Shown piece by piece: positions 1 to 64,000 of a DNA stretch of 64,000 bases. The position numbers were made by a program, and so were the translations under genes. The DNA is taken from NCBI GenBank assembly GCA_036323355.1, contig AP028876.1:1054001-1118000 (forward strand). The letters are read 5' to 3'. Below the pieces are notes generated by a model. That model did not search any database. It was not told the origin of the DNA and was given only the letters and a program-made list of their open reading frames with translations. Position 1 is the stretch's first letter. The number at the start of each line of letters is the position of its first letter. This stretch comes from Gottschalkiaceae bacterium SANA (GTDB lineage: Bacteria; Bacillota; Clostridia; Tissierellales; GPF-1).

Positions 1-2
1 TG

Positions 3-1004
3 CACTGGCCGTTGATAACATTGGCAATCACCAATTACATTGCAACCGGCAGTGATTATATTTTACCTATGATTTTCACCGCATCGTTTGCACAGACGGC
101 GGTTGTTCTCGCTGTTTATATGCGAACAAAATCCAAGAAAATGAAAGGCATCTGTATTCCAGCCATGATTTCGGGCATGTTTTGCATAATTGAGCCGGCG
201 ATCTATGGTGTTACATTACCAGTAAAAAAACGTTTTGCTTTTTCCATGGTGGGTGGCGTTGTAGGTGCAGCTGTTTTGGCTGCTTTGAATGTGAAGATGT
301 ATGCAATTTCAGTGGGAATGTTAGGGATTGTTGGCTTTTTAAATCCTGAGAATTCTTCCATGACTGGACTCATTATTGCAGTTGTTGCAACGACTGCGGC
401 CATGGTGGTTGCATTTTCATTGACCTACTTCACTTTTGGAACAGATTTAAAAGATAGTGATGAAAGTGAGTCCGTATCATCAAAAGGGAGATTGAGACCT
501 TTATATAATAAAATATCTCTTGTATCACCAATAAAAGGGAAGCTTTTGCCGCTCAGTCAAGCAGAAGATGCTGCATTTGCTAATGGTGCTCTTGGCAAGG
601 GGGTTCTGGTGATCCCGAGCCAAGGAAAAGTTGTCGCTCCATGCGATGGCACGCTTACCACTTTTTTTGAAACAGGTCATGCTTTGGGCTTTACAGCAGA
701 CAATGGTGTTGAGATCCTTGTTCACGTAGGGAAAGATACGGTTCAATTGCAAGGCTCATATTTTAAAAAGTTAAAGGCACAAGGCGATCTTGTCAAAAAG
801 GGTGACCTTGTTCTTGAATTTGATTTACAAGCAATTCAAGATCTCGGCTATAACATTGAAACTCCAATATTAATAACCAATTCGGATCAATACCTAGAGG
901 TGGTTCCTTCAAATACGGATACCGTGAATGAGCTTGATCAGTTGATGACGATTATTCCTTTTCAATCAACAGCTGATGTGCAAGCAATTCGTGTGGAAGC
1001 ATGA
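3..1004 (+). CDS. PTS beta-glucoside-type permease, EIIC-EIIA part (5' truncated by window)
   Basis: C-terminal part of a sugar phosphotransferase permease that imports and phosphorylates a sugar. The frame is open to the window edge, so the EIIB domain and the start of EIIC lie upstream. Residues up to about 140 of the visible part are hydrophobic and contain the EIIC hallmark EPAIYGVTLP. Residues about 170-320 form a glucose-type EIIA domain with the two histidines expected at the phosphorylation site (TGHALGF and ILVHVGKDTV). The domain order C-A fits the BglF/BglP family. The stop overlaps the start of the next gene as ATGA, so the ADP-ribosylglycohydrolase is translationally coupled. The substrate cannot be told from this portion. 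Confidence 0.93.
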   Translation, partial: HWPLITLAITNYIATGSDYILPMIFTASFAQTAVVLAVYMRTKSKKMKGICIPAMISGMFCIIEPAIYGVTLPVKKRFAFSMVGGVVGAAVLAALNVKMYAISVGMLGIVGFLNPENSSMTGLIIAVVATTAAMVVAFSLTYFTFGTDLKDSDESESVSSKGRLRPLYNKISLVSPIKGKLLPLSQAEDAAFANGALGKGVLVIPSQGKVVAPCDGTLTTFFETGHALGFTADNGVEILVHVGKDTVQLQGSYFKKLKAQGDLVKKGDLVLEFDLQAIQDLGYNIETPILITNSDQYLEVVPSNTDTVNELDQLMTIIPFQSTADVQAIRVEA

Positions 1005-2029
1005 TCGAAACAAATCGAAGTTTATTGAAAAGAGTGAAAGGCGTGTTGATTGGCTGTGCCCTAGGCGATGCCATGGGCATGCCGACGGAAATGTGGACCC
1101 GAGAGAAAATAAATAAGCGATATCCTACGGGTGTTAGCAAATTTGAAGCCACTTCACCCGATGATTTTTTTGGTCGAGAGATGGTTGCCGGTAGTGTGAC
1201 GGATGACACCATCAATACGGTGATGATCCTCAATTCAATCGTTGAATGCAAAGGCTCATTAGATGCACAAAACTATATTTCATCCTTGATCAAGTGGCGG
1301 GAGAGTTCAGAAACGGCTGCGCTTGTTACGGGTCCTTCGACTATGCGAGCCCTCGACAAATTAGAAAAGGGAATTCCAATCGAAGAAACCGGAAAGTGGG
1401 GGACGACCAATGGTGCCGCCATGAAAATCGCTCCCATAGGCATCGTGTCGGATTATAGAAATCTTCAACAGTTGATTGAAAATGTTTATCAAATCTGCAT
1501 GCCTACCCATAACACCAATATCGCCATAACCGGTGCATCCATTGTTGCAGCATGTGTGAGTTATGGGATCAGTGGTGGACAGTCTGTTGAGGATCTTTGG
1601 TCGTTGGCGGATCAAGTGATAGAAGCGGCCAAGGACATTGGTTGTGAAACGCCATCGGCATCACTACGTTTTAGATTGCAGGCAGTAAAACAAATGATCG
1701 AAGCAGAGACGAGCAGGGAAGGCGTCAACAAGCATCGGGTATTGGAACGAGTATACGATGAACTTGGCGCCTCATTTGAAACCATTGAGACGATACCAGC
1801 TGTATTTGCCATTATCCAACTTGCCAAGTGTGATCCACGAGAAGCTGCGTATTTGAGCGCAAGTCTTGGTGGTGACACGGATACGATTGGTGCAATTGCT
1901 GGCGCGATCTGTGGTGCAATGAACCCAGACTTTGATAATTCGATTGTTTCAGAGTTGGAATCGGTGAATGCATTGAATTTTGATAAACTGGCAGAATCCA
2001 TCTTGCCATACTCGCCATATCTACGATAA
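1001..2029 (+). CDS. ADP-ribosylglycohydrolase family protein
   Basis: 342-residue member of the DraG/ARH family, dinuclear-metal hydrolases that cleave N- or O-glycosidic bonds to ADP-ribose or related nucleosides. The N-terminal GCALGDAMGMPTE, the metal-binding TDDT at residues 67-70 and the C-terminal GGDTDTIGAIAG motif (about 289-300) are all present, so it should be active. It begins inside the stop of the PTS permease gene (ATGA overlap). Family members of this kind also occur in sugar or nucleoside catabolic operons, so here it may act on a PTS-imported glycoside rather than on ADP-ribosylated protein; that is inference. A hairpin terminator follows. Confidence 0.88.
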   Translation: MIETNRSLLKRVKGVLIGCALGDAMGMPTEMWTREKINKRYPTGVSKFEATSPDDFFGREMVAGSVTDDTINTVMILNSIVECKGSLDAQNYISSLIKWRESSETAALVTGPSTMRALDKLEKGIPIEETGKWGTTNGAAMKIAPIGIVSDYRNLQQLIENVYQICMPTHNTNIAITGASIVAACVSYGISGGQSVEDLWSLADQVIEAAKDIGCETPSASLRFRLQAVKQMIEAETSREGVNKHRVLERVYDELGASFETIETIPAVFAIIQLAKCDPREAAYLSASLGGDTDTIGAIAGAICGAMNPDFDNSIVSELESVNALNFDKLAESILPYSPYLR

Positions 2030-2051
2030 AGAAGCAGCATATTCTTCATAA

Positions 2052-2100
2052 GCAAAGCCCTGATAATGATGAATTTATCATTTTCGGGGCTTTGCTATTA
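2052..2100 (+). terminator. Rho-independent terminator after the PTS/ARH operon
   Basis: GCAAAGCCC (2052-2060) pairs with GGGCTTTGC (about 2087-2095); the inner stem continues with TGATAATGAT against ATCATTTTCG allowing G-U pairs. The downstream T-tract is poor, so efficiency may be moderate. Confidence 0.7.
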
Positions 2101-2243
2101 TTCGCATGAAATATCCAACAAAACAAAAAATTTTGATTATTTATGGAACAATAGTGAATTAAATAGCAAATAAGTGGTAAAATGTTGTTGGATGAATTTG
2201 TAAATCAAGAAAGAACTCGATGATGCGCAGGAGGCGAATAATC

Positions 2244-2612
2244 ATGTTGTTGCCATATCTTTTGGGGGTTGCTGTTGTCTATGTATCAGCAATTGAAGCA
2301 ATCAATGAATTTGAGGATGCCAAGGTTCGAGAATATAAGATGTGGTACTACAAAGATGAAGCGATTCCTCCGGGGAAGCTCTTAAAAGCATTTGTAGGAA
2401 ACATCCTATATGGTTTTAGTTTTCATTATGAATTTTCTGCCCATGCAGCCATGATCAGCATACTTTGTATAACGGTTTTAAGTGAATTTGCTTCGTGGAA
2501 GCGATTAAAAGAATACAGGAAGCCAGGAGAGTTGATTGCATCAACGATTTTACTCGTTGTCATTTGTACCTTTACACTGAAATATTGGGACTGGTATACG
2601 TTGGTAAAATAA
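2244..2612 (+). CDS. Small membrane protein of unknown function (paralogue A)
   Basis: 122 residues, not recognised. A start at 2244 is chosen over an upstream ATG because GGAGG lies about 8 bases before it and because the protein then aligns end to end with its neighbour (MLLPYLL against MWVPYLL). An N-terminal hydrophobic helix (about 2-20) is followed by a charged segment containing EFEDAKVREY, a Pro-Pro turn, one or two central hydrophobic helices, a SWKRLKEY basic patch and a C-terminal helix beginning GELIASTILLVV. Predicted to lie in the cytoplasmic membrane. The two paralogues are 24 bases apart and probably cotranscribed. No function can be assigned. Confidence 0.7.
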   Translation: MLLPYLLGVAVVYVSAIEAINEFEDAKVREYKMWYYKDEAIPPGKLLKAFVGNILYGFSFHYEFSAHAAMISILCITVLSEFASWKRLKEYRKPGELIASTILLVVICTFTLKYWDWYTLVK

Positions 2613-2636
2613 TGAGAGATCACGGAGGCAAATAAA

Positions 2637-2999
2637 ATGTGGGTACCATATTTGTTAAGCATCATAATAATAGCCATTACGATCTTTGAATCAATTTATG
2701 CATTTGAAGAAGCGAAGAAGAGGGAGTATATAAAACGAGGATTTGATGACCCACCGCCACCACCTAAGCGGATTTTACGAGTTATTGTAATTGTGATTTT
2801 TTTAGTCTATTGTTTGACCCTAGAAATTTCTGGTCATGTTGCTTCAGTGTGTATAATCCTTTTTTCCGTAGTTGAATGGCTCATCTCTTGGAAACGATTT
2901 AAGAGATATAAAACTTTCGGTGATTTAATTGCTTCAACAATGATGATTATATTGGTATCGCTTTTTGCATATCGACTTTGGGGTCTGTTCTCGATGTGA
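2637..2999 (+). CDS. Small membrane protein of unknown function (paralogue B)
   Basis: 120 residues, a diverged tandem copy of the preceding gene. Shared features in the same order are PYLL at the N-terminus, EEAKKREY after the first helix, a proline stretch (DPPPPPKR), a central helix ending in SWKRFKRYK, and GDLIASTMMIILVS near the C-terminus. GGAGG precedes the ATG at a normal distance. Sequence divergence is large enough that the duplication is not recent. A membrane location is likely; the role is unknown. Confidence 0.7.
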   Translation: MWVPYLLSIIIIAITIFESIYAFEEAKKREYIKRGFDDPPPPPKRILRVIVIVIFLVYCLTLEISGHVASVCIILFSVVEWLISWKRFKRYKTFGDLIASTMMIILVSLFAYRLWGLFSM

Positions 3000-3298
3000 T
3001 TCAGGAGGATGGTGGGAATAAGTGATTGGAGTAAAATGATTTCTTTAAACGTACGAGGAATCAGTTCAGTATGTGATTCATTTCAAGAGTCGGTATTTAG
3101 GATAAAGTACATGAACTGTACTATAAATAAATGCAGTTTTTTCAAATACTAAAAAATAGTAGTCCAGAAACTAGGAATATGGAAAAAGTAGTCCTCAAGG
3201 TCTGATTTGATTATCCTAAAAGAACTTTTTTACTCGGTAGCTTAAATGCCTATAATATATTAATAATTAACAAACCAACCAATGTATGGAGGAATAGC
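3000..3298 (+). other. AT-rich intergenic spacer before the Gabija-like genes
   Basis: About 300 bases without a convincing gene. A -10-like TATAAT lies at 3251-3256 with a weak -35, and GGAGG precedes the ATG at 3299. A 38-codon frame with a plausible GGAG site (3036-3152) is present but unsupported by any recognisable sequence. The spacer marks a shift to more AT-rich sequence and may be the left edge of an acquired segment; no direct repeat or tRNA was seen there. Confidence 0.4.
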
Positions 3299-5533
3299 AT
3301 GAAGATAAAATATGTAGATATTCAGAATTTCAGAAAACTAAAAAAATGTGAAGTCGAAATTTCTGAAAAGCAAACTATATTTGTAGGGGCGAATAACAGT
3401 GGTAAGACTTCGGCAATTATTGCGATGCAGTATTTCATAGAGCGTAAAAAGCTTTCAGGTACTGACATTTCATTGTGTAACTGGGATGCAATTAACGAAA
3501 TAGGTAAAAGATGGTTAGTTGATGAAAGTATTGACTTGAAAAAGGATGAAAAAGATTTAATTAAATTAATGCCTACATTAGATGTATGGATTTCATTGAT
3601 ACCAAGTGAATACTTCCATTTTCAAGGTACACTTACAAGTATTGGCTCTTTTGGTAGGTTGGCAGGCTTCAGGTCAATTTATATGCCGAAAAAGCTGGAA
3701 GATCTTTTTAAAGATTTTATCGAGAAAAAGAATAGAGTAAGTGAAATAGAAACACATATTGAGGCCAAGAGTAAGAAGAGGCCTGAGTTATGGCCAAGAA
3801 ATCTTAAAGAATTCATCGAGGAAAGGATAGAGAGTTATTTTGAGTATAAGACATATGCATTAGATAGTAGTAGGCTTGCTTTGGAACCAGAGGGAGAGCG
3901 TTGTTTTGACTTACCATCTAAGTCATTACCGTTAAAAAAAGATATACTCAGTAATATTGTGAAAATCAGTATGATACCGGCATCGAGAGGGTTTAACGAT
4001 ACTAACGAGGAAAAAGTAGGCTACAATGGAAAACTCTCATCTCAACTTCAAAGCTATTATAGTCATTTTCTAGATCCTACAGATGGACCGAGTAATGATG
4101 ATGCAGATGCCTTGATGGCAATTATAAATGCAAAAGAAACCTTTGATAACGAACTGAAGAGAAGTTTTGAAGAACCTTTCAATGAGCTTGAAAATGTTGG
4201 TTATCCTGGTGTTTCAAGTCCGCGTTTGGTTCTATCTAGTAAAGTAGAGCCGGTAACTAGCTTGAATCATAGATCAGCGGTACAATATGAGATTGATCGA
4301 TTTAAAGGGGAGGATGGTAATGAACCATACCGTTTGCCGGAGCAATACAATGGACTGGGTTACCAGAATCTTATTTCAATGGTGTTTCACCTAATTCGTT
4401 TTAGAGATGAGTGGTTAAAAAAAGTTAAGGTCGAGAAAGATGAGGATGAGCAAGCGTTAAAGATTCAACCAATTCACCTGGTTTTAATTGAGGAACCAGA
4501 GGCACATCTGCATAGCCAGGTTCAGCAGGTGTTTATCCGTAAGGCGATGGAAATACTAGGGAATGACGATTGGCTTCGTAAGAATTGTAATTATAAGTCT
4601 CAGATGGTTCTTAGTACTCATTCTGGAGATATTGCTCATGAAGTCGATTTCTCAGATTTAAGGTATTTTGAGCGTCTTGAAGTTAATAATTCTACGACGA
4701 TACCGATGGTTAAAGTTAAGAATTTGTCTAAGGTCTTTGGGAATGGGGATAATACTACAAGATTTGTTAAGCGCTATTTGAAATCTACTCATTGTGACCT
4801 TTTCTTTGCTGATGGAATTATTGCTGTTGAAGGGGCTGCAGAAAGAATGCTGGTGCCACAATTCATAGAGCATCACTATCGTGAACTGTCTACAAGCTAT
4901 ATTTCTTTGTTAGAAATAGGTGGCAGTCATGCACACAGGCTTAAGCCTCTGATTGAGCTATTGAATGTACCTACATTGATTATTACTGATCTTGATGCTG
5001 CAATAAAAAATGATAACGGAAGATGGGAAAAAAAAATGCCCCAAAAGGGGGGAAAGCAGCAAACAAATAATGGAACGATTAAAAAATGGGTTATTTGTGA
5101 AAATGACATTGATAAGCTACTTAGTTTGTCCTTTGATAAGAAAGTAAGTGGTAATACTAGAATTGCCTATCAAGGAGAAGTTGACATTACACATCGTAAG
5201 AAGAATATTAAATTTGTAGCCAATACATTCGAGGATGCACTTTTTTATCATAATATCGAATTCTTTGGAAATCAAGATGGAGGAAGCATGATGAAGGGGT
5301 TGAAGGAAGCTGCAAAGATGTCTTCCAAGGATGATGTGATGCAAGGTGCTTTTGATGCAATTAAAAAGGGGAATAAAGGTGAGTTTGCATTGGACTTACT
5401 TATGGCAGAAAAATTTAGTGATTTGGTAATCCCGAAGTATATTGCAGAAGGCCTGAAGTGGATTGAGGAAGAGTTAAACAAGAGAAAGAAGAATCTAAGC
5501 CTTAGTGAATCGCTCACGAAGGAGGCTGAATAA
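3299..5533 (+). CDS. gajA: OLD-family ATP-dependent endonuclease, GajA-like
   Basis: 744-residue protein with an ABC-type ATPase split by a long insertion and followed by a TOPRIM nuclease domain. Walker A is GANNSGKT at residues 30-37; the signature/Walker B region EEPEAHLH lies near 398. The TOPRIM domain starts near residue 505 with the catalytic-glutamate motif AVEGAAE and carries TDLDAA near 563 as the acidic DxD motif. In class 2 OLD systems this nuclease pairs with a UvrD-like helicase, and the next gene is exactly that, 2 bases downstream. The pair matches the Gabija anti-phage architecture. At 744 residues it is longer than well-studied GajA proteins, which are nearer 580, so a variant or sister family is possible. 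Confidence 0.8.
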   Translation: MKIKYVDIQNFRKLKKCEVEISEKQTIFVGANNSGKTSAIIAMQYFIERKKLSGTDISLCNWDAINEIGKRWLVDESIDLKKDEKDLIKLMPTLDVWISLIPSEYFHFQGTLTSIGSFGRLAGFRSIYMPKKLEDLFKDFIEKKNRVSEIETHIEAKSKKRPELWPRNLKEFIEERIESYFEYKTYALDSSRLALEPEGERCFDLPSKSLPLKKDILSNIVKISMIPASRGFNDTNEEKVGYNGKLSSQLQSYYSHFLDPTDGPSNDDADALMAIINAKETFDNELKRSFEEPFNELENVGYPGVSSPRLVLSSKVEPVTSLNHRSAVQYEIDRFKGEDGNEPYRLPEQYNGLGYQNLISMVFHLIRFRDEWLKKVKVEKDEDEQALKIQPIHLVLIEEPEAHLHSQVQQVFIRKAMEILGNDDWLRKNCNYKSQMVLSTHSGDIAHEVDFSDLRYFERLEVNNSTTIPMVKVKNLSKVFGNGDNTTRFVKRYLKSTHCDLFFADGIIAVEGAAERMLVPQFIEHHYRELSTSYISLLEIGGSHAHRLKPLIELLNVPTLIITDLDAAIKNDNGRWEKKMPQKGGKQQTNNGTIKKWVICENDIDKLLSLSFDKKVSGNTRIAYQGEVDITHRKKNIKFVANTFEDALFYHNIEFFGNQDGGSMMKGLKEAAKMSSKDDVMQGAFDAIKKGNKGEFALDLLMAEKFSDLVIPKYIAEGLKWIEEELNKRKKNLSLSESLTKEAE

Positions 5534-5535
5534 TA

Positions 5536-7398
5536 ATGTTTAATGAGAAAAAACTTCCTGATAATCATGTTGATGATTGGGTCGATGAGGAAATACTTTC
5601 GTGTATTAATCTGGAAAATCCAAAGAGTTTTGTATTATATGCAGGTGCAGGCTCAGGTAAAACCAGATCTCTTGTAAAACTTCTTACTAACATTCCAGAA
5701 AGCGTAAGAAACGGCATGAATTCCTATGGACGGCAGGTAGCAGTTATTACTTATACAAATGCAGCGAGCGATGAAATTAGAAGTCGTATAAAATTTGATT
5801 CGCTTTATCATATTTCAACAATTCATAGCTTTGCCTGGACGATTATTGAGGGGTATACAGAGGATATTCGAAGGTGGCTGAAGACTCAACTTAAAAATGA
5901 TATTGAAGTGCTGGAAAATAAGATTGAAAGAGCACGAAAAGCGTCAGCAAAAGAGGGATATATACGTAAGCGTAATAAAAAAGAAGAACGCTTAAAATTG
6001 ATCAATGGCGTTCTTCAATTTATATATAGTCCAACAGGGAATAATACATCGATTGATTCCCTTACGCATGCAGAGGTGATTAAAATCTGTGCATTCTTTA
6101 TTAATGAAGAGCCAGTGTTTAGAGAAATTCTTATTGGGCGTTTTCCGATTATACTTGTGGATGAAAGTCAAGATACTGCAAAACCGTTAATGGAAGCGTT
6201 ACTAGAATTGCAGAAAAAGCAGTCGCATCAAATGACTTTAGGACTATTTGGTGATATGATGCAGCGAATATACATGGATGGGATGCCTAATCTTGAAGGG
6301 GAGATACCGGATTCCTGGGAGAGACTAGATAAGCAGATGAATCATAGGTCACAGAAGCGCATTGTGGAGCTTGTTAATAGTATACGAAATAATGGTGACA
6401 AGAAATTTCAGAGAAATAGAGAAGACAAACCAAATGGTCTAGTGCATGCCTTTCTTGTTGAGGGTATCAGAAGATCTATTCATCAGGTAGAAACAAAGGT
6501 TGTTGATGCAATGGTTGACTTAACTGGTGATTTGGATTGGGGCAATAATGAGTTGAGTTCACGGAGGTTGATTCTAGAGCATAGAATGGCGGCTAATAGA
6601 TTAGGGTTTATTGAAGTCTTTAATGCAATCAATTCTGTGGGTTCTTACAAAGATAGTATTAAAGAGGGAAACCTAAAGGAACTGTTGTTTTTTACAGAAC
6701 AGGTGTTTCCACTTATGGAAATGATAGAAGTAGGAGATGAATATAGTACCTGTCAAATTCTTGATGAATATTCCGAAAGGTATTCGAGTATTACTATTGG
6801 TGATCCAAGTGAGATAAAAAAAAGGCTTGATTGTTTTTTAGAAACGGTTATGTTGATGAGAGAAGCATGTATGGACGTTGAAGAGAATATATCAACATAT
6901 ACCCTTGTCAAATACTTGTATGATAATAAAATATTGAGCATTCCAGAGGATCTTGAGTCGGCATTGCTAGATTTTTATGAAAAAGAGAAAAGCAGCAACA
7001 AGTCTGTTGCTTGGTGTGGCGTTTACAATAGAAATATTGAAGAACTACGTATGCTTGCAGATTATTATTCTGATGCTACTGGTTACGCAACACATCAAGG
7101 AGTCAAGGGCCTTGAATACAAGCATGTTATGGGAATTATTAGCGATGATGAAGCGGTCGGGAACTCCTTTAGCTATGAAAAACTATTTGGTGTAAAGGAA
7201 CTGACGATAACAGATAAAAAGAACATTAGAGAAGGTAGAGACAGCAGCTTGGGTAGGACGAACAGACTTTTTTATGTTTTGGCTTCTAGAGCGGAAGAAA
7301 GTCTTGCGCTTGTTATGTACACTGGTGATACTTTAGCTTTGAAGAAGTTTCTCATTGATAATGCATATTTTAATGATAATGAAATCACTGTATTATAA
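5536..7398 (+). CDS. gajB: UvrD/PcrA-like superfamily 1 helicase, GajB-like
   Basis: 620 residues. SF1A helicase motifs run in order: Walker A GAGSGKT (37-43), motif Ia with ITYTNAASDEI, STIHSFAW, Walker B VDESQDT (about 207-213), motif III LFGDMMQRIY, then C-terminal HQGVKGLEYKHV and RLFYVLASRAEE corresponding to motifs V and VI. It starts 2 bases after the OLD nuclease stop, with its ribosome site inside the end of that gene, so the two are cotranscribed. In Gabija, GajB is thought to sense nucleotide or DNA-end state and to assist GajA cleavage of invading DNA. It is longer than typical GajB (about 500 residues). Confidence 0.8.
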   Translation: MFNEKKLPDNHVDDWVDEEILSCINLENPKSFVLYAGAGSGKTRSLVKLLTNIPESVRNGMNSYGRQVAVITYTNAASDEIRSRIKFDSLYHISTIHSFAWTIIEGYTEDIRRWLKTQLKNDIEVLENKIERARKASAKEGYIRKRNKKEERLKLINGVLQFIYSPTGNNTSIDSLTHAEVIKICAFFINEEPVFREILIGRFPIILVDESQDTAKPLMEALLELQKKQSHQMTLGLFGDMMQRIYMDGMPNLEGEIPDSWERLDKQMNHRSQKRIVELVNSIRNNGDKKFQRNREDKPNGLVHAFLVEGIRRSIHQVETKVVDAMVDLTGDLDWGNNELSSRRLILEHRMAANRLGFIEVFNAINSVGSYKDSIKEGNLKELLFFTEQVFPLMEMIEVGDEYSTCQILDEYSERYSSITIGDPSEIKKRLDCFLETVMLMREACMDVEENISTYTLVKYLYDNKILSIPEDLESALLDFYEKEKSSNKSVAWCGVYNRNIEELRMLADYYSDATGYATHQGVKGLEYKHVMGIISDDEAVGNSFSYEKLFGVKELTITDKKNIREGRDSSLGRTNRLFYVLASRAEESLALVMYTGDTLALKKFLIDNAYFNDNEITVL

Positions 7399-7399
7399 G

Positions 7400-7935
7400 A
7401 ATCAGAGTACTCATCAAAAAGTATTTTGAAATGATTGACGGCAAAACTATTAATGTCTATGAAGTTCAAATAGGTACAGTTTGCCCATATTATATAAAGA
7501 GTAAAGGACTAAACTGGAAGGTGTGTATCTTTGACAAGGAGCATCTTTGGTTCCTGCATCATAATCAGCGATACATAAAATGATTAAAGAAACTGATGGG
7601 CATTTCTATGAGGGCCTACGGTCATTAAATCAGAACCTGGAATTTGAGGTTAAAAAAGAGTTCAAGAGCTCAGAGGTTGTTTTAAAGAACCGCAGATGAA
7701 AATACTTAAGATTATCGAGGATGATGGATTGCGTACCAATCTAGGAGTGTTGTTTTCGGATCAACGTAAGCATACAATTAAAGATGCTGTTTTTGAGGGA
7801 ACCAGCAATAATTTACTCAATGATCGTTATGAATTCACTGGCTCGGTGTTAAGACAAATGAGGGAAGCGTATGCCTTCTTGAATAGGGAGATCGCACACA
7901 GTCAATTATAAAAGGATTTCAAAGGATGGAATAAT
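7400..7935 (+). pseudogene. Decayed AlbA_2/Schlafen-type ATP-binding regulator fragment
   Basis: No single frame is open, but successive frames read like one protein of the AlbA_2-domain, HATPase-like 'putative transcriptional regulator' family. Frame at 7431 gives GKTINVYEVQIGTVCPYYIKSKG; the next frame gives VYL-stop-QGASLVPAS-stop, then MIKETDGHFYEGLRSLNQ from 7580; a third frame from 7696 gives KIIEDDGLRTNLGVLFSDQ and DRYEFTGSVLRQM; a fourth resumes near 7893. In-frame TGA (7532) and TAA (7562) plus at least three frameshifts show it is dead. The N-terminus and the ATP-binding C-terminus are missing. Family members are common in defence islands. The family call rests on remembered conserved motifs. 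Confidence 0.72.
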
Positions 7936-7953
7936 TCATTATTCTATCGATAC

Positions 7954-7989
7954 AAAAACTGATTTCAAATGTTGAGATCAGTTTTTTTG
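7954..7989 (+). terminator. Rho-independent terminator
   Basis: AAAAACTGAT (7954-7963) pairs with ATCAGTTTTT (7977-7986) around a 13-base loop and runs into a T-tract. It probably served the decayed gene or the Gabija-like operon. Confidence 0.8.
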
Positions 7990-8065
7990 ATTGTAGTGGA
8001 TTTCGTTATTTAAATTTAATGACTTGTACGGTATACTTAATACAAGTCTAATAAGGAGGCGACCC

Positions 8066-9049
8066 ATGTCATATAAACCACCTTTTTCAATAACGGAAAA
8101 AACAGTGACTTTAGTAGCAGATATCATGGAGCTGATAACAAGAATAACTATGAATGAAAGAAATGAAATCAATCCTAGATTGCGAAGAGAGAATAGAATA
8201 AAAACAATTCAAGCATCATTGGCAATTGAAAATAATTCATTATCTATTGATCAAGTAACAGCCATAGTAAATGGTCGACGCGTGTTAGGTCCAGGTCAAG
8301 ATATTCGTGAGGTTCAGAATGCTTATGAAGCTTACGAGAAACTTCTGGAACTTAATCCGTTTCAGGTAGATTCATTATTAACTGCTCATCAAGTATTGAT
8401 GAATGAACTCACTAAGGAGGCTGGGAGATTTCGTAGTGGTGGTGTGGGTGTTTTTGCTGGTGAGCAACTTGTTCATATGGCACCACCGGCACATTTGGTA
8501 TCGGAGCAAATCTGTGAATTATTAAAATGGATGAAGACGACAGAAGTTCATCCACTAGTTAAAAGTTGTGTATTCCATTACGAATTTGAATTCATACATC
8601 CTTTTGCAGATGGTAATGGACGTATGGGACGTATGTGGCAGACTTTGATTCTATATAAATGGAAAAAAATATTTGGTTGGCTTCCTGTTGAATCCTTGAT
8701 TAAGGATAGACAGGATCAATACTATAAAGTTTTAGGTCGGTGTGATCAGGAAGCAGATTCTGCTAAGTTTATAGAATTCTTGTTACAAGTCATTTATGAT
8801 GCGCTACTTGACCTTCAACAAACCGAACAAGTGACGGTACAAGTAACCGAACAAGTATCGAAGTTATTGGGAGTGATGGGAAGAGAACCATTAAGCACAA
8901 TAGAACTTATGAACTTGGTCGAACTTAAACATAGACCTACATTTAGAGATAATTATTTGCTGCCTGCTATAGAATTAGGGTATGTTGAAATGACGATACC
9001 AGATAAACCTAGAAGTAGTAAGCAGAAGTATAGAAAAATCAAAGGGTAA
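8066..9049 (+). CDS. Fic-domain protein (AMP-transferase family) with built-in inhibitory motif
   Basis: 327 residues. The start at 8066 is chosen because AGGAGG lies 6 bases upstream; an extension to 8024 lacks a site. The catalytic loop HPFADGNGRMGR at 178-189 matches the Fic consensus exactly, so transfer of AMP (or another nucleotide) to a protein hydroxyl is expected. An N-terminal SLAIEN (51-56) fits the inhibitory [S/T]xxxE[G/N] helix with Glu55, placing it in the self-inhibited class that needs no separate antitoxin. The C-terminal 90 residues resemble a winged-helix domain, preceded by a short TEQVTVQVTEQV repeat. It sits alone in the AT-rich accessory patch; the target is unknown. 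Confidence 0.88.
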   Translation: MSYKPPFSITEKTVTLVADIMELITRITMNERNEINPRLRRENRIKTIQASLAIENNSLSIDQVTAIVNGRRVLGPGQDIREVQNAYEAYEKLLELNPFQVDSLLTAHQVLMNELTKEAGRFRSGGVGVFAGEQLVHMAPPAHLVSEQICELLKWMKTTEVHPLVKSCVFHYEFEFIHPFADGNGRMGRMWQTLILYKWKKIFGWLPVESLIKDRQDQYYKVLGRCDQEADSAKFIEFLLQVIYDALLDLQQTEQVTVQVTEQVSKLLGVMGREPLSTIELMNLVELKHRPTFRDNYLLPAIELGYVEMTIPDKPRSSKQKYRKIKG

Positions 9050-9100
9050 TACTATCATAATCGTTTGCTTTTACAAGTAGATGGTAACTGTTGCATATGA

Positions 9101-9134
9101 AACGCCCCAGAAAATTTTCTGGGGCGTTGGTTTT
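9101..9134. terminator. Bidirectional terminator between fic and clpE
   Basis: A perfect 28-base palindrome, arm AACGCCCCAGAAAA, lies between the two convergent genes. T-rich sequence is short on both sides. Confidence 0.75.
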
Positions 9135-11523
9135 ACTCTGCGTGTTCAATTGTCAATTTGATCTTGTTGTCTTCTAAGTCAAAGACTGCGGTGTCGCCTT
9201 CTTTGAGTTCACCTCTTAAAAATCGCTCTGCCAACTCATCTTCAACGAGTCTTTGTAGGGTTCTTCTTAGTGGGCGTGCGCCGTACTGTACGCTGTAACC
9301 AAGTTCCACCAAGTGCTTCTTGGCTTCTTCTGTAATTTCCAGCTTCATTTTTTTTGCGTTGAGTTCCAAAGCAATCTCATTGATTTGAAGTTCGATAATC
9401 TCGGTGAGATGTTCGGGCTTCAATCGATGGAAAGCGATGATCTCGTCGATTCGATTCAAAAACTCGGGTCTAAAGAACTTTCTAAGGGCTTCTTTGGATG
9501 CTTCTGATTCCAGTTGATCACCTTGATTGCCGAAACCGAGGGTTGAACCTTTGGTTTGTGTGCCGGCGTTTGAGGTCATAATCATGACCGTATTTTCAAA
9601 GTGAACGGTACGTCCTTGGCTGTCTGTCAATCTGCCATCTTCAAGAATTTGAAGCAGCATGTGGAAGACATCCGGGTGTGCTTTCTCGATCTCATCGAGG
9701 AGGACAAGAGAATAAGGTTTTCTTCTAATCTTCTCAGTCAAGAATCCGCCTTGATCATAGCCCACATATCCGGGAGGCGCACCAATCAATTTTGATACGG
9801 TGTGCTTTTCCATATACTCAGACATATCCAATCGGATCATGGCTTCTTCTGAACCGAAGAGCTCAATGGCGACGCTTTTCGCTAATTCTGTTTTACCAAC
9901 ACCTGTTGGTCCCACAAAGATAAAGGATGCGGGTTTTCGTTCTCGATGGAAGCCGGAACGCTTTCTGCGAATGGTTTTTGAAAGGGCTTGTACTGCTTTA
10001 TTCTGAGCGATGACACGTTTGTGTAAACGCTCTTCCAGTTGCAACAGACGATCGGCTTCGAATTCCGAAATCTTGTGGACTGGAATTTTGGTCCAAGCTT
10101 CAATTACATAGGCAATGTCTTCTCGAGTCAGTGCAATTTGACCGAACTGGTTTTCCAATTCCTCGATTTTTTTAACCAGACGCAATTCCTCTGATTTAAA
10201 TTCAGCAGCTGCTTCATATTGTCCAACTTCAGCAGCTGATTCTTTCTCGTCCTGAGCCTTGATCAGATCTTCTTGAAGGGCTGCAATCTCAACTAGCCCT
10301 AAGTTCTTTAAGTTGGCTCGAGAACCGGCCTCGTCAATTACGTCAATGGCTTTGTCAGGTAAGAAACGGTCAGTAATATACCGTTCCGACATTTCCACTG
10401 CCGTTTCAATCAAGTCATCTGGAATAATTACCTTATGGTAGTCTTCGTAGTAGGAACGGATTCCCTTAAGGATTTCGACGGTTTCTTCAATGCTTGGTTC
10501 TTCAACGAGAATCGGTTGGAATCGACGTTCTAGCGCTGCGTCCTTTTCGATATACTTGCGGTATTCATCTAGGGTCGTTGCACCAATAATCTGTATCTCG
10601 CCTCGTGCCAAAGCAGGCTTTAAGATGTTTGCTGCATTCATAGCGCCGCTTTCTGCTTCACCAGCACCAGCGATATTATGAAGCTCATCAATGACGAGGA
10701 TAATGTTGCCTTCTGTTGCCGCTTCTTTTAGAATGGCTTTCATGCGGTTCTCAAATTGTCCCCGGAACTGTGTTCCTGCAACAAGGGCTGTTAGATCTAA
10801 GAGATAAATTTCGCTGTTTAGTAGTTTCGCGGGAACTTTTTTCTCAGCAATCCGCACGGCCAAGCCTTCTGCAATGGCGGTTTTGCCGACACCGGGCTCA
10901 CCGATGAGTACCGGGTTGTTCTTGCTTCTTCTATTTAGGATCTGCATCAAACGATCCACTTCACGATGGCGGCCAATGACACGGTCTAGGGAATGATTCT
11001 TGGCTAGATCCGTTAGATTGGTTCCATACGCTTCAAGGGCTTTTCGTTTCTTCTTCCTTTGATGCTTGATTTTTGTCTTTTTGCCGCTCTTTGAAGAGGC
11101 AGTTTCATGGGAATGATCGTGTTCTTCATCCGGCATGTCTTCAGCTTCGTCCTCATCCATGTCCTCGTCGTCCTCGTCTTCAGGACTTTCCAAGGCATCA
11201 AAATTTTTGTTGCTCATCATCGATTGTAATTGTTGAAAGATGGGGTTGTCATCCATCTCTTCAGGATCCATGATCATCATGCCTTGCATGGCTTCTTGCA
11301 ATTCATCCTGATCAATGTTTGAAAATAATTTCATCATCTGTTCATTGAGGTTTTTATAATCCTCGCTGGACATATTCATTTGCTCCATCACTTGATCGAT
11401 GGGTTCAATACCTAATTCTTTTGCGCATGGAATACAAAGACCCATTGTGGTTTGTTTTCCATCTTCCAGTTTGGTCGTGTAAACGACTGCGACGTTTTTT
11501 TTGCATCGTTCACAAAGCTTCAT
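9133..11523 (-). CDS. clpE: ClpE-type Clp protease ATP-binding subunit
   Basis: 796-residue AAA+ unfoldase that should feed substrates to ClpP. The N-terminus is a four-cysteine zinc finger (C4, C7, C30, C33) instead of Clp-N repeats, the mark of ClpE. Residues 111-140 are almost all Asp/Glu with a DHSH stretch, followed by a Lys/Arg-rich block at 147-162, an insertion making it about 100 residues longer than B. subtilis ClpE. Walker A of D1 is GEPGVGKT (208-215), Walker B IDELHN; a UVR coiled coil follows; D2 has GPTGVGKT and [11 protein letters not shown]. An LGF tripeptide after the D2 Walker region fits the ClpP-docking loop. A sigma-A-like promoter is upstream and no ctsR is adjacent. 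Confidence 0.9.
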
Positions 11524-11571
11524 ATACTCATCTCCATTTCTTGTCTATAAACACAATTTGTTACTACTTTG

Positions 11572-11600
11572 AGTGTATGCCATGAATCTTCGAATTGCAA
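11572..11600 (-). promoter_or_regulatory. Putative sigma-A promoter for clpE
   Basis: Read on the minus strand: TTGCAA, 17-base spacer, TACACT. It lies about 50 bases upstream of the clpE start. No CtsR-type tandem repeat was recognised around it. Confidence 0.55.
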
Positions 11601-11761
11601 TGACACCAAGCGTTAATTTATGAAAAATTTGCAACTTATAGATTGAAAGAGTGACTAGCGAAAGGCTTTGCTTGATGGAGGTTAGACGAGAAATGCCTTG
11701 AATGATTCTTAGCCTGGGATATGGTTTCATGGTATACTAAATAGACTAATAGGAGGTGCTT

Positions 11762-12682
11762 ATGGGAAATCGAATTGTGGTCATTGGTGGCGCTAATTTA
11801 GACCTAGTTGGCCGTTCACGTCTAGCATATCGCTCCGAGGATTCAAATCCAGGCAGTGTAAAAATGAGCCCGGGAGGAGTAGGAAGAAATATTGCCGAAA
11901 ATCTTTCGCGTTTGGGCGCGGAGGTTGTTTTTTTATCAGCAATTGGGCAGGACCCCCAGGGTCAATTGGTGGCCCAGGCCACGGAAGCGGTTGGAGTTAA
12001 CCTTCAGCATGTGCTGCGTACCGACTGTGGAACGTCTACCTATCTTTGCATTTTGGATGAAAAGGGCGAGATGGTGGGTGCCATTAATGAGATGGAACCC
12101 ATAGAAGCGGTGACGGCAGGGGTGATCCGTGGATGGAAATCAGTGATTGCTTCAGCGGATCTCTGTGTGATCGATTTGAATCTTTCGGAGTCAGCCATTG
12201 AAGCATTCTTTTCAATAAAAGGAGAGGTTCCAGTATTTGTGGATCCGGTATCTTGTGCCAAGGCAGAGAAGATACGCCCCTATCTTTCACAGGTAGCGGG
12301 AATTAAACCGAATCGTTTGGAAGCCGGAGTATTAACGGGTTTGTTTTCACAAGATCCTACTGTATTGGGGAAGGCTTTGCTTGACTTAGGGGTAGGTGAG
12401 GTGGTATTGTCGGATGGTGCCAATGGTGTTTATTGTTTTGGGGACAGGCAGCCATTGCATTGCCCGATTAAGCCAGTTGAGGTGGTTAATGTTACGGGTG
12501 CCGGGGATGCCTTTATGGCAGCCTGGGTATGGAGCTTATTTAGTTGGAAAGAGTGGATGAAACGTTGTCGATTTGCTATGGCGGCATCGACCTTGACCAT
12601 TGGATCAGAAGAAACAATTTATCCGGCTCTGTCTTTCGAGGCAGTCGTGAAAAGAGAGAGGGAGTTGTGGGGAAATGAATAA
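11762..12682 (+). CDS. PfkB-family nucleoside kinase, pseudouridine-kinase-like
   Basis: 306 residues from the ATG 5 bases after AGGAGG. The fold is a ribokinase-type sugar/nucleoside kinase: GGANLDLVG at the N-terminus, the family signature PGGVGRNIAENLSRLG (about 38-53) and the ATP/anion-hole motif VTGAGDAFMA near residue 245, with the catalytic Asp intact. The N-terminal half resembles pseudouridine kinase (phosphorylates pseudouridine on the 5' position), but without the HTH fused to the two related kinases at 23-28 kb. It overlaps the xanthine phosphoribosyltransferase gene by 8 bases, so the pair may salvage nucleosides. Exact substrate is inferred. Confidence 0.82.
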   Translation: MGNRIVVIGGANLDLVGRSRLAYRSEDSNPGSVKMSPGGVGRNIAENLSRLGAEVVFLSAIGQDPQGQLVAQATEAVGVNLQHVLRTDCGTSTYLCILDEKGEMVGAINEMEPIEAVTAGVIRGWKSVIASADLCVIDLNLSESAIEAFFSIKGEVPVFVDPVSCAKAEKIRPYLSQVAGIKPNRLEAGVLTGLFSQDPTVLGKALLDLGVGEVVLSDGANGVYCFGDRQPLHCPIKPVEVVNVTGAGDAFMAAWVWSLFSWKEWMKRCRFAMAASTLTIGSEETIYPALSFEAVVKRERELWGNE

Positions 12683-13253
12683 AGCATTGGAAATCCGTGT
12701 AGAGCGGGATGGCGTTGTTGCAGACGGAGAAATTCTAAAGGTAGACAGTTTTATTAATCATCAGGTGGATCCATCCTTTTTGAATCTGGCGGGACGAGAA
12801 TTCTTTGCGCGGTTTAAGAATGAAGGTATTACTAAAATTCTAACCATTGAGGCGAGTGGAATTGCCATTGCGGCCATTGCTGCACAATACTTTGATGTGC
12901 CTTTTGTTTTTGCAAAAAAGATGGAGTCCTTGAATTTGGATCCGGACACCTTTGAAACCGATGTTTTTTCCTATACCAAGGGAAAAGGATATAAGGTGCG
13001 GGTTGCCAAGAAGTTTTTGACTGCTGATGACAAAATACTGATTTTGGATGATTTTCTCGCTCGTGGGGAAGCTGCATTGGGCTTGGTGCGACTGTGTCGA
13101 CAGGCTGGTGCCAAGGTTGGTGGAATTGGAATCTTAATTGAAAAGAGTTTTCAAGAAGGTGCTGGACGGATTGAACAAGAAGATATTCGCTTGGAATCTT
13201 TAGTCCGGATTGCCGGTTTCGAAGATGGGAAAGTTATATTTAAGCAAGACTAA
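12675..13253 (+). CDS. xpt: Xanthine phosphoribosyltransferase
   Basis: 192 residues, the usual length for Xpt. It transfers the ribose-5-phosphate of PRPP to xanthine, giving XMP. The PRPP-binding motif appears as ILILDDFLARGEA (about 116-128), and the N-terminal VDSFINHQVDP and TIEASGIAIA segments are typical. It overlaps the preceding kinase gene by 8 bases, indicating coupling. No purine riboswitch was seen ahead of the operon. A strong terminator follows directly. Confidence 0.95.
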   Translation: MNKALEIRVERDGVVADGEILKVDSFINHQVDPSFLNLAGREFFARFKNEGITKILTIEASGIAIAAIAAQYFDVPFVFAKKMESLNLDPDTFETDVFSYTKGKGYKVRVAKKFLTADDKILILDDFLARGEAALGLVRLCRQAGAKVGGIGILIEKSFQEGAGRIEQEDIRLESLVRIAGFEDGKVIFKQD

Positions 13254-13285
13254 AGGCGTGGAATTTTCCACGCCTTGTTTTTTTT
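13253..13285. terminator. Terminator between xpt and galM
   Basis: AAGGCGTGGAA/TTCCACGCCTT hairpin at 13253-13276 followed by a long T-run on the plus strand; it overlaps the xpt stop. On the minus strand it can also act behind galM. Confidence 0.88.
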
Positions 13286-13287
13286 GC

Positions 13288-14340
13288 TTATTTTTTGATG
13301 CCGAATTGATAAATGGTTTTGCTTTGGTAGTGTTCTTCGGGCTTGAGAATAATGGAAGCCGCATTTTTGTTATGAATTGCATCTGGAAAGGCTTGTGTTT
13401 CAAAGCAAATGCCTTCGTAGTCATGAGGCCGTTTTCCATGGTTTAATGGTTCATCGGGCAGGCTACTTAGATAATTTCCCGTGTAAACGACAAGGGTCCT
13501 CTCTGTCGTGGTAATAGCCATTGTTCTGCCGCTATGTGGGTCGGTGATTGTAACTTGTGGTTTTTCTTCTTTTAAACAGAAGGGATGATCGAAGCCTTTA
13601 CCGTAGGAAAGCTGTTGGTTTTTTTCCTGTAGGGCATGACCGATTCTTCGCTCAACTCTAAAATCAAAAGGCGTGTTGTCGACGGGGCGAATTACGGTAG
13701 GAACTACATCTTGGTCAATTTGGCCGTAATGATCGGCATGAATGGTCAGCAGATGATCGTCGATGGTTGTATTCGGTTTCCCTGAAAGGTTGAAGTAGCT
13801 ATGGTTGGTTAGGGTAACCGGCGTCGCCTGGTCCGTTGTTGCGTGGTAGTCAATGATCAGGGCATTTTCTTTGGTGATGGTATAGGTAACTTCTAGATCT
13901 AAGTTGCCGGGGAAGCCCTCTTCCATATGGGGACTTCGGCGCTTTAAAATGACGCCGCAGCTTTCTTTGGTTTCGAAGGGTTCTACATGGTAAACTTGGA
14001 AAGCAAAACCATGCGTACCGCCGTGGAGGCAAGACTGCTTGTTGTTTTGCGCCAAGGTGTAGGATTTGTTGTTTAGGGTGAACTTTCCTTGACTGATTCT
14101 ACCCGCTACGCGGCCCGTGAGGGCACCTAAATGGGGCGAAAAGGTTTCGTAAGGTCGCAGATAATTATAGCCTAAAACGACGTTCTGAACGCTTCCATTT
14201 CGATCGGGTGCTAGGATCTCGGTAATGACTCCGCCGAAAGATAAAACTGTAACAGAATACTGGTCTTCACCGATCAAATGATAGGCGTAAATGGCTTGAC
14301 CATTTTCACTTGTTCCAAATAATTTGACTTGTACATTCAT
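13288..14340 (-). CDS. galM: Aldose 1-epimerase (galactose mutarotase)
   Basis: 350 residues. Interconverts alpha and beta anomers of galactose or glucose, the entry step of the Leloir pathway whose galK and galT lie near 49-52 kb. Characteristic segments are LGALTGRVAGRIS, CLHGGTHGF, the catalytic-histidine motif LTNHSYFNLSG and a C-terminal ICFETQAFPDA carrying the catalytic glutamate. No signal peptide, so cytoplasmic. Monocistronic, convergent with xpt. Confidence 0.93.
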   Translation of the reverse strand: MNVQVKLFGTSENGQAIYAYHLIGEDQYSVTVLSFGGVITEILAPDRNGSVQNVVLGYNYLRPYETFSPHLGALTGRVAGRISQGKFTLNNKSYTLAQNNKQSCLHGGTHGFAFQVYHVEPFETKESCGVILKRRSPHMEEGFPGNLDLEVTYTITKENALIIDYHATTDQATPVTLTNHSYFNLSGKPNTTIDDHLLTIHADHYGQIDQDVVPTVIRPVDNTPFDFRVERRIGHALQEKNQQLSYGKGFDHPFCLKEEKPQVTITDPHSGRTMAITTTERTLVVYTGNYLSSLPDEPLNHGKRPHDYEGICFETQAFPDAIHNKNAASIILKPEEHYQSKTIYQFGIKK

Positions 14341-14520
14341 GAACTCACCGCTTTCTTGATTGAATAAAGAAACTAGGCTCAGTATATCATAATGGATGGC
14401 TTGAGAAAAAATGGGAATCCATTACAGACGGACAAACGTTTTCACGATGGAGACATTGAAAGTTTGTTAAAAAAAAGTAACAGGAAAACGTTCTATTTTG
14501 TTAATAGGCGCTTTTCTTAA

Positions 14521-14549
14521 TTGTCAGACAAATTTTACTATGTTAGACT
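14521..14549 (+). promoter_or_regulatory. Putative promoter of the serine operon
   Basis: TTGTCA, 17-base spacer, TAGACT, about 55 bases upstream of the first gene. No T-box sequence was found in this leader, so tRNA-Ser control is not indicated. Confidence 0.5.
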
Positions 14550-14606
14550 AAGTTCGTAGGAAATATTACAAATAAATAAGGGAATTGTTAAAAGGAGGAA
14601 ACGTCC

Positions 14607-15680
14607 ATGCACAAGAAATTATTTATTCCAGGACCAGTTGATGTACGACCTGAGGTACTTGAGCAAATGTCGAAGCCGATGATTGGTCATCGATCAAAGG
14701 AAGCTTCTCATTTACAACGAAGAATTTCAGATAATTTACGTAAACTCTTTTACACAGAGAATGAGATCTTATTATCCACCACATCAGGTAGTGGATTAAT
14801 GGAGGGTTCCATTCGTTCCTGTACGAAAAAACGAGCGGCTTGTTTTTCAGTTGGCGCTTTCGGTACTCGTTGGTATGATATGGCGATTGCCAATCATGTT
14901 CCTGCAGATTTGTACGCATCAGAGCTAGGCCAGCCGACAACGGTCGAAATGGTTGATGAGGCCTTAGCGACAGGTAAATACGATTTGATTACAGTGACAC
15001 ATAATGAAACATCCACTGGGATTATGAACCCAGTAGCTGAAATTGGCGCATTACTTAAAGAAAAATATCCAGAAGTGATCTTCTGTGTGGATGCAGTCTC
15101 TTCGGCAGCCGGCTATAAGATCGAAGTGGATGCCTGGGGAATTGATGTATGTATTACATCGACGCAAAAAGCCTTGGGATTACCACCAGGATTAGCAATT
15201 TGTACCTTTAGTCAAAAGGCATATGAGTCTGCCAAGCAAGTTGAATTCCGTGGTTTCTATCTTGATTTGGTAAAATTGTACGATACGATTCAAAAGAAAG
15301 ACTATCAATATCCGTCAACACCATCTCTTTCTCATATGTATGCTTTGGATTATCAATTGCAGTGCATTATGGAAGAGGGCTTAGATCAACGATTTGCACG
15401 ACATGCTGAAATGGCTGATTATATTCGTGCTTGGGCGGAGAAAAACTTCGAATTGTTCGCACCGGAAGGGTTCCGTTCCAATACCGTTACTGCTATTAAA
15501 AACACCAAAGAAATCTCTGTTGTCGGCTTGAACAAGGAATTGGCACGTCGCGGCTATGCGGTTTCAAACGGTTATGGAAAGATGAAGGAAAAAACATTCC
15601 GAATCGCCCATATGGCAGACTACAAAATTCAAGATTTGCAAGAATTGATTAAGCAAATCGATGATATTCTTGGACTATAA
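14607..15680 (+). CDS. serC: Class V aminotransferase, probable phosphoserine aminotransferase
   Basis: 357-residue PLP enzyme of the alanine-glyoxylate/serine-pyruvate aminotransferase branch. N-terminal FIPGPVDVRPEVLEQM and MIGHRS, the aspartate of CVDAVSSAAG and the PLP lysine in TSTQKALGLPPG are all present. Sequence alone would allow alanine-glyoxylate transaminase, but the gene is followed 12 bases later by serA and then a DUF1015 gene, an arrangement in which this type acts as the archaeal/clostridial phosphoserine aminotransferase. AGGAGG precedes the ATG. Confidence 0.85.
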   Translation: MHKKLFIPGPVDVRPEVLEQMSKPMIGHRSKEASHLQRRISDNLRKLFYTENEILLSTTSGSGLMEGSIRSCTKKRAACFSVGAFGTRWYDMAIANHVPADLYASELGQPTTVEMVDEALATGKYDLITVTHNETSTGIMNPVAEIGALLKEKYPEVIFCVDAVSSAAGYKIEVDAWGIDVCITSTQKALGLPPGLAICTFSQKAYESAKQVEFRGFYLDLVKLYDTIQKKDYQYPSTPSLSHMYALDYQLQCIMEEGLDQRFARHAEMADYIRAWAEKNFELFAPEGFRSNTVTAIKNTKEISVVGLNKELARRGYAVSNGYGKMKEKTFRIAHMADYKIQDLQELIKQIDDILGL

Positions 15681-15692
15681 GGAGGCACTTAT

Positions 15693-16595
15693 ATGGCAAA
15701 GATCTTAGTAACGGATGGCATGGACAAAGCGGGTATTGGAACGCTAAAAGCCCTAGGCCATACTGTAGATGAACAATTTTATGAGTTGGATGCGCTAAAA
15801 GAGATCATTGGTGATTACGATTGTATTGTTGTTCGATCTGCGACAAAAGTGCGTGAGGCTTTAATTGATATTGCAGCAAAAGGCAAGTTGAAATTAATCA
15901 TTCGTGGTGGTGTTGGTGTCGATAATATCGACGTACAATACGCAGAGAGCAAAGGCATTAAGGTTCGCAACACGCCTAAAGCCTCCAGTGCATCTGTTGC
16001 GGAATTGGCTATCGGCCATATGTTCAGTTTGGCTCGTCATCTGTATATTTCTAATGTAACCATGAGAAACGGCGAGTGGAACAAGAAACAATACAAGGGA
16101 ATCGAATTGGCTGGCAAGACATTGGGTTTGATTGGTTCTGGTCGTATTGGGTTGGAAACTGCCAAGCGTGCGGATGCTTTGGGTATGAAAGTCGTTTATA
16201 TCAACCATAAGAATCATGAGGTTGATGGCCCGTGGACCATGGTGACCAAGGATGAATTGCTGGGACGATCTGATTTTGTCTCTTTGCATATGCCATTTAT
16301 CAAAGAAGAAGGTCCTGCAATTGGGGAAGCTGAATTTGCGAAAATGAAAGACGGCGTCTATCTAGTGAACTGTGCCCGCGGCGGCGTTGTAGACGAGGCG
16401 GCTTTGCTGGCAGCTTTGGATTCCGGCAAGGTAGCGGCAGCGGCGGTTGACGTATATGAAGTGGAACCAACAAAGAACGAGGCGCTTTATTCTCATCCAA
16501 AAGTATCCATGACACCACATATCGGTGCATCTACTTCTGAAGCGCAAAAGCGTATTGGTGAAGAGATTGTGGACCTTGTAAAAGAAGTTCTATAA
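15693..16595 (+). CDS. serA: D-3-phosphoglycerate dehydrogenase (short form)
   Basis: 300 residues; oxidises 3-phosphoglycerate to 3-phosphohydroxypyruvate, the first step of serine synthesis. NAD-binding motif GLIGSGRIGLETAKRA lies near 148-163; the catalytic Arg (CARGGVVDE), Glu (VYEVEPT) and His (PHIGAST) are in their expected order. It lacks the C-terminal ACT and intervening domains of longer SerA proteins, so feedback by serine through an ACT domain is absent. It lies between the aminotransferase and DUF1015 genes with gaps of 12 bases each. Confidence 0.93.
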   Translation: MAKILVTDGMDKAGIGTLKALGHTVDEQFYELDALKEIIGDYDCIVVRSATKVREALIDIAAKGKLKLIIRGGVGVDNIDVQYAESKGIKVRNTPKASSASVAELAIGHMFSLARHLYISNVTMRNGEWNKKQYKGIELAGKTLGLIGSGRIGLETAKRADALGMKVVYINHKNHEVDGPWTMVTKDELLGRSDFVSLHMPFIKEEGPAIGEAEFAKMKDGVYLVNCARGGVVDEAALLAALDSGKVAAAAVDVYEVEPTKNEALYSHPKVSMTPHIGASTSEAQKRIGEEIVDLVKEVL

Positions 16596-16607
16596 AAGGA
16601 GGAAGCT

Positions 16608-17858
16608 ATGGCAATTGTAAAACCATTTAAAGGGCTTCGTCCCGCAGTAGATAAGGTGGAAGAAGTAGCAAGTTTGCCTTATGATGTAATGAACCGCCAA
16701 GAAGCCAAGGAGATGGCAAAAGGTAAAGACTGGTCTTTCCTTCATGTCGTTCGTCCCGAGATTGATTTGCCAGATGAGGTGGATCTACATGATGATTCAG
16801 CTTATGCCAAGGCAAGAGAAAATCTTGACTTGTTTCAAGCAGAAGGCGTTTTGGTTCAAGATCAAGAACCGGTTTATTATATCTATCGACAATTGATGTT
16901 TGGTCGTGTTCAAACTGGAATTGTGGCATGTACATCCATCGATGAGTATATGAATGAAACTATAAAAAAACATGAATTCACACGACCGGAAAAAGAGCAG
17001 GATCGTATTCGTAATTTTGATACCTGTGATGCCAATACGGCACCGATTTTCTTGACCTATCGTCGTCATGAGGTCATTCATCAAGCGACCAATGAGTGGA
17101 TTAAGTTTAATCGTCCGATTTACCAATTTACTTCAGAAGATGATATTCAACATATCGTGTGGAAAATTGACGAGGCTGAAGTTGTAGCTGAGATCCAAAA
17201 GGCATTCAATGAGGTGGAATACTTATATATCGCCGATGGTCATCATCGTTCGGCATCCTCTGTAAAAGTAGGCATGAAGCGTCGGGAACAATTCCCGAAC
17301 TTCACTGGCGAAGAGGAGTTCAACTTCTTTATGAGTGTTATTTTCCCAGATGAAGATCTATTTATTATGGATTACAACCGAGTGGTGGAAGACTTGAATG
17401 GGGCGTCCAAAGAAGAGTTCTTGAAAGCCATTGAGAAGGATTTCGAGGTTCAAGCACTAGCGACTGACGGACCGTATCATCCAAAGAAAAAACACGAAGT
17501 GGGCATGATTCTAGATGGCAAGTGGTATCGATTGACCATGAAGGCCGGCAGCTTTGATGCCGCCGATCCGGTGGGAAGCTTGGACTGCGCAATCTTGCAG
17601 GATAATCTTTTGCAGCCGATTTTGGGGATCGAAGATCCAAGAACCAGCAATCGCATTCAATTTATTGGCGGGATTCGGGGCTTGGAAGAGTTGGAGAGTC
17701 GCGTAGCTAGAGATATGGCTGTAGGCTTTGCCATGTATCCGACAACCATTGTAGACTTGATTGATGTGGCCGACGCAGGACGCGTGATGCCGCCAAAATC
17801 AACCTGGTTCGAACCTAAATTACGAAGTGGTTTGTTTGTACACAAACTAGGAGAATAA
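16608..17858 (+). CDS. DUF1015 family protein of the serine operon
   Basis: 416 residues of the DUF1015 family, typified by the start GLRPAVDKVEEVASLPYDVMN, the central YIADGHHRSAS motif (about 207-217) and a C-terminal MPPKSTWFEPKLRSGLF. No transmembrane segment or signal peptide. Family members recur as the third gene after serC and serA in anaerobes, which suggests a role in serine metabolism; the missing step of that pathway here is phosphoserine phosphatase, for which no gene is nearby. A phosphatase role is a guess, not a demonstrated activity. A strong terminator ends the operon. Confidence 0.88.
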   Translation: MAIVKPFKGLRPAVDKVEEVASLPYDVMNRQEAKEMAKGKDWSFLHVVRPEIDLPDEVDLHDDSAYAKARENLDLFQAEGVLVQDQEPVYYIYRQLMFGRVQTGIVACTSIDEYMNETIKKHEFTRPEKEQDRIRNFDTCDANTAPIFLTYRRHEVIHQATNEWIKFNRPIYQFTSEDDIQHIVWKIDEAEVVAEIQKAFNEVEYLYIADGHHRSASSVKVGMKRREQFPNFTGEEEFNFFMSVIFPDEDLFIMDYNRVVEDLNGASKEEFLKAIEKDFEVQALATDGPYHPKKKHEVGMILDGKWYRLTMKAGSFDAADPVGSLDCAILQDNLLQPILGIEDPRTSNRIQFIGGIRGLEELESRVARDMAVGFAMYPTTIVDLIDVADAGRVMPPKSTWFEPKLRSGLFVHKLGE

Positions 17859-17861
17859 ATG

Positions 17862-17903
17862 AAACTTCCAAGCGATTGAAACATTCGCTTGGAAGTTTTT
17901 TTA
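17862..17903. terminator. Terminator between the serine operon and the acetyltransferase gene
   Basis: AAACTTCCAAGCGA (17862-17875) pairs perfectly with TCGCTTGGAAGTTT (17885-17898), followed by a T-run. The two flanking genes converge on it. Confidence 0.9.
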
Positions 17904-18653
17904 TGATTCAAAGCTTGCTAAGAGTTTCTTTAAATAGTTTTCATTCAAAAGGTGCACGGTTTGGAAAGTTCCTTTATAGAATACTGCCCAATTATTAAAG
18001 ATGCTAGGCATCTTTTTGGCTTTTTCCAAGGAATCGATTGGAATTAAATCCAAGGGGATATGGTGTTTGCTGCAGTAGTTTTCGATCTGTTTGATGCAAT
18101 TTGGGATACAGGGACATTGAGGACTAAAAAAAATGGTCAAGTTTTGACTGTCGATTTTTTGTTCTTTTGCTCTCTTTGTGATTCGAGGTCGTGAACCATC
18201 GAAAGACAGAGCAAGGAGTTCGTAATCTGGATCTGCAGTGTCAGCAACAAAAAACCCTTGTTTGATCAAAAATTTTTTATCCGATAAAAATGGCTTCTTT
18301 TTCTTTGAACTGAGAATACAGATGCCAGATTTGTTTTGCGATTTTGCATCTTCGATGCATTGGCGGAGGAGTTCTTTTGCATATCCTTGTCCTTTGAACT
18401 TTCCAGAGACCCAGAGGCAGTAAATATACAAATAATTCTCTCCGACAATTGGGGTCCAGGCTGTTTCTAGGGGAGCATATTCAATAAATACCTTTCCACG
18501 TACATTCAGTTTTCGAAAGATATGGCCTTCTTGGACTCGGTCTGCAAGCCATTTTTTCTTCTCTGCTACACCTATTTGATGCTTTTTGTCAGCAAGTGCG
18601 CAACAAAGATGTTCCTGGTCCAAATTAATTGTGTCTATCGTTATAAAATCCAA
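17901..18653 (-). CDS. yoaP: YoaP-like GNAT N-acetyltransferase
   Basis: 250 residues when started at the TTG at 18653, chosen because GGAGGAGG lies just upstream and the protein then has the length of B. subtilis YoaP and begins with the family-like DFITIDTINLDQEHLCC. The N-terminal two thirds form an acetyltransferase (acetyl-CoA loop VSGKFKGQGYAKELL near residue 108). The C-terminal YoaP domain carries a cysteine cluster (SPQCPCIPNCIKQIENYC). The acceptor substrate is unknown. A longer reading from 18719 would include the ribosome site and is unlikely. Confidence 0.82.
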   Translation of the reverse strand: MDFITIDTINLDQEHLCCALADKKHQIGVAEKKKWLADRVQEGHIFRKLNVRGKVFIEYAPLETAWTPIVGENYLYIYCLWVSGKFKGQGYAKELLRQCIEDAKSQNKSGICILSSKKKKPFLSDKKFLIKQGFFVADTADPDYELLALSFDGSRPRITKRAKEQKIDSQNLTIFFSPQCPCIPNCIKQIENYCSKHHIPLDLIPIDSLEKAKKMPSIFNNWAVFYKGTFQTVHLLNENYLKKLLASFES

Positions 18654-18735
18654 AAGAGCCTCCTCCATATAATTGGTAATTTCAGTATAGCATAGCAGAG
18701 AGGCGTATAAGATTATCACGAGTGGAAAAAAAGAC

Positions 18736-18773
18736 TTGCAAAACCCATCATCATATTATAATATAATAATATG
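18736..18773 (+). promoter_or_regulatory. Promoter with palindromic operator of the ArsR-family gene
   Basis: A -35-like TTGCAA (18736) is followed by a TATAAT at 18757-18762 lying inside a 22-base near-perfect palindrome (18752-18773; CATATTAT at the left end, ATAATATG at the right, 20 of 22 positions symmetric). Such a site over the -10 box is where an ArsR-type repressor would bind and block its own operon. Confidence 0.6.
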
Positions 18774-18811
18774 ACAGTGTGTTAAGTAGTTAACAATGTA
18801 GGAGGAGTTTT

Positions 18812-19105
18812 ATGATTGATATCACCGATCAGAACACGGTTGTGGAAAAGGCGGAGATAATCAAAGCAATTTCCAACCCGGTTCGTTTATGCATGGTAAG
18901 AAATTTGATTGCCAATCATGGTGCGAATGTCTCGACGATTCAGGGGTGCCTAGGTGCTTCTCAGTCCTCGGTGTCTCAACACTTGGCGAAACTAAAGTCG
19001 CTGAAGATAGTTGAAGCGAGACGACAAGGGAAAGAAATGTTCTACTATGTGACAAGTGATGAAGTTTGCCGCATTGTGGAAATCTTATTTGATGAAAATA
19101 AATAA
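18812..19105 (+). CDS. ArsR-family winged-helix regulator
   Basis: 97 residues; the HTH recognition region is SQSSVSQHLAKLKSL (about 51-65) followed by a beta-wing (RRQGKEMFYYV). Cys28 and Cys47 lie near the HTH and Cys90 near the C-terminus, leaving thiol or persulfide sensing possible. The gene lies 21 bases ahead of the CoA-disulfide-reductase/sulfur-transfer gene, so it likely controls that operon through the palindrome just upstream. The inducer, perhaps sulfane sulfur, is inferred from context. Confidence 0.88.
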   Translation: MIDITDQNTVVEKAEIIKAISNPVRLCMVRNLIANHGANVSTIQGCLGASQSSVSQHLAKLKSLKIVEARRQGKEMFYYVTSDEVCRIVEILFDENK

Positions 19106-19126
19106 AAAAAATAGGGAGGAAATATC

Positions 19127-21607
19127 ATGGCGAAAAAAGTTTTAATTGTCGGCGGAGTTGCCGGCGGAGCGAGTACAGCTGCACGACTTCGACGAATGGA
19201 TGAGCAAGCAGAAATTATTATGTTTGAACGAGGAGAATTTATCTCCTTTGCAAACTGTGGATTGCCTTATTACATCGGGGGTGCAATTGAAGAGCGTTCT
19301 GCACTTTTACTGCAAACACCGGAGGCGTTTAAAAATCGTTTTGAAATTGAAGTTCGCGTTTGGAACGAGGTTACAGATATTGACCGTGAGAAAAAAGAAA
19401 TTACGGTGAAGAAGGTTCAAACTGGCGAGACTTATACAGAAAATTATGACGTTCTTGTTTTATCTCCAGGATCTACGCCGTTGCGTCCGCCAATTCCTGG
19501 AATTGACGCCCCAAATATTTTGTCACTTTGGAATATTCCTGATACCGATAAAATAAAAGCGTTTGTAGATGAAAAGAAACCTGCGCGCGCAGCCGTAATC
19601 GGTGGCGGATTTATTGGGATTGAAATGGCTGAAAACCTTCATGATCGTGGTATTGATGTAGCGGTTGTTGAAATGGCTGACCAGGTCATGGCCCCAGTGG
19701 ATTATGACATGGCACAACATCTTCACCGCCATATCGATCAAAAAGGTGTTCGTCTTTACTTGGGTGACGGTGTTGATCATTTCGAGCAAAATGGCGAAGT
19801 CACAAATATTGTATTGAAGAGCGGTAAAATTGTGGAAGCGGATTTGGTCATTCTTTCTATTGGCATTCGTCCAAATGGAGAGTTGGCTAAAATTGCTGGC
19901 CTTGAAACCAACCGACGCGGTGGAATCGTGGTAGACGAGTTTATGCGCACAGCAGACAAGAGCGTTTACGCCTTAGGTGATGCGGTTGAAGTGATTGACT
20001 TTAACACCAAAGAACAAACCATGGTGCCTTTGGCGGGCCCAGCCAACAAGCAGGGACGTATTGTAGCAAACAATATCTGCGGATGGGAAGAGCCGTACAA
20101 GGGAACGATGGGAACGTCCATTGCCAAGGTATTTGACATGACCGTTGCATCAACAGGCTTGAATGAAAAGACCTTGTGGAAAATGGGCAAGAAAGTACGG
20201 GAAGACTATCGAGCAACAATTATTATGCCAAAATCTCATGCAGGCTACTATCCAGGTGCACGCCCTATGTTTCTAAAAGCACTTTTTGACCTTGATGGTA
20301 AGGTATTGGGCGCACAAATCGTTGGCTATGATGGCGTTGACAAACGAATAGATGTCATTGCGACAGCCATGAAATTTGGAGCAAGCATTTATGATTTAAA
20401 AGAACTGGAATTGGCTTATGCACCGCCATTCTCTTCTGCAAAAGACCCAGTAAATATGGCTGGTTTCTCGGCAGAAAATATTCTACGTGGCGACATGGAC
20501 AATATTTTATATCATGAGATGGATGATCTGGATATGTCAAAGACAACCATCTTGGATGTTCGTACTTCTGCAGAACGTGAGCTTGGCTTTATACCTGATT
20601 CAGTAAATATTCCTGTGGATGACCTTCGGAGTCGATTGAAAGAGTTGGATAAAGGAAAAGAGGTTGTCGTATATTGCGCCGTAGGTATTCGTGCCTATAT
20701 TGCAACACGTATTCTGAAAGCCAATGGGTTTGAAGTGAAGAACTATGCTGGTGGATACAATCATTATGGTTGTGTGCATTGCAAGCATGAGGGAAGTCTC
20801 GGCGGAAACATTGATTGTGCATGTGGCAATGATGAATCCGTAGAAGACAGCGGGGATTCTCATAGGCCTGAGGCCGCCGATTTAACACAAGCCATTAAAG
20901 TAAATGCAGTTGGACTTCAATGTCCGGGACCACTTCTTCAAATGGCACATCGTTTAGATGAAGCCAATGATGGTGAAATTTTTGCAATCCATGCATCGGA
21001 CCCCGGTTTTCCAGCTGATGCGAAAGCATGGTGCAAGAAAACAGGAAGCCAGTTTATCAAAGAAGATATGGTTGATAAAAACTTTGTTGCCTATATTCAA
21101 AAGGGACAAGCCAAGTCACAAATCGCGGGTCAAGTTTATAACGACAGTACCATGGTTGTTTTCTCCGAAGATTTGGACAAGGCATTGGCGGCATTCATTA
21201 TCGCCAATGGCGCAGCGGCCATGGGCCGAAAAGTCACCATGTTTTTCACCTTCTGGGGATTGAATGTCTTGAGAAAGCACGATCCGGTTCCTGTGAAAAA
21301 AGGACTTATCGAGAGCATGTTTGGAATGATGATGCCGCGTGGAACACAAAAGCTTGGATTGTCGAAGATGAACATGGGTGGCATGGGTTCTGCCATGATG
21401 AAAAAAGTCATGAAAGACAAGAATGTGAACACCTTGGATGAGTTGATCGCAGAAGCAAAACGCAACGGCGTGAACATGATTGCGTGTACCATGTCCATGG
21501 ATATCATGGGATTGACGAAAGAAGAGTTGGTGGATGGAATTGATTATGCCGGTGTTGGAACCTACATGGGTGCGGTTGATTCTTCAAACCACAATATCTT
21601 TGTATAA
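19127..21607 (+). CDS. CoA-disulfide reductase fused to rhodanese, TusA and DsrE-like domains
   Basis: 826-residue four-domain sulfur protein. Residues 1-450 are a FAD/NAD(P) disulfide oxidoreductase (GGVAGGASTAAR at the N-terminus) with a single active cysteine C44 in FANCGLPYYIGG, as in CoA-disulfide reductases and NADH-dependent persulfide reductases. Residues about 460-550 are a rhodanese domain (C517 in VYCAVGIRAY). A cysteine-rich linker (GCVHCKHE, DCACGN) leads to a TusA domain with C599 in the CPGP motif, then a DsrE/DsrE2-like domain ending the protein (C787 in IACTMSMD). The order suggests sulfane-sulfur relay from rhodanese to TusA to DsrE with the reductase regenerating thiols. 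Cytoplasmic. Confidence 0.92.
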   Translation: MAKKVLIVGGVAGGASTAARLRRMDEQAEIIMFERGEFISFANCGLPYYIGGAIEERSALLLQTPEAFKNRFEIEVRVWNEVTDIDREKKEITVKKVQTGETYTENYDVLVLSPGSTPLRPPIPGIDAPNILSLWNIPDTDKIKAFVDEKKPARAAVIGGGFIGIEMAENLHDRGIDVAVVEMADQVMAPVDYDMAQHLHRHIDQKGVRLYLGDGVDHFEQNGEVTNIVLKSGKIVEADLVILSIGIRPNGELAKIAGLETNRRGGIVVDEFMRTADKSVYALGDAVEVIDFNTKEQTMVPLAGPANKQGRIVANNICGWEEPYKGTMGTSIAKVFDMTVASTGLNEKTLWKMGKKVREDYRATIIMPKSHAGYYPGARPMFLKALFDLDGKVLGAQIVGYDGVDKRIDVIATAMKFGASIYDLKELELAYAPPFSSAKDPVNMAGFSAENILRGDMDNILYHEMDDLDMSKTTILDVRTSAERELGFIPDSVNIPVDDLRSRLKELDKGKEVVVYCAVGIRAYIATRILKANGFEVKNYAGGYNHYGCVHCKHEGSLGGNIDCACGNDESVEDSGDSHRPEAADLTQAIKVNAVGLQCPGPLLQMAHRLDEANDGEIFAIHASDPGFPADAKAWCKKTGSQFIKEDMVDKNFVAYIQKGQAKSQIAGQVYNDSTMVVFSEDLDKALAAFIIANGAAAMGRKVTMFFTFWGLNVLRKHDPVPVKKGLIESMFGMMMPRGTQKLGLSKMNMGGMGSAMMKKVMKDKNVNTLDELIAEAKRNGVNMIACTMSMDIMGLTKEELVDGIDYAGVGTYMGAVDSSNHNIFV

Positions 21608-21623
21608 ACGAAGGTAAAATGAT

Positions 21624-21675
21624 AACCGCCCCTTCAGACAAGAGTTGTTTAAACTCGTCTGAAGGGGCGGTTTTT
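21624..21675 (+). terminator. Terminator of the sulfur-transfer operon
   Basis: Long hairpin: AACCGCCCCTTCAGAC (21624 onward) pairs with GTCTGAAGGGGCGGTT, followed by a T-run. Confidence 0.92.
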
Positions 21676-21711
21676 ATAGGTGAAAAAAGCATTTTTTAAA
21701 TTAATTTGAAC

Positions 21712-23235
21712 TTAATCGATGAACCATTTATTGGTCATTAAATCACGTGCATCCCGGGTCAAGGGGATGAGGTCGCTTTGATTGAAGAGGGAACAATCGA
21801 ATTTGCGGTTCAAGGCAGCGAAGTGACGAATACCAAAGGCCAGCTTGTTTAGATAAGAGAAAACACCGATGGCACCGGTGGGGAATGAATTGGCTTCTGT
21901 ACCATATAGGGAGCGTAAATCTGCAAGGTCTGTGAATATTTCTTCGACACTGGAACCAAATGCTTGAAATTGTTTGGGAATATTTCCCGTTTGAATTTGC
22001 ATGCCGATGGTTTTTCCAGTCATAGCAGCTGCCATGGCTGCCCGACAATAACCGACAGCTTTAATATGACCGTTTCCATAGGCAAGGGCTTTGAAAGCCT
22101 GGTCTTCGCTGGCAAATCCACCGGTGATGACCAGAGCAGGCAGGGGAAGTCCTTCTGCTTTTAAGTTTTCGCTAATCCTAACAATAGCATCTTCTAGACA
22201 AACCGTGGGCAGACACCATTCATTCATCATCTTGGAAGGGCTATATCCCGAACCGCCTCCGGCCCCGTCAAAGGTAACCATGTCGACTTTTTCGGCACAG
22301 GCGATTCGCAAGACGCGTTCGATGTCCTTGCGATCGTAGCCCGCCATTTTAAAGTAAATGTTTTTAGCGCCCATGTCTCGAAGCTCAGCAATTCTTATTT
22401 TAATGGAATTCTCTGTCCAGAGGGGCAGACGACCATAAGTATAGAAGTTTGGGCATATGCCGTCCCGATAGGCTTTTTGCACGTCCGGGTCACTGGGGTC
22501 TGGATGAACCAGGGTGCCAATGGCTTGTTTTGCCAAGGCGGTTTGCAGATCTTTGATCAAAACAACCGGCTGGGTTCCCTTTGCACCCTGGCCAAATTTT
22601 ATTTCAATGGCCTCAGCCTTATATTTTTTAAGAGCCAGTTCTGGAATGCCTAAAAGATCATCTTCCAAATTGGATTGTAACACGATTTGTCCATAACCAC
22701 GATCGTATTGGTTGAAGCAATCGATAGCTTCTTTAATCAAAGGGGATTCAATAGCTTTTCCGTTTTCAATGACTGCATTCTTGTCGTTATGAATGGCACC
22801 TTCACCGATAAAGCAGGTGATACCGGCCATGGCTGCACCAGAGAAATAGTCTTGCCAATTCAGTTTGATTAGCGCTGGCAGTGTCAGGGGCAAGGCCAAT
22901 TTTACGGGATGGTTATATCCGTAGGTCTGCTCAAGGTTTACATTGAAAATTGTCGCTGTTTCATTGTGTTCTTTCGCGCCTCGGGCACCGAAAACTCGAC
23001 CGTTGATGTTGAAGTGTGAATAGTCGATGGGGTAGTCCTTTTCTGATGCAATTTGATTGGTCCCCGTTGTAGTTGGATAAACGGTTCGTTTCCCTAGGAC
23101 TGCCGATTGTGCAATCTCGCAGGTGCCGTTACAATCTTCTGTACAGAAGGAGCACATTCCCGATTGAGGGGAAATATACGAACTACGGTTCTTGGCAAAA
23201 GTGAATCCTGAGCTTAGTTTTGGTGAATAAGTCAT
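21712..23235 (-). CDS. Glutamate-synthase-like FMN-binding flavoprotein
   Basis: 507 residues corresponding to the central FMN-binding domain of glutamate synthase (GltB domain 2), as a stand-alone protein. An N-terminal cysteine cluster CSFCTEDCNGTC (residues 28-39) probably binds an iron-sulfur cluster. Later motifs include KFGQGAKGTQPV, VTFDGAGGGSGYSPS, TGGFASEDQAFKALAYG and a cysteine in VGYCRAAMAAAMTG. It lacks the amidotransferase domain, so the true reaction is uncertain; such proteins are often annotated as glutamate synthase alpha-subunit domain 2. Monocistronic. Confidence 0.85.
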   Translation of the reverse strand: MTYSPKLSSGFTFAKNRSSYISPQSGMCSFCTEDCNGTCEIAQSAVLGKRTVYPTTTGTNQIASEKDYPIDYSHFNINGRVFGARGAKEHNETATIFNVNLEQTYGYNHPVKLALPLTLPALIKLNWQDYFSGAAMAGITCFIGEGAIHNDKNAVIENGKAIESPLIKEAIDCFNQYDRGYGQIVLQSNLEDDLLGIPELALKKYKAEAIEIKFGQGAKGTQPVVLIKDLQTALAKQAIGTLVHPDPSDPDVQKAYRDGICPNFYTYGRLPLWTENSIKIRIAELRDMGAKNIYFKMAGYDRKDIERVLRIACAEKVDMVTFDGAGGGSGYSPSKMMNEWCLPTVCLEDAIVRISENLKAEGLPLPALVITGGFASEDQAFKALAYGNGHIKAVGYCRAAMAAAMTGKTIGMQIQTGNIPKQFQAFGSSVEEIFTDLADLRSLYGTEANSFPTGAIGVFSYLNKLAFGIRHFAALNRKFDCSLFNQSDLIPLTRDARDLMTNKWFID

Positions 23236-23282
23236 AAAACCCTCCTTTAATTGAAAATACGGATCGATCGCTTTACTTATTT

Positions 23283-23311
23283 AGTATAAACTTCTTTCTG
23301 AATTTTGTTAA
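23283..23311 (-). promoter_or_regulatory. Promoter of the glutamate-synthase-like gene
   Basis: On the minus strand: TTAACA, 17-base spacer, TATACT, about 45 bases before the start codon; AAGGAGGG is the ribosome site. Confidence 0.6.
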
Positions 23312-23351
23312 TCCTTTCATTAGGATTCTGCCTCATTACAAGGAAAGAGGG

Positions 23352-23388
23352 AAGTAAAAAAAGCTGCAATCCAATTGGATTGCAGCTT
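23352..23388 (-). terminator. Terminator downstream of the psuK-like gene
   Basis: Perfect 28-base palindrome with arm AAGCTGCAATCCAA (23361-23388); on the minus strand it is followed by a run of T before 23352. Confidence 0.9.
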
Positions 23389-23393
23389 GTGTT

Positions 23394-24488
23394 TTATAGG
23401 TTTGTTTCCTTCAACGCATCCATGACGAAATCATAGGTGAGAAGTGGGTTAACGGATTCACGTGATTTTGCTGTTGAGTCAGCCATCGCAATGGCGAATT
23501 TCGTTAACAACTCAGGTTTCATATCTTTTATTGTTCCAAAGATGATTCCTGCCATAAAGGCATCGGCAGTTCCGCTGATGCTTTTGGAAACCAGCATATT
23601 TGTTTTGATATATCCATCCAATTTTGCGCGGCTGTCGTTAAAGTAAACGCCTTTGCCTGCATGGGTGATATATACGCGGCGAACGCCTTTTTCAATTAGT
23701 TCTTTACCGCCGGCAATAATGTCTTTTCTTGTCTTCAGTTCACGACCTAGAATCAATCCAGCTTCTCGTGCATTGATGCGAAGGGTATGAATTTGATTTA
23801 AATGTTCAGTAATTTGATGAACATCTGTAGAGATTGGTGACATATAAATGTCTTTTCGCTTGTAATTTTGGAAGATGTAGTCGATCACACCGTCATCAAA
23901 TCCGGTATCCAATGAAATGATTTTTGCATTTCGAAGGATCTGTGATTTTGAATTAATAAATTCTGGAGTCATTTCTTCCAAAATCTTCATATCGGCAAAT
24001 GCGTGTACTTGGTGATTCTTTTCATCTAGAATCGCCATATAGGTGGAAGCACGTCCATTTTCTACGATCAAGAAATCATCGGTGGAGATACCCACTTTGT
24101 GACAATGATCCATGATAAAATGGCTCCGCCCGTCTCCGCCAATGCAAGAAACAAATTTGACTCGGGTACCGAGGCGAATGAGGTTCTCGGTGATATTACG
24201 GCCAACACCGCCGGCAGATTCTTTGACTTGGCCAAAATTAAAGCCTCCACAGCTGACTTCTGTATTACTGAAGCCCTGTACATCAAAGTTTGTGGCACCG
24301 ATCACAGCAACGTAGATATTGTCGTCAAGGACATATCCTTTGCCCTTGATATAGCCCTTAAGCATTAAGTTGCGAATATGAACAGCAACAGAAGATCTTG
24401 TAATTCCCAATTTTTCTGCGAGATCCTTCTGCTTGATCATCGGATTCTGTTCAATCAGTTGAAGCAATTGACGTTCACGATTAGTCAT
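23394..24488 (-). CDS. HTH-PfkB pseudouridine-kinase-like protein with altered active-site motif
   Basis: 364 residues. An N-terminal winged HTH (REN/RERQLLQLIEQNP, KQKDLAEKLGITRSSVAVHIRNL, residues 3-45) precedes a PfkB kinase domain like pseudouridine kinase (GATNFDVQGFS, ESAGGVGRNITENLIRLG). The usual GAGD motif reads GTAD at 306-309: the catalytic Asp remains but the glycine-rich anion hole is changed. This could lower kinase activity or leave a mainly regulatory protein. It lies downstream of psuG on the same strand but has its own upstream region and a terminator between them. A close paralogue with intact GAGD lies at 27.1-28.2 kb. Confidence 0.85.
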   Translation of the reverse strand: MTNRERQLLQLIEQNPMIKQKDLAEKLGITRSSVAVHIRNLMLKGYIKGKGYVLDDNIYVAVIGATNFDVQGFSNTEVSCGGFNFGQVKESAGGVGRNITENLIRLGTRVKFVSCIGGDGRSHFIMDHCHKVGISTDDFLIVENGRASTYMAILDEKNHQVHAFADMKILEEMTPEFINSKSQILRNAKIISLDTGFDDGVIDYIFQNYKRKDIYMSPISTDVHQITEHLNQIHTLRINAREAGLILGRELKTRKDIIAGGKELIEKGVRRVYITHAGKGVYFNDSRAKLDGYIKTNMLVSKSISGTADAFMAGIIFGTIKDMKPELLTKFAIAMADSTAKSRESVNPLLTYDFVMDALKETNL

Positions 24489-24502
24489 AGGACACCTCTT
24501 TC

Positions 24503-24516
24503 TTTAGTAAACATAT
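24503..24516 (-). promoter_or_regulatory. GTAAACATAT element upstream of the HTH-PfkB gene
   Basis: The plus-strand sequence TTTAGTAAACATAT lies 15-28 bases upstream of the start codon. The same GTAAACATAT core is found upstream of the paralogous gene at 28278-28288, so it may be the binding site of the fused HTH. Confidence 0.4.
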
Positions 24517-24635
24517 TTTTTGTTGAATTTAATTTCATCTATTATTATACCGTAATCCATAAACACGTGCAAGGAATTTGGATATGTTTTCGAATTATTC
24601 ATATTTATCTAAACCAAAATGCAAGACCAAGTTTC

Positions 24636-24667
24636 TAAACAAAAAAAAGAGCCCTAGTGGGCTCTTT
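24636..24667 (-). terminator. Terminator downstream of psuG
   Basis: AAAGAGCCC (24646-24654) pairs with GGGCTCTTT (24659-24667); on the minus strand it runs into a T-run. Confidence 0.9.
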
Positions 24668-24684
24668 GTGAACGTTCAAGGCTC

Positions 24685-25605
24685 TTATTTCGCATATGCT
24701 TTTGCAATTTTTGCACCAATTCGGGAATTGTTGTAAACCAACTCTAGGTTGGAAGCCAAGCTTTTTCCTTGAGTCGCACCAAATAAGTGCTTCAAAAGAT
24801 AGGGTGTTACTTCCTTGCCTTTGATTCCATCAATCTCGGATTGAGCCAGGGCTTTTTCGATTTCACCTGTGATATAGGCTTGGTCCATTTCAGCTTCAAG
24901 AGGGATAGGATTAGCGATCACGACACCACCCTTGATGCCAAGATTCCATTTAGCTGTAAGGAAAGCAGCAACGGTTTCTGGATCATCCATGCGTTCGTCG
25001 ACGCCAAATCCGCTGGAACGTGTATAGAATGCTGGAAAATCATCACTTCCATATCCGATCACAGGAACGCCTTTTGTTTCTAAAACTTCTAAGGTCAGAC
25101 CGATATCGAGGATAGATTTTGCTCCAGCACAGATCACTGCAACACTTGTTTTCGATAATTCTTCCAAGTCGGCTGAGATATCAAAGGTATCTTGTGCCTT
25201 GCGATGAACGCCACCGATACCACCTGTGGCGAAGATTGAGATGCCCGCCATTTCGCTGATGATCATGGTTGCGGCTACTGTAGTTGCTCCATCTTTTCCG
25301 TTGGCTACGACCATGGCAAGATCACGGCGGCTGACTTTTCGAATGCCTTTTTCAGTGCCGAAGTATTCCAGCTCATCGTAGGAAAGACCAACCTTGATTC
25401 TTCCTTTAATTATGGCAATGGTTGCTGGAATTGCACCTTCTTCACGAATGATTTCTTCACAACGACGTGCACATTCCACGTTTAAAGGATATTCCATCCC
25501 ATGAGAAATGATAGTTGATTCTAGGGCAACAACTGGTTTTCCAGTGTCTAGGGCTTCTTGAATTTCTGGAAGGATATCGATATACTGCATAAGTTTTTTA
25601 TTCAT
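24685..25605 (-). CDS. psuG: Pseudouridine-5'-phosphate glycosidase
   Basis: 306 residues from the ATG at 25605, chosen for an AAGGAG 6 bases upstream; a further in-frame ATG at 25638 lacks one. Splits pseudouridine 5'-phosphate into uracil and ribose 5-phosphate, with a catalytic lysine and a Mn ion. Family motifs are VVALESTIISHGMEYP, ATIAIIKGRIKVGL, VSRRDLA, GATTVAATM, FATGGIGGVHR and IANPIP. Kinase partners are the HTH-PfkB proteins on either side, on the same strand. The IS110 element sits immediately upstream and may have separated this gene from its original promoter or upstream kinase. Confidence 0.95.
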   Translation of the reverse strand: MNKKLMQYIDILPEIQEALDTGKPVVALESTIISHGMEYPLNVECARRCEEIIREEGAIPATIAIIKGRIKVGLSYDELEYFGTEKGIRKVSRRDLAMVVANGKDGATTVAATMIISEMAGISIFATGGIGGVHRKAQDTFDISADLEELSKTSVAVICAGAKSILDIGLTLEVLETKGVPVIGYGSDDFPAFYTRSSGFGVDERMDDPETVAAFLTAKWNLGIKGGVVIANPIPLEAEMDQAYITGEIEKALAQSEIDGIKGKEVTPYLLKHLFGATQGKSLASNLELVYNNSRIGAKIAKAYAK

Positions 25606-25624
25606 TGTTTTCTCCTTGTATAGT

Positions 25625-25656
25625 GAACTTGTAGTCAAACTACGAGTTCAAGATTT
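25625..25656 (+). repeat. Inverted repeat upstream of psuG / at IS110 left flank
   Basis: GAACTTGTAGT (25625-25635), CAA loop, ACTACGAGTTC (25639-25649) with one mismatch, followed on the plus strand by a short T-run. A related GTAGTTTGCTAC hairpin lies just past the transposase stop (27044-27058), so the two may be IS end structures. It could alternatively be a terminator or operator for psuG. Confidence 0.5.
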
Positions 25657-27139
25657 TTTCTTATATACTGAATATAGTGTTGTGGATTGGTGTGTTCTCC
25701 TATAGCTTTGACTATTTTTTTAAGGCTCCAACCACATATCTATGTTCTTTTGTTTATGAGTTAGATAACGCTAGACGTTTTATCTCGGGCAAGGATACAT
25801 AACATAGAATCATGTGGAACCACAACTCAAATAATGAAAGGATGTGTTTTTATGATTTATGTTGGCATCGATGTTGCCAAAGACAAGCACGATTGCTTTA
25901 TCGTAAACTCGGATGGTGAAGTTATCAAAGATGTTTTTACTTTCAAGAACAATTTGGAAGGTTTCACGCAGTTTTTCTCTGCGATCCCCGATGTTCCTTT
26001 GGACAAAATAAAGGTGGGACTAGAAGCTACTGGTCATTACAGCATTAATCTCACGAATTTCATTAGCAATCATCACCTACCACTAGTAATTCTCAATCCG
26101 CTTCAAACCAACCTTTTCAGAAAAGCTCAAACGCTTAGAAAAAGCAAAACGGACAAGATCGATGCTAAACTTATCGCTTTAATGTTGCAAACGGGTAACT
26201 TCGAATCCCACACAAATTTATCATATCATCTGGCAGAATTAAAGTCACTCACTCGACATAAATCTAGAATTAAAGAAAATCTCTCCAAGTATAAAATTTC
26301 ACTGGTACGAATGACAGATATTATGTTTCCAGAACTTGCTTCGGTTGTTTATTCGATCAATCAAACGTCGACCTATGCGATTCTAAGAGCTTTCCCGTCT
26401 ACACAAGCGATTGCTTCTGCTCACCTTACCAAACTCACAACCCTACTGCATCATGCGTCTCATGGCAAATATGGCAAAATTAAGGCACTTGAAATCCGAC
26501 AAGCTGCGAGAATATCCATTGGCTCTGAGAGCCGTGCACTCAGCTTTGAACTCATCCAGATCGTGCACTTTATTGAATACTACAAGCAAGAAATTGCTCA
26601 GATTGATAAAGAGATCAAATCTATCATGGATGAATTGGAAAGCCCGATCCTGAGCTTCCCAGGTATCTCTTATGGATTGGGATCTATCATCCTAGCTGAG
26701 GTTGGCGATATTCGAAGATTCTCTTCTCCAGCTAAGCTGCTAGCCTTTGCTGGTCTGGAGCCCTCCACTCATGAATCAGGAAAATTTGTGGGATCGAACA
26801 TGAGAATGGTAAAACGCGGGTCACCATATTTGCGATGGGCACTTCTTGAAGCTGCTAGACTCGTTGCTATGAGAGACCAAACTTTTAAAGACTATTATCA
26901 GAAAAAGAAAGCTGAAGGTAAGCATCATTATGTTGCTCTGTCTCATGTCGCAAAAAAACTTGTCCGTGTTCTTTACCACATTTTAGTCAATAATCTAACT
27001 TTTCAACCTCAAATTTAGTTATACCCATCGTCAATCTCATCCAGGAGTAGTTTGCTACTTCTAATTTGGTGTGCAAATTTTCTTGTTTCAATTCTTATGA
27101 TAAATTACTCGAATTCTACTTGACTTCATATAGTTAGTC
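25650..27139 (+). mobile_element. IS110-family insertion sequence (ends approximate)
   Basis: Single transposase gene flanked by noncoding sequence: about 200 bases before the start and about 120 after the stop. IS110-type elements lack classical terminal inverted repeats, so I cannot fix the boundaries; they must lie between the psuG start (25605) and the end of the neighbouring kinase gene (27140). The longer 5' noncoding side is where IS110-group elements encode their bridge RNA. Confidence 0.75.
25852..27018 (+). CDS. IS110-family transposase (DEDD recombinase)
   Basis: 388 residues from the ATG at 25852, giving the usual start MIYVGIDVAKDKHDC. The RuvC-like DEDD catalytic residues lie in GIDVAKDKHD, LEATGHY and KTDKIDAKLIAL; the C-terminal Transposase_20 domain contains FPGISYGLGSIILAEVGDI, LLAFAGLEPS and the serine-bearing KRGSPYLRWAL. 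It appears intact and in the opposite orientation to the pseudouridine genes around it. A start at 25834 would add six residues. Confidence 0.95.
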   Translation: MIYVGIDVAKDKHDCFIVNSDGEVIKDVFTFKNNLEGFTQFFSAIPDVPLDKIKVGLEATGHYSINLTNFISNHHLPLVILNPLQTNLFRKAQTLRKSKTDKIDAKLIALMLQTGNFESHTNLSYHLAELKSLTRHKSRIKENLSKYKISLVRMTDIMFPELASVVYSINQTSTYAILRAFPSTQAIASAHLTKLTTLLHHASHGKYGKIKALEIRQAARISIGSESRALSFELIQIVHFIEYYKQEIAQIDKEIKSIMDELESPILSFPGISYGLGSIILAEVGDIRRFSSPAKLLAFAGLEPSTHESGKFVGSNMRMVKRGSPYLRWALLEAARLVAMRDQTFKDYYQKKKAEGKHHYVALSHVAKKLVRVLYHILVNNLTFQPQI

Positions 27140-28237
27140 TTAAAATAATTCTCTCATTTTTTGATAAGTTCGATCATAGGTGATTTGCGGGTTGACCGTT
27201 TGCTCTGCTTCTAGGGTCAAAAGGGAAAGTGCGGTTGCGAATTTTGGAATTTGATCTTCGCGCATGCATTTGATTGTACCATAAATGACACCAGCCATAA
27301 AGGCATCGCCAGCGCCTGTGACGCTTCCGATCTTGTCTGCTTTTGCGCGAACCCATCCGATCTGCAGATCGTCATAGCTACATTTTCGATAAACACCCTT
27401 GGAGCCGTATGTGATAAAGACACGTTTGACTCCTTTTTTTATCAAGACTTCTGCTGCTTTTTGCGCATCTTTCATGGTGCGAATGGTCATGTCTGCTAGG
27501 AATGCAGCCTCTAAAATGTTGCATTTCAGGGTGTGAATCTTGCTGAGATGTTTTTTAATTCGCGGTGCGCGGTTTACGCTGACCGCATCCACAAAGAAAT
27601 TGCTCTTGGGATACTCTGTAAATATCATATCAATGATTGTAGTGGAAAGTCCTGTATCCAAAAAGAGGATATTGGAATTTTTGATATAGCTATTCTTGCT
27701 ACGGATAAATTCTGGTGTTAATTCATCCATAATGCTCATATCATTAATTGCCAGCAACATCTCTCGTTGATCGTCCAAGATTGCCATATAAGTAGAAGCG
27801 TTCTTATTTTCTACAATCATAAAATGACTGGTATCGATTCCGATTTGATTACATTCATTGAGAAGATAGGTGCTATTTTGATCTCCACCCGTTACGGAAA
27901 TCAATTTTGTTTCTTGGCCCAAGCGGGTTAGGTTTTCAGTCACATTGCGACCGACGCCGCCCATGCTTAACCGAATTTGACCGATATTCGAGTCGCTGCC
28001 AACAACTTTGTTGCTTGAAAACCCTTGAATGTCTACATTGGAAGAGCCAATGACCATTACATAATGATTCTGCTCTAAGACATACCCTTTTCCTTTGATA
28101 TAGCCTTTTTGCGTGAGATTGCGGATATGGACCGCAACAGAGGACCGTGTGATTTGCAATCGGCTTGCTAAATCTTTTTGCATAATCATTGGATTCTCTT
28201 CGAGGATTTTTAAAATTTGCCGTTCTCGATTTGTCAA
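27140..28237 (-). CDS. psuK: HTH-PfkB pseudouridine kinase
   Basis: 365 residues starting at TTG (28237) with AGGAGG 7 bases upstream. An N-terminal winged HTH (RERQILKILEENP, TRSSVAVHIRNLTQKGY) is fused to a PfkB kinase domain with GSSNVDIQGFS, SMGGVGRNVTENLTRLG and an intact VTGAGDAFMAG motif, so it should phosphorylate pseudouridine to feed PsuG. The fused HTH may make it self-regulating. It lies upstream of psuG on the same strand, with the IS110 element between. It is the more conventional of the two HTH-kinases. Confidence 0.85.
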   Translation of the reverse strand: MTNRERQILKILEENPMIMQKDLASRLQITRSSVAVHIRNLTQKGYIKGKGYVLEQNHYVMVIGSSNVDIQGFSSNKVVGSDSNIGQIRLSMGGVGRNVTENLTRLGQETKLISVTGGDQNSTYLLNECNQIGIDTSHFMIVENKNASTYMAILDDQREMLLAINDMSIMDELTPEFIRSKNSYIKNSNILFLDTGLSTTIIDMIFTEYPKSNFFVDAVSVNRAPRIKKHLSKIHTLKCNILEAAFLADMTIRTMKDAQKAAEVLIKKGVKRVFITYGSKGVYRKCSYDDLQIGWVRAKADKIGSVTGAGDAFMAGVIYGTIKCMREDQIPKFATALSLLTLEAEQTVNPQITYDRTYQKMRELF

Positions 28238-28269
28238 AACTCTGCCTCCTGACGTAATATTATTATAAT

Positions 28270-28296
28270 GTTTAGTCGGTAAACATATGACTAATT
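28270..28296. promoter_or_regulatory. Palindromic operator candidate between psuK and sbcD
   Basis: GTTTAGTCGGTAAAC (GTTTA and TAAAC perfectly inverted) merges with TTAGTC/GACTAA arms around GGTAAACATAT. TATAAT-like boxes flank it on both strands. The GTAAACATAT core recurs upstream of the second HTH-PfkB gene. Confidence 0.4.
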
Positions 28297-28363
28297 GATT
28301 TTATTATAATCCATCCCTATTTCATTTGCAATAGGCTATAATAAAATGTATGGAGGGATGAGC

Positions 28364-29494
28364 ATGAAGGGCATACATACAGCGGATTGGCATTTGGGAA
28401 AGGTTGTGCACGGTCAATCTTTTTTGCAGGAACAAAGAGAACAGATTCAAAGGATAACGCGATTGATTGAGGAGGAATCCGTTGATTTCGTTATGATTAG
28501 TGGTGATCTTTTTGATCGAGCCATTCCCCCTGTGGAAGCACTTGTATTATGGGAATCGGTCTTGGAAGAGTGGGTCGAAGAACTGGGCATTCAGGTCTTC
28601 GTTATTGCAGGTAATCATGACAGCGCTATTCGTCTATCCTTTGCAAATCGATTTTTGGGAAAACAAGGCGTGAGTATATTGGGTGATTTTTCTCGTTTCT
28701 TTACTCCCTTGGAAGTCATTCATGACAAAGAACGTATACAGGTGTACTTTTTGCCGTACTTGGATACGGCTTATCTACGAGAAATATTAGAAACTCCTCA
28801 AGAACGGTCAAGAGAAGTGCTCTTGCGATCGGCGGTAGAGCGGATTCAAGAGACGTGGGACCCAAAAGCCTTTCATCTATTGCTGGCACATGAGTTTTTA
28901 TTGGGCGGATCTGTTAGTGATTCCGAACGCCCTTTAAGTGTAGGCGGCAGTCAGGCAATTCCCTATCGGGTATTTGAGGATTTTGATTATGTGGCCCTGG
29001 GTCATTTGCATCGTGCACAGCGGATTGGGAAAGATCATATTCGGTATGCGGGCGCCTTGTATCCCTATTCCTTTTCGGAAGCAGGGCGGGTACCATCGGT
29101 TGAACTTTTGTATTTTGGGGAGGCTGGCTCCTTTGAACGAGAAAAAATAGAGATCAAACCTGAGCGGACCTTACGGGTGGTGGAAGGCCGACTAGACGAG
29201 GTCTTGGCTCTTCCTTCATCCGAGGATTACCTCTGTGTACGCATTGAAAACAAGGAAGTTATATTGGATTTAATGGGGAAATTGCGGGAATGGTTTCCTA
29301 ATACCCTTCGGGTAGAACGGGGGCAGACTGGAGAGGCGGAAAGGAAAGAAGATATTTTGATTCGAGAAGTGGAAACACCTTTAGAATTATTTACTTCCTT
29401 TTTTACAGAGATGACGGGTGATGACTTGCTTTCATCACAGACTGCCTATTTGCATGGAATGTTGGATGGCAGGGAAGGGGAGGATAAAGCATGA
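28364..29494 (+). CDS. sbcD: SbcD nuclease subunit
   Basis: 376 residues; the start at 28364 is preferred because GGAGGG lies 6 bases upstream. Mre11-type calcineurin-like phosphoesterase with metal-binding motifs TADWHLG, SGDLFDRA, GNHDS, LLAHEF and ALGHLHRAQ in order. With SbcC it forms the double-strand-end and hairpin nuclease SbcCD used in DNA repair and palindrome cleavage. The sbcC start overlaps its stop as ATGA. Confidence 0.95.
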   Translation: MKGIHTADWHLGKVVHGQSFLQEQREQIQRITRLIEEESVDFVMISGDLFDRAIPPVEALVLWESVLEEWVEELGIQVFVIAGNHDSAIRLSFANRFLGKQGVSILGDFSRFFTPLEVIHDKERIQVYFLPYLDTAYLREILETPQERSREVLLRSAVERIQETWDPKAFHLLLAHEFLLGGSVSDSERPLSVGGSQAIPYRVFEDFDYVALGHLHRAQRIGKDHIRYAGALYPYSFSEAGRVPSVELLYFGEAGSFEREKIEIKPERTLRVVEGRLDEVLALPSSEDYLCVRIENKEVILDLMGKLREWFPNTLRVERGQTGEAERKEDILIREVETPLELFTSFFTEMTGDDLLSSQTAYLHGMLDGREGEDKA

Positions 29495-32166
29495 AGCTTA
29501 TTGAATTAGACTTGATTGGATTTGGTCCCTTTGCAAAGCGAACTAAGATTGACTTTCAGCTCTTTCAGGCAGCGCCGATTCTATTGATTCATGGCCAAAC
29601 TGGCGCGGGAAAAACCAGTGTCCTCGATGCCATCACCTATGCTTTTTACGGGCGAGCCAGTGGGATGGACGGGCGAACGCCAGATACATTAAGAAGTCAA
29701 CTGATTGAAGAGTCGGACGAGACCGAAGTGCAATTGATCTTTGAATTGCGAGGCCAGCGATATCGGGTGAATCGTAGCCCCGAGTATCTGCGGAAAAAGA
29801 GACGGGGAGACGGGTGGATCAAAGAGAGTCCTAGAGCTGTGTTTGAAGCTTGGGAGTCGGATCACTGGGTGCCGAAGGCAACCCGGACTCAGGGTGTAAA
29901 TCAAGCCATTGAAGAGAAACTGGGGTTTTCTTACGAACAATTTACTCAAGTATTGATTCTTCCTCAGGGAAAATTCCGTCAGATCTTGATTGCCGACTCC
30001 AGTCAGCGACGGGATATTTTCAGGCAATTATTTCGCACTGGCGATATGGAATGGATTCAGTTGCGTCTACGGGAAGATACGGCGAAGATGCGAAAAGAAA
30101 TTGAGACCAGAAAGATTCGTTTGGAGGAACTTTTTGGACAGATTGAATCCTTTAATCAAGGAAACGCCTCTTCTGAGACACTAGACTCTACTGGGATCAT
30201 TGCATCAAAAGAAAACGTGAATCCCTTAGAAGTCGTAAGAAAACAGGTGGAGCGTCATCGAAGTGAGTTGAAGGAAATAGAAACAAAGCTTGCCAGTGAT
30301 CGGGATAAGTTAAAGGAAAGTCGAGAACTAAGAGAGTTGGCAATCCAGGCGGAGCAAGTGAGAAATGATTTGGAATCTTGGGAAAATCGATTGGCAGCTT
30401 TGTTGGGAAAAGGACAAGAGGTCGAGGGGATGACGGTCGTTCGCGATCGCGGGGAAAGAGCACTTGGAATACAAAAAAGCAGAGATGATTTGCTACAATC
30501 CAAGACCAGAAAAAGTGAAGTGGAAAATAGGCTGCAAGTGGTTCAAAGAGAATGGAAAGAACTGTTAGACAAACGGAAGGAACTCTCTAGCCAGGAAGTG
30601 GTTCAGGCATCCATCGAGAGCCTGCAGACAAAGATTCGCGGGAAAAAAGATCAGGAAAAATTACTAGCGCGAGCATTGAAAATTCAAAAAGAAAATTGTG
30701 TTCTTCAAGAAAAAGTGAAGGCAATTAAAGCTGATATTGTTGTTCGTGAGAAACAAAAAGTAGAGGCAGAGGAAAGTTTGACCCTGATTCTCGAGAAAAT
30801 CAGACAGGAGAAAGCCTACGATTTCGCCAAGGATTTACAGGCAGAGCAAGCGTGTCCGGTTTGTGGAAGTCTTCATCATCCCAGGTTGGCACAGCCGCAG
30901 AATCTGGATCCATCGGAGGAAGTGATGGCCCGGAAACGAGTTCAGCAGAGCGATTTGGCCTTGCGTACGGTGATGGACTCTTATCAACTTCCAGCAGAGA
31001 AGCTTGCAAAACTGCAAGGGGAGGAAGAAGGAATTCAGTCGCAGTTGAAGGGGCTTGATGGCCTTGGAACGCAGTCGGCGGCAGATTTGGAATCGGAAGA
31101 ACGTTCCTTTCAAAAGCAGATGAATGCGGTCCGTGCCATGGACAAGAACTGGGCGAGGATTACAGGTCAATTGGAAGTGATGGAGATTCAACAAAGGGAA
31201 TTGGCTGAGGAGACGATACAGCTTCAGCAGACTTGGGATAAAGCGCTGAAACAAAGCGGATTTGTTACAGAAGCCTCGTATGCGGATGCTGTCCGCTCTT
31301 ATGAAGAGCTTCAAGGAATGAATCGAAAACTACAACAATATCAATTGGACCTAGCGGAGGCCAAGCGAAAGGTTGATACCCTAAAAAAAGAGGTTGAAGA
31401 CAAGTATTCAAAACCGATTAGGGTTGCTGATCAAGAAATAATTGTAGAAGAGTGGACCCGAATTGTCGAAGAAGAGGCGCAGGCTTTAGCGGAAGAAATT
31501 GCCCGTTGGAAAAATGAAAAAAAGATTTTAGTTCGGCTTGAAACAGCATCGGTTGAATTAGAAGAAATCGAGACGAAATTCGGATCTTTGGCGTGGATGT
31601 CCAATGTTGCTTCGGGGAAAAATGCAAAGGGCATGGATTTTGAACAATATGTTCTTAGGCGCTATCTGCAGGAGGTTTTATTGGTAGCCAATCAACGGCT
31701 TGAAATTTTAACCGATGGTCGTTTTGAATTGCATATGCAGGAGGAACGAAGGGACAAGCGCAAGCGTTTTGGTCTGGATCTTGATGTCTTTGATTTTTAT
31801 ACTGGGGATCGGCGACCCGTGGGATCCTTGTCTGGAGGAGAGAGTTTTAAGGCAAGTTTGGCTATGGCTTTGGCCCTTTCTGATGTGGTGCGCGCCTTTT
31901 CCGGCGGCATTGAATTGGAAACGTTATTTATCGACGAGGGATTTGGCAGTCTAGATTCTGCTTCTTTGGATCAAGCGGTGGAAGTATTGGTGGATCTGAA
32001 GCAGCAGAATCGACTGGTGGGTATTATTTCCCATGTTCCTGAATTGAAGGAACGAATTGACAATCGGATTGAAGTGATAAAAAATAGAGGGAAGCAAGGA
32101 AGTCGGATTCGCATCCATCTTCCAGGAGGAGGAAATGATGAAGCTATGCCGGTATCGAACCAATGA
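29491..32166 (+). CDS. sbcC: SbcC ATPase subunit
   Basis: 891-residue Rad50-type SMC ATPase. Walker A GQTGAGKTSVLDAITYAFYG near 35-54; two long coiled coils surround a zinc hook CPVCG at about residues 456-460; the C-terminal lobe has the ABC signature SLSGGESFK and Walker B LFIDEGFGSLD. The length is at the shorter end for SbcC. Its last 32 bases overlap the start of the FAH-family gene in another frame. Confidence 0.95.
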   Translation: MKLIELDLIGFGPFAKRTKIDFQLFQAAPILLIHGQTGAGKTSVLDAITYAFYGRASGMDGRTPDTLRSQLIEESDETEVQLIFELRGQRYRVNRSPEYLRKKRRGDGWIKESPRAVFEAWESDHWVPKATRTQGVNQAIEEKLGFSYEQFTQVLILPQGKFRQILIADSSQRRDIFRQLFRTGDMEWIQLRLREDTAKMRKEIETRKIRLEELFGQIESFNQGNASSETLDSTGIIASKENVNPLEVVRKQVERHRSELKEIETKLASDRDKLKESRELRELAIQAEQVRNDLESWENRLAALLGKGQEVEGMTVVRDRGERALGIQKSRDDLLQSKTRKSEVENRLQVVQREWKELLDKRKELSSQEVVQASIESLQTKIRGKKDQEKLLARALKIQKENCVLQEKVKAIKADIVVREKQKVEAEESLTLILEKIRQEKAYDFAKDLQAEQACPVCGSLHHPRLAQPQNLDPSEEVMARKRVQQSDLALRTVMDSYQLPAEKLAKLQGEEEGIQSQLKGLDGLGTQSAADLESEERSFQKQMNAVRAMDKNWARITGQLEVMEIQQRELAEETIQLQQTWDKALKQSGFVTEASYADAVRSYEELQGMNRKLQQYQLDLAEAKRKVDTLKKEVEDKYSKPIRVADQEIIVEEWTRIVEEEAQALAEEIARWKNEKKILVRLETASVELEEIETKFGSLAWMSNVASGKNAKGMDFEQYVLRRYLQEVLLVANQRLEILTDGRFELHMQEERRDKRKRFGLDLDVFDFYTGDRRPVGSLSGGESFKASLAMALALSDVVRAFSGGIELETLFIDEGFGSLDSASLDQAVEVLVDLKQQNRLVGIISHVPELKERIDNRIEVIKNRGKQGSRIRIHLPGGGNDEAMPVSNQ

Positions 32167-33028
32167 TGGAATACAGTTTGGTCTTGTGAACAAGGCGGAA
32201 ACAGGCATCTTGCGGCTATCGAGATTTGGGATTGAAGGCGACGGAATGAAAGCGATAATAGATGCCTTTTTCGGCCCGATGAAGCTTGATCGGACGATGC
32301 TTAAAGCAGCACTGGATGAGGCTGGGGATGACTTGATGGAGAATGTGGAACTTTTGGCTCCTGTCGATCAGCCACCGGGAAGAATTATCTGCTTGGGGAA
32401 AAACTATCGTGACCATGCCAATGAAGTGAAATCTTTTTTAGGCAAGCAGGGCGGTGTGCCGACTGCACCGATTTATTTTGGAAAGATGGTCAATCGAATT
32501 ATGGGACATGATGAAATATTGAAGGTAGATTTATCCAATGGATGTGAGTTGGATTATGAGGTGGAAATGGCCTTGTTCATTGGAAAAGAGGGGACCAATA
32601 TTACTCCCGAAGAGGCGGAGGCTCATATTTTTGCCTATACGGTGGTTAATGATTTGACGGACCGCGCAGCCCAGCGCCGGCATGAGCAATGGTTGAAGGG
32701 TAAGTCCATCGACAACACCTTCCCCATGGGCGCATTTTTACTTTTAGCGGATACAATGGAGTTCCCACCAAACCGAAAAATCCGATCATTTGTTAATGGA
32801 GAACTACGACAAGAAGCAAGTACAGATTACTTGATTTTTTCAATTGAAGAGATTTTGTCAGACTTGTCGAAAAACTTCACTTTATATCCTGGAGATATCA
32901 TTTTAACAGGAACTCCTGCCGGTGTAGGTATGGGATTCACACCGCCGAAAGCCTTGCAGTCAGGGGATTGTGTGGATTGTGAGATCGAAGGGATTGGCTG
33001 GCTGAAAAATCGAATCGAAGGAATTTAA
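32135..33028 (+). CDS. Fumarylacetoacetate hydrolase family protein
   Basis: 297 residues. The C-terminal 230 residues are an FAH domain: ICLGKNYRDHANE, the metal-binding glutamates in CELDYEVEMALFIGKEG, NDLTDRAAQ and LTGTPAGVGMG. Such proteins act as acylpyruvase, oxaloacetate decarboxylase or 2-hydroxyhepta-diene-dioate isomerase; the substrate is not evident. GGAGGAGG just before ATGATG makes the overlap with sbcC a translational coupling. No aromatic degradation genes are nearby. Confidence 0.88.
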   Translation: MMKLCRYRTNDGIQFGLVNKAETGILRLSRFGIEGDGMKAIIDAFFGPMKLDRTMLKAALDEAGDDLMENVELLAPVDQPPGRIICLGKNYRDHANEVKSFLGKQGGVPTAPIYFGKMVNRIMGHDEILKVDLSNGCELDYEVEMALFIGKEGTNITPEEAEAHIFAYTVVNDLTDRAAQRRHEQWLKGKSIDNTFPMGAFLLLADTMEFPPNRKIRSFVNGELRQEASTDYLIFSIEEILSDLSKNFTLYPGDIILTGTPAGVGMGFTPPKALQSGDCVDCEIEGIGWLKNRIEGI

Positions 33029-33033
33029 TTATA

Positions 33034-33066
33034 AAGAAGGAAACCGAAAATCGGTTTCCTTCTTAT
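33034..33066 (+). terminator. Terminator after the sbcDC-FAH operon
   Basis: AAGAAGGAAACCGA (33034-33047), AAA loop, TCGGTTTCCTTCTT (33051-33064). Perfect 14-base stem with a short T-tract. Confidence 0.85.
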
Positions 33067-33073
33067 TTGCCGT

Positions 33074-33102
33074 TTGACAAGGACTGCTTCCTTGGTTATA
33101 AT
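33074..33102 (+). promoter_or_regulatory. Consensus sigma-A promoter of ilvA
   Basis: TTGACA (33074-33079), 17-base spacer, TATAAT (33097-33102); the start codon follows 37 bases later. Confidence 0.85.
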
Positions 33103-33138
33103 TTCATTTAAACTTTACTGTAATGAGGAGGTAGGCGT

Positions 33139-34341
33139 TTGGATTCAGTGAAACGAATAGAAGAAGCAAGAGAAAATTTGCGCGGCATCATTCATTCGAC
33201 ACCAGTCATCTACAGTGAATACTTTAGTGAGATGAGCGGCAACGAGGTGTATATTAAGCCGGAAAATTATCAAAAAACGGGTGCCTTTAAGATTCGCGGA
33301 GCCTATAATCGGATCTCGAAATTGACAGATGAGGAACGAGCCTGTGGTGTTATTTGTTCTTCGGCTGGTAATCATGCCCAGGGTGTTGCCTATGCAGCAC
33401 AGCAGTTGGGTGTGCAGGCAACCATTGTTATGCCTAATGTCACTCCATTGATCAAAATCGAAGCAACCCGTAGCTACGGTGCGGAAGTAATTGTACATGG
33501 AGAGGTCTACGACGATGCATACGCGGAGGCGAGACGGATTCAAAAAGAAACTGGAGCCGTGTTTATTCATCCCTTTGATGATTGGGATGTTGTTTATGGA
33601 CAAGGTACCATCGGTCTCGAGATCCTCGAGGATGTGGAAGATGTGGATATTGTGCTGGTTCCTGTAGGTGGCGGTGGATTGATTTCTGGCATATGCCTCG
33701 CAATCAAAGAAAATAATCCCAATGTACGCATTATTGGTGTCGAACCGGAAGGGGCGCAGACCCTGGGGCATTCAATTCGTAAGAAATCAATTGTACAATT
33801 GGAAGTGGTATCAACGGTTGCAGAGGGTGTGGCGGTGAGAACACCGGGCAAAAAAGCCTTTAAAATTGTGCAGGAATATGTAGATGAAATGATCACCATT
33901 GATGATCGAGAATTGCTGGAGATCTTTACAATTTTGATTGAAAAGCATAAGATGATCGCAGAAACGGCAGGCATACTTCCCTTGGCAGCCTTGAAGAAAT
34001 TGAAGGTTTGGGGAAAAAAGATCGTATGTGTGGTCAGCGGTGGTAATATCGATGTGGTGAATGTATCAGAAATGATCAATCGTTCTTTAATCAGTCGAGG
34101 CAGGCTTTTCTGTTTTACCTTGGAATTGCCGGACAAGCCGGGTGAACTTTTAAATATTTCGAAAATCCTTGCGGAAGCAAATGCAAATATCGTGAAGATT
34201 GAGCACAATCAGTTTAAAACCCTGGATCGATTGATGCGTGTCGCATTGGAATTGACGGTTGAAACCAACGGTCAAGCTCATATTGCTAGTGTAATGAAAG
34301 AGTTAGAAGCGCAGGGATATTCCTTGCAGCGCGTATATTAA
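33139..34341 (+). CDS. ilvA: Threonine dehydratase (threonine ammonia-lyase)
   Basis: 400 residues, starting at TTG with GAGGAGG upstream. Deaminates threonine to 2-oxobutanoate, the entry to isoleucine. PLP lysine in KTGAFKIRGA (about 47-56), CSSAGNHAQGVA and the phosphate-binding VPVGGGGLISG are present. A single C-terminal ACT domain (about 325-400) like that of the short TdcB-type enzymes may bind an amino acid effector. Its place at the head of the leu and ilv genes favours a biosynthetic role. Confidence 0.92.
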   Translation: MDSVKRIEEARENLRGIIHSTPVIYSEYFSEMSGNEVYIKPENYQKTGAFKIRGAYNRISKLTDEERACGVICSSAGNHAQGVAYAAQQLGVQATIVMPNVTPLIKIEATRSYGAEVIVHGEVYDDAYAEARRIQKETGAVFIHPFDDWDVVYGQGTIGLEILEDVEDVDIVLVPVGGGGLISGICLAIKENNPNVRIIGVEPEGAQTLGHSIRKKSIVQLEVVSTVAEGVAVRTPGKKAFKIVQEYVDEMITIDDRELLEIFTILIEKHKMIAETAGILPLAALKKLKVWGKKIVCVVSGGNIDVVNVSEMINRSLISRGRLFCFTLELPDKPGELLNISKILAEANANIVKIEHNQFKTLDRLMRVALELTVETNGQAHIASVMKELEAQGYSLQRVY

Positions 34342-34344
34342 GCA

Positions 34345-34580
34345 TAATAATTTATGCTGGGCTATGATGGAGAGCCTAAGGGTAAAAGAATTCACAGCGA
34401 GTCGATGGTTGGTGTAAATCGACAGTTCTTGACCTTAGTACTCCCTCCGGAGCTGGATTCTTGAATGAAGTAGAGGATCCCGGGTATTCCCGTTAAAAAA
34501 ACACGAGTGGCTCGAAAGAGCAACTAGGGTGGTACCGCGGAAACTTGTCCGTCCCTTTTGGGGACGGGCTTTTTTTATAC
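34345..34580 (+). promoter_or_regulatory. Leucine-specific T-box riboswitch
   Basis: The conserved T-box AGGGTGGTACCGCGG is at 34526-34540 and is followed by a terminator hairpin GTCCGTCCC/GGGACGGGC with a T-run (34547-34576). Stem I shows the conserved apical GTCGATGGTTGG region (34411 onward), and the specifier loop reads AGTA-CTC-CCTCCGGAGC, giving specifier CTC (34441-34443), a Leu codon read by tRNA-Leu(GAG). Uncharged tRNA would stabilise the antiterminator and let leuACDB be transcribed. A small AGCATAA/TTATGCT hairpin precedes it. Confidence 0.93.
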
Positions 34581-34613
34581 CTAAAAATAGAAAATTCGAA
34601 AGGAAGTGATGGC

Positions 34614-36131
34614 ATGAGAAAAATTATAGTTTTTGATACAACCTTACGAGACGGAGAACAATCTCCTGGATGCAGCATGACAATAGCTGAAAAATTAAGA
34701 ATGGCTCGCCAATTGGAAAAAATGGGGGTTGACGTTCTCGAGGCGGGATTTGCGATTGCTTCTGAAGGGGATTTTAAAGCCATTCAGGCGATATCGAATA
34801 CTTTGAAGAATACCTCGGTTGCTTCTTTGGCACGTTCACTGCCGACTGATATCGATCGGGCATATCAAGCGATCAAAGGCGGCGTAGCACCAAGGATTCA
34901 CACTTTTATTGCAACATCGGATATTCATTTGCAACATAAATTACGTATGACTCGTGAACAAGCCATTGAATCGGCAGTCGCTGCAGTCAAACACGCAAAG
35001 AATTATTTGTCTGATGTCGAGTTTTCTGCGGAGGATGCAACACGATCGGATTGGAACTATTTGACGAAAATTGTTCAGGCGGTCATTCAAGCCGGGGCAA
35101 CCACCGTGAATATCCCCGACACCGTGGGTTACACGACGCCAGAAGAATACTTTGAATTGATCAGTCATTTGAAAAATACCGTGCCAAATATTGAGCAGGC
35201 TAGAATCTCGGTTCATTGTCATAACGATTTGGGCATGGGCGTAGCCAATAGCTGGGCAGCCATTCGAGCGGGCGCCGATCAGGTAGAATGTACCGTAAAT
35301 GGAATTGGTGAACGGGCTGGAAACGCCGCTTTGGAAGAAATTGTAATGGCCATGCATACCCGACGGGAAAAGATGCAGGTGGAGTGTGGGATCGTTACAT
35401 CGGAGATTGCAAGATCCAGCGAATTGTTATCATCGATTACCGGTGTAAAAGTGCAGCCGCACAAGGCGATTGTGGGTGCTAATGCTTTTGCTCATGAATC
35501 GGGCATTCATCAACACGGCATGTTGAGTAATCGTACGACCTATGAAATTATGACACCGGAAAGCGTGGGGATTAAACAAACCCGTTTGGTTTTGGGCAAA
35601 CATTCTGGCAAACATGCCTTAAAGGATCGTATTAAGGAACTGGGTTATGAAATTCAAAAAGATGAGTTTGAAAAAATATTCGAGCAATTCAAGGCCCTTT
35701 GTGATCGCAAGAAAACCATTTATGATGATGATTTGGAAGCATTATTGGCAAGCAAGGTGGATGAAGCTGCTGAACATTATCGTTTGAACCGATTTGTGAT
35801 TAACACTGGGAATGATATGACATCGACAGCAGCGGTTGTAATTGAGCACAAGGATGAAGTTATTGAAAAAGTAGCATTTGGAGACGGCCCAATTGATGCA
35901 GCCTACCAGGCAATTCGAAAGGTGATTCCAGCCGAAATTCAATTGATTGAGTATAATATTGATGCCGTAACAGGTGGCGGAGATGCCCAGGGCGAGGTTC
36001 GTTTAAAGCTTGAAATTGACGGAGAGCCGGTGTCCGGTCGTGGGGTTAGTACGGATATTATCGAGTCTAGCATCAAGGCATTCTTGCATGGTGTGAATCG
36101 ATGGGAACAGCGAAAGGAGCGACAAGCATGA
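34614..36131 (+). CDS. leuA: 2-Isopropylmalate synthase
   Basis: 505 residues; starts at the ATG after AGGAAGTGATGGC, just downstream of the T-box terminator. Condenses acetyl-CoA with 2-oxoisovalerate, the committed step to leucine. Metal and substrate motifs [28 protein letters not shown] and [14 protein letters not shown] are present, with [10 protein letters not shown] in the linker and a C-terminal LeuA regulatory domain (about 385-505) that would bind leucine. Stop overlaps leuC as ATGA. Confidence 0.97.
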
Positions 36132-37402
36132 AAATGACCATGACACAAAAGATTTTTGCTCAAGCCTGCGGAAAGACCAAGGTGGAGGCCGGGGAGTTTA
36201 TTTTGGCTAACCTGGATATTGTCTTAGGCAATGATATTACCACACCTGTTGCTCAAGACGCCTTTGAGCGAATGGAAGCGGGTAAGGTCTTTGATCAAGA
36301 CAAGGTCGTGATCGTTCCGGATCACTTTACGCCAAATCGCGATATTCGCGCAGCCATGCAATGTCAAAAGGTAAGAAATTTCGCTCATGCACAAGAAATC
36401 ACAAACTATTTCGAGGTTGGTCAAGTGGGCATCGAGCATGCCTTGCTTCCTGAAAAGGGATTGGTCAGTGCGGGACAGGTGATTATTGGAGCCGATTCCC
36501 ATACCTGTACCTATGGCGCTTTAGGCGCTTTTGCCACCGGTGTTGGTAGCACCGATATGGCGGCGGGTATGGCCATGGGTAAGACTTGGTTTCGTGTTCC
36601 AGAAGCTATTCGAGTGGAATTGACGGGCACGATGCCCAAATGGGTATCGGGCAAGGATGTGATTTTGCATTTGATCGGCTTGCTGGGTGTTGATGGGGCA
36701 ACTTATCAGTCTTTGGAGTTTGTGGGAGACGGCATCGCCAATCTTTCCATGGATGATCGTTTCACCATTGCCAATATGGCCATTGAAGCAGGGGCAAAAA
36801 ACGGAATTTTCCCTGTAGATGAGAAGACTCTAGCCTATTTGAAGGAATCTGGAGCCAAGGAACCGAAGATTTTTGAAGCGGATCGGGATGCTGAATATGT
36901 GCGTGAGGTGAAAATCGATTTGGCTAGCTTGTCACCGACGGTAGCCTTTCCACATTTGCCGGAAAATACCAAACGAATCGAAGAGGTGGCAGAGATCGTC
37001 ATTGATCAAGTAGTCATCGGATCTTGTACCAACGGACGTTTGGAAGATCTTCGCATGGCGGCCGAGGTGTTTAAAGGACGCAAGATTAAGAAGGGTGTGC
37101 GGGTCTTGATCTTCCCGGCAACCCAGAAGATCTATCGACAAGCCATGCATGCCGGATACTTTGATATCTTTCTGGATGCAGGCGCTGTGATTAGTCCTCC
37201 AACCTGTGGACCCTGTTTGGGTGGACATATGGGGATATTGGCAAAGGGCGAGCGTGCTGTTGCTACAACCAATCGAAACTTTGTGGGCCGCATGGGTCAT
37301 GTGGAGTCTGAGGTGTATTTGGCTAGTCCGGCAGTTGCAGCGGAATCCGCCATTCAAGGAATCATCGCGGCACCAGGCACGTGGGCGAAGGAGGGCAAAT
37401 AA
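36128..37402 (+). CDS. leuC: 3-Isopropylmalate dehydratase large subunit
   Basis: 424 residues from the ATG overlapping the leuA stop, preceded by AAAGGAGC. Aconitase-type protein with the 4Fe-4S cysteines in VIGSCTNGR and [14 protein letters not shown], and [23 protein letters not shown]. Isomerises 2- to 3-isopropylmalate with LeuD. The length fits the compact archaeal/clostridial LeuC type. Confidence 0.96.
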
Positions 37403-37896
37403 TGAATCAAGCATTTTGTTACGGGGATCATATCGATACCGATGTGATTATTCCCGCTCGTTTTTTAGATACCAGCGACGCCAAGGTCTTGGGCGGATAT
37501 TGCATGATGGATTTGGATCCGGATTTTGTGAACCAAGTGAGTCAAGGGGATTTGATCGTTGCGGGTGAGAATTTTGGCTGTGGGTCTTCACGTGAGCATG
37601 CGCCTTTGGCTATTCTTGGCGCAGGAGTCAGTTGTGTCATTGCCAAGAGTTTTGCGCGAATTTTCTTTAGGAATGCCATCAATGTAGGCCTACCCATTGT
37701 GGCTTGTCCAGAGGCGGTAGAGGGGATTGAGAATGGTGATACCATTACCGTGGATCTTGCTGCCGGCATCATCAAAAATGAAACGAAGAACGCAAGGTGG
37801 CAGATGCCACCTTATCCGCAGTTTTTACAGGAATTGATTGCCATGGGTGGATTGGAAAACTACGTGAAGAAGCAGAAGGAGGGGCAAAATGTTTAA
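37402..37896 (+). CDS. leuD: 3-Isopropylmalate dehydratase small subunit
   Basis: 164 residues; swivelling domain partner of LeuC with the hallmark NFGCGSSREHAP and DTDVIIPARFL. The ATG shares one base with the leuC stop, with GGAGG upstream. Small size matches the compact LeuC partner. Confidence 0.96.
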   Translation: MNQAFCYGDHIDTDVIIPARFLDTSDAKVLGGYCMMDLDPDFVNQVSQGDLIVAGENFGCGSSREHAPLAILGAGVSCVIAKSFARIFFRNAINVGLPIVACPEAVEGIENGDTITVDLAAGIIKNETKNARWQMPPYPQFLQELIAMGGLENYVKKQKEGQNV

Positions 37897-38950
37897 ACTA
37901 TGCGTTTGTCCTGGTGATGGAATTGGTCCCGAGGTCACAAAAGCTGCCATAGCGGTATTTGAGACACTTGCCAACCAGGCAGGAATTGATTATGAAATCA
38001 ATGAGGCATTAATCGGTGGAGCGGCCATTGATGCAACGGGCCAACCCTTCCCTGAGTCAGCGAAGGTGCTTGCACTGGCATCGGATGCCGTATTTTTAGG
38101 CGCTGTTGGGGGAGACAAGTGGAATGAAATACCCGTTGCCCTTCGCCCGGAGCGGGGCCTTTTGGCCTTACGTTCAGCCTTGCAGACCTATGCCAATCTT
38201 CGACCGGTTCAAATGTTTGCTGGATTGGAAGATATGTCACCGCTGAAAGCGGACCGCATGAAAAATGGTATTGATATGGTGATTGTGCGAGAATTAACTG
38301 GAGGCATTTATTTCGGTGCCCGTCAAGAAGGTGATGATGCTGCCTCCGATGAGGAAAAATACACCCGAGAAGAAATTACTCGGATTGCCCATGTGGCATT
38401 TCAAACAGCCCAAAGCCGAGACAAAAGAGTGACCAGTGTGGATAAAGCCAATGTCTTGGCAAGTTCCCGCCTGTGGAGACGTGTGATGGAAGAAGTGGCT
38501 CGTGACTATCCTGATGTTGTTTTGGATCATCTTTACGTCGATAATGCCGCCATGCAATTGATCCGGGATCCCGGCCAATTTGATGTGATGGTGACCAATA
38601 ATATTTTTGGAGATATCTTGTCTGATGAGGCGAGTGTTTTGGTGGGTTCTATCGGTCTCTTGCCTTCTGCTTCCATCGGAGAAAGCAAGGCTTTGTATGA
38701 ACCCATTCATGGATCCGCGCCAGATATTGCAGGACAGGGAAAGGCAAATCCCGTAGCGGCGATTCTTTCTATAGCCATGCTTTATACCCACAGTTTGAAA
38801 CGAAAGGACCTGGCTGAACAAATTGAAAAAGCCGTTTCTGCAGTTTTAGAAGGTGGCGAGCGTACCGGCGATTTGATGCAGCCGGGCTGCCAAATGCGAA
38901 CAACTGAACAACTTACAGAGGCAATTGTCCGTGAAATTACGAAGAAATAA
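37889..38950 (+). CDS. leuB: 3-Isopropylmalate dehydrogenase
   Basis: 353 residues; oxidatively decarboxylates 3-isopropylmalate to 2-oxoisocaproate with NAD. GDGIGPEVT at the N-terminus, RELTGGIYFG, VDKANVLASSRLWR, the metal-binding DNAAMQLIRDP and the NAD-binding HGSAPDIAGQGKANPVA are intact. Overlaps leuD by 8 bases. No strong terminator follows before the ilv promoter. Confidence 0.97.
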   Translation: MFKLCVCPGDGIGPEVTKAAIAVFETLANQAGIDYEINEALIGGAAIDATGQPFPESAKVLALASDAVFLGAVGGDKWNEIPVALRPERGLLALRSALQTYANLRPVQMFAGLEDMSPLKADRMKNGIDMVIVRELTGGIYFGARQEGDDAASDEEKYTREEITRIAHVAFQTAQSRDKRVTSVDKANVLASSRLWRRVMEEVARDYPDVVLDHLYVDNAAMQLIRDPGQFDVMVTNNIFGDILSDEASVLVGSIGLLPSASIGESKALYEPIHGSAPDIAGQGKANPVAAILSIAMLYTHSLKRKDLAEQIEKAVSAVLEGGERTGDLMQPGCQMRTTEQLTEAIVREITKK

Positions 38951-38992
38951 CGATAACCGTAAAAGATTATTAAAAAAATGAAACAAAATGTG

Positions 38993-39021
38993 TTGACAAG
39001 GGGTGATTAGCCCCTTATAAT
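38993..39021 (+). promoter_or_regulatory. Consensus promoter of the first ilv cluster
   Basis: TTGACA (38993-38998), 17-base spacer, TATAAT (39016-39021). The first leader-peptide gene starts 69 bases after the -10 box. Confidence 0.9.
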
Positions 39022-39090
39022 CAGATTAATATTACGAATTGATTTACGAAACTGAACTTTCTGAAAGCAGTCTAAATTGGAGTGAAGATC

Positions 39091-39243
39091 ATGAATGCAA
39101 TGAACACAATCTTTTCAAACAATTTGAATATGCTCGTCCTCGTCTTGGTCCCTGTGCTCGTCGCACTCGTGGGCCTAGTCGTCGTGGTCGAAAATAAAAT
39201 TCAAAATTGTTGCGAAAGATCGAACCCATTGTATCTATGTTAA
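39091..39243 (+). CDS. ilv leader peptide 1 (Leu/Val-rich attenuation peptide)
   Basis: 50 codons with GGAGTGA before the ATG. The peptide begins MNAMNTIFSNNLNM, continues with LVLVLVPVLVALVGLVVVV (residues 15-33; 6 Leu and 10 Val codons, mostly CTC and GTC) and ends CCERSNPLYLC. The stop lies 17 bases before a strong terminator. This is the layout of a ribosome-mediated attenuator: slow decoding of Leu/Val codons would alter RNA folding and permit readthrough into ilv. Two related genes occur at 39350 and 43294 with the same N- and C-terminal sequences. I recognise no described family with the PLYLC ending. Confidence 0.82.
   Translation: MNAMNTIFSNNLNMLVLVLVPVLVALVGLVVVVENKIQNCCERSNPLYLC
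39147..39175 (+). promoter_or_regulatory. Conserved 29-nt hairpin in leader 1
   Basis: GGTCC (39147) pairs with GGGCC (39171) and TGC (39155) with GCA (39163) around loop TCGTC. It starts 56 bases after the ATG, exactly as in leader 3, and corresponds to 29-nt hairpins in leaders 2 and 3 with different but complementary inner bases. Confidence 0.65.
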
Positions 39244-39260
39244 ATTTGGTAAAATATACC

Positions 39261-39296
39261 AAACGGGGCGTTCTTCGGAACGGCCCGTTTTTTTAT
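39261..39296 (+). terminator. Attenuator terminator 1 (UUCG loop)
   Basis: AAACGGGGCGTTC, loop TTCG, GAACGGCCCGTTT, then a T-run. The same hairpin with minor changes follows leaders 2 and 3. Confidence 0.93.
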
Positions 39297-39349
39297 ATGA
39301 AAAAACATTTATCTCATTATTCTAAAGGAATACAAGTGGAGTAAAAATT

Positions 39350-39559
39350 ATGAATACAATGAAATCGACTTTCTTAAACAACTTGAATATGACTGGCTCA
39401 AACGTGTCAGCATTAGCACTTCTCTTGGTCTGCCTACTCGTCGTAGTCGTGGACCTCTTCTGCGTGCTCGTGAATATGATCCTCGTCGATCGAGTCGTCG
39501 TCCTGAGAGAAAAAGTTCAACCTGTTTTCGAAAGAATGAACCCATTGTATCTGTGTTAA
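39350..39559 (+). CDS. ilv leader peptide 2 (Leu/Val-rich attenuation peptide)
   Basis: 69 codons with GTGGAGT before the ATG. Starts MNTMKSTFLNNLNM, like leader 1, has a hydrophobic core with ALALLLVCLLVVVV and a second Val/Leu stretch (VLVNMILVDRVVVL), and ends ERMNPLYLC. It is about 19 residues longer than its relatives. No convincing promoter lies between terminator 1 and this gene, so it seems to be read only by transcripts that passed the first attenuator. A matching terminator follows its stop. Confidence 0.8.
   Translation: MNTMKSTFLNNLNMTGSNVSALALLLVCLLVVVVDLFCVLVNMILVDRVVVLREKVQPVFERMNPLYLC
39427..39455 (+). promoter_or_regulatory. Conserved 29-nt hairpin in leader 2
   Basis: GGTC (39427) pairs with GACC (39452) and CTAC (39434) with GTAG (39443) around loop TCGTC. 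The inner pairs differ from leader 1 (TGC/GCA) on both sides, as expected if the structure is selected. Confidence 0.65.
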
Positions 39560-39574
39560 CATGGATATGTATTT

Positions 39575-39607
39575 AAACGGGATGTTCTTCGGAACGTCCC
39601 GTTTTTT
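39575..39607 (+). terminator. Attenuator terminator 2 (UUCG loop)
   Basis: AAACGGGATGTTC, loop TTCG, GAACGTCCCGTTT, then T-run. Relative to terminator 1 the stem changes CG/CG positions to AT/GT while keeping pairing. Confidence 0.93.
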
Positions 39608-39739
39608 AATGCTGAATAGATCTTCGTTACACATTTAGCGGAGGGTTCAATCTGCTAATAAGTGGTGAAATGAAGATGGTCTGTCTGGAACAAGCTTCAA
39701 GGCAGAATTCATGTGATGAAGCCAAAGGAGGAAAAAACA

Positions 39740-39982
39740 ATGCAAACAATTTATGCGAAATTGGACAAGGGAATGGATAGTTTTATCCGCGTATCCAATA
39801 CCTTAAGACGAAAAGAATATGAAATTACTGGAATGAATTTGCAGGCAATCACCTCTGAAGCGGGCAGTCATGAAATGCATATTCATTTGCAGGGAAGCAA
39901 TCCGATGACAGCCAATCGAGCCATGAGGCAATTGGCAAAATTGATTGATGTTAATTCGATTCAATTAATCAGGGAAGCCTAA
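39740..39982 (+). CDS. ilvM: Acetolactate synthase small subunit, ACT-only (copy 1)
   Basis: 80 residues forming one ACT domain, the size of IlvM-type regulatory subunits. It should bind the catalytic IlvB subunit and may confer valine sensitivity. AAAGGAGG precedes the ATG at 39740. The first 76 residues are identical to the next gene, showing a recent tandem duplication; only the last residues differ (IREA against VK). It is the first structural gene after the two attenuators, about 130 bases past terminator 2. Confidence 0.88.
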   Translation: MQTIYAKLDKGMDSFIRVSNTLRRKEYEITGMNLQAITSEAGSHEMHIHLQGSNPMTANRAMRQLAKLIDVNSIQLIREA

Positions 39983-39995
39983 GGAGGAGATAATC

Positions 39996-40232
39996 ATGCA
40001 AACCATTTATGCGAAATTGGACAAGGGAATGGATAGTTTTATCCGCGTATCCAATACACTGAGAAGAAAAGAATATGAAATTACTGGAATGAATTTGCAG
40101 GCAATCACCTCTGAAGCGGGCAGCCATGAAATGCATATTCATTTGCAGGGAAGCAATCCGATGACAGCCAATCGAGCCATGAGGCAATTAGCAAAGTTGA
40201 TTGACGTTAATTCGATTCAACTAGTCAAGTAA
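39996..40232 (+). CDS. ilvM: Acetolactate synthase small subunit, ACT-only (copy 2)
   Basis: 78 residues, 13 bases after copy 1 and nearly identical to it at DNA level apart from scattered third-position changes. Same ACT-domain features (RVSNTLRRKEYEITGMNL). Two intact copies in a row imply either dosage selection for the small subunit or a duplication too young to have been resolved. A decayed third copy follows. Confidence 0.88.
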   Translation: MQTIYAKLDKGMDSFIRVSNTLRRKEYEITGMNLQAITSEAGSHEMHIHLQGSNPMTANRAMRQLAKLIDVNSIQLVK

Positions 40233-40237
40233 GCAGA

Positions 40238-40323
40238 GAAATAAACCCTATGACAGCCAATCAAGCCATGCGGAAATTAGCAAAGCTTGTTGATGTAACA
40301 TCTATATAATTAACTAAGGAGGA
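40238..40323 (+). pseudogene. Truncated third ilvM copy (3' remnant)
   Basis: In frame, 40247 onward reads [19 protein letters not shown], then a TAA where the intact genes have CAA (Gln), then LTKEEV and a stop. This matches the end of the ilvM copy at 43520 ([12 protein letters not shown]) and sits directly before ilvC with the same AAGGAGGAAGTATAAA junction. It is therefore the tail of the ancestral ilvM of this cluster, its 5' part lost, probably by unequal recombination. Confidence 0.8.
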
Positions 40324-40332
40324 AGTATAAAA

Positions 40333-41334
40333 ATGGCGAAAATGTATTATGACGATGATGCGAAATTTGAGGTAATTGCAGGAAAAACGGTGGCGATCTT
40401 AGGCTTTGGAAGCCAGGGTCATGCTCATGCGCTGAACTTGAAAGAGAGTGGTGCTTCTGTAATCGTAGGTTTGTATGAAGGAAGTCGATCTTGGCCCAAG
40501 GCTGAGGAAATGGGATTACAAGTTATGACGGTTGCTGAGGCAACAAAAGCATCTGATGTAATCATGATGCTCTTGCCAGATACACGTCAAGCAAGTGTCT
40601 ATGAAACAGAAGTTGCCCCTTATCTGGAAGCAGGAAAAGCCCTTGCTTTTGCTCATGGATTCAACATTCATTACAACCAAATTCGACCGCCCAAGGATAT
40701 CGATGTATTTATGGTAGCACCTAAGGGACCGGGTCATTTGGTTCGACGTGTCTATCAAGAGGGTATGGGCGTACCGGCACTCTTCGCAATCTATCAGGAT
40801 GCGACAGGCCAAGCGAGAGACATTGCTATGGCATACGCCAAAGGCATTGGCGCCATGAGGGCTGGTATCTTGGAAACGACTTTTATGGAAGAAACGGAAA
40901 CGGATCTTTTCGGCGAGCAGGCAGTCCTTTGTGGCGGCGTGACCGAGTTGATCAAGGCGGGATTTGATACCTTGACTGAAGCTGGATATCAAGAGGAAGT
41001 TGCATACTTTGAGTGTCTTCATGAAATGAAGTTGATCGTTGACCTTTTCTATGAAGGTGGATTTGAAAAGATGAGAGACTCAATCAGTAACACAGCTGAG
41101 TATGGTGATTACGTAACAGGCACGCGAATCATCACCGATGATACCAGAGCGGAGATGAAATCAGTTTTGGCTGAAATCCAAGACGGTACCTTCGCAAAAA
41201 ATTGGATTATGGAAAATCGAATCAATCAACCAACCTTTGTAGCGGCACGTCGCATTCAAAATGCACATCCAATTGTAGCGGTTGGAAAAAGACTTCGTTC
41301 TATGATGAGTTGGATCGGTGGGAAAGACGCGTAG
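40333..41334 (+). CDS. ilvC: Ketol-acid reductoisomerase (copy 1)
   Basis: 333 residues, class I KARI. Isomerises and reduces acetolactate or acetohydroxybutyrate using NAD(P)H and Mg. Rossmann motif [13 protein letters not shown] (about 25-37); the cofactor loop [12 protein letters not shown] carries Ser-Arg-Ser, typical of NADPH preference. Metal-binding residues lie in [16 protein letters not shown] and [14 protein letters not shown]. Roughly nine tenths identical to the copy at 43767, whose surroundings are also similar. Confidence 0.97.
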
Positions 41335-41367
41335 GAATAGATCAGGTTAGAATAAAGGAGGGTCACG

Positions 41368-43029
41368 ATGAAGGGCGCAGAAATCGTATTAGAAGTTTTG
41401 AAAAGAGAAAACGTTGAGCTCATGTTTGGATACCCGGGTGCAACCGTAATCCCTTTGTATGATGCCCTGTATCGTGCAGATGACGCCCCGCGTCATATTC
41501 GAACGGTTCATGAGCAGCATGCTGTTCATGCAGCGGACGGATACGCACGGGCTTCGGGGAAACCGGGGGTTTGCTTGGTGACAAGCGGTCCTGGTGCATC
41601 CAATACCATTACGGGATTGGCAAATGCCTACATGGATTCAATCCCCATGGTCGTCATTACTGGTCAAGTGCCCACATCCTTATTGGGCCAAGATGCCTTT
41701 CAGGAATTGGATATAACAGGGATTACTTTCTCGATTACTAAGCACAGCTATTTGGTGCGGCATGTTGATGAGTTGGCTCAAGTGATGACAGAAGCCTTTA
41801 AGATTGCATGCAGCGGTCGTCCAGGACCTGTTTTGGTTGATATTCCTAAGGATATCTTCTTGGCGGAGACAAGACCCGATTGGAAGGCTATCGATCAGAT
41901 TCAGGGAGAAATTTTTGACACGTCTCTTGGCCATGAAATCAAGGAAGCGGTTCAAATGATCAAGGAGTCGGAAAGACCAATTATCTTGGCCGGCGGTGGT
42001 GTAAGAATGTCAGGTGCGGAAGCAGAATTGGTTGCATTTGCCGAGAAGACACAGATTCCGATTGCCAATAGCCTGATGGGTTTGGCTACCATTGATCGCG
42101 CAAATCCTTTGTCGATAGGCATGATCGGGATGCATGGTCATAAGCATGGTAATTTGGCGGTGACTCAAAGTGATTTGATCTTGGCCATCGGTACACGGTT
42201 TAGCAATCGTGTAGTTGGCAAGCGTAGTAGTTTTGGAAAGAACGCCAAGATTATTCATATCGATTTGGATCCCACAGAATTTGGAAAAGTAGTCGAACAT
42301 AGCTTGGCCATACCCGGGGATGTCAAAGCGATTTTGACTGAAATGACAGAGGCTGTTTCATCCGCTGAGCGTCCAGTCTGGTTGCAACGCATTCGTGATT
42401 GGCAAAATGGAGAGGCTTCTAATCGAGAGGTCGGATTCACACCGAAAAACATCTTAAGACAGATTAATCAGGCGACTGATCCTCGGGCGACTTTGGTTAC
42501 AGATGTGGGCCAGCATCAAATGTGGACTGCGCAGTATTGGGATTTTAAACAGTCGGAAGATTTTATTACTTCTGGGGGACTTGGTACTATGGGTTTTGGT
42601 GCGGGAGCAGCCATTGGAGCTTCTATGGCAAAGCCGGGGCATCCAACGATCTTGATTACGGGTGACGGAAGCTTTCGGATGTCAACCCCGGAACTTTTAA
42701 CGATTGCACGCTATCAATTACCAATTTTCATTGTGGTTATGAACAACCGAGCCTTAGGCATGGTGAGACAATGGCAATATCTTTTTGGCGATGAGCGATA
42801 TGCTGAAACGGATACGGATGAAACCATGAGCTTTGAAAAACTGGCAGCTGTTTACGATATTCCGGGTGCAACAGTGAGTACAATGGAAGAATTACAGGCC
42901 GTTATGGATGGTCGTAAATGGGAAGGTGGACCTTTCTTGATGGAAGTTCGGATCGAGAAAACCCATCAAGTATATCCCATGGTGTCACCGGGAAAAACCA
43001 TTGATCATGTCATCACGGAAAAAAAGTAA
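41368..43029 (+). CDS. ilvB: Acetolactate synthase large subunit (copy 1)
   Basis: 553-residue ThDP enzyme. Catalytic glutamate in VHEQHAVHAADGYARASG; ThDP-Mg motif GDGSFRMSTPELLTIARYQ ending in MNNRALG; FAD-type central domain around GTRFSNRVVGKR. The N-terminal loop reads GYPGATVIPLYDAL, where the second cluster and most AHAS have GYPGGAV, a small difference by the active site. Start has GGAGGG upstream. A terminator follows, ending cluster one. Confidence 0.96.
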   Translation: MKGAEIVLEVLKRENVELMFGYPGATVIPLYDALYRADDAPRHIRTVHEQHAVHAADGYARASGKPGVCLVTSGPGASNTITGLANAYMDSIPMVVITGQVPTSLLGQDAFQELDITGITFSITKHSYLVRHVDELAQVMTEAFKIACSGRPGPVLVDIPKDIFLAETRPDWKAIDQIQGEIFDTSLGHEIKEAVQMIKESERPIILAGGGVRMSGAEAELVAFAEKTQIPIANSLMGLATIDRANPLSIGMIGMHGHKHGNLAVTQSDLILAIGTRFSNRVVGKRSSFGKNAKIIHIDLDPTEFGKVVEHSLAIPGDVKAILTEMTEAVSSAERPVWLQRIRDWQNGEASNREVGFTPKNILRQINQATDPRATLVTDVGQHQMWTAQYWDFKQSEDFITSGGLGTMGFGAGAAIGASMAKPGHPTILITGDGSFRMSTPELLTIARYQLPIFIVVMNNRALGMVRQWQYLFGDERYAETDTDETMSFEKLAAVYDIPGATVSTMEELQAVMDGRKWEGGPFLMEVRIEKTHQVYPMVSPGKTIDHVITEKK

Positions 43030-43035
43030 AAAGAC

Positions 43036-43087
43036 CATCTTGTCATTCAGTTTCGTGATTCGGATCTGAGTGACAAGGTGTTTTTTG
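43036..43087 (+). terminator. Terminator of the first ilv cluster
   Basis: ATCTTGTCATTCAG (43041 onward) pairs with CTGAGTGACAAGGT across a 14-base loop, followed by a T-run. Confidence 0.85.
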
Positions 43088-43212
43088 TTGTTGAAGAAGA
43101 TAAAGATTGGACGAAAATGAGAGTTGACCAGCCCGGGAAAGCACTTGTCCGTGAAAAAACACAACAAAAAGCGTTTTCCTATCCAAATATTAAATAAAAG
43201 ACACAATAGTCG

Positions 43213-43241
43213 TTGACAATCCCCGAATGGACCTATATAAT
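43213..43241 (+). promoter_or_regulatory. Consensus promoter of the second ilv cluster
   Basis: TTGACA (43213-43218), 17-base spacer, TATAAT (43236-43241), 52 bases ahead of the third leader-peptide gene. Confidence 0.9.
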
Positions 43242-43293
43242 TGCACTAATATCATTACATTTCAGAAATTGGTTGAAAATTGGAGAGAAAATC

Positions 43294-43455
43294 ATGAATA
43301 CTTTGAATAGCGTTTTTTCTAACAATTTGCATATAATTATTATTATTCTGGTCCTCGAGCTAATCGTGCTCGCGGGCCTAGACGTCGTGTTTAAAAAGAA
43401 TAATTTGAATTGTTACGAAAGAAACCACCCACTGTATTTATGTTTAAATGAATAA
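43294..43455 (+). CDS. ilv leader peptide 3 (Ile-rich attenuation peptide)
   Basis: 53 codons with TTGGAGAG before the ATG. Begins MNTLNSVFSNNLH, then IIIIILVLELIVLAGLDVV (residues 14-32), and ends NCYERNHPLYLC plus three extra residues LNE. The five consecutive Ile codons (43333-43347) abut the conserved hairpin that begins at 43350, so a ribosome waiting for Ile-tRNA would melt it. The PLYLC motif falls at residues 46-50, exactly as in leader 1. Predicted to sense isoleucine, with Leu and Val as secondary inputs, and to control the ilvM-ilvC-ilvD-ilvB cluster. Confidence 0.82.
   Translation: MNTLNSVFSNNLHIIIIILVLELIVLAGLDVVFKKNNLNCYERNHPLYLCLNE
43350..43378 (+). promoter_or_regulatory. Conserved 29-nt hairpin in leader 3
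   Basis: GGTCC (43350) pairs with GGGCC (43374) and CGAGC (43356) with GCTCG (43368) around loop TAATCGT. It has the same length and the same offset from the ATG as in leader 1 but an unrelated, still complementary inner stem. Confidence 0.7.
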
Positions 43456-43464
43456 ACATGATCT

Positions 43465-43499
43465 AACGGGGCGTTCTTCGGAACGCCTCGTTTTTTTTG
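43465..43499 (+). terminator. Attenuator terminator 3 (UUCG loop)
   Basis: AACGGGGCGTTC, loop TTCG, GAACGCCTCGTT, then a long T-run; left arm identical to terminator 1. Confidence 0.93.
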
Positions 43500-43519
43500 A
43501 ATCCTAAGGAGGGAATAAC

Positions 43520-43765
43520 ATGCAAACAATCTATGCAAGATTAGACAAAGGAATGGATAGTTTTATCCGTGTAACCAGTACATTAAGAAGGAGAGAGTTT
43601 GAAATTACCGGTATGAATCTGCAGGCAGTTACCTCCGGTGAGGGTAGTCACGAAATGCATATTCAATTACAGGGAACACATCCGGAAACTGCGGAAAGAG
43701 CGATGCAGCAACTTGAGAAACTAGTCGATGTCACGTCGATTCAATTATTAAAGGAGGAAGTATAA
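43520..43765 (+). CDS. ilvM: Acetolactate synthase small subunit, ACT-only (copy 3)
   Basis: 81 residues, diverged from the pair at 39.7-40.2 kb (for example [29 protein letters not shown]) but clearly the same ACT family. It lies about 20 bases past attenuator terminator 3 and ends one base before the ilvC start, with the ilvC ribosome site inside its last codons. Partner large subunit is probably ilvB at 46428. Confidence 0.9.
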
Positions 43766-43766
43766 A

Positions 43767-44768
43767 ATGGCGAAAATGTATTATGATCAAGATGCAAACC
43801 TTGAGGTATTGACAGGTAAGAAAGTAGCGGTACTTGGATTTGGAAGCCAGGGACACGCCCACGCATTGAACTTGAAAGAGAGTGGTATCTCTGTAGTCGT
43901 TGGATTATATGAAGGAAGTCGATCTTGGCCCAAGGCTGAGGAAATGGGACTTGAGGTCATGACGGTTGCGCAAGCGACAGAGGCAGCCGATGTGATTATG
44001 ATGCTCTTGCCGGATACCCGCCAAGCAAGTGTCTATAAAACGGAAGTTGCACCTTATCTTGCAGCAGGCAAAGCCCTTGCTTTTGCCCATGGATTCAACA
44101 TTCACTACAATCAAATTCGACCGCCTAAAGATGTCGATGTATTTATGGTAGCACCTAAGGGACCGGGTCACTTGGTTCGACGTGTCTATCAAGATGGAAA
44201 AGGTGTTCCGGCGCTCTTCGCGGTTTATCAAGATGCGACAGGCCAAGCACAAGATGTTGCCATGGCATATGCCAAAGGGATTGGCGCCATGAGGGCCGGC
44301 ATTTTGGAAACGACTTTTATGGAAGAAACTGAAACGGATCTTTTTGGTGAGCAGGCAGTCCTTTGTGGTGGCGTAACTGAGTTGATCAAGGCGGGTTTTG
44401 ACACCTTGACTCAAGCTGGATATCAAGAAGAAGTTGCATACTTTGAGTGTCTTCATGAGATGAAGTTGATTGTTGATCTTTTCTATGAAGGCGGATTCGA
44501 GAAGATGAGAGACTCGATCAGCAACACAGCCGAGTATGGCGATTACGTAACAGGCACGCGAATCATCACCGATGATACCAGAGCGGAGATGAAACAAGTC
44601 TTGGCGGAAATCCAAGATGGGACATTTGCAAAGAATTGGATTATGGAAAATAGAATCAATCAGCCAACCTTTACAGCGGCACGCCGTATGCAGAACGCGC
44701 ATCCAATTGTAGCCGTTGGAAAGAGACTTCGTTCCATGATGAGTTGGATTGGAGGGAAAGATGCGTAG
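43767..44768 (+). CDS. ilvC: Ketol-acid reductoisomerase (copy 2)
   Basis: 333 residues, the close paralogue of the copy at 40333, with the same [13 protein letters not shown] and [12 protein letters not shown] motifs; differences cluster in the N-terminal half. The near-identical 3' parts at DNA level suggest gene conversion or a fairly recent cluster duplication. The ilvD start lies inside its last codons, 8 bases overlapping. Confidence 0.97.
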
Positions 44769-46416
44769 TGATCGAGTAAAGGCGGGAGCGACGCGGGCAC
44801 CGCATCGGTCTTTGTTAAAAGCAACAGGCTTGACTGACGAGGAAATCAGTCGCCCCTTGATTGGGGTGTGTAATTCATTTAATGAAATTGTCCCCGGGCA
44901 TGTGGAACTTCGTCAAATTACAGAGGCGGTCAAGCGGGGTGTTTTGATGATGGGGGGAACCCCTTTGGAGTTTCCAGCCATTGCCGTTTGTGATGGCATT
45001 GCCATGAATCATGAGGGAATGAAGTATTCCCTGGTCAGCCGGGAAATTATTGCCGACAGCATTGAGGTTATGGCAAAAGCCCATGGACTTGACGGTCTGG
45101 TTTTGATCCCCAATTGTGACAAGGTTGTGCCGGGCATGCTGATGGCGGCTGCGCGGGTTAATATTCCGACCATGCTTGTCAGCGGTGGACCTATGCTAAA
45201 AGGGCGCTTTCATGATAAAAATGTGGATTTGATTACTGTTTTTGAAGGTGTGGGTATGGAAGCACTGGGACAGATGGAACTAAGCGAACTGAACGACTTG
45301 GAAAATGAAGCTTGTCCGACATGTGGATCTTGTTCCGGTATGTTTACCGCCAATTCCATGAACTGCATGACAGAAGCTTTGGGCATGGGACTTTCAGGAA
45401 ACGGTACCATACCAGCTGTTTATGCCGCTAGAAAGCGTCTTGCCAAGGAAGCGGGCATGCGGGTTATGAACCTTGTGGAGAAACAAATTAAACCGCGGGA
45501 TATTATGACGTCGGAAGCCTTTAAAAATGCATTGGCTGTAGATATGGCTTTGGGATGTTCAACCAATACCGTACTTCATTTGACGGCGATCGCCAAAGAG
45601 GCAGAGGTGGAGATGAATCTGGATTTGATTAATGAAATCAGCCAGTCGACACCCAATCTTTGTCGTTTGAGCCCAGCCGGTGAGCAGCATATCGAAGACC
45701 TTTATCACGCAGGTGGCATTCAAGCCTTGATGAAGCGATTATTGGAGGGTGGCAAGATCAATCCAAGCGTTCAGACTGTATACGGCGAACCCATGGGCCA
45801 TGTGCTTGAACATGCTAGAGTAAAAGATAACTCCGTAATCTATACCATGGAGGAACCCTATTCTCAAACTGGAGGAATTCGGGTTTTAAAAGGAAACTTG
45901 GCACCCAAGGGCGCGGTTGTCAAGCAATCGGCGGTAGCAAATTCCATGATGCAAGTGGAAGCGCGGGCGCGGGTATTTGATTGTGAAGAAGATGCGGTAG
46001 AAGCGATCTTGGCAGGCCATATCCTTGCTAATGATTGTGTGGTTATTCGCTATGAAGGACCAAAGGGTGGTCCCGGCATGAGAGAGATGCTGACACCGAC
46101 TTCAGCTTTGGCAGGGATGAACTTGGATGACAAGGTTTCTCTGATTACGGACGGACGTTTTTCTGGGGGAACCCGAGGTGCAGCCATTGGTCATGTGTCA
46201 CCGGAAGCGGCTGACAATGGACCGATTGCATGGATTCAGGAAAATGATCGAATCAAAATCGATATTCCGGCTGGTGAATTGACCCTGATGGTTGACGATG
46301 AAGAATTGACGGCGCGTGCTGCCGCTTGGCAACCAAAGAAAGTAACGGTAACCGGATATTTAAAACGGTATGCAGCGATGGTGAAAGACGCTTCTGAAGG
46401 AGCGGTAATGTTTTAA
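44761..46416 (+). CDS. ilvD: Dihydroxy-acid dehydratase
   Basis: 551 residues from the ATG at 44761, which has GGAGGG 6 bases upstream within ilvC. Iron-sulfur enzyme that dehydrates dihydroxy-isovalerate and dihydroxy-methylvalerate, shared by all three branched-chain pathways. Cluster cysteines lie in NCDKVVPGM and [31 protein letters not shown] marks the C-terminal domain. It is the only ilvD in the window, so cluster one depends on it. Confidence 0.97.
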
Positions 46417-46427
46417 GGAGGTAAACG

Positions 46428-48083
46428 ATGAAGGGCGCAGAAATCGTATTAGAAGTATTTAAAAGAGAAAGCGTCGAGCTCATGTTTGGATATCCGGGCG
46501 GAGCGGTGATCCCTTTGTATGATGCCCTGCATCGTGCGGATGATGCTCCGCGCCATATACGAACGGTTCATGAGCAAAATGCTGTCCATGCCGCAGACGG
46601 ATATGCGCGAGCGACTGGGAAACCAGGTGTCTGTATTGCAACAAGCGGTCCAGGCGCTTCCAATACCATTACGGGATTGGCAACTGCTTATATGGATTCC
46701 GTTCCCTTGGTGGTACTAACGGGACAAGTTCCGACGGCTTTATTAGGAAAAGATTCCTTTCAGGAATTGGATATAACGGGGATTACCTTCTCCATCACCA
46801 AGCATAATTATTTGGTGAGGGATGTAAACGATTTGGCTGAAGTCCTGACGGAAGCCTTTGAGGTTGCCTCTAGTGGCCGTCCAGGCCCCGTATTAGTTGA
46901 TATTCCAAAGGATATTTTCTTGGCTGAGACGACACCTGACTGGGCAGCATTGGGTCAAGCGGCAGTTAAAGAAGCGGTAAAGGTGAATTACTCAGCAGAG
47001 ATTCAAGAAGCCCTTGCTATGATTGAGTCGGCCAAACGGCCGGTGATTCTTGCCGGCGGAGGCGTTAAACTTTCTGAAGCGACGAAAGAACTTGTGGCCT
47101 TTGCTGAGAAAACTCAAATCCCCGTGATTAATACGCTGATGGGCTTGGGCACCATTGATCGGGCTCATGCTTTGTCTTTGGGCATGGTCGGCATGCATGG
47201 TTTTAAGCATGTTAACCTGGCGGCGTCTCAAAGTGATTTGATTCTTGCCATCGGCACGCGGTTTAGTGATCGTGTTGTCGGCAAGAGGGGATCTTTTGGG
47301 AAAAATGCTTCGATTATTCATATTGATTTGGATCCGACGGAATTCGGCAAAAATGTTCAACAGAGTTTGTCAATCCGAGGGGATGTGAAGAAAATTTTAT
47401 GGGACTTGCTAGCGGTGGTGCCAAGTAGTGAAAGAGCGGATTGGCTGAATCATATTCAGAAATTGGAAAACAAATCTTCAGATCGGGCTCATGGATTTAC
47501 ACCGGCTAATATTCTTTCTGCTATCAACAAGGCTGTTGACCCGCGGGCGACGGTGGTGACCGATGTAGGTCAACATCAGATGTGGGCAGCACAGTTTTGG
47601 GACTTTAAGGAGTCGGTGAATTTTATTACCTCGGGCGGACTTGGTACCATGGGCTTTGGCCCGGGAGCGGCCATGGGTGCTTCTATGGCAAATCCGGATC
47701 AGACAACGGTTTTGATCACAGGGGATGGAAGCTTTCGCATGAGCGCTTCGGAATTGTTGACCATAGCCAAGCATGACATGCCGATCTTGATTGCAGTGAT
47801 GAACAATCGAGCCCTGGGCATGGTGCGACAATGGCAGCAATTGTTTCAGGATGAACGGTATGCTGAAACGACAAATGACGAAGATATGAGTTTTGAAGCT
47901 TTGGCAGCTGTTTACAAAATTCCTGGAGCAACGGTGGATACGCTAGAGGAATTGGAAGCTGTTTTAAGGGAAAGAAAATGGGAATCGGGTCCTTTCTTGA
48001 TGGATTTAAGAATTGAGAATACCCATAATGTGTATCCGATTGTGCCTCCGGGCAAACCTATTGATCAATTGATTACAGAATAG
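46428..48083 (+). CDS. ilvB: Acetolactate synthase large subunit (copy 2)
   Basis: 551-residue paralogue of the gene at 41368, with the conventional GYPGGAVIPLYDAL loop, catalytic Glu in VHEQNAVHAADGYARATG and ThDP motif GDGSFRMSASELLTIAKHD to MNNRALG. The two paralogues begin with the same DNA over about the first 20 codons, then diverge. AGGAGG precedes the ATG 11 bases after ilvD. Likely the housekeeping AHAS; whether the two differ in pyruvate versus 2-oxobutanoate preference is unknown. Confidence 0.96.
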   Translation: MKGAEIVLEVFKRESVELMFGYPGGAVIPLYDALHRADDAPRHIRTVHEQNAVHAADGYARATGKPGVCIATSGPGASNTITGLATAYMDSVPLVVLTGQVPTALLGKDSFQELDITGITFSITKHNYLVRDVNDLAEVLTEAFEVASSGRPGPVLVDIPKDIFLAETTPDWAALGQAAVKEAVKVNYSAEIQEALAMIESAKRPVILAGGGVKLSEATKELVAFAEKTQIPVINTLMGLGTIDRAHALSLGMVGMHGFKHVNLAASQSDLILAIGTRFSDRVVGKRGSFGKNASIIHIDLDPTEFGKNVQQSLSIRGDVKKILWDLLAVVPSSERADWLNHIQKLENKSSDRAHGFTPANILSAINKAVDPRATVVTDVGQHQMWAAQFWDFKESVNFITSGGLGTMGFGPGAAMGASMANPDQTTVLITGDGSFRMSASELLTIAKHDMPILIAVMNNRALGMVRQWQQLFQDERYAETTNDEDMSFEALAAVYKIPGATVDTLEELEAVLRERKWESGPFLMDLRIENTHNVYPIVPPGKPIDQLITE

Positions 48084-48088
48084 AGGAA

Positions 48089-48138
48089 AACATCCGGCAA
48101 TCTTGTAGCTTTAGCTCAGGATTGACTGGGTGTTTTTT
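48089..48138 (+). terminator. Terminator of the second ilv cluster
   Basis: ACATCC and CAATC arms (48089-48102) pair with GATTG and GGGTGT (48112-48132), followed by a run of seven T. Confidence 0.8.
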
Positions 48139-48148
48139 TGCTTTCTAC

Positions 48149-48194
48149 TTGCAAGTTTGAATGACATTTTATATACTTTATTTATTAAATAAAG
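48149..48194 (+). promoter_or_regulatory. Promoter and operator of the ROK-galK-galT operon
   Basis: TTGCAA (48149-48154), 17-base spacer, TATACT (48172-48177). A perfect 19-base palindrome, CTTTATTTA-T-TAAATAAAG, spans 48176-48194 and overlaps the end of the -10 box, the likely binding site of the ROK protein encoded next. Confidence 0.75.
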
Positions 48195-48207
48195 AAAGAG
48201 GATGATC

Positions 48208-49380
48208 ATGCGCTATCAACGGTCCAACAAACGATTAATTAAACAAGTGAATCTTCGATCCATATTGCAATATCTTTGGCACCATAACTTGGCGTCACGG
48301 GCGGAAATCGCTAGATCCTTGCAATTGAATCCAGCGACCATTACCAATTTAACTCGAGAATTGAAAGATGAGGGCTGGCTTCTTGAAACGGGTGACGGTG
48401 ATTCCTCGGGGGGGCGGCCCCCCGTTTTATTAAAGTTGAATCGTGAGATGATTCAAATGATCGGGGTGGATGTAGGGATTAAAAGTATGAAATTCAGCTT
48501 GGTTAATGGATTTGGAATCCTGTTGAAGTCTTGGCGAATCGAGGAGGCAGAGATTCAAACTGGAGATGATTTGCTTATGCATATAATGGAAGGGATTAAA
48601 AACCTACAGGTCAATATAAAGACTGTTTTGGGAATTGGGATCGGTATGCATGGACTCGTTGATCGAAAGCAGGGCATGATTCAATATGCACCAGCTTTCA
48701 AAGTGGAAGATTATCCGCTAGGAGAAAAGCTAGAGGCTGCATGGGGTTGCATGGTTGTACTTGATAATGATGTGCGCGCCATGGCTATGGCGGAACGATG
48801 GTTTGGATTGGCGCAGAATGTTTCTGATTTTTTCTTGATCAATCTTGGAGACGGGGTTGGCGGTGCTTTTGCCATGGGGGGTAGAATCCAGTCAGGCGGG
48901 GCTCAGATGGCTGGTGAGATTGGACATATTACCGTGCCTGATCATGATAAAGTACTTTGCAATTGTGGGAGGACAGGCTGTTTGGAAACCGAAATTTCAA
49001 GCGGTGCCCTGGCGAGGAAATATCGGAAAAGAACAGGAAAAACTTGTGAAAACGGAAAGGCTATTTATGACTATGCTTGTCAAGGCGACCCGGATGCAAA
49101 GGCGGTCTTTGCTGAAATGGGAGTACGTTTGGGACAAACCATGGGGCTTGTGGTGCAGCTCTTGAATCCGGAGCTGATTATTCTTGCCGGCGGAGTCAGT
49201 GGGGCATGGGATGTTTTTCAAACCTCCTTTTTATCAGAACTGGAAAGTCATTCCGTTTCCAGAACCTATCGAACGATACGAGTGGAACCGACTCGATTAG
49301 GGGGGGAAGCCGGAGTTTTAGGAGCGGCTACCTTGGTGATTGAGGAATGGATGGATAGTCATAAAGGAGAAATCGAATGA
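48208..49380 (+). CDS. ROK-family transcriptional repressor (NagC/XylR type)
   Basis: 390 residues; the ATG at 48208 has AGAGG at normal spacing. N-terminal winged HTH (SRAEIARSLQLNPATITNLTREL, about 27-50) and a ROK sugar-kinase-like domain (GVDVGIKSMKFSLV, NLGDGVGGAFAMGG, zinc site CNCGRTGCLETE). Since galK overlaps its stop (ATGA), it is probably the galactose-responsive repressor of its own operon. Confidence 0.9.
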   Translation: MRYQRSNKRLIKQVNLRSILQYLWHHNLASRAEIARSLQLNPATITNLTRELKDEGWLLETGDGDSSGGRPPVLLKLNREMIQMIGVDVGIKSMKFSLVNGFGILLKSWRIEEAEIQTGDDLLMHIMEGIKNLQVNIKTVLGIGIGMHGLVDRKQGMIQYAPAFKVEDYPLGEKLEAAWGCMVVLDNDVRAMAMAERWFGLAQNVSDFFLINLGDGVGGAFAMGGRIQSGGAQMAGEIGHITVPDHDKVLCNCGRTGCLETEISSGALARKYRKRTGKTCENGKAIYDYACQGDPDAKAVFAEMGVRLGQTMGLVVQLLNPELIILAGGVSGAWDVFQTSFLSELESHSVSRTYRTIRVEPTRLGGEAGVLGAATLVIEEWMDSHKGEIE

Positions 49381-50540
49381 ATCCAAAAGAGTTAATTCAA
49401 GTATTTGAGGATAAATTTGGCGCTGGCGGAGACCTACGTTTGTTTTTTTCACCGGGCCGTGTCAATTTAATTGGTGAGCACACCGATTACAATGGCGGAA
49501 ATGTTTTTCCGGCTGCCTTGACTTTTGGTACCTATGCCGTAGTGAGAAGGCGAAGCGATGGGGTTTTGAAGTTTGCTAGCCTGAACCTGACTGATGAGGT
49601 TGAAAGGAAGCTTGATGACTTAACCCATGTCCCTGAGGACGGATGGACGAATTATCCAAAGGGAATGATTCAAATGTTAAAGGAAGCGGGATTAACTGTT
49701 GGCGGTGCAGAGTTTTTGTTTTGGGGAAATATTCCAAATGGTGCGGGGCTCTCGTCATCCGCTTCTCTTGAAGTTGTTACTGCCATTGCCATGAGGGGTC
49801 TTTATGGCGGACAAGCATCGAATCTAGAACTGGCTCTTTTGGCACAAAAGGCAGAGAATCAGTTTATAGGCGTGAATTGTGGGATCATGGATCAATTTGC
49901 CGTTGCCATGGGGAAAAAGGATCATGCCATTCTTTTGGATTGTGCGACCTTGCAGTTTAAATGGGTTCCTTTCCAAGTAAAGGACTATGAATTGGTGATT
50001 GCCAATAGCAACAAGAAACGCGGTTTGGCAGACTCGAAGTACAATGAGCGTCGCAGTCAATGCGAGGAAGCCTTGCGTCGGGTTCAGGCTCATCGTGATC
50101 TTGCTGCATGGGGTGCGATGACAGAGGCGGAGTTCGAAAGAGTAATTCCTTGGATTGTAGATCCGATTTTAGTGAAGCGTGCCCGCCATGCGGTAACTGA
50201 GAATCAGCGAACGTTACAGGCAGTAGAAACCCTACAAGCTGGAAATCTGCTAGCCTTTGGCCAATTGATGAATGCTTCACATTGTTCCCTTCGCGACGAT
50301 TATGAAGTGACGGGCATTGAATTGGATGCCTTGGTGGAAGCGGCCTGGGCGCAGCCGGGGGTAATTGGCTCCCGTATGACAGGCGCTGGTTTTGGCGGCT
50401 GTACGGTTTCGCTGGTCAAACGAAAATGGGTAGAGCCCTTTATGGAAAATGTTGGAAAGTTATATCAGAAAAAAACCGGGTTGACACCGGATTTTTATCG
50501 CGTAGCCATTGGAGATGGGGCAAGGGAGTTGATTTTATGA
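49377..50540 (+). CDS. galK: Galactokinase
   Basis: 387 residues, GHMP kinase. Galactokinase signature SPGRVNLIGEHTDYNGG (about 24-40), ATP motif NGAGLSSSASLEVVT and C-terminal MTGAGFGGCTVSLV. Phosphorylates galactose at C1 for GalT. Both ends overlap neighbours by 4 bases (ATGA), so the three genes are coupled. Confidence 0.97.
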   Translation: MNPKELIQVFEDKFGAGGDLRLFFSPGRVNLIGEHTDYNGGNVFPAALTFGTYAVVRRRSDGVLKFASLNLTDEVERKLDDLTHVPEDGWTNYPKGMIQMLKEAGLTVGGAEFLFWGNIPNGAGLSSSASLEVVTAIAMRGLYGGQASNLELALLAQKAENQFIGVNCGIMDQFAVAMGKKDHAILLDCATLQFKWVPFQVKDYELVIANSNKKRGLADSKYNERRSQCEEALRRVQAHRDLAAWGAMTEAEFERVIPWIVDPILVKRARHAVTENQRTLQAVETLQAGNLLAFGQLMNASHCSLRDDYEVTGIELDALVEAAWAQPGVIGSRMTGAGFGGCTVSLVKRKWVEPFMENVGKLYQKKTGLTPDFYRVAIGDGARELIL

Positions 50541-52033
50541 TGAGAATCAAGCTTGAAAAGTTGATTGCCTATGGTCGCGAATGGAAATTAATAGAAGATA
50601 TTGATTTGCCTTATGTAAGAAATCGTCTCTTTGATCATACGGGATGCGAAGAAAAAGGACCATGGGAATCGAAAGAATCTTTTGAAATTCCAGAAATACC
50701 CCAATCGATTCTACAATCCCTTGTGGAGATCCAAGTTCAAATGGGGCTGGTGGAGAATCTTGACTCCTATCGTCAACGCTGGATGATGGACGCTATGGAC
50801 ATTTTGATGCCGCGTCCTTCCCAAGTAAAGCAACATTTTGAAGCCATAGAGCAAACTGAATCATCTGATGCTGCCTTATCCTATTTTTATGCCTTAAGTC
50901 AGAAGTCAGGCTATATTCAAATGGATCAAATTTCAAAGAATGAGGAGTGGATTGCAAAAACGGATTCTGGAGATTTGGAAATTACCATTAATCTTTCCAA
51001 GCCAGAAAAAGATCCAAAGGAAATCGCCCTACAGGCTAAGGAAAAGAAAAAGGGCTATCCGACCTGCGCTTTGTGCGTAGAGAATGTTGGTAATGGAGGT
51101 GATTTGCTGCATCCTGCAAGACGAAATCACCGTGTGATCCCTGTGATCCTGGCAGAAGAGGCGTGGAGTCTGCAATTCTCTCCTTATCTGTACTATCAGG
51201 AGCACTGCATTTGTTTGAATAATGTTCATCTTCCGATGAAAATCACAGAGACAAGTTTTGTGCGACTCTTTGATTTTGTCGATCGATTTCCAGGATATTT
51301 TATAGGATCCAATGCAGACCTGCCCATTGTTGGAGGCTCGATTCTGTCCCATGATCACTTTCAGGGTGGCCGGCATCTCTTCCCGATGATGAAGGCTGAG
51401 GAAATATACTTGTATTCAGCAGGAGAAGTAGACGTTTTTCGGGTGGAATGGCCCATGAGTGCGATACGTTTACGCGGCTATGATCGGGAAGCGATTATTG
51501 CCATGGCCGTAGGGATTCAGAAAGCATGGTGTAGGTACGACAATCCAGTTCTAGGAATTTTAGCGGAAACCGATCAGCTTCATCAAACGATCACACCTAT
51601 TGTCAGAAAAGAAAATGAAGTGTATTGCATGGAAATTGTCTTGAGAAACAACCGGCAGAGTGCCCAATACCCTGATGGTATCTTTCATCCCCACCAAGCG
51701 TGGCACGCTATTAAGAAGGAAAATATCGGGTTGATTGAGGTAATGGGTCGCGCGATTCTTCCAGCGCGCTTGCAAAAGGATCGCATGGCTTTAGCAGCGT
51801 GGCTGATGGCTGATGATTCGAGGGCATTGCCCAAAGCCCTCAGTCATCATCAGGAGATGGTTGACCGATTTTTAGGGCGTAATCGAGCAGATGAAAAGGG
51901 TAAGGACGCCCTAGGACGAGTTGATCAAGCGATTGGCCTTGTTTTTGAGAAGGTTCTAGAAGACGCTGGGGTTTTTAAACAAACAAAAGATGGCATTCAA
52001 GCATTCGAAGCATTTATCCGATCGTGCCAATAA
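50537..52033 (+). CDS. galT: Galactose-1-phosphate uridylyltransferase, type 2
   Basis: 498 residues, the length and sequence type of Firmicute GalT, unrelated in detail to the E. coli form. SHDHFQGGRHLFPM near residue 275 carries the active-site histidines; CALCVENVGNGGDLLHPARRNHR is typical. Exchanges UMP between UDP-glucose and galactose 1-phosphate. No galE is in the window. ATG overlaps the galK stop. Confidence 0.95.
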   Translation: MMRIKLEKLIAYGREWKLIEDIDLPYVRNRLFDHTGCEEKGPWESKESFEIPEIPQSILQSLVEIQVQMGLVENLDSYRQRWMMDAMDILMPRPSQVKQHFEAIEQTESSDAALSYFYALSQKSGYIQMDQISKNEEWIAKTDSGDLEITINLSKPEKDPKEIALQAKEKKKGYPTCALCVENVGNGGDLLHPARRNHRVIPVILAEEAWSLQFSPYLYYQEHCICLNNVHLPMKITETSFVRLFDFVDRFPGYFIGSNADLPIVGGSILSHDHFQGGRHLFPMMKAEEIYLYSAGEVDVFRVEWPMSAIRLRGYDREAIIAMAVGIQKAWCRYDNPVLGILAETDQLHQTITPIVRKENEVYCMEIVLRNNRQSAQYPDGIFHPHQAWHAIKKENIGLIEVMGRAILPARLQKDRMALAAWLMADDSRALPKALSHHQEMVDRFLGRNRADEKGKDALGRVDQAIGLVFEKVLEDAGVFKQTKDGIQAFEAFIRSCQ

Positions 52034-52160
52034 ATGGATTTCATAATTTTACAATCAGGCATTTGTTTAAACCACCTTCTGTCTGCTGACCGACGGTTCA
52101 TAAGAACAGGTGTTTTCTTGTTTTGAATTTGTTATACTAGGATGGAATGGGGGAGTAAAA

Positions 52161-53522
52161 ATGGCAAAGATGCGAACCAAGTTTGTCTGTCAAAACTGCG
52201 CATATGAAAGTCCAAAATGGATGGGCCGCTGTCCTGGATGTGGAGAGTGGAACACCCTAGTGGAAGAAGCAGAGGAAATAAGATCGGCTGCGACTCGAAG
52301 TGCGAGAGCCTCGAGTAAGCCTCAGTCCTTGTCTGAAGTGAAGATGGGGCAATATACAAGGATCGATACGCGAATTAATGAGTTCAACCGAGTGCTGGGT
52401 GGTGGCTTGGTTCCTGGTTCCATGGTGCTAGTTGGTGGGGATCCAGGAATCGGTAAGTCAACAATTGTTTTGCAGGTAGCTACCCACTTGGCCAATCAAG
52501 GCTTGACGGTTTTGTATGTTTCTGGGGAAGAATCTGCAGAACAGCTGCGGATGCGGGCTGAGCGATTAGGTGCCTTAGAAGATTCCTTGTTGGTCTTGGC
52601 CGAGAATGATTTGGACCAGGTGGAGGTATCTATTGATTTGGAGAAACCGGATTGCCTGATTATTGACTCGATTCAGACCGTACATTCCATGCAAGTCACA
52701 TCGGCGCCGGGAAGTGTGAGCCAGGTGCGGGAGTGTACCAACCGATTGATGCAGATCGCCAAAGGGAAACGAATCCCAACATTTATCATCGGGCATGTGA
52801 CCAAACAAGGTAGCATTGCCGGACCCAGGGTCTTGGAACATATGGTTGACACCGTACTTTATTTTGAAGGCGATCGATACAATGCTTACCGAATTTTGAG
52901 GGCGGTTAAGAATCGATTTGGGTCTACCAATGAAATTGGAATGTTTGAGATGCGTACAGAGGGATTGGTGGAGGTAGAGAATGCTTCCGAATTCTTACTT
53001 AGCGAACGACCTGAACACGCTTCTGGATCTGTGGTGGTACCAAGTATCGAAGGAACACGACCCATGCTGGTCGAGATTCAAGCCCTTTTAAGCCAAACTG
53101 CTTTTGGAAATCCACGTCGGGTGGTCAATGGGATGGACCAGAGTCGAATTTTGTTGCAACTGGCTGTGTTGGAAAAACATTTGGGGATGCAAACACAAAT
53201 CTTTGATGCCTACTTAAATTTGGCAGGCGGGATCAGTGTGAAGGAGCCGGCCCTCGATTTGGGAATTGCTGCTGCCATTGCTTCCTCTCTTAGAGATACA
53301 GCTATCGATCCGAGAATTGCGGTAATGGGAGAGATTGGATTGACTGGAGAAATTCGTAGCGTTCAATTTGCTGAGAAGCGTATTTTGGAAGCGGAGAAAA
53401 TTGGGTTTTCCAAGGTGATTTTACCAAAATCAAATCTATCTCAGTTGGAAACATCATCTTTTTCCATCCAATTAGTCGGGGTGAAAACCATTCGTCAAGC
53501 GATCGATGCGATCTTTGAATGA
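52161..53522 (+). CDS. radA: DNA repair protein RadA
   Basis: 453 residues from the ATG 6 bases after GGGGGAG. N-terminal C4 zinc finger (CQNC and CPGC), Walker A GGDPGIGKST, the RadA-specific KNRFG motif and a C-terminal Lon-like domain (GGISVKEPALDLGIAAAIASS, GEIGLTGEIRSV). A branch-migration helicase used in recombination. In many Firmicutes disA follows radA; here carD follows instead. Confidence 0.96.
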   Translation: MAKMRTKFVCQNCAYESPKWMGRCPGCGEWNTLVEEAEEIRSAATRSARASSKPQSLSEVKMGQYTRIDTRINEFNRVLGGGLVPGSMVLVGGDPGIGKSTIVLQVATHLANQGLTVLYVSGEESAEQLRMRAERLGALEDSLLVLAENDLDQVEVSIDLEKPDCLIIDSIQTVHSMQVTSAPGSVSQVRECTNRLMQIAKGKRIPTFIIGHVTKQGSIAGPRVLEHMVDTVLYFEGDRYNAYRILRAVKNRFGSTNEIGMFEMRTEGLVEVENASEFLLSERPEHASGSVVVPSIEGTRPMLVEIQALLSQTAFGNPRRVVNGMDQSRILLQLAVLEKHLGMQTQIFDAYLNLAGGISVKEPALDLGIAAAIASSLRDTAIDPRIAVMGEIGLTGEIRSVQFAEKRILEAEKIGFSKVILPKSNLSQLETSSFSIQLVGVKTIRQAIDAIFE

Positions 53523-53562
53523 AGCATACCCACACAAATGTAAGGAATTTATAAACATTTTT

Positions 53563-53631
53563 GAAAGATCCTTTTAAACGCTCTTTTCTGTGGTAAAATG
53601 AGGGAGATTACAAGGATCTTTCTTTTTTTTC
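53563..53631 (+). terminator. Probable terminator after radA
   Basis: GAAAGATCCTT (53563) pairs with AAGGATCTTTC (53612-53622) across a loop of about 38 bases, followed by a T-run. The long loop lowers certainty. Confidence 0.6.
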
Positions 53632-53653
53632 ATGAAAAAAACGCATCACATTC

Positions 53654-53682
53654 TTGACAATTTAAAAGTCCCTTGATATAAT
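53654..53682 (+). promoter_or_regulatory. Consensus promoter of carD
   Basis: TTGACA (53654-53659), 17-base spacer, TATAAT (53677-53682). A second TATAAT at 53710-53715 may give an additional start site. Confidence 0.85.
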
Positions 53683-53744
53683 GCTTTTCTGTTTTATCCC
53701 ACTTTATGGTATAATGGAATTAGTAGCCTAAAGGGAGGTATATT

Positions 53745-54221
53745 ATGTTTAAAGTTGGGGATCAGGTTGTATATCCAAGCCATGGAGCAGGAACGGTTGA
53801 GGGTATTGAAGAAAAAACAGTCTTGGGAAAAAGACGGATCTATTTAATTATACAAATGCTTTCATCAGATTTAACGGTTTCAGTGCCGGAAGAACGTGCA
53901 TTAGAGGTTGGATTACGTCCCGTTATTACGGAAGCGGAGATTGCAGCCGTTTATGATATTCTTACGTCTGAACAAACTGAAATGGAATCAAATTGGAACA
54001 AGCGCTTTCGAGCGAATATGGAAAAGATCAAGGGCGGAGATATTGCAGAAGTTGCAGATGTGTATCGCAATCTTTTTATACGAGATCGAGAACGCGGTTT
54101 ATCGACAGGCGAAAGAAAAATGTTGTCAGATGTTCAGCAGATGCTGATCAGTGAGTTGGCTTTGGCCAGTGGAAAAGAAACAGATGTCATTCAAGTAGAA
54201 GTAAATGAATGTATCTCATAA
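53745..54221 (+). CDS. carD: CarD-family transcription regulator
   Basis: 158 residues. An N-terminal Tudor-like RNA-polymerase-interacting domain (FKVGDQVVYPSHGAGTVEGIEE) is followed by a helical DNA-binding domain with YRNLFIRDRERGLSTGERKML. CarD/CdnL proteins bind the beta subunit and stabilise open promoter complexes. It has its own consensus promoter and is probably cotranscribed with the PIN/TRAM gene 23 bases downstream. Confidence 0.93.
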   Translation: MFKVGDQVVYPSHGAGTVEGIEEKTVLGKRRIYLIIQMLSSDLTVSVPEERALEVGLRPVITEAEIAAVYDILTSEQTEMESNWNKRFRANMEKIKGGDIAEVADVYRNLFIRDRERGLSTGERKMLSDVQQMLISELALASGKETDVIQVEVNECIS

Positions 54222-54244
54222 AATAAGGTAAAGGAGGAAGTTCA

Positions 54245-55342
54245 TTGTCGATCAAGAAAGTAATGAAATTGTTAATTTCCTTAGTGGGAATGACGATTGG
54301 GATCGGCGTCGGAAATTTTGTTTTCTTTCTATTTCCCGCAGTGGAGAAATTGTTTGGATCGGTTGCGTTATTATTTGGTTATTATGGCGTTTTCGCCCTG
54401 CTATTCGGAATTATTTTCTTTATAAGCTCAAACCGTTTAATCACGTTTTTTCAAGGGAAAATGGAAAGAATTGAACAGGACATGCGGAAGATTCCATTGG
54501 AGAATATACTTTTATCCGCTATTGGATTGATTTTGGGTCTGATTATCGCCTATTTAATTTCTAGTTTGGTGATGCAAATTCCGCGGGTGGGAGCCTATAT
54601 TTCCATTGTGGTGTATGTGTTTTTTGCATACTTGGGTATTATGGTACCCTTGCAACGCAAGGATGATTTATTGGCCCTACAACAAAATTTTCAACGTTCT
54701 AGTAAAGAATCTAGTCGGAATCGGGCTAAGAAAAAGAAACGTGGATCGATTCCAAAGATCTTGGACACCAGCGTGATTATTGACGGACGGATTGCGGATA
54801 TTTGTGAAACTGGTTTTTTAGAGGGTCCTTTAGTTGTGCCGGAATTCGTTTTGGGCGAGGTTCAGCATATTGCTGATTCTTCTGATGACTTAAAGCGAAA
54901 AAAGGGTCGAAGAGGGTTGGATATCTTAAATCGAATTCAAAAAGAACTGGACATTGAAGTACAAATTTCGTCGAAGGATTTTCCTGAGATTGCTGAAGTG
55001 GATTCGAAGTTGTTAAAGCTTTCCAAAGAATTGAACGGCAAGGTGGTAACCAATGATTACAATCTAAATAAGCTTGCACAATTTCAAGGGGTAGAGGTGT
55101 TGAATGTCAATGAGTTGGCCAATGCCGTTAAACCGATTGTTTTGCCGGGTGAAATGATGACAGCATTGATTATCAAAGAAGGAAAAGAAGCCAATCAAGG
55201 CGTTGCATATTTGGATGATGGTACCATGATTGTTGTTGAAAATGGACGACAATGGGTGGGACAGACCATTACTGTATCCGTTACCAGTGTTTTACAGACT
55301 GCGGCGGGCCGAATGATTTTTGCAAAAAGAAATCATCATTAG
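54245..55342 (+). CDS. yacL: PIN/TRAM-domain membrane protein (YacL-like)
   Basis: 365 residues starting at TTG after AAGGAGG. Four predicted membrane helices within residues 1-135, then a PIN nuclease-like domain with acidic residues in [27 protein letters not shown] and [11 protein letters not shown], and a C-terminal TRAM domain ([24 protein letters not shown]). A likely membrane-anchored RNase or RNA-binding protein; the physiological target is not known to me. The position between carD and ispD is usual for Firmicutes. Confidence 0.93.
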
Positions 55343-55371
55343 TGGTTCGATTTTATCGAACCACTTTTTTA
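55341..55371 (+). terminator. Terminator after the PIN/TRAM gene
   Basis: AGTGGTTCGA (55341-55350), loop, TCGAACCACT (55356-55365), then a T-run; the stem overlaps the stop codon. Partial readthrough to ispD, 25 bases on, is possible. Confidence 0.88.
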
Positions 55372-55389
55372 TGGAGGAAATAGAGAACC

Positions 55390-56094
55390 ATGAGTTATGA
55401 AGGCAAGTTTATTTCTGCGGTTATACCTGCAGCGGGAATGGGCACACGGATGGAACATGATATGAATAAAATATTTATCATTATGGAGAATCGCCCCATC
55501 TTGGCGCATACCTTGGAAGCCTTTCAGAAATGTGAGGAAGTTGATGAGATTGTGGTTGTGGCGAAAGAGGAAGAATTGCCGTATATGCAGGCGGAATTCC
55601 AATTGGAATATCCATTTTCGAAGGTGAGAGCGGTTGTTGCTGGAGGGGAAACACGGCAGGATTCGGTGTTTAATGGATTGATGTCGGTGGATCCGGCGTG
55701 TGATATCGTTTTGATTCATGACGGTGCACGTCCTTTTGTCAATCAGCGGCTCATTCTTGACAGTATTAAAGGGGTGATTGAATATGGCGCTTGCGTTGTA
55801 GGCGTACCCGTGAAAGATACGATCAAGGTAATTGACCCGGAACGAAAGATTCGATACACGCCCCAGAGAAAGAGTCTTTGGACTGTACAAACTCCACAGA
55901 GTTTTGTCTATGAGTTTATTGTGGATGCTCATTTGCGTGCACAAGATGAAGAGATTAAGGCAACAGATGACAGTTCGCTGGTGGAACAGCTGGGCTATCC
56001 GGTTCATATGGTGATGGGAAATTATGATAATATTAAGATTACCACCCCGGAGGATTTGAAGTTTGCCAAGGCAATTTTATGGAATTGGAAATAA
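55390..56094 (+). CDS. ispD: 2-C-Methyl-D-erythritol 4-phosphate cytidylyltransferase
   Basis: 234 residues. Third step of the MEP isoprenoid pathway: transfers CMP to methylerythritol phosphate. VIPAAGMGTRM is the CTP-binding loop, AGGETRQDSVFNGL and LIHDGARPFV are family signatures, and TPQSF and ATDDSSLVE follow. ispF, often adjacent or fused, is not present in the window. In the glycine-rich loop the usual GxGxRMG is slightly altered (GMGTRMEHD). Confidence 0.93.
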   Translation: MSYEGKFISAVIPAAGMGTRMEHDMNKIFIIMENRPILAHTLEAFQKCEEVDEIVVVAKEEELPYMQAEFQLEYPFSKVRAVVAGGETRQDSVFNGLMSVDPACDIVLIHDGARPFVNQRLILDSIKGVIEYGACVVGVPVKDTIKVIDPERKIRYTPQRKSLWTVQTPQSFVYEFIVDAHLRAQDEEIKATDDSSLVEQLGYPVHMVMGNYDNIKITTPEDLKFAKAILWNWK

Positions 56095-56118
56095 CCCAGC
56101 GGAAGCTGGGTTTTTTTG
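56093..56118 (+). terminator. Terminator of ispD
   Basis: AACCCAGC, loop GGAA, GCTGGGTT, then seven T. Confidence 0.93.
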
Positions 56119-56250
56119 TTTGGTTTTTTTGGGATTTTGTTTGGAATTATTTGGCGGGATGGTATGGTTCGTGGTATACTTTGGTTGTGAGAAAAGGTTT
56201 TCATTGGAAAATACGCCAAAATTGCCCGAACTTGGATGGTATGTTTCGGT

Positions 56251-56267
56251 TTGGCATGAGACTTGCA
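56251..56267 (+). promoter_or_regulatory. Sigma-54 (-24/-12) promoter of the PTS operon
   Basis: TTGGCATGAGACTTGCA contains GG at 56253-56254 and GC at 56265-56266 separated by exactly 10 bases, the RpoN promoter spacing, 23 bases before the start codon of a sigma-54 activator. The predicted transcript start near 56278 leaves only a very short leader. Confidence 0.8.
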
Positions 56268-56289
56268 ATAGTATGAGGTGGAGGGAATC

Positions 56290-59229
56290 ATGAAAGAACG
56301 GATTCGACAAATTATCGCAACTGAAGACATGAAAAATCCCTTAAGTGATCAAGCGATTGCTAAATTATTGGGGGTACGCCGAGAATTGGTAACCCTGACA
56401 CGAAAAGAAATGGGTGTATTAAATTCAAGAGCCCGACGAGAACGAATTTTGGCGAAACGAATGACTGAGATTATGGAAGAAAAAGAGAGTCTTTCGGAGC
56501 GTGATTTGACAGATCGGTTGAAGGCGGAAGGCTTTCAAGTATCTCGTCAAAGTGTGAGAACCCTGAAGGGAAAGCTTGATCAGCTAAACATTGAAGATGA
56601 GCTGTCAATTGGCAATGAAACGAAGCCCAATCTTTCAAAGCAAAATAGATCGAACCCAGTTGCTGCTGCAGATGTTGCCTTTAATACGTTGATTGGTGCA
56701 TCCGGAAGCATGAAGCATTCGATTCAACAATCCAAAGCGGCGATGCTTTATCCGCCCCATGGATTGCATACCTTGATCCTGGGAGAAACCGGAGTCGGGA
56801 AAAGTGAACTGGCTCATGCCATGTTTGATTTTGCGAAGAAGCAGGGTGTGGTCAATAGTAACTCAGATATGATTCTTTTTAATTGTGCTGATTATGCGGA
56901 TAATCCACAATTATTGATGGCACAACTGTTTGGTTATGTGAAAGGCGCCTTTACGGGAGCAGAGAAAGATCGAAAGGGCTTGGTAGAACAAGCCAATGGA
57001 AGTATCTTATTTCTGGATGAGGTTCACCGTTTGCCGCCAGAAGGACAAGAACTTTTGTTTTATTTGATCGACAAGGGTCGTTTTCGACGATTGGGAGAGA
57101 CGGATGCTACACGAAAAGCGCAGGTAACCATTGTAGCTGCTACAACGGAAAATCCGGATTCAAATTTGTTGATGACCTTTCGTAGACGGATTCCTATGGT
57201 GATTGAAGTGCCGAATCTTGCGGATCGACCGATCGAGGAACGGGTAGAAATTGTGCATGCCTTGGTATCTCGAGAAGCCTTTCGAACCAACCGCGATATT
57301 CGAGTGACCAACGAAGCCATACGATGCTTGCTGCTTTATGATTGCCCGGGAAATGTGGGGCAGTTAAAGAGTGACGTACAGGTATCGGCAGCCCGTGGGT
57401 TTTTGAAACAAGTTGTGGGTCAATCCAAGGAAATTGTGATTACGGTGGATGAGTTACCACAATCTGCAAAGCGGGGATTGCTGAAATATGAAGGGAATCG
57501 ACAAGCGATTGAAGAATTAGTTGGTTTGAATGATTTTCAAGTTGGGCCTGACATGGGAACCAAGAAGGTATTTATTAAAGATGGATTGTATGGATTTTCA
57601 CAGGAAATCTATCAATATATAGAACAGCGTTATGCCGATTTAAAATCTCAGGAATTGGGCGATGAATTGGTTAACTATATGATCGGAAATGAAACAGAGA
57701 ACAAGTTGAAGCAATTGGTTCACAGGTTCGAAGCGAATGTAAAACCGATCAAAAAGAATGAACTGGCTAATATTGTTGGTTTTGAAACTATCAGTATTGT
57801 GGATCAGATGATTCGAATTGCAAAGCGAAAGTTGGAGATTGATGGGGACCGACTTTATTATGTGTTGGCGATCCATGTTTCCACAACGATTGAGCGATTG
57901 AAAGAAGGAAAAACCGTACGCAATCCAAATCTAGAAAACATCAAACGCAAGCATGGATATGAATACTCTGTTGCTCTGGAGATGGTTCAAATCATTGAAA
58001 ATGAAATTGATTTGGTCCTTCCGGAAGATGAGGCTGGATTTATTGCCATGTATTTGAATATGATGGAAAAGGAAGAGGAGGATCAGGCGCGAGTTGGTGT
58101 TATTGTAGTCAGTCACGGTACAGTAGCGCAGGGCATGGCTGATGTTGCCAATCGACTATTGGGTGTCAATCATTGCCGGTCTGTGTGTATGTCTCTGGAT
58201 GAAAAACCAGAAGCTGCTTTGGCACGAACCCTCGATATGGTGAAAAATGTCGATGAGGGGCGCGGGGTATTGCTCTTGGTAGATATGGGTTCTTTGGTCA
58301 CATTCGGAGAAATTATTACCCGGGAAACATCAATTCGAACGCGCAGTCTTGGTCGAGTGGATACCTTGATGGTGATTGAAGGGGTTCGCCGGGCGATGTT
58401 GCCTAATGCAGATTTGGACGTGGTCGCGGATACCTTGGAAGAGGATCCAAAATATATTAGCCGGATTGCCAAACGACAAAAAAACAAACACAAGGAATTC
58501 GCTTTGATTACTATTTGTATCACGGGCGAGGGATCAGCGCTTAAAATTATGAATCTTGTACGGAATATTACTCAGGAATATGAAGAAAATATTCATATTA
58601 TTCCCATTGGTGCCATTGATGAGAATTTGAATTATTTAATCCGCACAACGATGAAGCGATATCATGTTTTAGGCATACTGGGAACAGTCAATCCCAATGT
58701 GCCAGAAGTGCCCTTCTTTTCATTGGAAGAGATGATCCACACGGAAGGTGTAAATCGACTCCATCACTTATTGGAGCGGAATATTCCATATCCTTCTCAT
58801 TCAAAGGGTTCTTTGCAAGCCTTGTTTGACATCAATCGAATTTGGCTGGATGAGCAAAGCCAGGAGAAGGAAGCGATTATTCGGCAAATGGCTGAACCAA
58901 TGATAGCGGAAGGGCTTGTCACAGAAGGTTTTGTCTCCGCTGTTTTGGAGCGAGAGACCGAAGGTGTGACCGTCTTGGACAATGGAATCGCGATTCCCCA
59001 TGCAGACCCGCGGACGATTCGACGCAATGCAGTTTCATTTATGAGACTAAAAACGCCGATTATCTGGAAAGATGGCTTTGAGGTTCAATTCATTTTCCTA
59101 TTGGCTTTCCAAGAAGATGCGATGGAATGGGTGCTTAGTCTACACGAGTTATTTCAGGATTTAGAATTTATCAATCGATTAAAGACATTCCATGATAAGG
59201 AAGTTTTTATAAAAAGTTTAAAGAATTAG
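56290..59229 (+). CDS. LevR-type sigma-54 activator with PRD and PTS-like domains
   Basis: 979 residues. The N-terminal 100 residues hold two HTH-like segments; the AAA+ domain (about 140-390) has Walker A GETGVGKS, the sigma-54-contacting GAFTGA loop and Walker B ILFLDEVHRL. A PRD regulation domain (about 500-600, with His in LAIHVSTTIE and RKHGYEYS), a mannose-type EIIA domain (His in VVSHGTVAQGM), an EIIB-like segment (TICITGEGSAL) and a fructose-type EIIA at the C-terminus (His in IPHADPRT) follow. It would activate the downstream PTS operon according to PTS phosphorylation. Start chosen for GGAGGG upstream. Confidence 0.93.
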   Translation: MKERIRQIIATEDMKNPLSDQAIAKLLGVRRELVTLTRKEMGVLNSRARRERILAKRMTEIMEEKESLSERDLTDRLKAEGFQVSRQSVRTLKGKLDQLNIEDELSIGNETKPNLSKQNRSNPVAAADVAFNTLIGASGSMKHSIQQSKAAMLYPPHGLHTLILGETGVGKSELAHAMFDFAKKQGVVNSNSDMILFNCADYADNPQLLMAQLFGYVKGAFTGAEKDRKGLVEQANGSILFLDEVHRLPPEGQELLFYLIDKGRFRRLGETDATRKAQVTIVAATTENPDSNLLMTFRRRIPMVIEVPNLADRPIEERVEIVHALVSREAFRTNRDIRVTNEAIRCLLLYDCPGNVGQLKSDVQVSAARGFLKQVVGQSKEIVITVDELPQSAKRGLLKYEGNRQAIEELVGLNDFQVGPDMGTKKVFIKDGLYGFSQEIYQYIEQRYADLKSQELGDELVNYMIGNETENKLKQLVHRFEANVKPIKKNELANIVGFETISIVDQMIRIAKRKLEIDGDRLYYVLAIHVSTTIERLKEGKTVRNPNLENIKRKHGYEYSVALEMVQIIENEIDLVLPEDEAGFIAMYLNMMEKEEEDQARVGVIVVSHGTVAQGMADVANRLLGVNHCRSVCMSLDEKPEAALARTLDMVKNVDEGRGVLLLVDMGSLVTFGEIITRETSIRTRSLGRVDTLMVIEGVRRAMLPNADLDVVADTLEEDPKYISRIAKRQKNKHKEFALITICITGEGSALKIMNLVRNITQEYEENIHIIPIGAIDENLNYLIRTTMKRYHVLGILGTVNPNVPEVPFFSLEEMIHTEGVNRLHHLLERNIPYPSHSKGSLQALFDINRIWLDEQSQEKEAIIRQMAEPMIAEGLVTEGFVSAVLERETEGVTVLDNGIAIPHADPRTIRRNAVSFMRLKTPIIWKDGFEVQFIFLLAFQEDAMEWVLSLHELFQDLEFINRLKTFHDKEVFIKSLKN

Positions 59230-59239
59230 TAGGAGGAAT

Positions 59240-59704
59240 ATGATGGAATCTATAGGGCTGTTGCGACAGGATTTAGTCGTACGGGATCTGGAAGCATCCA
59301 GTGATCAAGCTGCAATTGAAAAACTGGCAATGTTTTTGCATGAAAAAGGAATGGTAAAAGAAAGTTACATCAATGCGATTATGGAGCGAGAAAAGGTGTT
59401 TTCAACTGGGCTTCCGACTGGCAGTATTGGCGTAGCAATTCCACACACCGATGTTGAGCACGTGAATGAGCCGGCAGTAGCCATTGGGATCTTAAAAGAC
59501 CCTGTACCATTTACTGTGATGGCTTCGGACGACGACAAGGTGGATGTGAAGGTGATGTTTATGCTGGCTGTTAAAGAGCCTCATGCACAAATTGAATTGC
59601 TTTCAACCTTGATGGGTGTTTTATCGGACCCAGAGTTATTAAAAACCATAAGTGAAGCGCCTAGCAATCGTAAAGTAATTGAAGCGATTACCAGCGTTTT
59701 ATAA
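59240..59704 (+). CDS. PTS EIIA component, galactitol/fructose type
   Basis: 154 residues, a PTS_EIIA_2 domain with the phosphorylated histidine in VAIPHTDVEHV (about 71-81). It accepts phosphate from HPr and passes it to EIIB. Starts 11 bases after the regulator with AGGAGG; either of two adjacent ATG codons could be used. Confidence 0.93.
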   Translation: MMESIGLLRQDLVVRDLEASSDQAAIEKLAMFLHEKGMVKESYINAIMEREKVFSTGLPTGSIGVAIPHTDVEHVNEPAVAIGILKDPVPFTVMASDDDKVDVKVMFMLAVKEPHAQIELLSTLMGVLSDPELLKTISEAPSNRKVIEAITSVL

Positions 59705-59721
59705 AAAAAGGGGGAAATACA

Positions 59722-60006
59722 ATGAAAAAGATTTTAGTAGCATGTGGAACAGGGATCTGTACTTCAACAATGGCAGCCAAAAAACTTGCGACTCAATTGG
59801 AATCTCGTGGTTTAAAGGGACAGTTTGTCATCAGTCAATGTAGGGTTTCAGAATTGAGTTTTAAAGCAAATGATTTCGATGTGGTAATTTGCACATCCAA
59901 TGCTACAGGTACATATGACACGCCAGTTATTCAAGGTTTAGCTTATTTGACAGGTGTTCAAATGGACAAGACTACTGATAAAGTGGTTGATGCGTTAGGT
60001 TTATAG
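59722..60006 (+). CDS. PTS EIIB component, galactitol family
   Basis: 94 residues with the P-loop cysteine in VACGTGICTSTMAAKKL; the second cysteine of the motif is the usual phosphoryl acceptor. Size and sequence match GatB-like subunits. Cotranscribed with the EIIA and EIIC genes. Confidence 0.93.
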   Translation: MKKILVACGTGICTSTMAAKKLATQLESRGLKGQFVISQCRVSELSFKANDFDVVICTSNATGTYDTPVIQGLAYLTGVQMDKTTDKVVDALGL

Positions 60007-60058
60007 AGATTTTGGAGCCTTCGGGCTTTAAATAAAATTTTTAAGGAGGATTTATTTT

Positions 60059-61393
60059 ATGGCTATTCTTAATTTCATCGTAGGTCTTGGACCATCGGTT
60101 ATGATGCCGATTCTATTGACGATCTTTGGTATGATTCTCGGTGCATCATTCGGGAAATCGCTTCGTTCTGGTTTGACAGTTGGAGTTGGTTTCATCGGTT
60201 TGAACTTGGTAATTGGCCTTTTGGGCGGAAACTTAGGACCAGCGGCACAAACCATGGTCGAAAACTTTGGCTTAAGCCTAACAACAATTGATGTTGGTTG
60301 GCCGGCAGCAGCAGCGATTGCTTTCGGTTCTCAAATCGGTGCGGTTATCATTCCTATCGGTTTGGCTGTTAACATTGTTATGCTTCTGACAAACACAACA
60401 CAAACAGTAAACATTGATATCTGGAACTACTGGCATTTTGCTTTCACAGGCGCATTGGTTCAAGGCATCACTGGATCATTCGCATTGGGCGCATTTGCAG
60501 CTGTTGCGAACATGATTATCACCATGGTAATCGCTGACCGTACGGCTCCAGGCGTTGAAGAATTCCTAGGACTTCCTGGCGTTTCGATTCCACACGGTTT
60601 CTCTGGCGCGTATGCTCCAATTGCACTTGTAATGAATGCGATTCTTGAGCGTATTCCTGGAGTTAACAAAATTAACATCGATCCAGAAAAAGTACAAAAA
60701 CGTTTAGGCGTATTTGGAGAGCCTCTATTGGTAGGTACTGTAATTGGTATTATCATTGGTGTTATGGCACAATACGATGTTGCAGGCGTCTTACAACTAG
60801 GTGTTACCATGGGTGGTGTCTTGATCTTGATCCCTCGTATGGCAGCAATGTTGATGGAAGGCTTGATCCCGATTTCAGACGCGGCTCAAATCTTTATTGA
60901 AAAACGATTCAAGAACCGTGGTAAAATGTACATTGGTTTGGACTCGGCAGTTGGTCTTGGACATCCTACAACATTGGCAGTTGCTTTGTTGTTAACACCA
61001 ATCACGATTTTCTTGGCATTGATTCTTCCTGGAAATACGGTTCTTCCTTTTGCTGACTTGGCGGTAATTCCGTTTATGTTCGTATTGGTTGTACCGTTTA
61101 CAAAGGGCGACTTCTTCCGTACATTCATCATTGGTTTCGTTATTGTAGCAGCAGGTCTTTTGATTGCAACAGACTTGGCGCCACTTCATACTGAAATGGC
61201 AATTGCAGCAAACTTTGACATGGGTGGAGCAACTCAGATTTCTTCTATCTGTGATGGCGCGAATCCAATGGCATGGGGAATCACTAAGTTGATGAACATG
61301 GGCGTTATTGGCGCAGGTGTTTTGGGCGTAGTATCAATCGCTTTGGCATTCTGGAATCGCAAGCAAATTATTGCAGACGCAAAAGCAGAATAA
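60059..61393 (+). CDS. PTS EIIC component, galactitol family
   Basis: 444 residues, strongly hydrophobic with about ten to twelve membrane helices; the GatC family is indicated by MPILLTIFGMILGASFGKSL, QIGAVIIPIGLAVNIVML and SICDGANPMAWGITKLM. Transports a sugar alcohol or sugar while EIIB phosphorylates it. Galactitol itself is doubtful because no tagatose enzymes are present; the adjacent aldolase and alcohol dehydrogenase suggest a pentitol- or deoxysugar-like substrate. Confidence 0.93.
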   Translation: MAILNFIVGLGPSVMMPILLTIFGMILGASFGKSLRSGLTVGVGFIGLNLVIGLLGGNLGPAAQTMVENFGLSLTTIDVGWPAAAAIAFGSQIGAVIIPIGLAVNIVMLLTNTTQTVNIDIWNYWHFAFTGALVQGITGSFALGAFAAVANMIITMVIADRTAPGVEEFLGLPGVSIPHGFSGAYAPIALVMNAILERIPGVNKINIDPEKVQKRLGVFGEPLLVGTVIGIIIGVMAQYDVAGVLQLGVTMGGVLILIPRMAAMLMEGLIPISDAAQIFIEKRFKNRGKMYIGLDSAVGLGHPTTLAVALLLTPITIFLALILPGNTVLPFADLAVIPFMFVLVVPFTKGDFFRTFIIGFVIVAAGLLIATDLAPLHTEMAIAANFDMGGATQISSICDGANPMAWGITKLMNMGVIGAGVLGVVSIALAFWNRKQIIADAKAE

Positions 61394-61405
61394 GAATTGG
61401 ACGGA

Positions 61406-61437
61406 GAGCCTGGCGATCGCCGGGTTCTTCTTTTTTA
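61406..61437 (+). terminator. Intraoperonic terminator-like hairpin after EIIC
   Basis: GAGCCTGGC, loop GATC, GCCGGGTTC with G-U pairs, then a T-rich tract. It could lower expression of the downstream aldolase and dehydrogenase relative to the PTS genes. Confidence 0.65.
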
Positions 61438-61503
61438 AGCAGGACAAAGATGGTAGGGCTCAAATTAGGTTTGAGACAGGATTCATATAGGGGGAGTAAA
61501 GTG

Positions 61504-62145
61504 ATGTTGGAACAATTGAAAAAAGAAGTGCTGGAGGCGGCACTGGCATTGAAAACGAATAAATTGGTTACACTGACCGGCGGTAATGTGACGGGTCGCG
61601 ACCCTGAAACTGGATATTGTGTAATAACACCCAGTGGGATCGCCTATGAATTGTTGTCACCAGACGATATGGTCGTAGTGGACATTGATGGGAATGTTAT
61701 TGAAGGTGAAATGAAACCCTCTGTGGATATGATGGGACTTTTGTATATTCTGAGACATCGTCCAGATTTGCATTGTGTGATTCATACGCATTCACCTTAT
61801 GCAACGAGTTTTGCAATTTTGAATCAAGGAATTCCTTGTGCTTTGACAACCCTAGCGAATGAAGTGGGCAGCGATGTACCTTGCGCACCTTATACGAGAC
61901 CGGGAAGTGAAACCATTGGTATTCAAGTGGTCGACCATATTGGCAACTCGAACGCTTGTCTTTTGGCTCATCATGGGGTCATAGCTGTGGGAACCAACGT
62001 CCGCCATGGTTTGGTGGCAGCGGTCATGTGTGAAGATGCAGCGAAGGTCCTTTATCTAGCGAAAACAATGGGTATGGTAGAACGTCTACCACAAGAAGAG
62101 ATTGACTATAATCGTGAGCTTTTCTTGAATACCTATGGACAATAA
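61504..62145 (+). CDS. Class II aldolase/epimerase family protein (FucA/AraD type)
   Basis: 213 residues. Zinc-binding histidines lie in HTHSPYAT and AHHGVIAVG; phosphate-binding segments are LTGGNVTGRD and ITPSG. At the position of the catalytic acid the motif reads KPSVD, an Asp as in ribulose-phosphate epimerases rather than the Glu of fuculose-phosphate aldolase, so aldolase, epimerase or decarboxylase activity all remain possible. An iron alcohol dehydrogenase follows, which favours an aldolase releasing lactaldehyde or glycolaldehyde. Start at the ATG (61504) after GGGGGAG; a GTG directly before is the alternative. Confidence 0.85.
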   Translation: MLEQLKKEVLEAALALKTNKLVTLTGGNVTGRDPETGYCVITPSGIAYELLSPDDMVVVDIDGNVIEGEMKPSVDMMGLLYILRHRPDLHCVIHTHSPYATSFAILNQGIPCALTTLANEVGSDVPCAPYTRPGSETIGIQVVDHIGNSNACLLAHHGVIAVGTNVRHGLVAAVMCEDAAKVLYLAKTMGMVERLPQEEIDYNRELFLNTYGQ

Positions 62146-62185
62146 ATAGAAAAACCGGGTACACTGGGGAAAAGGGGGAATAGCA

Positions 62186-63304
62186 ATGAATACAATTGCA
62201 TTGACATTGCCGAAGCGAGTTTTGATTGGCGAGGGTGTATTAAAACAACTTGCGGAGGAAATGAAGGGATTTTCCAAAAAAGGAATGATCATAACCGGGG
62301 GAAACTCGGTCAAGCGTTCAGGAACTTTGAACCGGGTACTGGAAGAATTAGCGGCCTTTGATTGCTTGGTTTATGATCAGGTAAGCTGTGAACCTACAAC
62401 AGAGATGGCAGATATGGCCAGAAAGGCGGCTCGAGAATTTGGCGCTGGATTTGTGATCGGCCTTGGCGGAGGAAGCGCCATGGACGTGGCAAAGACGACT
62501 GCTGGACTTTATGGTTTGGATGAATCGACGCAAGCTTGTATGGATCTTAAGACCTTTGACAAGAAGAATATTCCCTTTATCGGGATTCCAACAACAGCGG
62601 GAACAGGGAGTGAAATTACGCTAAATGCCGTGTTGTATAGCAAGACGACAAAGAACAAACAGAGCATTGCTGCAAGTTGGTTTCAGGCGGAAGTCGCTTT
62701 GATTGATTCTGAATTGACGATTTCGATGCCTGCCGCTTTGACAGCGGCCACAGGAATGGATGCCTTGACTCATGCCATTGAATCTTATACGTCAACTGTT
62801 GCAAATGAGGTGACCAAGGCCATTGCCTTGGAAGCAATTGAAGCCATTGGCAAGGGTTTGATTCCGGCCTGTGAGAACGGAGAAGACCGGGAGGCTAGGC
62901 TTTTAATGGCCAAGGGTTCTGCTCTTGCTGCACTGGCATTTTCTCAGACCGGTGTTGGGATCGCTCATGCGATTTCTCACCCTTTAGGTGCTGAATTTCA
63001 TATTTCTCATGGGGTTGCCAATGCGATTTTATTGCCCGAGGCGATACGATTTAATCGAGTGGTTTGCGAAGGGGACTATAAGCAGATTGCAAAGGCTCTT
63101 GGAATGGAGGATGCGGAAGTTGGAATTCGCAAGTGGTTGAGTCTTCTTCCGATTCCGAAAACCTTGAGCCAAGCTGGGTACGAACGAGGCCATGAAGAGT
63201 CGATTTTAGAGAAGACTTTTCTTTCTCGATCGCTGAAAAAAAATCCGAGACAAGCATCTAGGGAAGATGTATTGATGCTGATCGAATGGTGTGAAGGGAG
63301 ATAA
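62186..63304 (+). CDS. Iron-containing alcohol dehydrogenase
   Basis: 372 residues of the type III ADH family. NAD-binding GLGGGSAMDVAKTTAG (about 92-107), PTTAGTGSEIT, and iron ligands Asp/His in TGMDALTHAIESYTS and VGIAHAISHPLGAEFHISHG. In operons with a FucA-type aldolase such enzymes reduce lactaldehyde to propanediol or glycolaldehyde to ethylene glycol; that assignment is by context. GGGGGA precedes the ATG. Confidence 0.92.
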   Translation: MNTIALTLPKRVLIGEGVLKQLAEEMKGFSKKGMIITGGNSVKRSGTLNRVLEELAAFDCLVYDQVSCEPTTEMADMARKAAREFGAGFVIGLGGGSAMDVAKTTAGLYGLDESTQACMDLKTFDKKNIPFIGIPTTAGTGSEITLNAVLYSKTTKNKQSIAASWFQAEVALIDSELTISMPAALTAATGMDALTHAIESYTSTVANEVTKAIALEAIEAIGKGLIPACENGEDREARLLMAKGSALAALAFSQTGVGIAHAISHPLGAEFHISHGVANAILLPEAIRFNRVVCEGDYKQIAKALGMEDAEVGIRKWLSLLPIPKTLSQAGYERGHEESILEKTFLSRSLKKNPRQASREDVLMLIEWCEGR

Positions 63305-63308
63305 AAGG

Positions 63309-63830
63309 ATGAAAGTATATCAACATACACGCGTTTTGGTGGCGATTCAATTGCAGGCGTTGATGATGGTGGTAATTGGATCTTATGGGTTGTGGCAGAC
63401 AATCAAACAGGTGCCGGGATGGCCTTTATTTGCCATGGTTGGCCTTGTAGGGCTGGTTTCTGCTTTTCGAATGGTGGTTCAAGGAACCCATCCGGAAAAA
63501 ATCGAAATCGATGATCGTGAAATTCGAATGACATCCTTTGGTCGAACCAAACGATTCCGTTTAAATCAATTGGCGCAATTTCGGATCAAGGATTTAGATC
63601 CTCGTCGAAAGGTATTTATTCGTATTGCTGACGAAGATGGAACAAAGGGACGATATTGGTTAAGCTTTGACAAGTACAAGGATGCTGAAGACTTAACTTT
63701 TTGGCTTCACGATTTGGAGTATAAGTTAAACCCTAACGACCTCAAGTACCATAATCGGATGTTGGCTGAAAAGAAGGCTGCGAAGAATGCGAAAAAAAGC
63801 CCGGAGAAGAATCCGGATCATAAAGAGTAA
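63309..63830 (+). CDS. Membrane-anchored protein of unknown function
   Basis: 173 residues, not recognised. Two hydrophobic helices (about 10-30 and 38-55) are followed by a soluble beta-rich region (GTHPEKIEIDDREIRMTSFGRTKRFRLNQL) that resembles the PH-like bacterial domain often found after two membrane helices, and a Lys-rich tail. It starts 4 bases after the dehydrogenase gene with GGGAG upstream, so it may be cotranscribed though probably unrelated in function. A strong terminator follows. Confidence 0.75.
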   Translation: MKVYQHTRVLVAIQLQALMMVVIGSYGLWQTIKQVPGWPLFAMVGLVGLVSAFRMVVQGTHPEKIEIDDREIRMTSFGRTKRFRLNQLAQFRIKDLDPRRKVFIRIADEDGTKGRYWLSFDKYKDAEDLTFWLHDLEYKLNPNDLKYHNRMLAEKKAAKNAKKSPEKNPDHKE

Positions 63831-63840
63831 GAGTGAGTGA

Positions 63841-63876
63841 GAACGAAAATTCTAAGGAATTTTCGTTCTTTTTTTG
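63841..63876 (+). terminator. Terminator of the PTS/aldolase operon
   Basis: GAACGAAAATTC, loop TAAG, GAATTTTCGTTC, then a T-run; a perfect 12-base stem. Confidence 0.95.
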
Positions 63877-63885
63877 TTTGTTCCA

Positions 63886-63914
63886 TTGCATGAAAAAGGA
63901 AGCCGTGTTACAAT
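63886..63914 (+). promoter_or_regulatory. Promoter of the gene at the window's right edge
   Basis: TTGCAT (63886-63891), 17-base spacer, TACAAT (63909-63914). A small TGAGCA/TGCTCA hairpin lies in the leader near 63940. Confidence 0.6.
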
Positions 63915-63982
63915 ACAAGTGACAAAAGAACAAGTGCTGAGCAAATGCTCATACTCAACACAAAACATACCAGGAGAGTAAA

Positions 63983-64000
63983 ATGGATCTAGAAAAAAAG
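63983..64000 (+). CDS. Start of an unidentified gene cut by the window end
   Basis: ATG with AGGAGAG upstream, encoding MDLEKK before the sequence ends. Too short to identify. Confidence 0.55.

Follow-up and report, generated by a model that had tools for sequence, protein, structure and literature searches.

Two short open reading frames (ORFs) rich in Leu and Val codons, each followed by an intrinsic terminator, precede the first of two ilv clusters in the window, i.e. the whole stretch of 64,000 nucleotides analysed here, which belongs to a genome present as a single contig of 3.49 Mb. This arrangement raises the question whether both leaders work as attenuators on one transcript and, if so, what a second gate for the same amino acids would contribute. 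Judging from the sequence, we consider it probable (about 0.78) that the region comprises two complete ribosome-mediated attenuators of one family, which respond to the same signal (Val/Leu) and are arranged in series behind one promoter, ahead of ilvM-ilvM-ilvC-ilvB.

All elements of this cluster are located on the + strand. A sigma-70-type promoter (TTGACA-17-TATAAT, 38993-39021), which matches the consensus at 12/12 positions and is the sole consensus promoter ahead of leaders 1 and 2, is followed by the 5' untranslated region of leader 1 (39022-39090, its start being predicted), leader peptide 1 (39091-39243, 50 amino acids, with Leu/Val codons at codons 15-33), terminator 1 (39262-39294; hairpin at 39262-39289 with a UUCG loop and one G-G mismatch, then a U-tract), leader peptide 2 (39350-39559, 69 amino acids, Leu/Val-rich with CTC and GTC codons) and terminator 2 (39576-39607; hairpin at 39576-39603 with 12 pairs and a UUCG loop, then a U-tract). 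GGAG is located upstream of the ATG in both leaders and both ORFs, whose translation is predicted, are kept in all three species that were compared, the window species (G000) and two relatives of the same genus (G001 and G002), which are also all the species of the family among the genomes covered. The order promoter, leader 1, terminator 1, leader 2, terminator 2, ilvM is also common to 3/3 species, and both the single promoter and this series, as given in a preliminary description of the DNA, are thus confirmed. Downstream of terminator 2 lie ilvM copy 1 (39740-39982; Pfam ACT_5, an ACT domain of the acetolactate synthase small-subunit type), ilvM copy 2 (39996-40232; ACT_5), which repeats copy 1 at 93% over 256 nt, ilvC (40333-41334; ketol-acid reductoisomerase, Pfam KARI_N and KARI_C) and ilvB (41368-43029; acetolactate synthase large subunit type, Pfam TPP_enzyme N, M and C). 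A truncated third ilvM copy is found between ilvM copy 2 and ilvC (40244-40325), and the gap between terminator 2 and ilvM (39608-39739) is about 110 nt longer in the window than in the two relatives.

A simple terminator scan listed terminator 1 only (1 found, with a shuffle mean of 0.9), and a second scan gave both terminators. Folding of the window sequence yielded hairpin energies of -18.1 kcal/mol for terminator 1 and -18.6 kcal/mol for terminator 2. The G-G mismatch in the stem of terminator 1 is kept in 3/3 species and is absent from terminators 2 and 3. Among all leaders of the family two pairs of the terminator stem have both sides changed, i.e. they covary.

Leader 3 (Ile/Leu/Val) is the third member of this family and stands as a single leader in front of the second ilv cluster, which has the order promoter (TTGACA-17-TATAAT, 43213-43241, + strand), leader peptide 3 (43294-43455, + strand, 53 amino acids, Ile codons followed by Leu/Val codons), terminator 3 (43465-43497, + strand; hairpin at 43465-43492, then a U-tract), ilvM, ilvC, ilvD and ilvB. 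Its 5' untranslated region is 60-88% identical between species, as compared to 93-96% for that of leader 1. Upstream of both ilv clusters lies a leu operon with leuA, then leuC, leuD and leuB, the names being assigned from the protein sequences. Common to the three leader types are the end block CGAAAGA....ACCCAYTGTAT and the UUCG loop of the terminator. Without mismatch, the end-block pattern occurs in three copies in each of the three genomes of the genus, and a covariance model of the leader ends, built from the same nine leader sequences that it recovers, gave three strong copies in each of the three at 92-108 bits, the next-best match scoring 31 bits. The exact pattern is absent from all 246 other genomes of the order and occurs in 1/391 genomes of the class, the own genome only; likewise, the covariance model at E 0.001 with stricter filters matched 1/291 class genomes, again the own genome. 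Allowing 3 mismatches in the pattern was uninformative, with at least 212 of 249 order genomes matched and a reversed control matching equally often. No Rfam family covers the leader region at its gathering threshold, and none of the leaders reaches the gathering score of the T-box family RF00230, whose only match in the window is located before leuA (34355-34559).

The codon content of both leaders fits with control by Leu and Val. Leu and Val together account for 19/50 codons in leader 1 (9 Leu, 10 Val) and 28/69 in leader 2 (14 and 14), forming a run of control codons in each. Rare synonyms are strongly enriched: CTC makes up 9/23 Leu codons of leaders 1 and 2 of the window, compared to 5% in 44 window ORFs (binomial 8e-7), and GTC 14/24 Val codons, compared to 15% (binomial 1e-6). 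Over the three species, leaders 1 and 2 contain CTC at 33/68 Leu codons and GTC at 40/74 Val codons.

If the leaders are attenuators, a ribosome on the control codons should influence the formation of the terminator. Between the end block and the terminator (5' arm and loop) nine core pairs are possible in 9/9 leaders, and the predicted antiterminator 5' arm is located at 39213-39227 (CGAAAGA and ACCC) in leader 1 and at 39529-39543 in leader 2. These nine pairs are invariant across the 9 leaders and show no covariation, and duplex energy was rejected as proof, since 62-193 of 300 shuffles were as good; we regard the antiterminator as a conserved candidate pairing, short of proof. Pairing of the end block with the terminator arm would explain why the E-R..P-L-Y ends of the peptides are conserved at the nucleotide level. 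In folds of leader prefixes the end block was the partner of the terminator arm in 7/9 leaders; the exceptions are the second leaders of the window and of G002, where this arm pairs better with a GUCCUG site just upstream of the end block. As leader 2 of the window prefers this other partner in the absence of a ribosome, our confidence in the tandem attenuators is slightly lowered.

The end block is also complementary to the start of its own leader. The stretch from one base before the ATG to codon 4 can form a long-range duplex with it (39090-39102 with 39227-39239 in leader 1, 39349-39361 with 39543-39555 in leader 2), comprising 12/13 pairs in leaders 1 and 2 and 11/13 in leader 3 and enclosing another short stem. 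For the nine leaders 0-19 of 300 shuffles of the block and 0-16 of 300 shuffles of the 5' strand gave a duplex as good, the values being 0/300 and 6/300 for leader 1 and 19/300 and 4/300 for leader 2 of the window. When the partner was shifted by 1-3 positions, pairing fell from 89% to 16-51% (7 distinct rows). Covariation gave nothing in favour of the duplex, so that the evidence consists of these shuffle and sliding controls on nine instances that are homologous and hence non-independent tests. In our model, neither the start codon nor the antiterminator arm would be accessible within this duplex.

To follow the two pairings during translation we positioned a ribosome at each third codon in turn and computed the fold of the RNA lying downstream of it, in a transcript that stopped at the terminator loop. 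Without ribosome, the probability of the specific antiterminator was 0.00-0.01 in 8/9 leaders, leader 2 of G001 being at 0.48. A ribosome on the last control codons raised it to around 0.9 (leaders 1 and 3) or 0.6-0.9 (leader 2), and it was zero, by construction, once the ribosome covered the end block. Early stalls in leader 1 (every third codon from 16 to 25) resulted in only 0.00-0.56, the terminator arm being occupied by other upstream pairings. A generic measure, i.e. the 5' arm of the terminator being paired with anything upstream, amounted to 0.63-0.81 at the last control codon in 9/9 leaders and to 0.00-0.20 at the stop codon in all of them except leader 2 of G002, which stayed at 0.60. 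The leaders thrL, leuL and trpL of E. coli, used as controls, exhibited the same generic-pairing profile, and generic pairing at late stalls is not unusual, 4-89 of 200 shuffles being as good. When the full leader was folded at equilibrium the terminator won at every ribosome position sampled, implying that the decision for antitermination must be kinetic. The sensitive stretch of this walk is located after the Val codons in leader 1 and at Val49-Leu52 in leader 2, and as the Val codons of leader 1 lie beside the end block, Val may outweigh Leu in this leader.

From the parts, their order and conservation, the codon bias and the start-end complementarity, all read from the DNA, we infer switching, effectors and multiplication as follows. 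In the absence of a ribosome, pairing of the leader start with the end block would make both the start codon and the antiterminator arm inaccessible, and the terminator would form. If charged tRNA is short, a ribosome stalled late in the Val/Leu run would leave the end block (CGAAAGA...ACCC) unoccupied, and this block could then pair with the loop and 5' arm of the terminator, so that RNA polymerase could pass; a ribosome that reaches the stop codon would cover the end block, again with the terminator being formed. The order of the elements and the single promoter provide the anatomy for such a tandem, and if the gates are independent and share a transcript, this transcript would have to pass both, their readthrough probabilities multiplying. 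The claim of the preliminary description that two Leu/Val-sensitive gates are placed in series is therefore borne out as to order, promoter and codons, and the sensitivity of the gates is a prediction.

The tandem would be expected to leak less and to span a wider induction range, and sharpening would be no more than modest. In a toy series model with a basal value of 0.1 and a maximum of 0.8, one gate gave 8-fold and two gates 63-fold induction (the fold being squared), the effective Hill coefficient rose from 1.00 to 1.12 and the maximum output fell from 0.80 to 0.64; in the model overall, the Hill coefficient went from 1.00 to 1.07-1.16. The sharpening of the response suggested earlier is thus to be expected only weakly, less leak and a wider range being the main effects. 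The term AND gate, which had been offered too, misleads, as the two leaders encode one and the same set of amino acids and do not form a two-input gate.

These conclusions presuppose that the gates lie on one transcript and that both are functional. If leader 2 had its own promoter inside leader 1 or in the spacer, the two gates would work in parallel on separate transcripts. The best + strand matches in the spacer between terminator 1 and leader 2 are 8, 7 and 8 of 12 in the three species, and an 8/12 match inside leader 1 is found in 3/3 species, leader 1 itself being conserved. However, leader 2 and the region behind terminator 2 also contain matches of 7-9 of 12, the spacer matches vary by species, and identity between species amounts to only 67-75% in the spacer. 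The promoters of leaders 1 and 3, by contrast, reach 12/12 in every one of the three species, that of leader 1 having identical hexamers and spacing in G001 and G002 with a differing sequence between the hexamers. In the window, a simple scan of the region from terminator 1 to leader 2 listed no promoter-like site on the + strand and one 9/12 site on the - strand. The absence of a promoter at this position, stated before, is thereby upheld, and an arrangement in parallel appears very improbable. Somewhat less remote, though still unlikely, is that one leader, leader 2 or else leader 1, is a duplicate without function, so that one gate regulates and the terminator of the other is read through constitutively. 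Local duplication would fit with an end block of leader 2 that is nearer to that of leader 1 than to that of leader 3, with the likewise duplicated ilvM and its third, broken copy, and non-function with the finding that in the window the terminator arm of leader 2 pairs best outside the conserved block. Leader 2 is indeed longer than leader 1, as had been noted (69 versus 50 amino acids, and 67 and 60 in the relatives), and a high share of its codon changes between species is non-synonymous (14-26, as compared to 5-7 synonymous). Leader 3, a single gate, exhibits a similar pattern (11-14 versus 1-2), and the excess in both leaders is what one would expect if it is the codons that count, rather than the peptide. 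At 4-fold sites leader 2 agrees in 19/20, 18/19 and 22/26 cases for the species pairs, significantly more than ilvC of cluster 1 for the one pair G000 and G001 (69/138, Fisher 7e-5), also if only CTN/GTN codons of this gene are counted (18/27, p 0.03); the difference to the adjacent ilvM copy 1 (13/18) is not significant (p 0.08). Moreover, terminator 2 is intact in 3/3 species (-18.6, -20.4 and -20.4 kcal/mol) and, slightly to clearly depending on the species, more stable than the G-G-mismatched terminator 1 (-18.1 kcal/mol). As its frame is open in 3/3 species, the rare CTC and GTC codons as well as the RNA end block are kept, and the 4-fold sites are conserved, leader 2 is probably not decaying, contrary to what had been considered for it.

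The most serious competitor, which we regard as possible yet clearly less likely than a repeated test of one signal, is that the gates differ in set point or codon weight, e.g. Val versus Leu, giving a graded response with two thresholds. In line with this, the window has LVVVV in leader 1 but VVVL in leader 2 as the last control codons before the end block, and of the two terminators the first is less perfect in 3/3 species. Leu and Val counts, on the other hand, are near-equal within both leaders, and the folding walk is too coarse to separate the Val stretch of leader 1 from Val49-Leu52 of leader 2. A further, speculative and rather unlikely reading takes each leader as a one-ribosome lock, in which the end block sits on its own start, no second ribosome follows and one decision is made per transcript, two locks in series constituting a low-leak switch; in addition, leader 1 RNA might be released on termination and act in trans. 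The latter idea stems from the RNA of leader 1 being 93-100% identical between species over the stretch that runs from the -10 box up to terminator 1 (39022-39293), as compared to only 50% at the 4-fold sites of ilvC (one species pair). The trp leader RNA and peptide of S. meliloti reportedly act in trans after termination. The gene codY is present in 3/3 genomes of the genus. In the leader 1 region the best CodY box has 4 mismatches, 96-173 of 500 shuffles being as good, and is located elsewhere in the two relatives; in the leader 3 region it has 3 mismatches with 24-49 of 500 shuffles as good, and we do not claim either as a CodY site.

Taking two attenuators in series as the preferred reading, we compared the locus with ilv control in relatives. 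The leader peptides stand where most relatives use T-boxes at ilv genes, and the T-box before leuA adjoins the two ilv clusters that have leader peptides instead. An ilvC match was present in 47 of the 130 order genomes searched, the own genus included. Among 40 order stretches outside the genus, some genomes being represented more than once, 33 carry a T-box upstream on the ilvC strand, five of these at a distance of 2.2-3.6 kb; the 7 others include L145, for which there is no upstream sequence. A T-box was also found in 8/11 named ilvC loci, the 11 being taken from a set of 80. Two order relatives, L134 (4095-4994) and L153 (3991-4958), have the order T-box, ilvM, T-box, ilvC; judged by these matches, serial gating before ilvC is used by relatives too, with other hardware.

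A leader-peptide scan gave two matches in the 40 order stretches. L141 (2113-2430), from another family of the order, contains a single Ile/Leu/Val-rich leader ORF and a terminator before ilvN-ilvC, a credible BCAA leader with no T-box match beside it; the match in L149 is a 13-aa ORF inside or beside a T-box. A scan of the 80 named ilvC loci, restricted to the + strand and requiring a Shine-Dalgarno-like word and a terminator, revealed no ilv leader, the matches at L004, L049, L050, L075, L076 and L081 being judged unrelated by eye. Replacement of T-boxes by leader peptides is described for hisS genes of Firmicutes (PMC2965389).

With the amino-acid leader attenuators of E. coli (thrL, leuL, trpL) and the ilvD leader of S. 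aureus the region shares an ORF with control codons and an intrinsic terminator, and an alternative partner for the terminator 5' arm, as in those systems, is predicted for it. For the ilv-leu operon of S. aureus, a leader peptide rich in Ile/Leu and a terminator are described with genetic support (PMC5794164). Each of these systems has one gate, whereas here two complete gates of one family would act in series, with long control runs and a predicted start-end duplex. In a search of the open-access literature we found no tandem of amino-acid leader peptides for the same signal, which is weak evidence of absence. Two short ORFs are also translated in one leader RNA and control readthrough in mgtCBR of Salmonella (PMC3641672); there, however, they respond to different signals (ATP and proline), act additively and have stem-loops unlike intrinsic terminators, whereas here both leaders code for the same amino acids and each has an intrinsic terminator. 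The macrolide operon mefA/msrD likewise has two ribosome-mediated attenuators for the same inducer on one transcript, with the downstream gene behind both, but a gene separates its two leaders and the inducer is an antibiotic instead of amino-acid starvation (PMC10314930). The serial T-boxes of L134 and L153 also place two gates before ilvC, yet these are tRNA-binding RNAs with ilvM between the gates.

The closest parallel is provided by pseudo-cooperative tandem riboswitches, in which independent, complete switches for the same ligand are placed in series (PMC9481103). These bind their ligand directly, whereas the sensor here would be the translating ribosome, and by analogy the region is best read as their leader-peptide counterpart. 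Same-ligand tandem riboswitches are documented as a route to more switch-like control, and leader 3, the single-gate sister in the same genome, offers a natural control for the tandem. If our reading is correct, this genus-conserved tandem, with both leaders sensing one set of amino acids, would show that ribosome-mediated attenuation relies on the same strategy as riboswitches.
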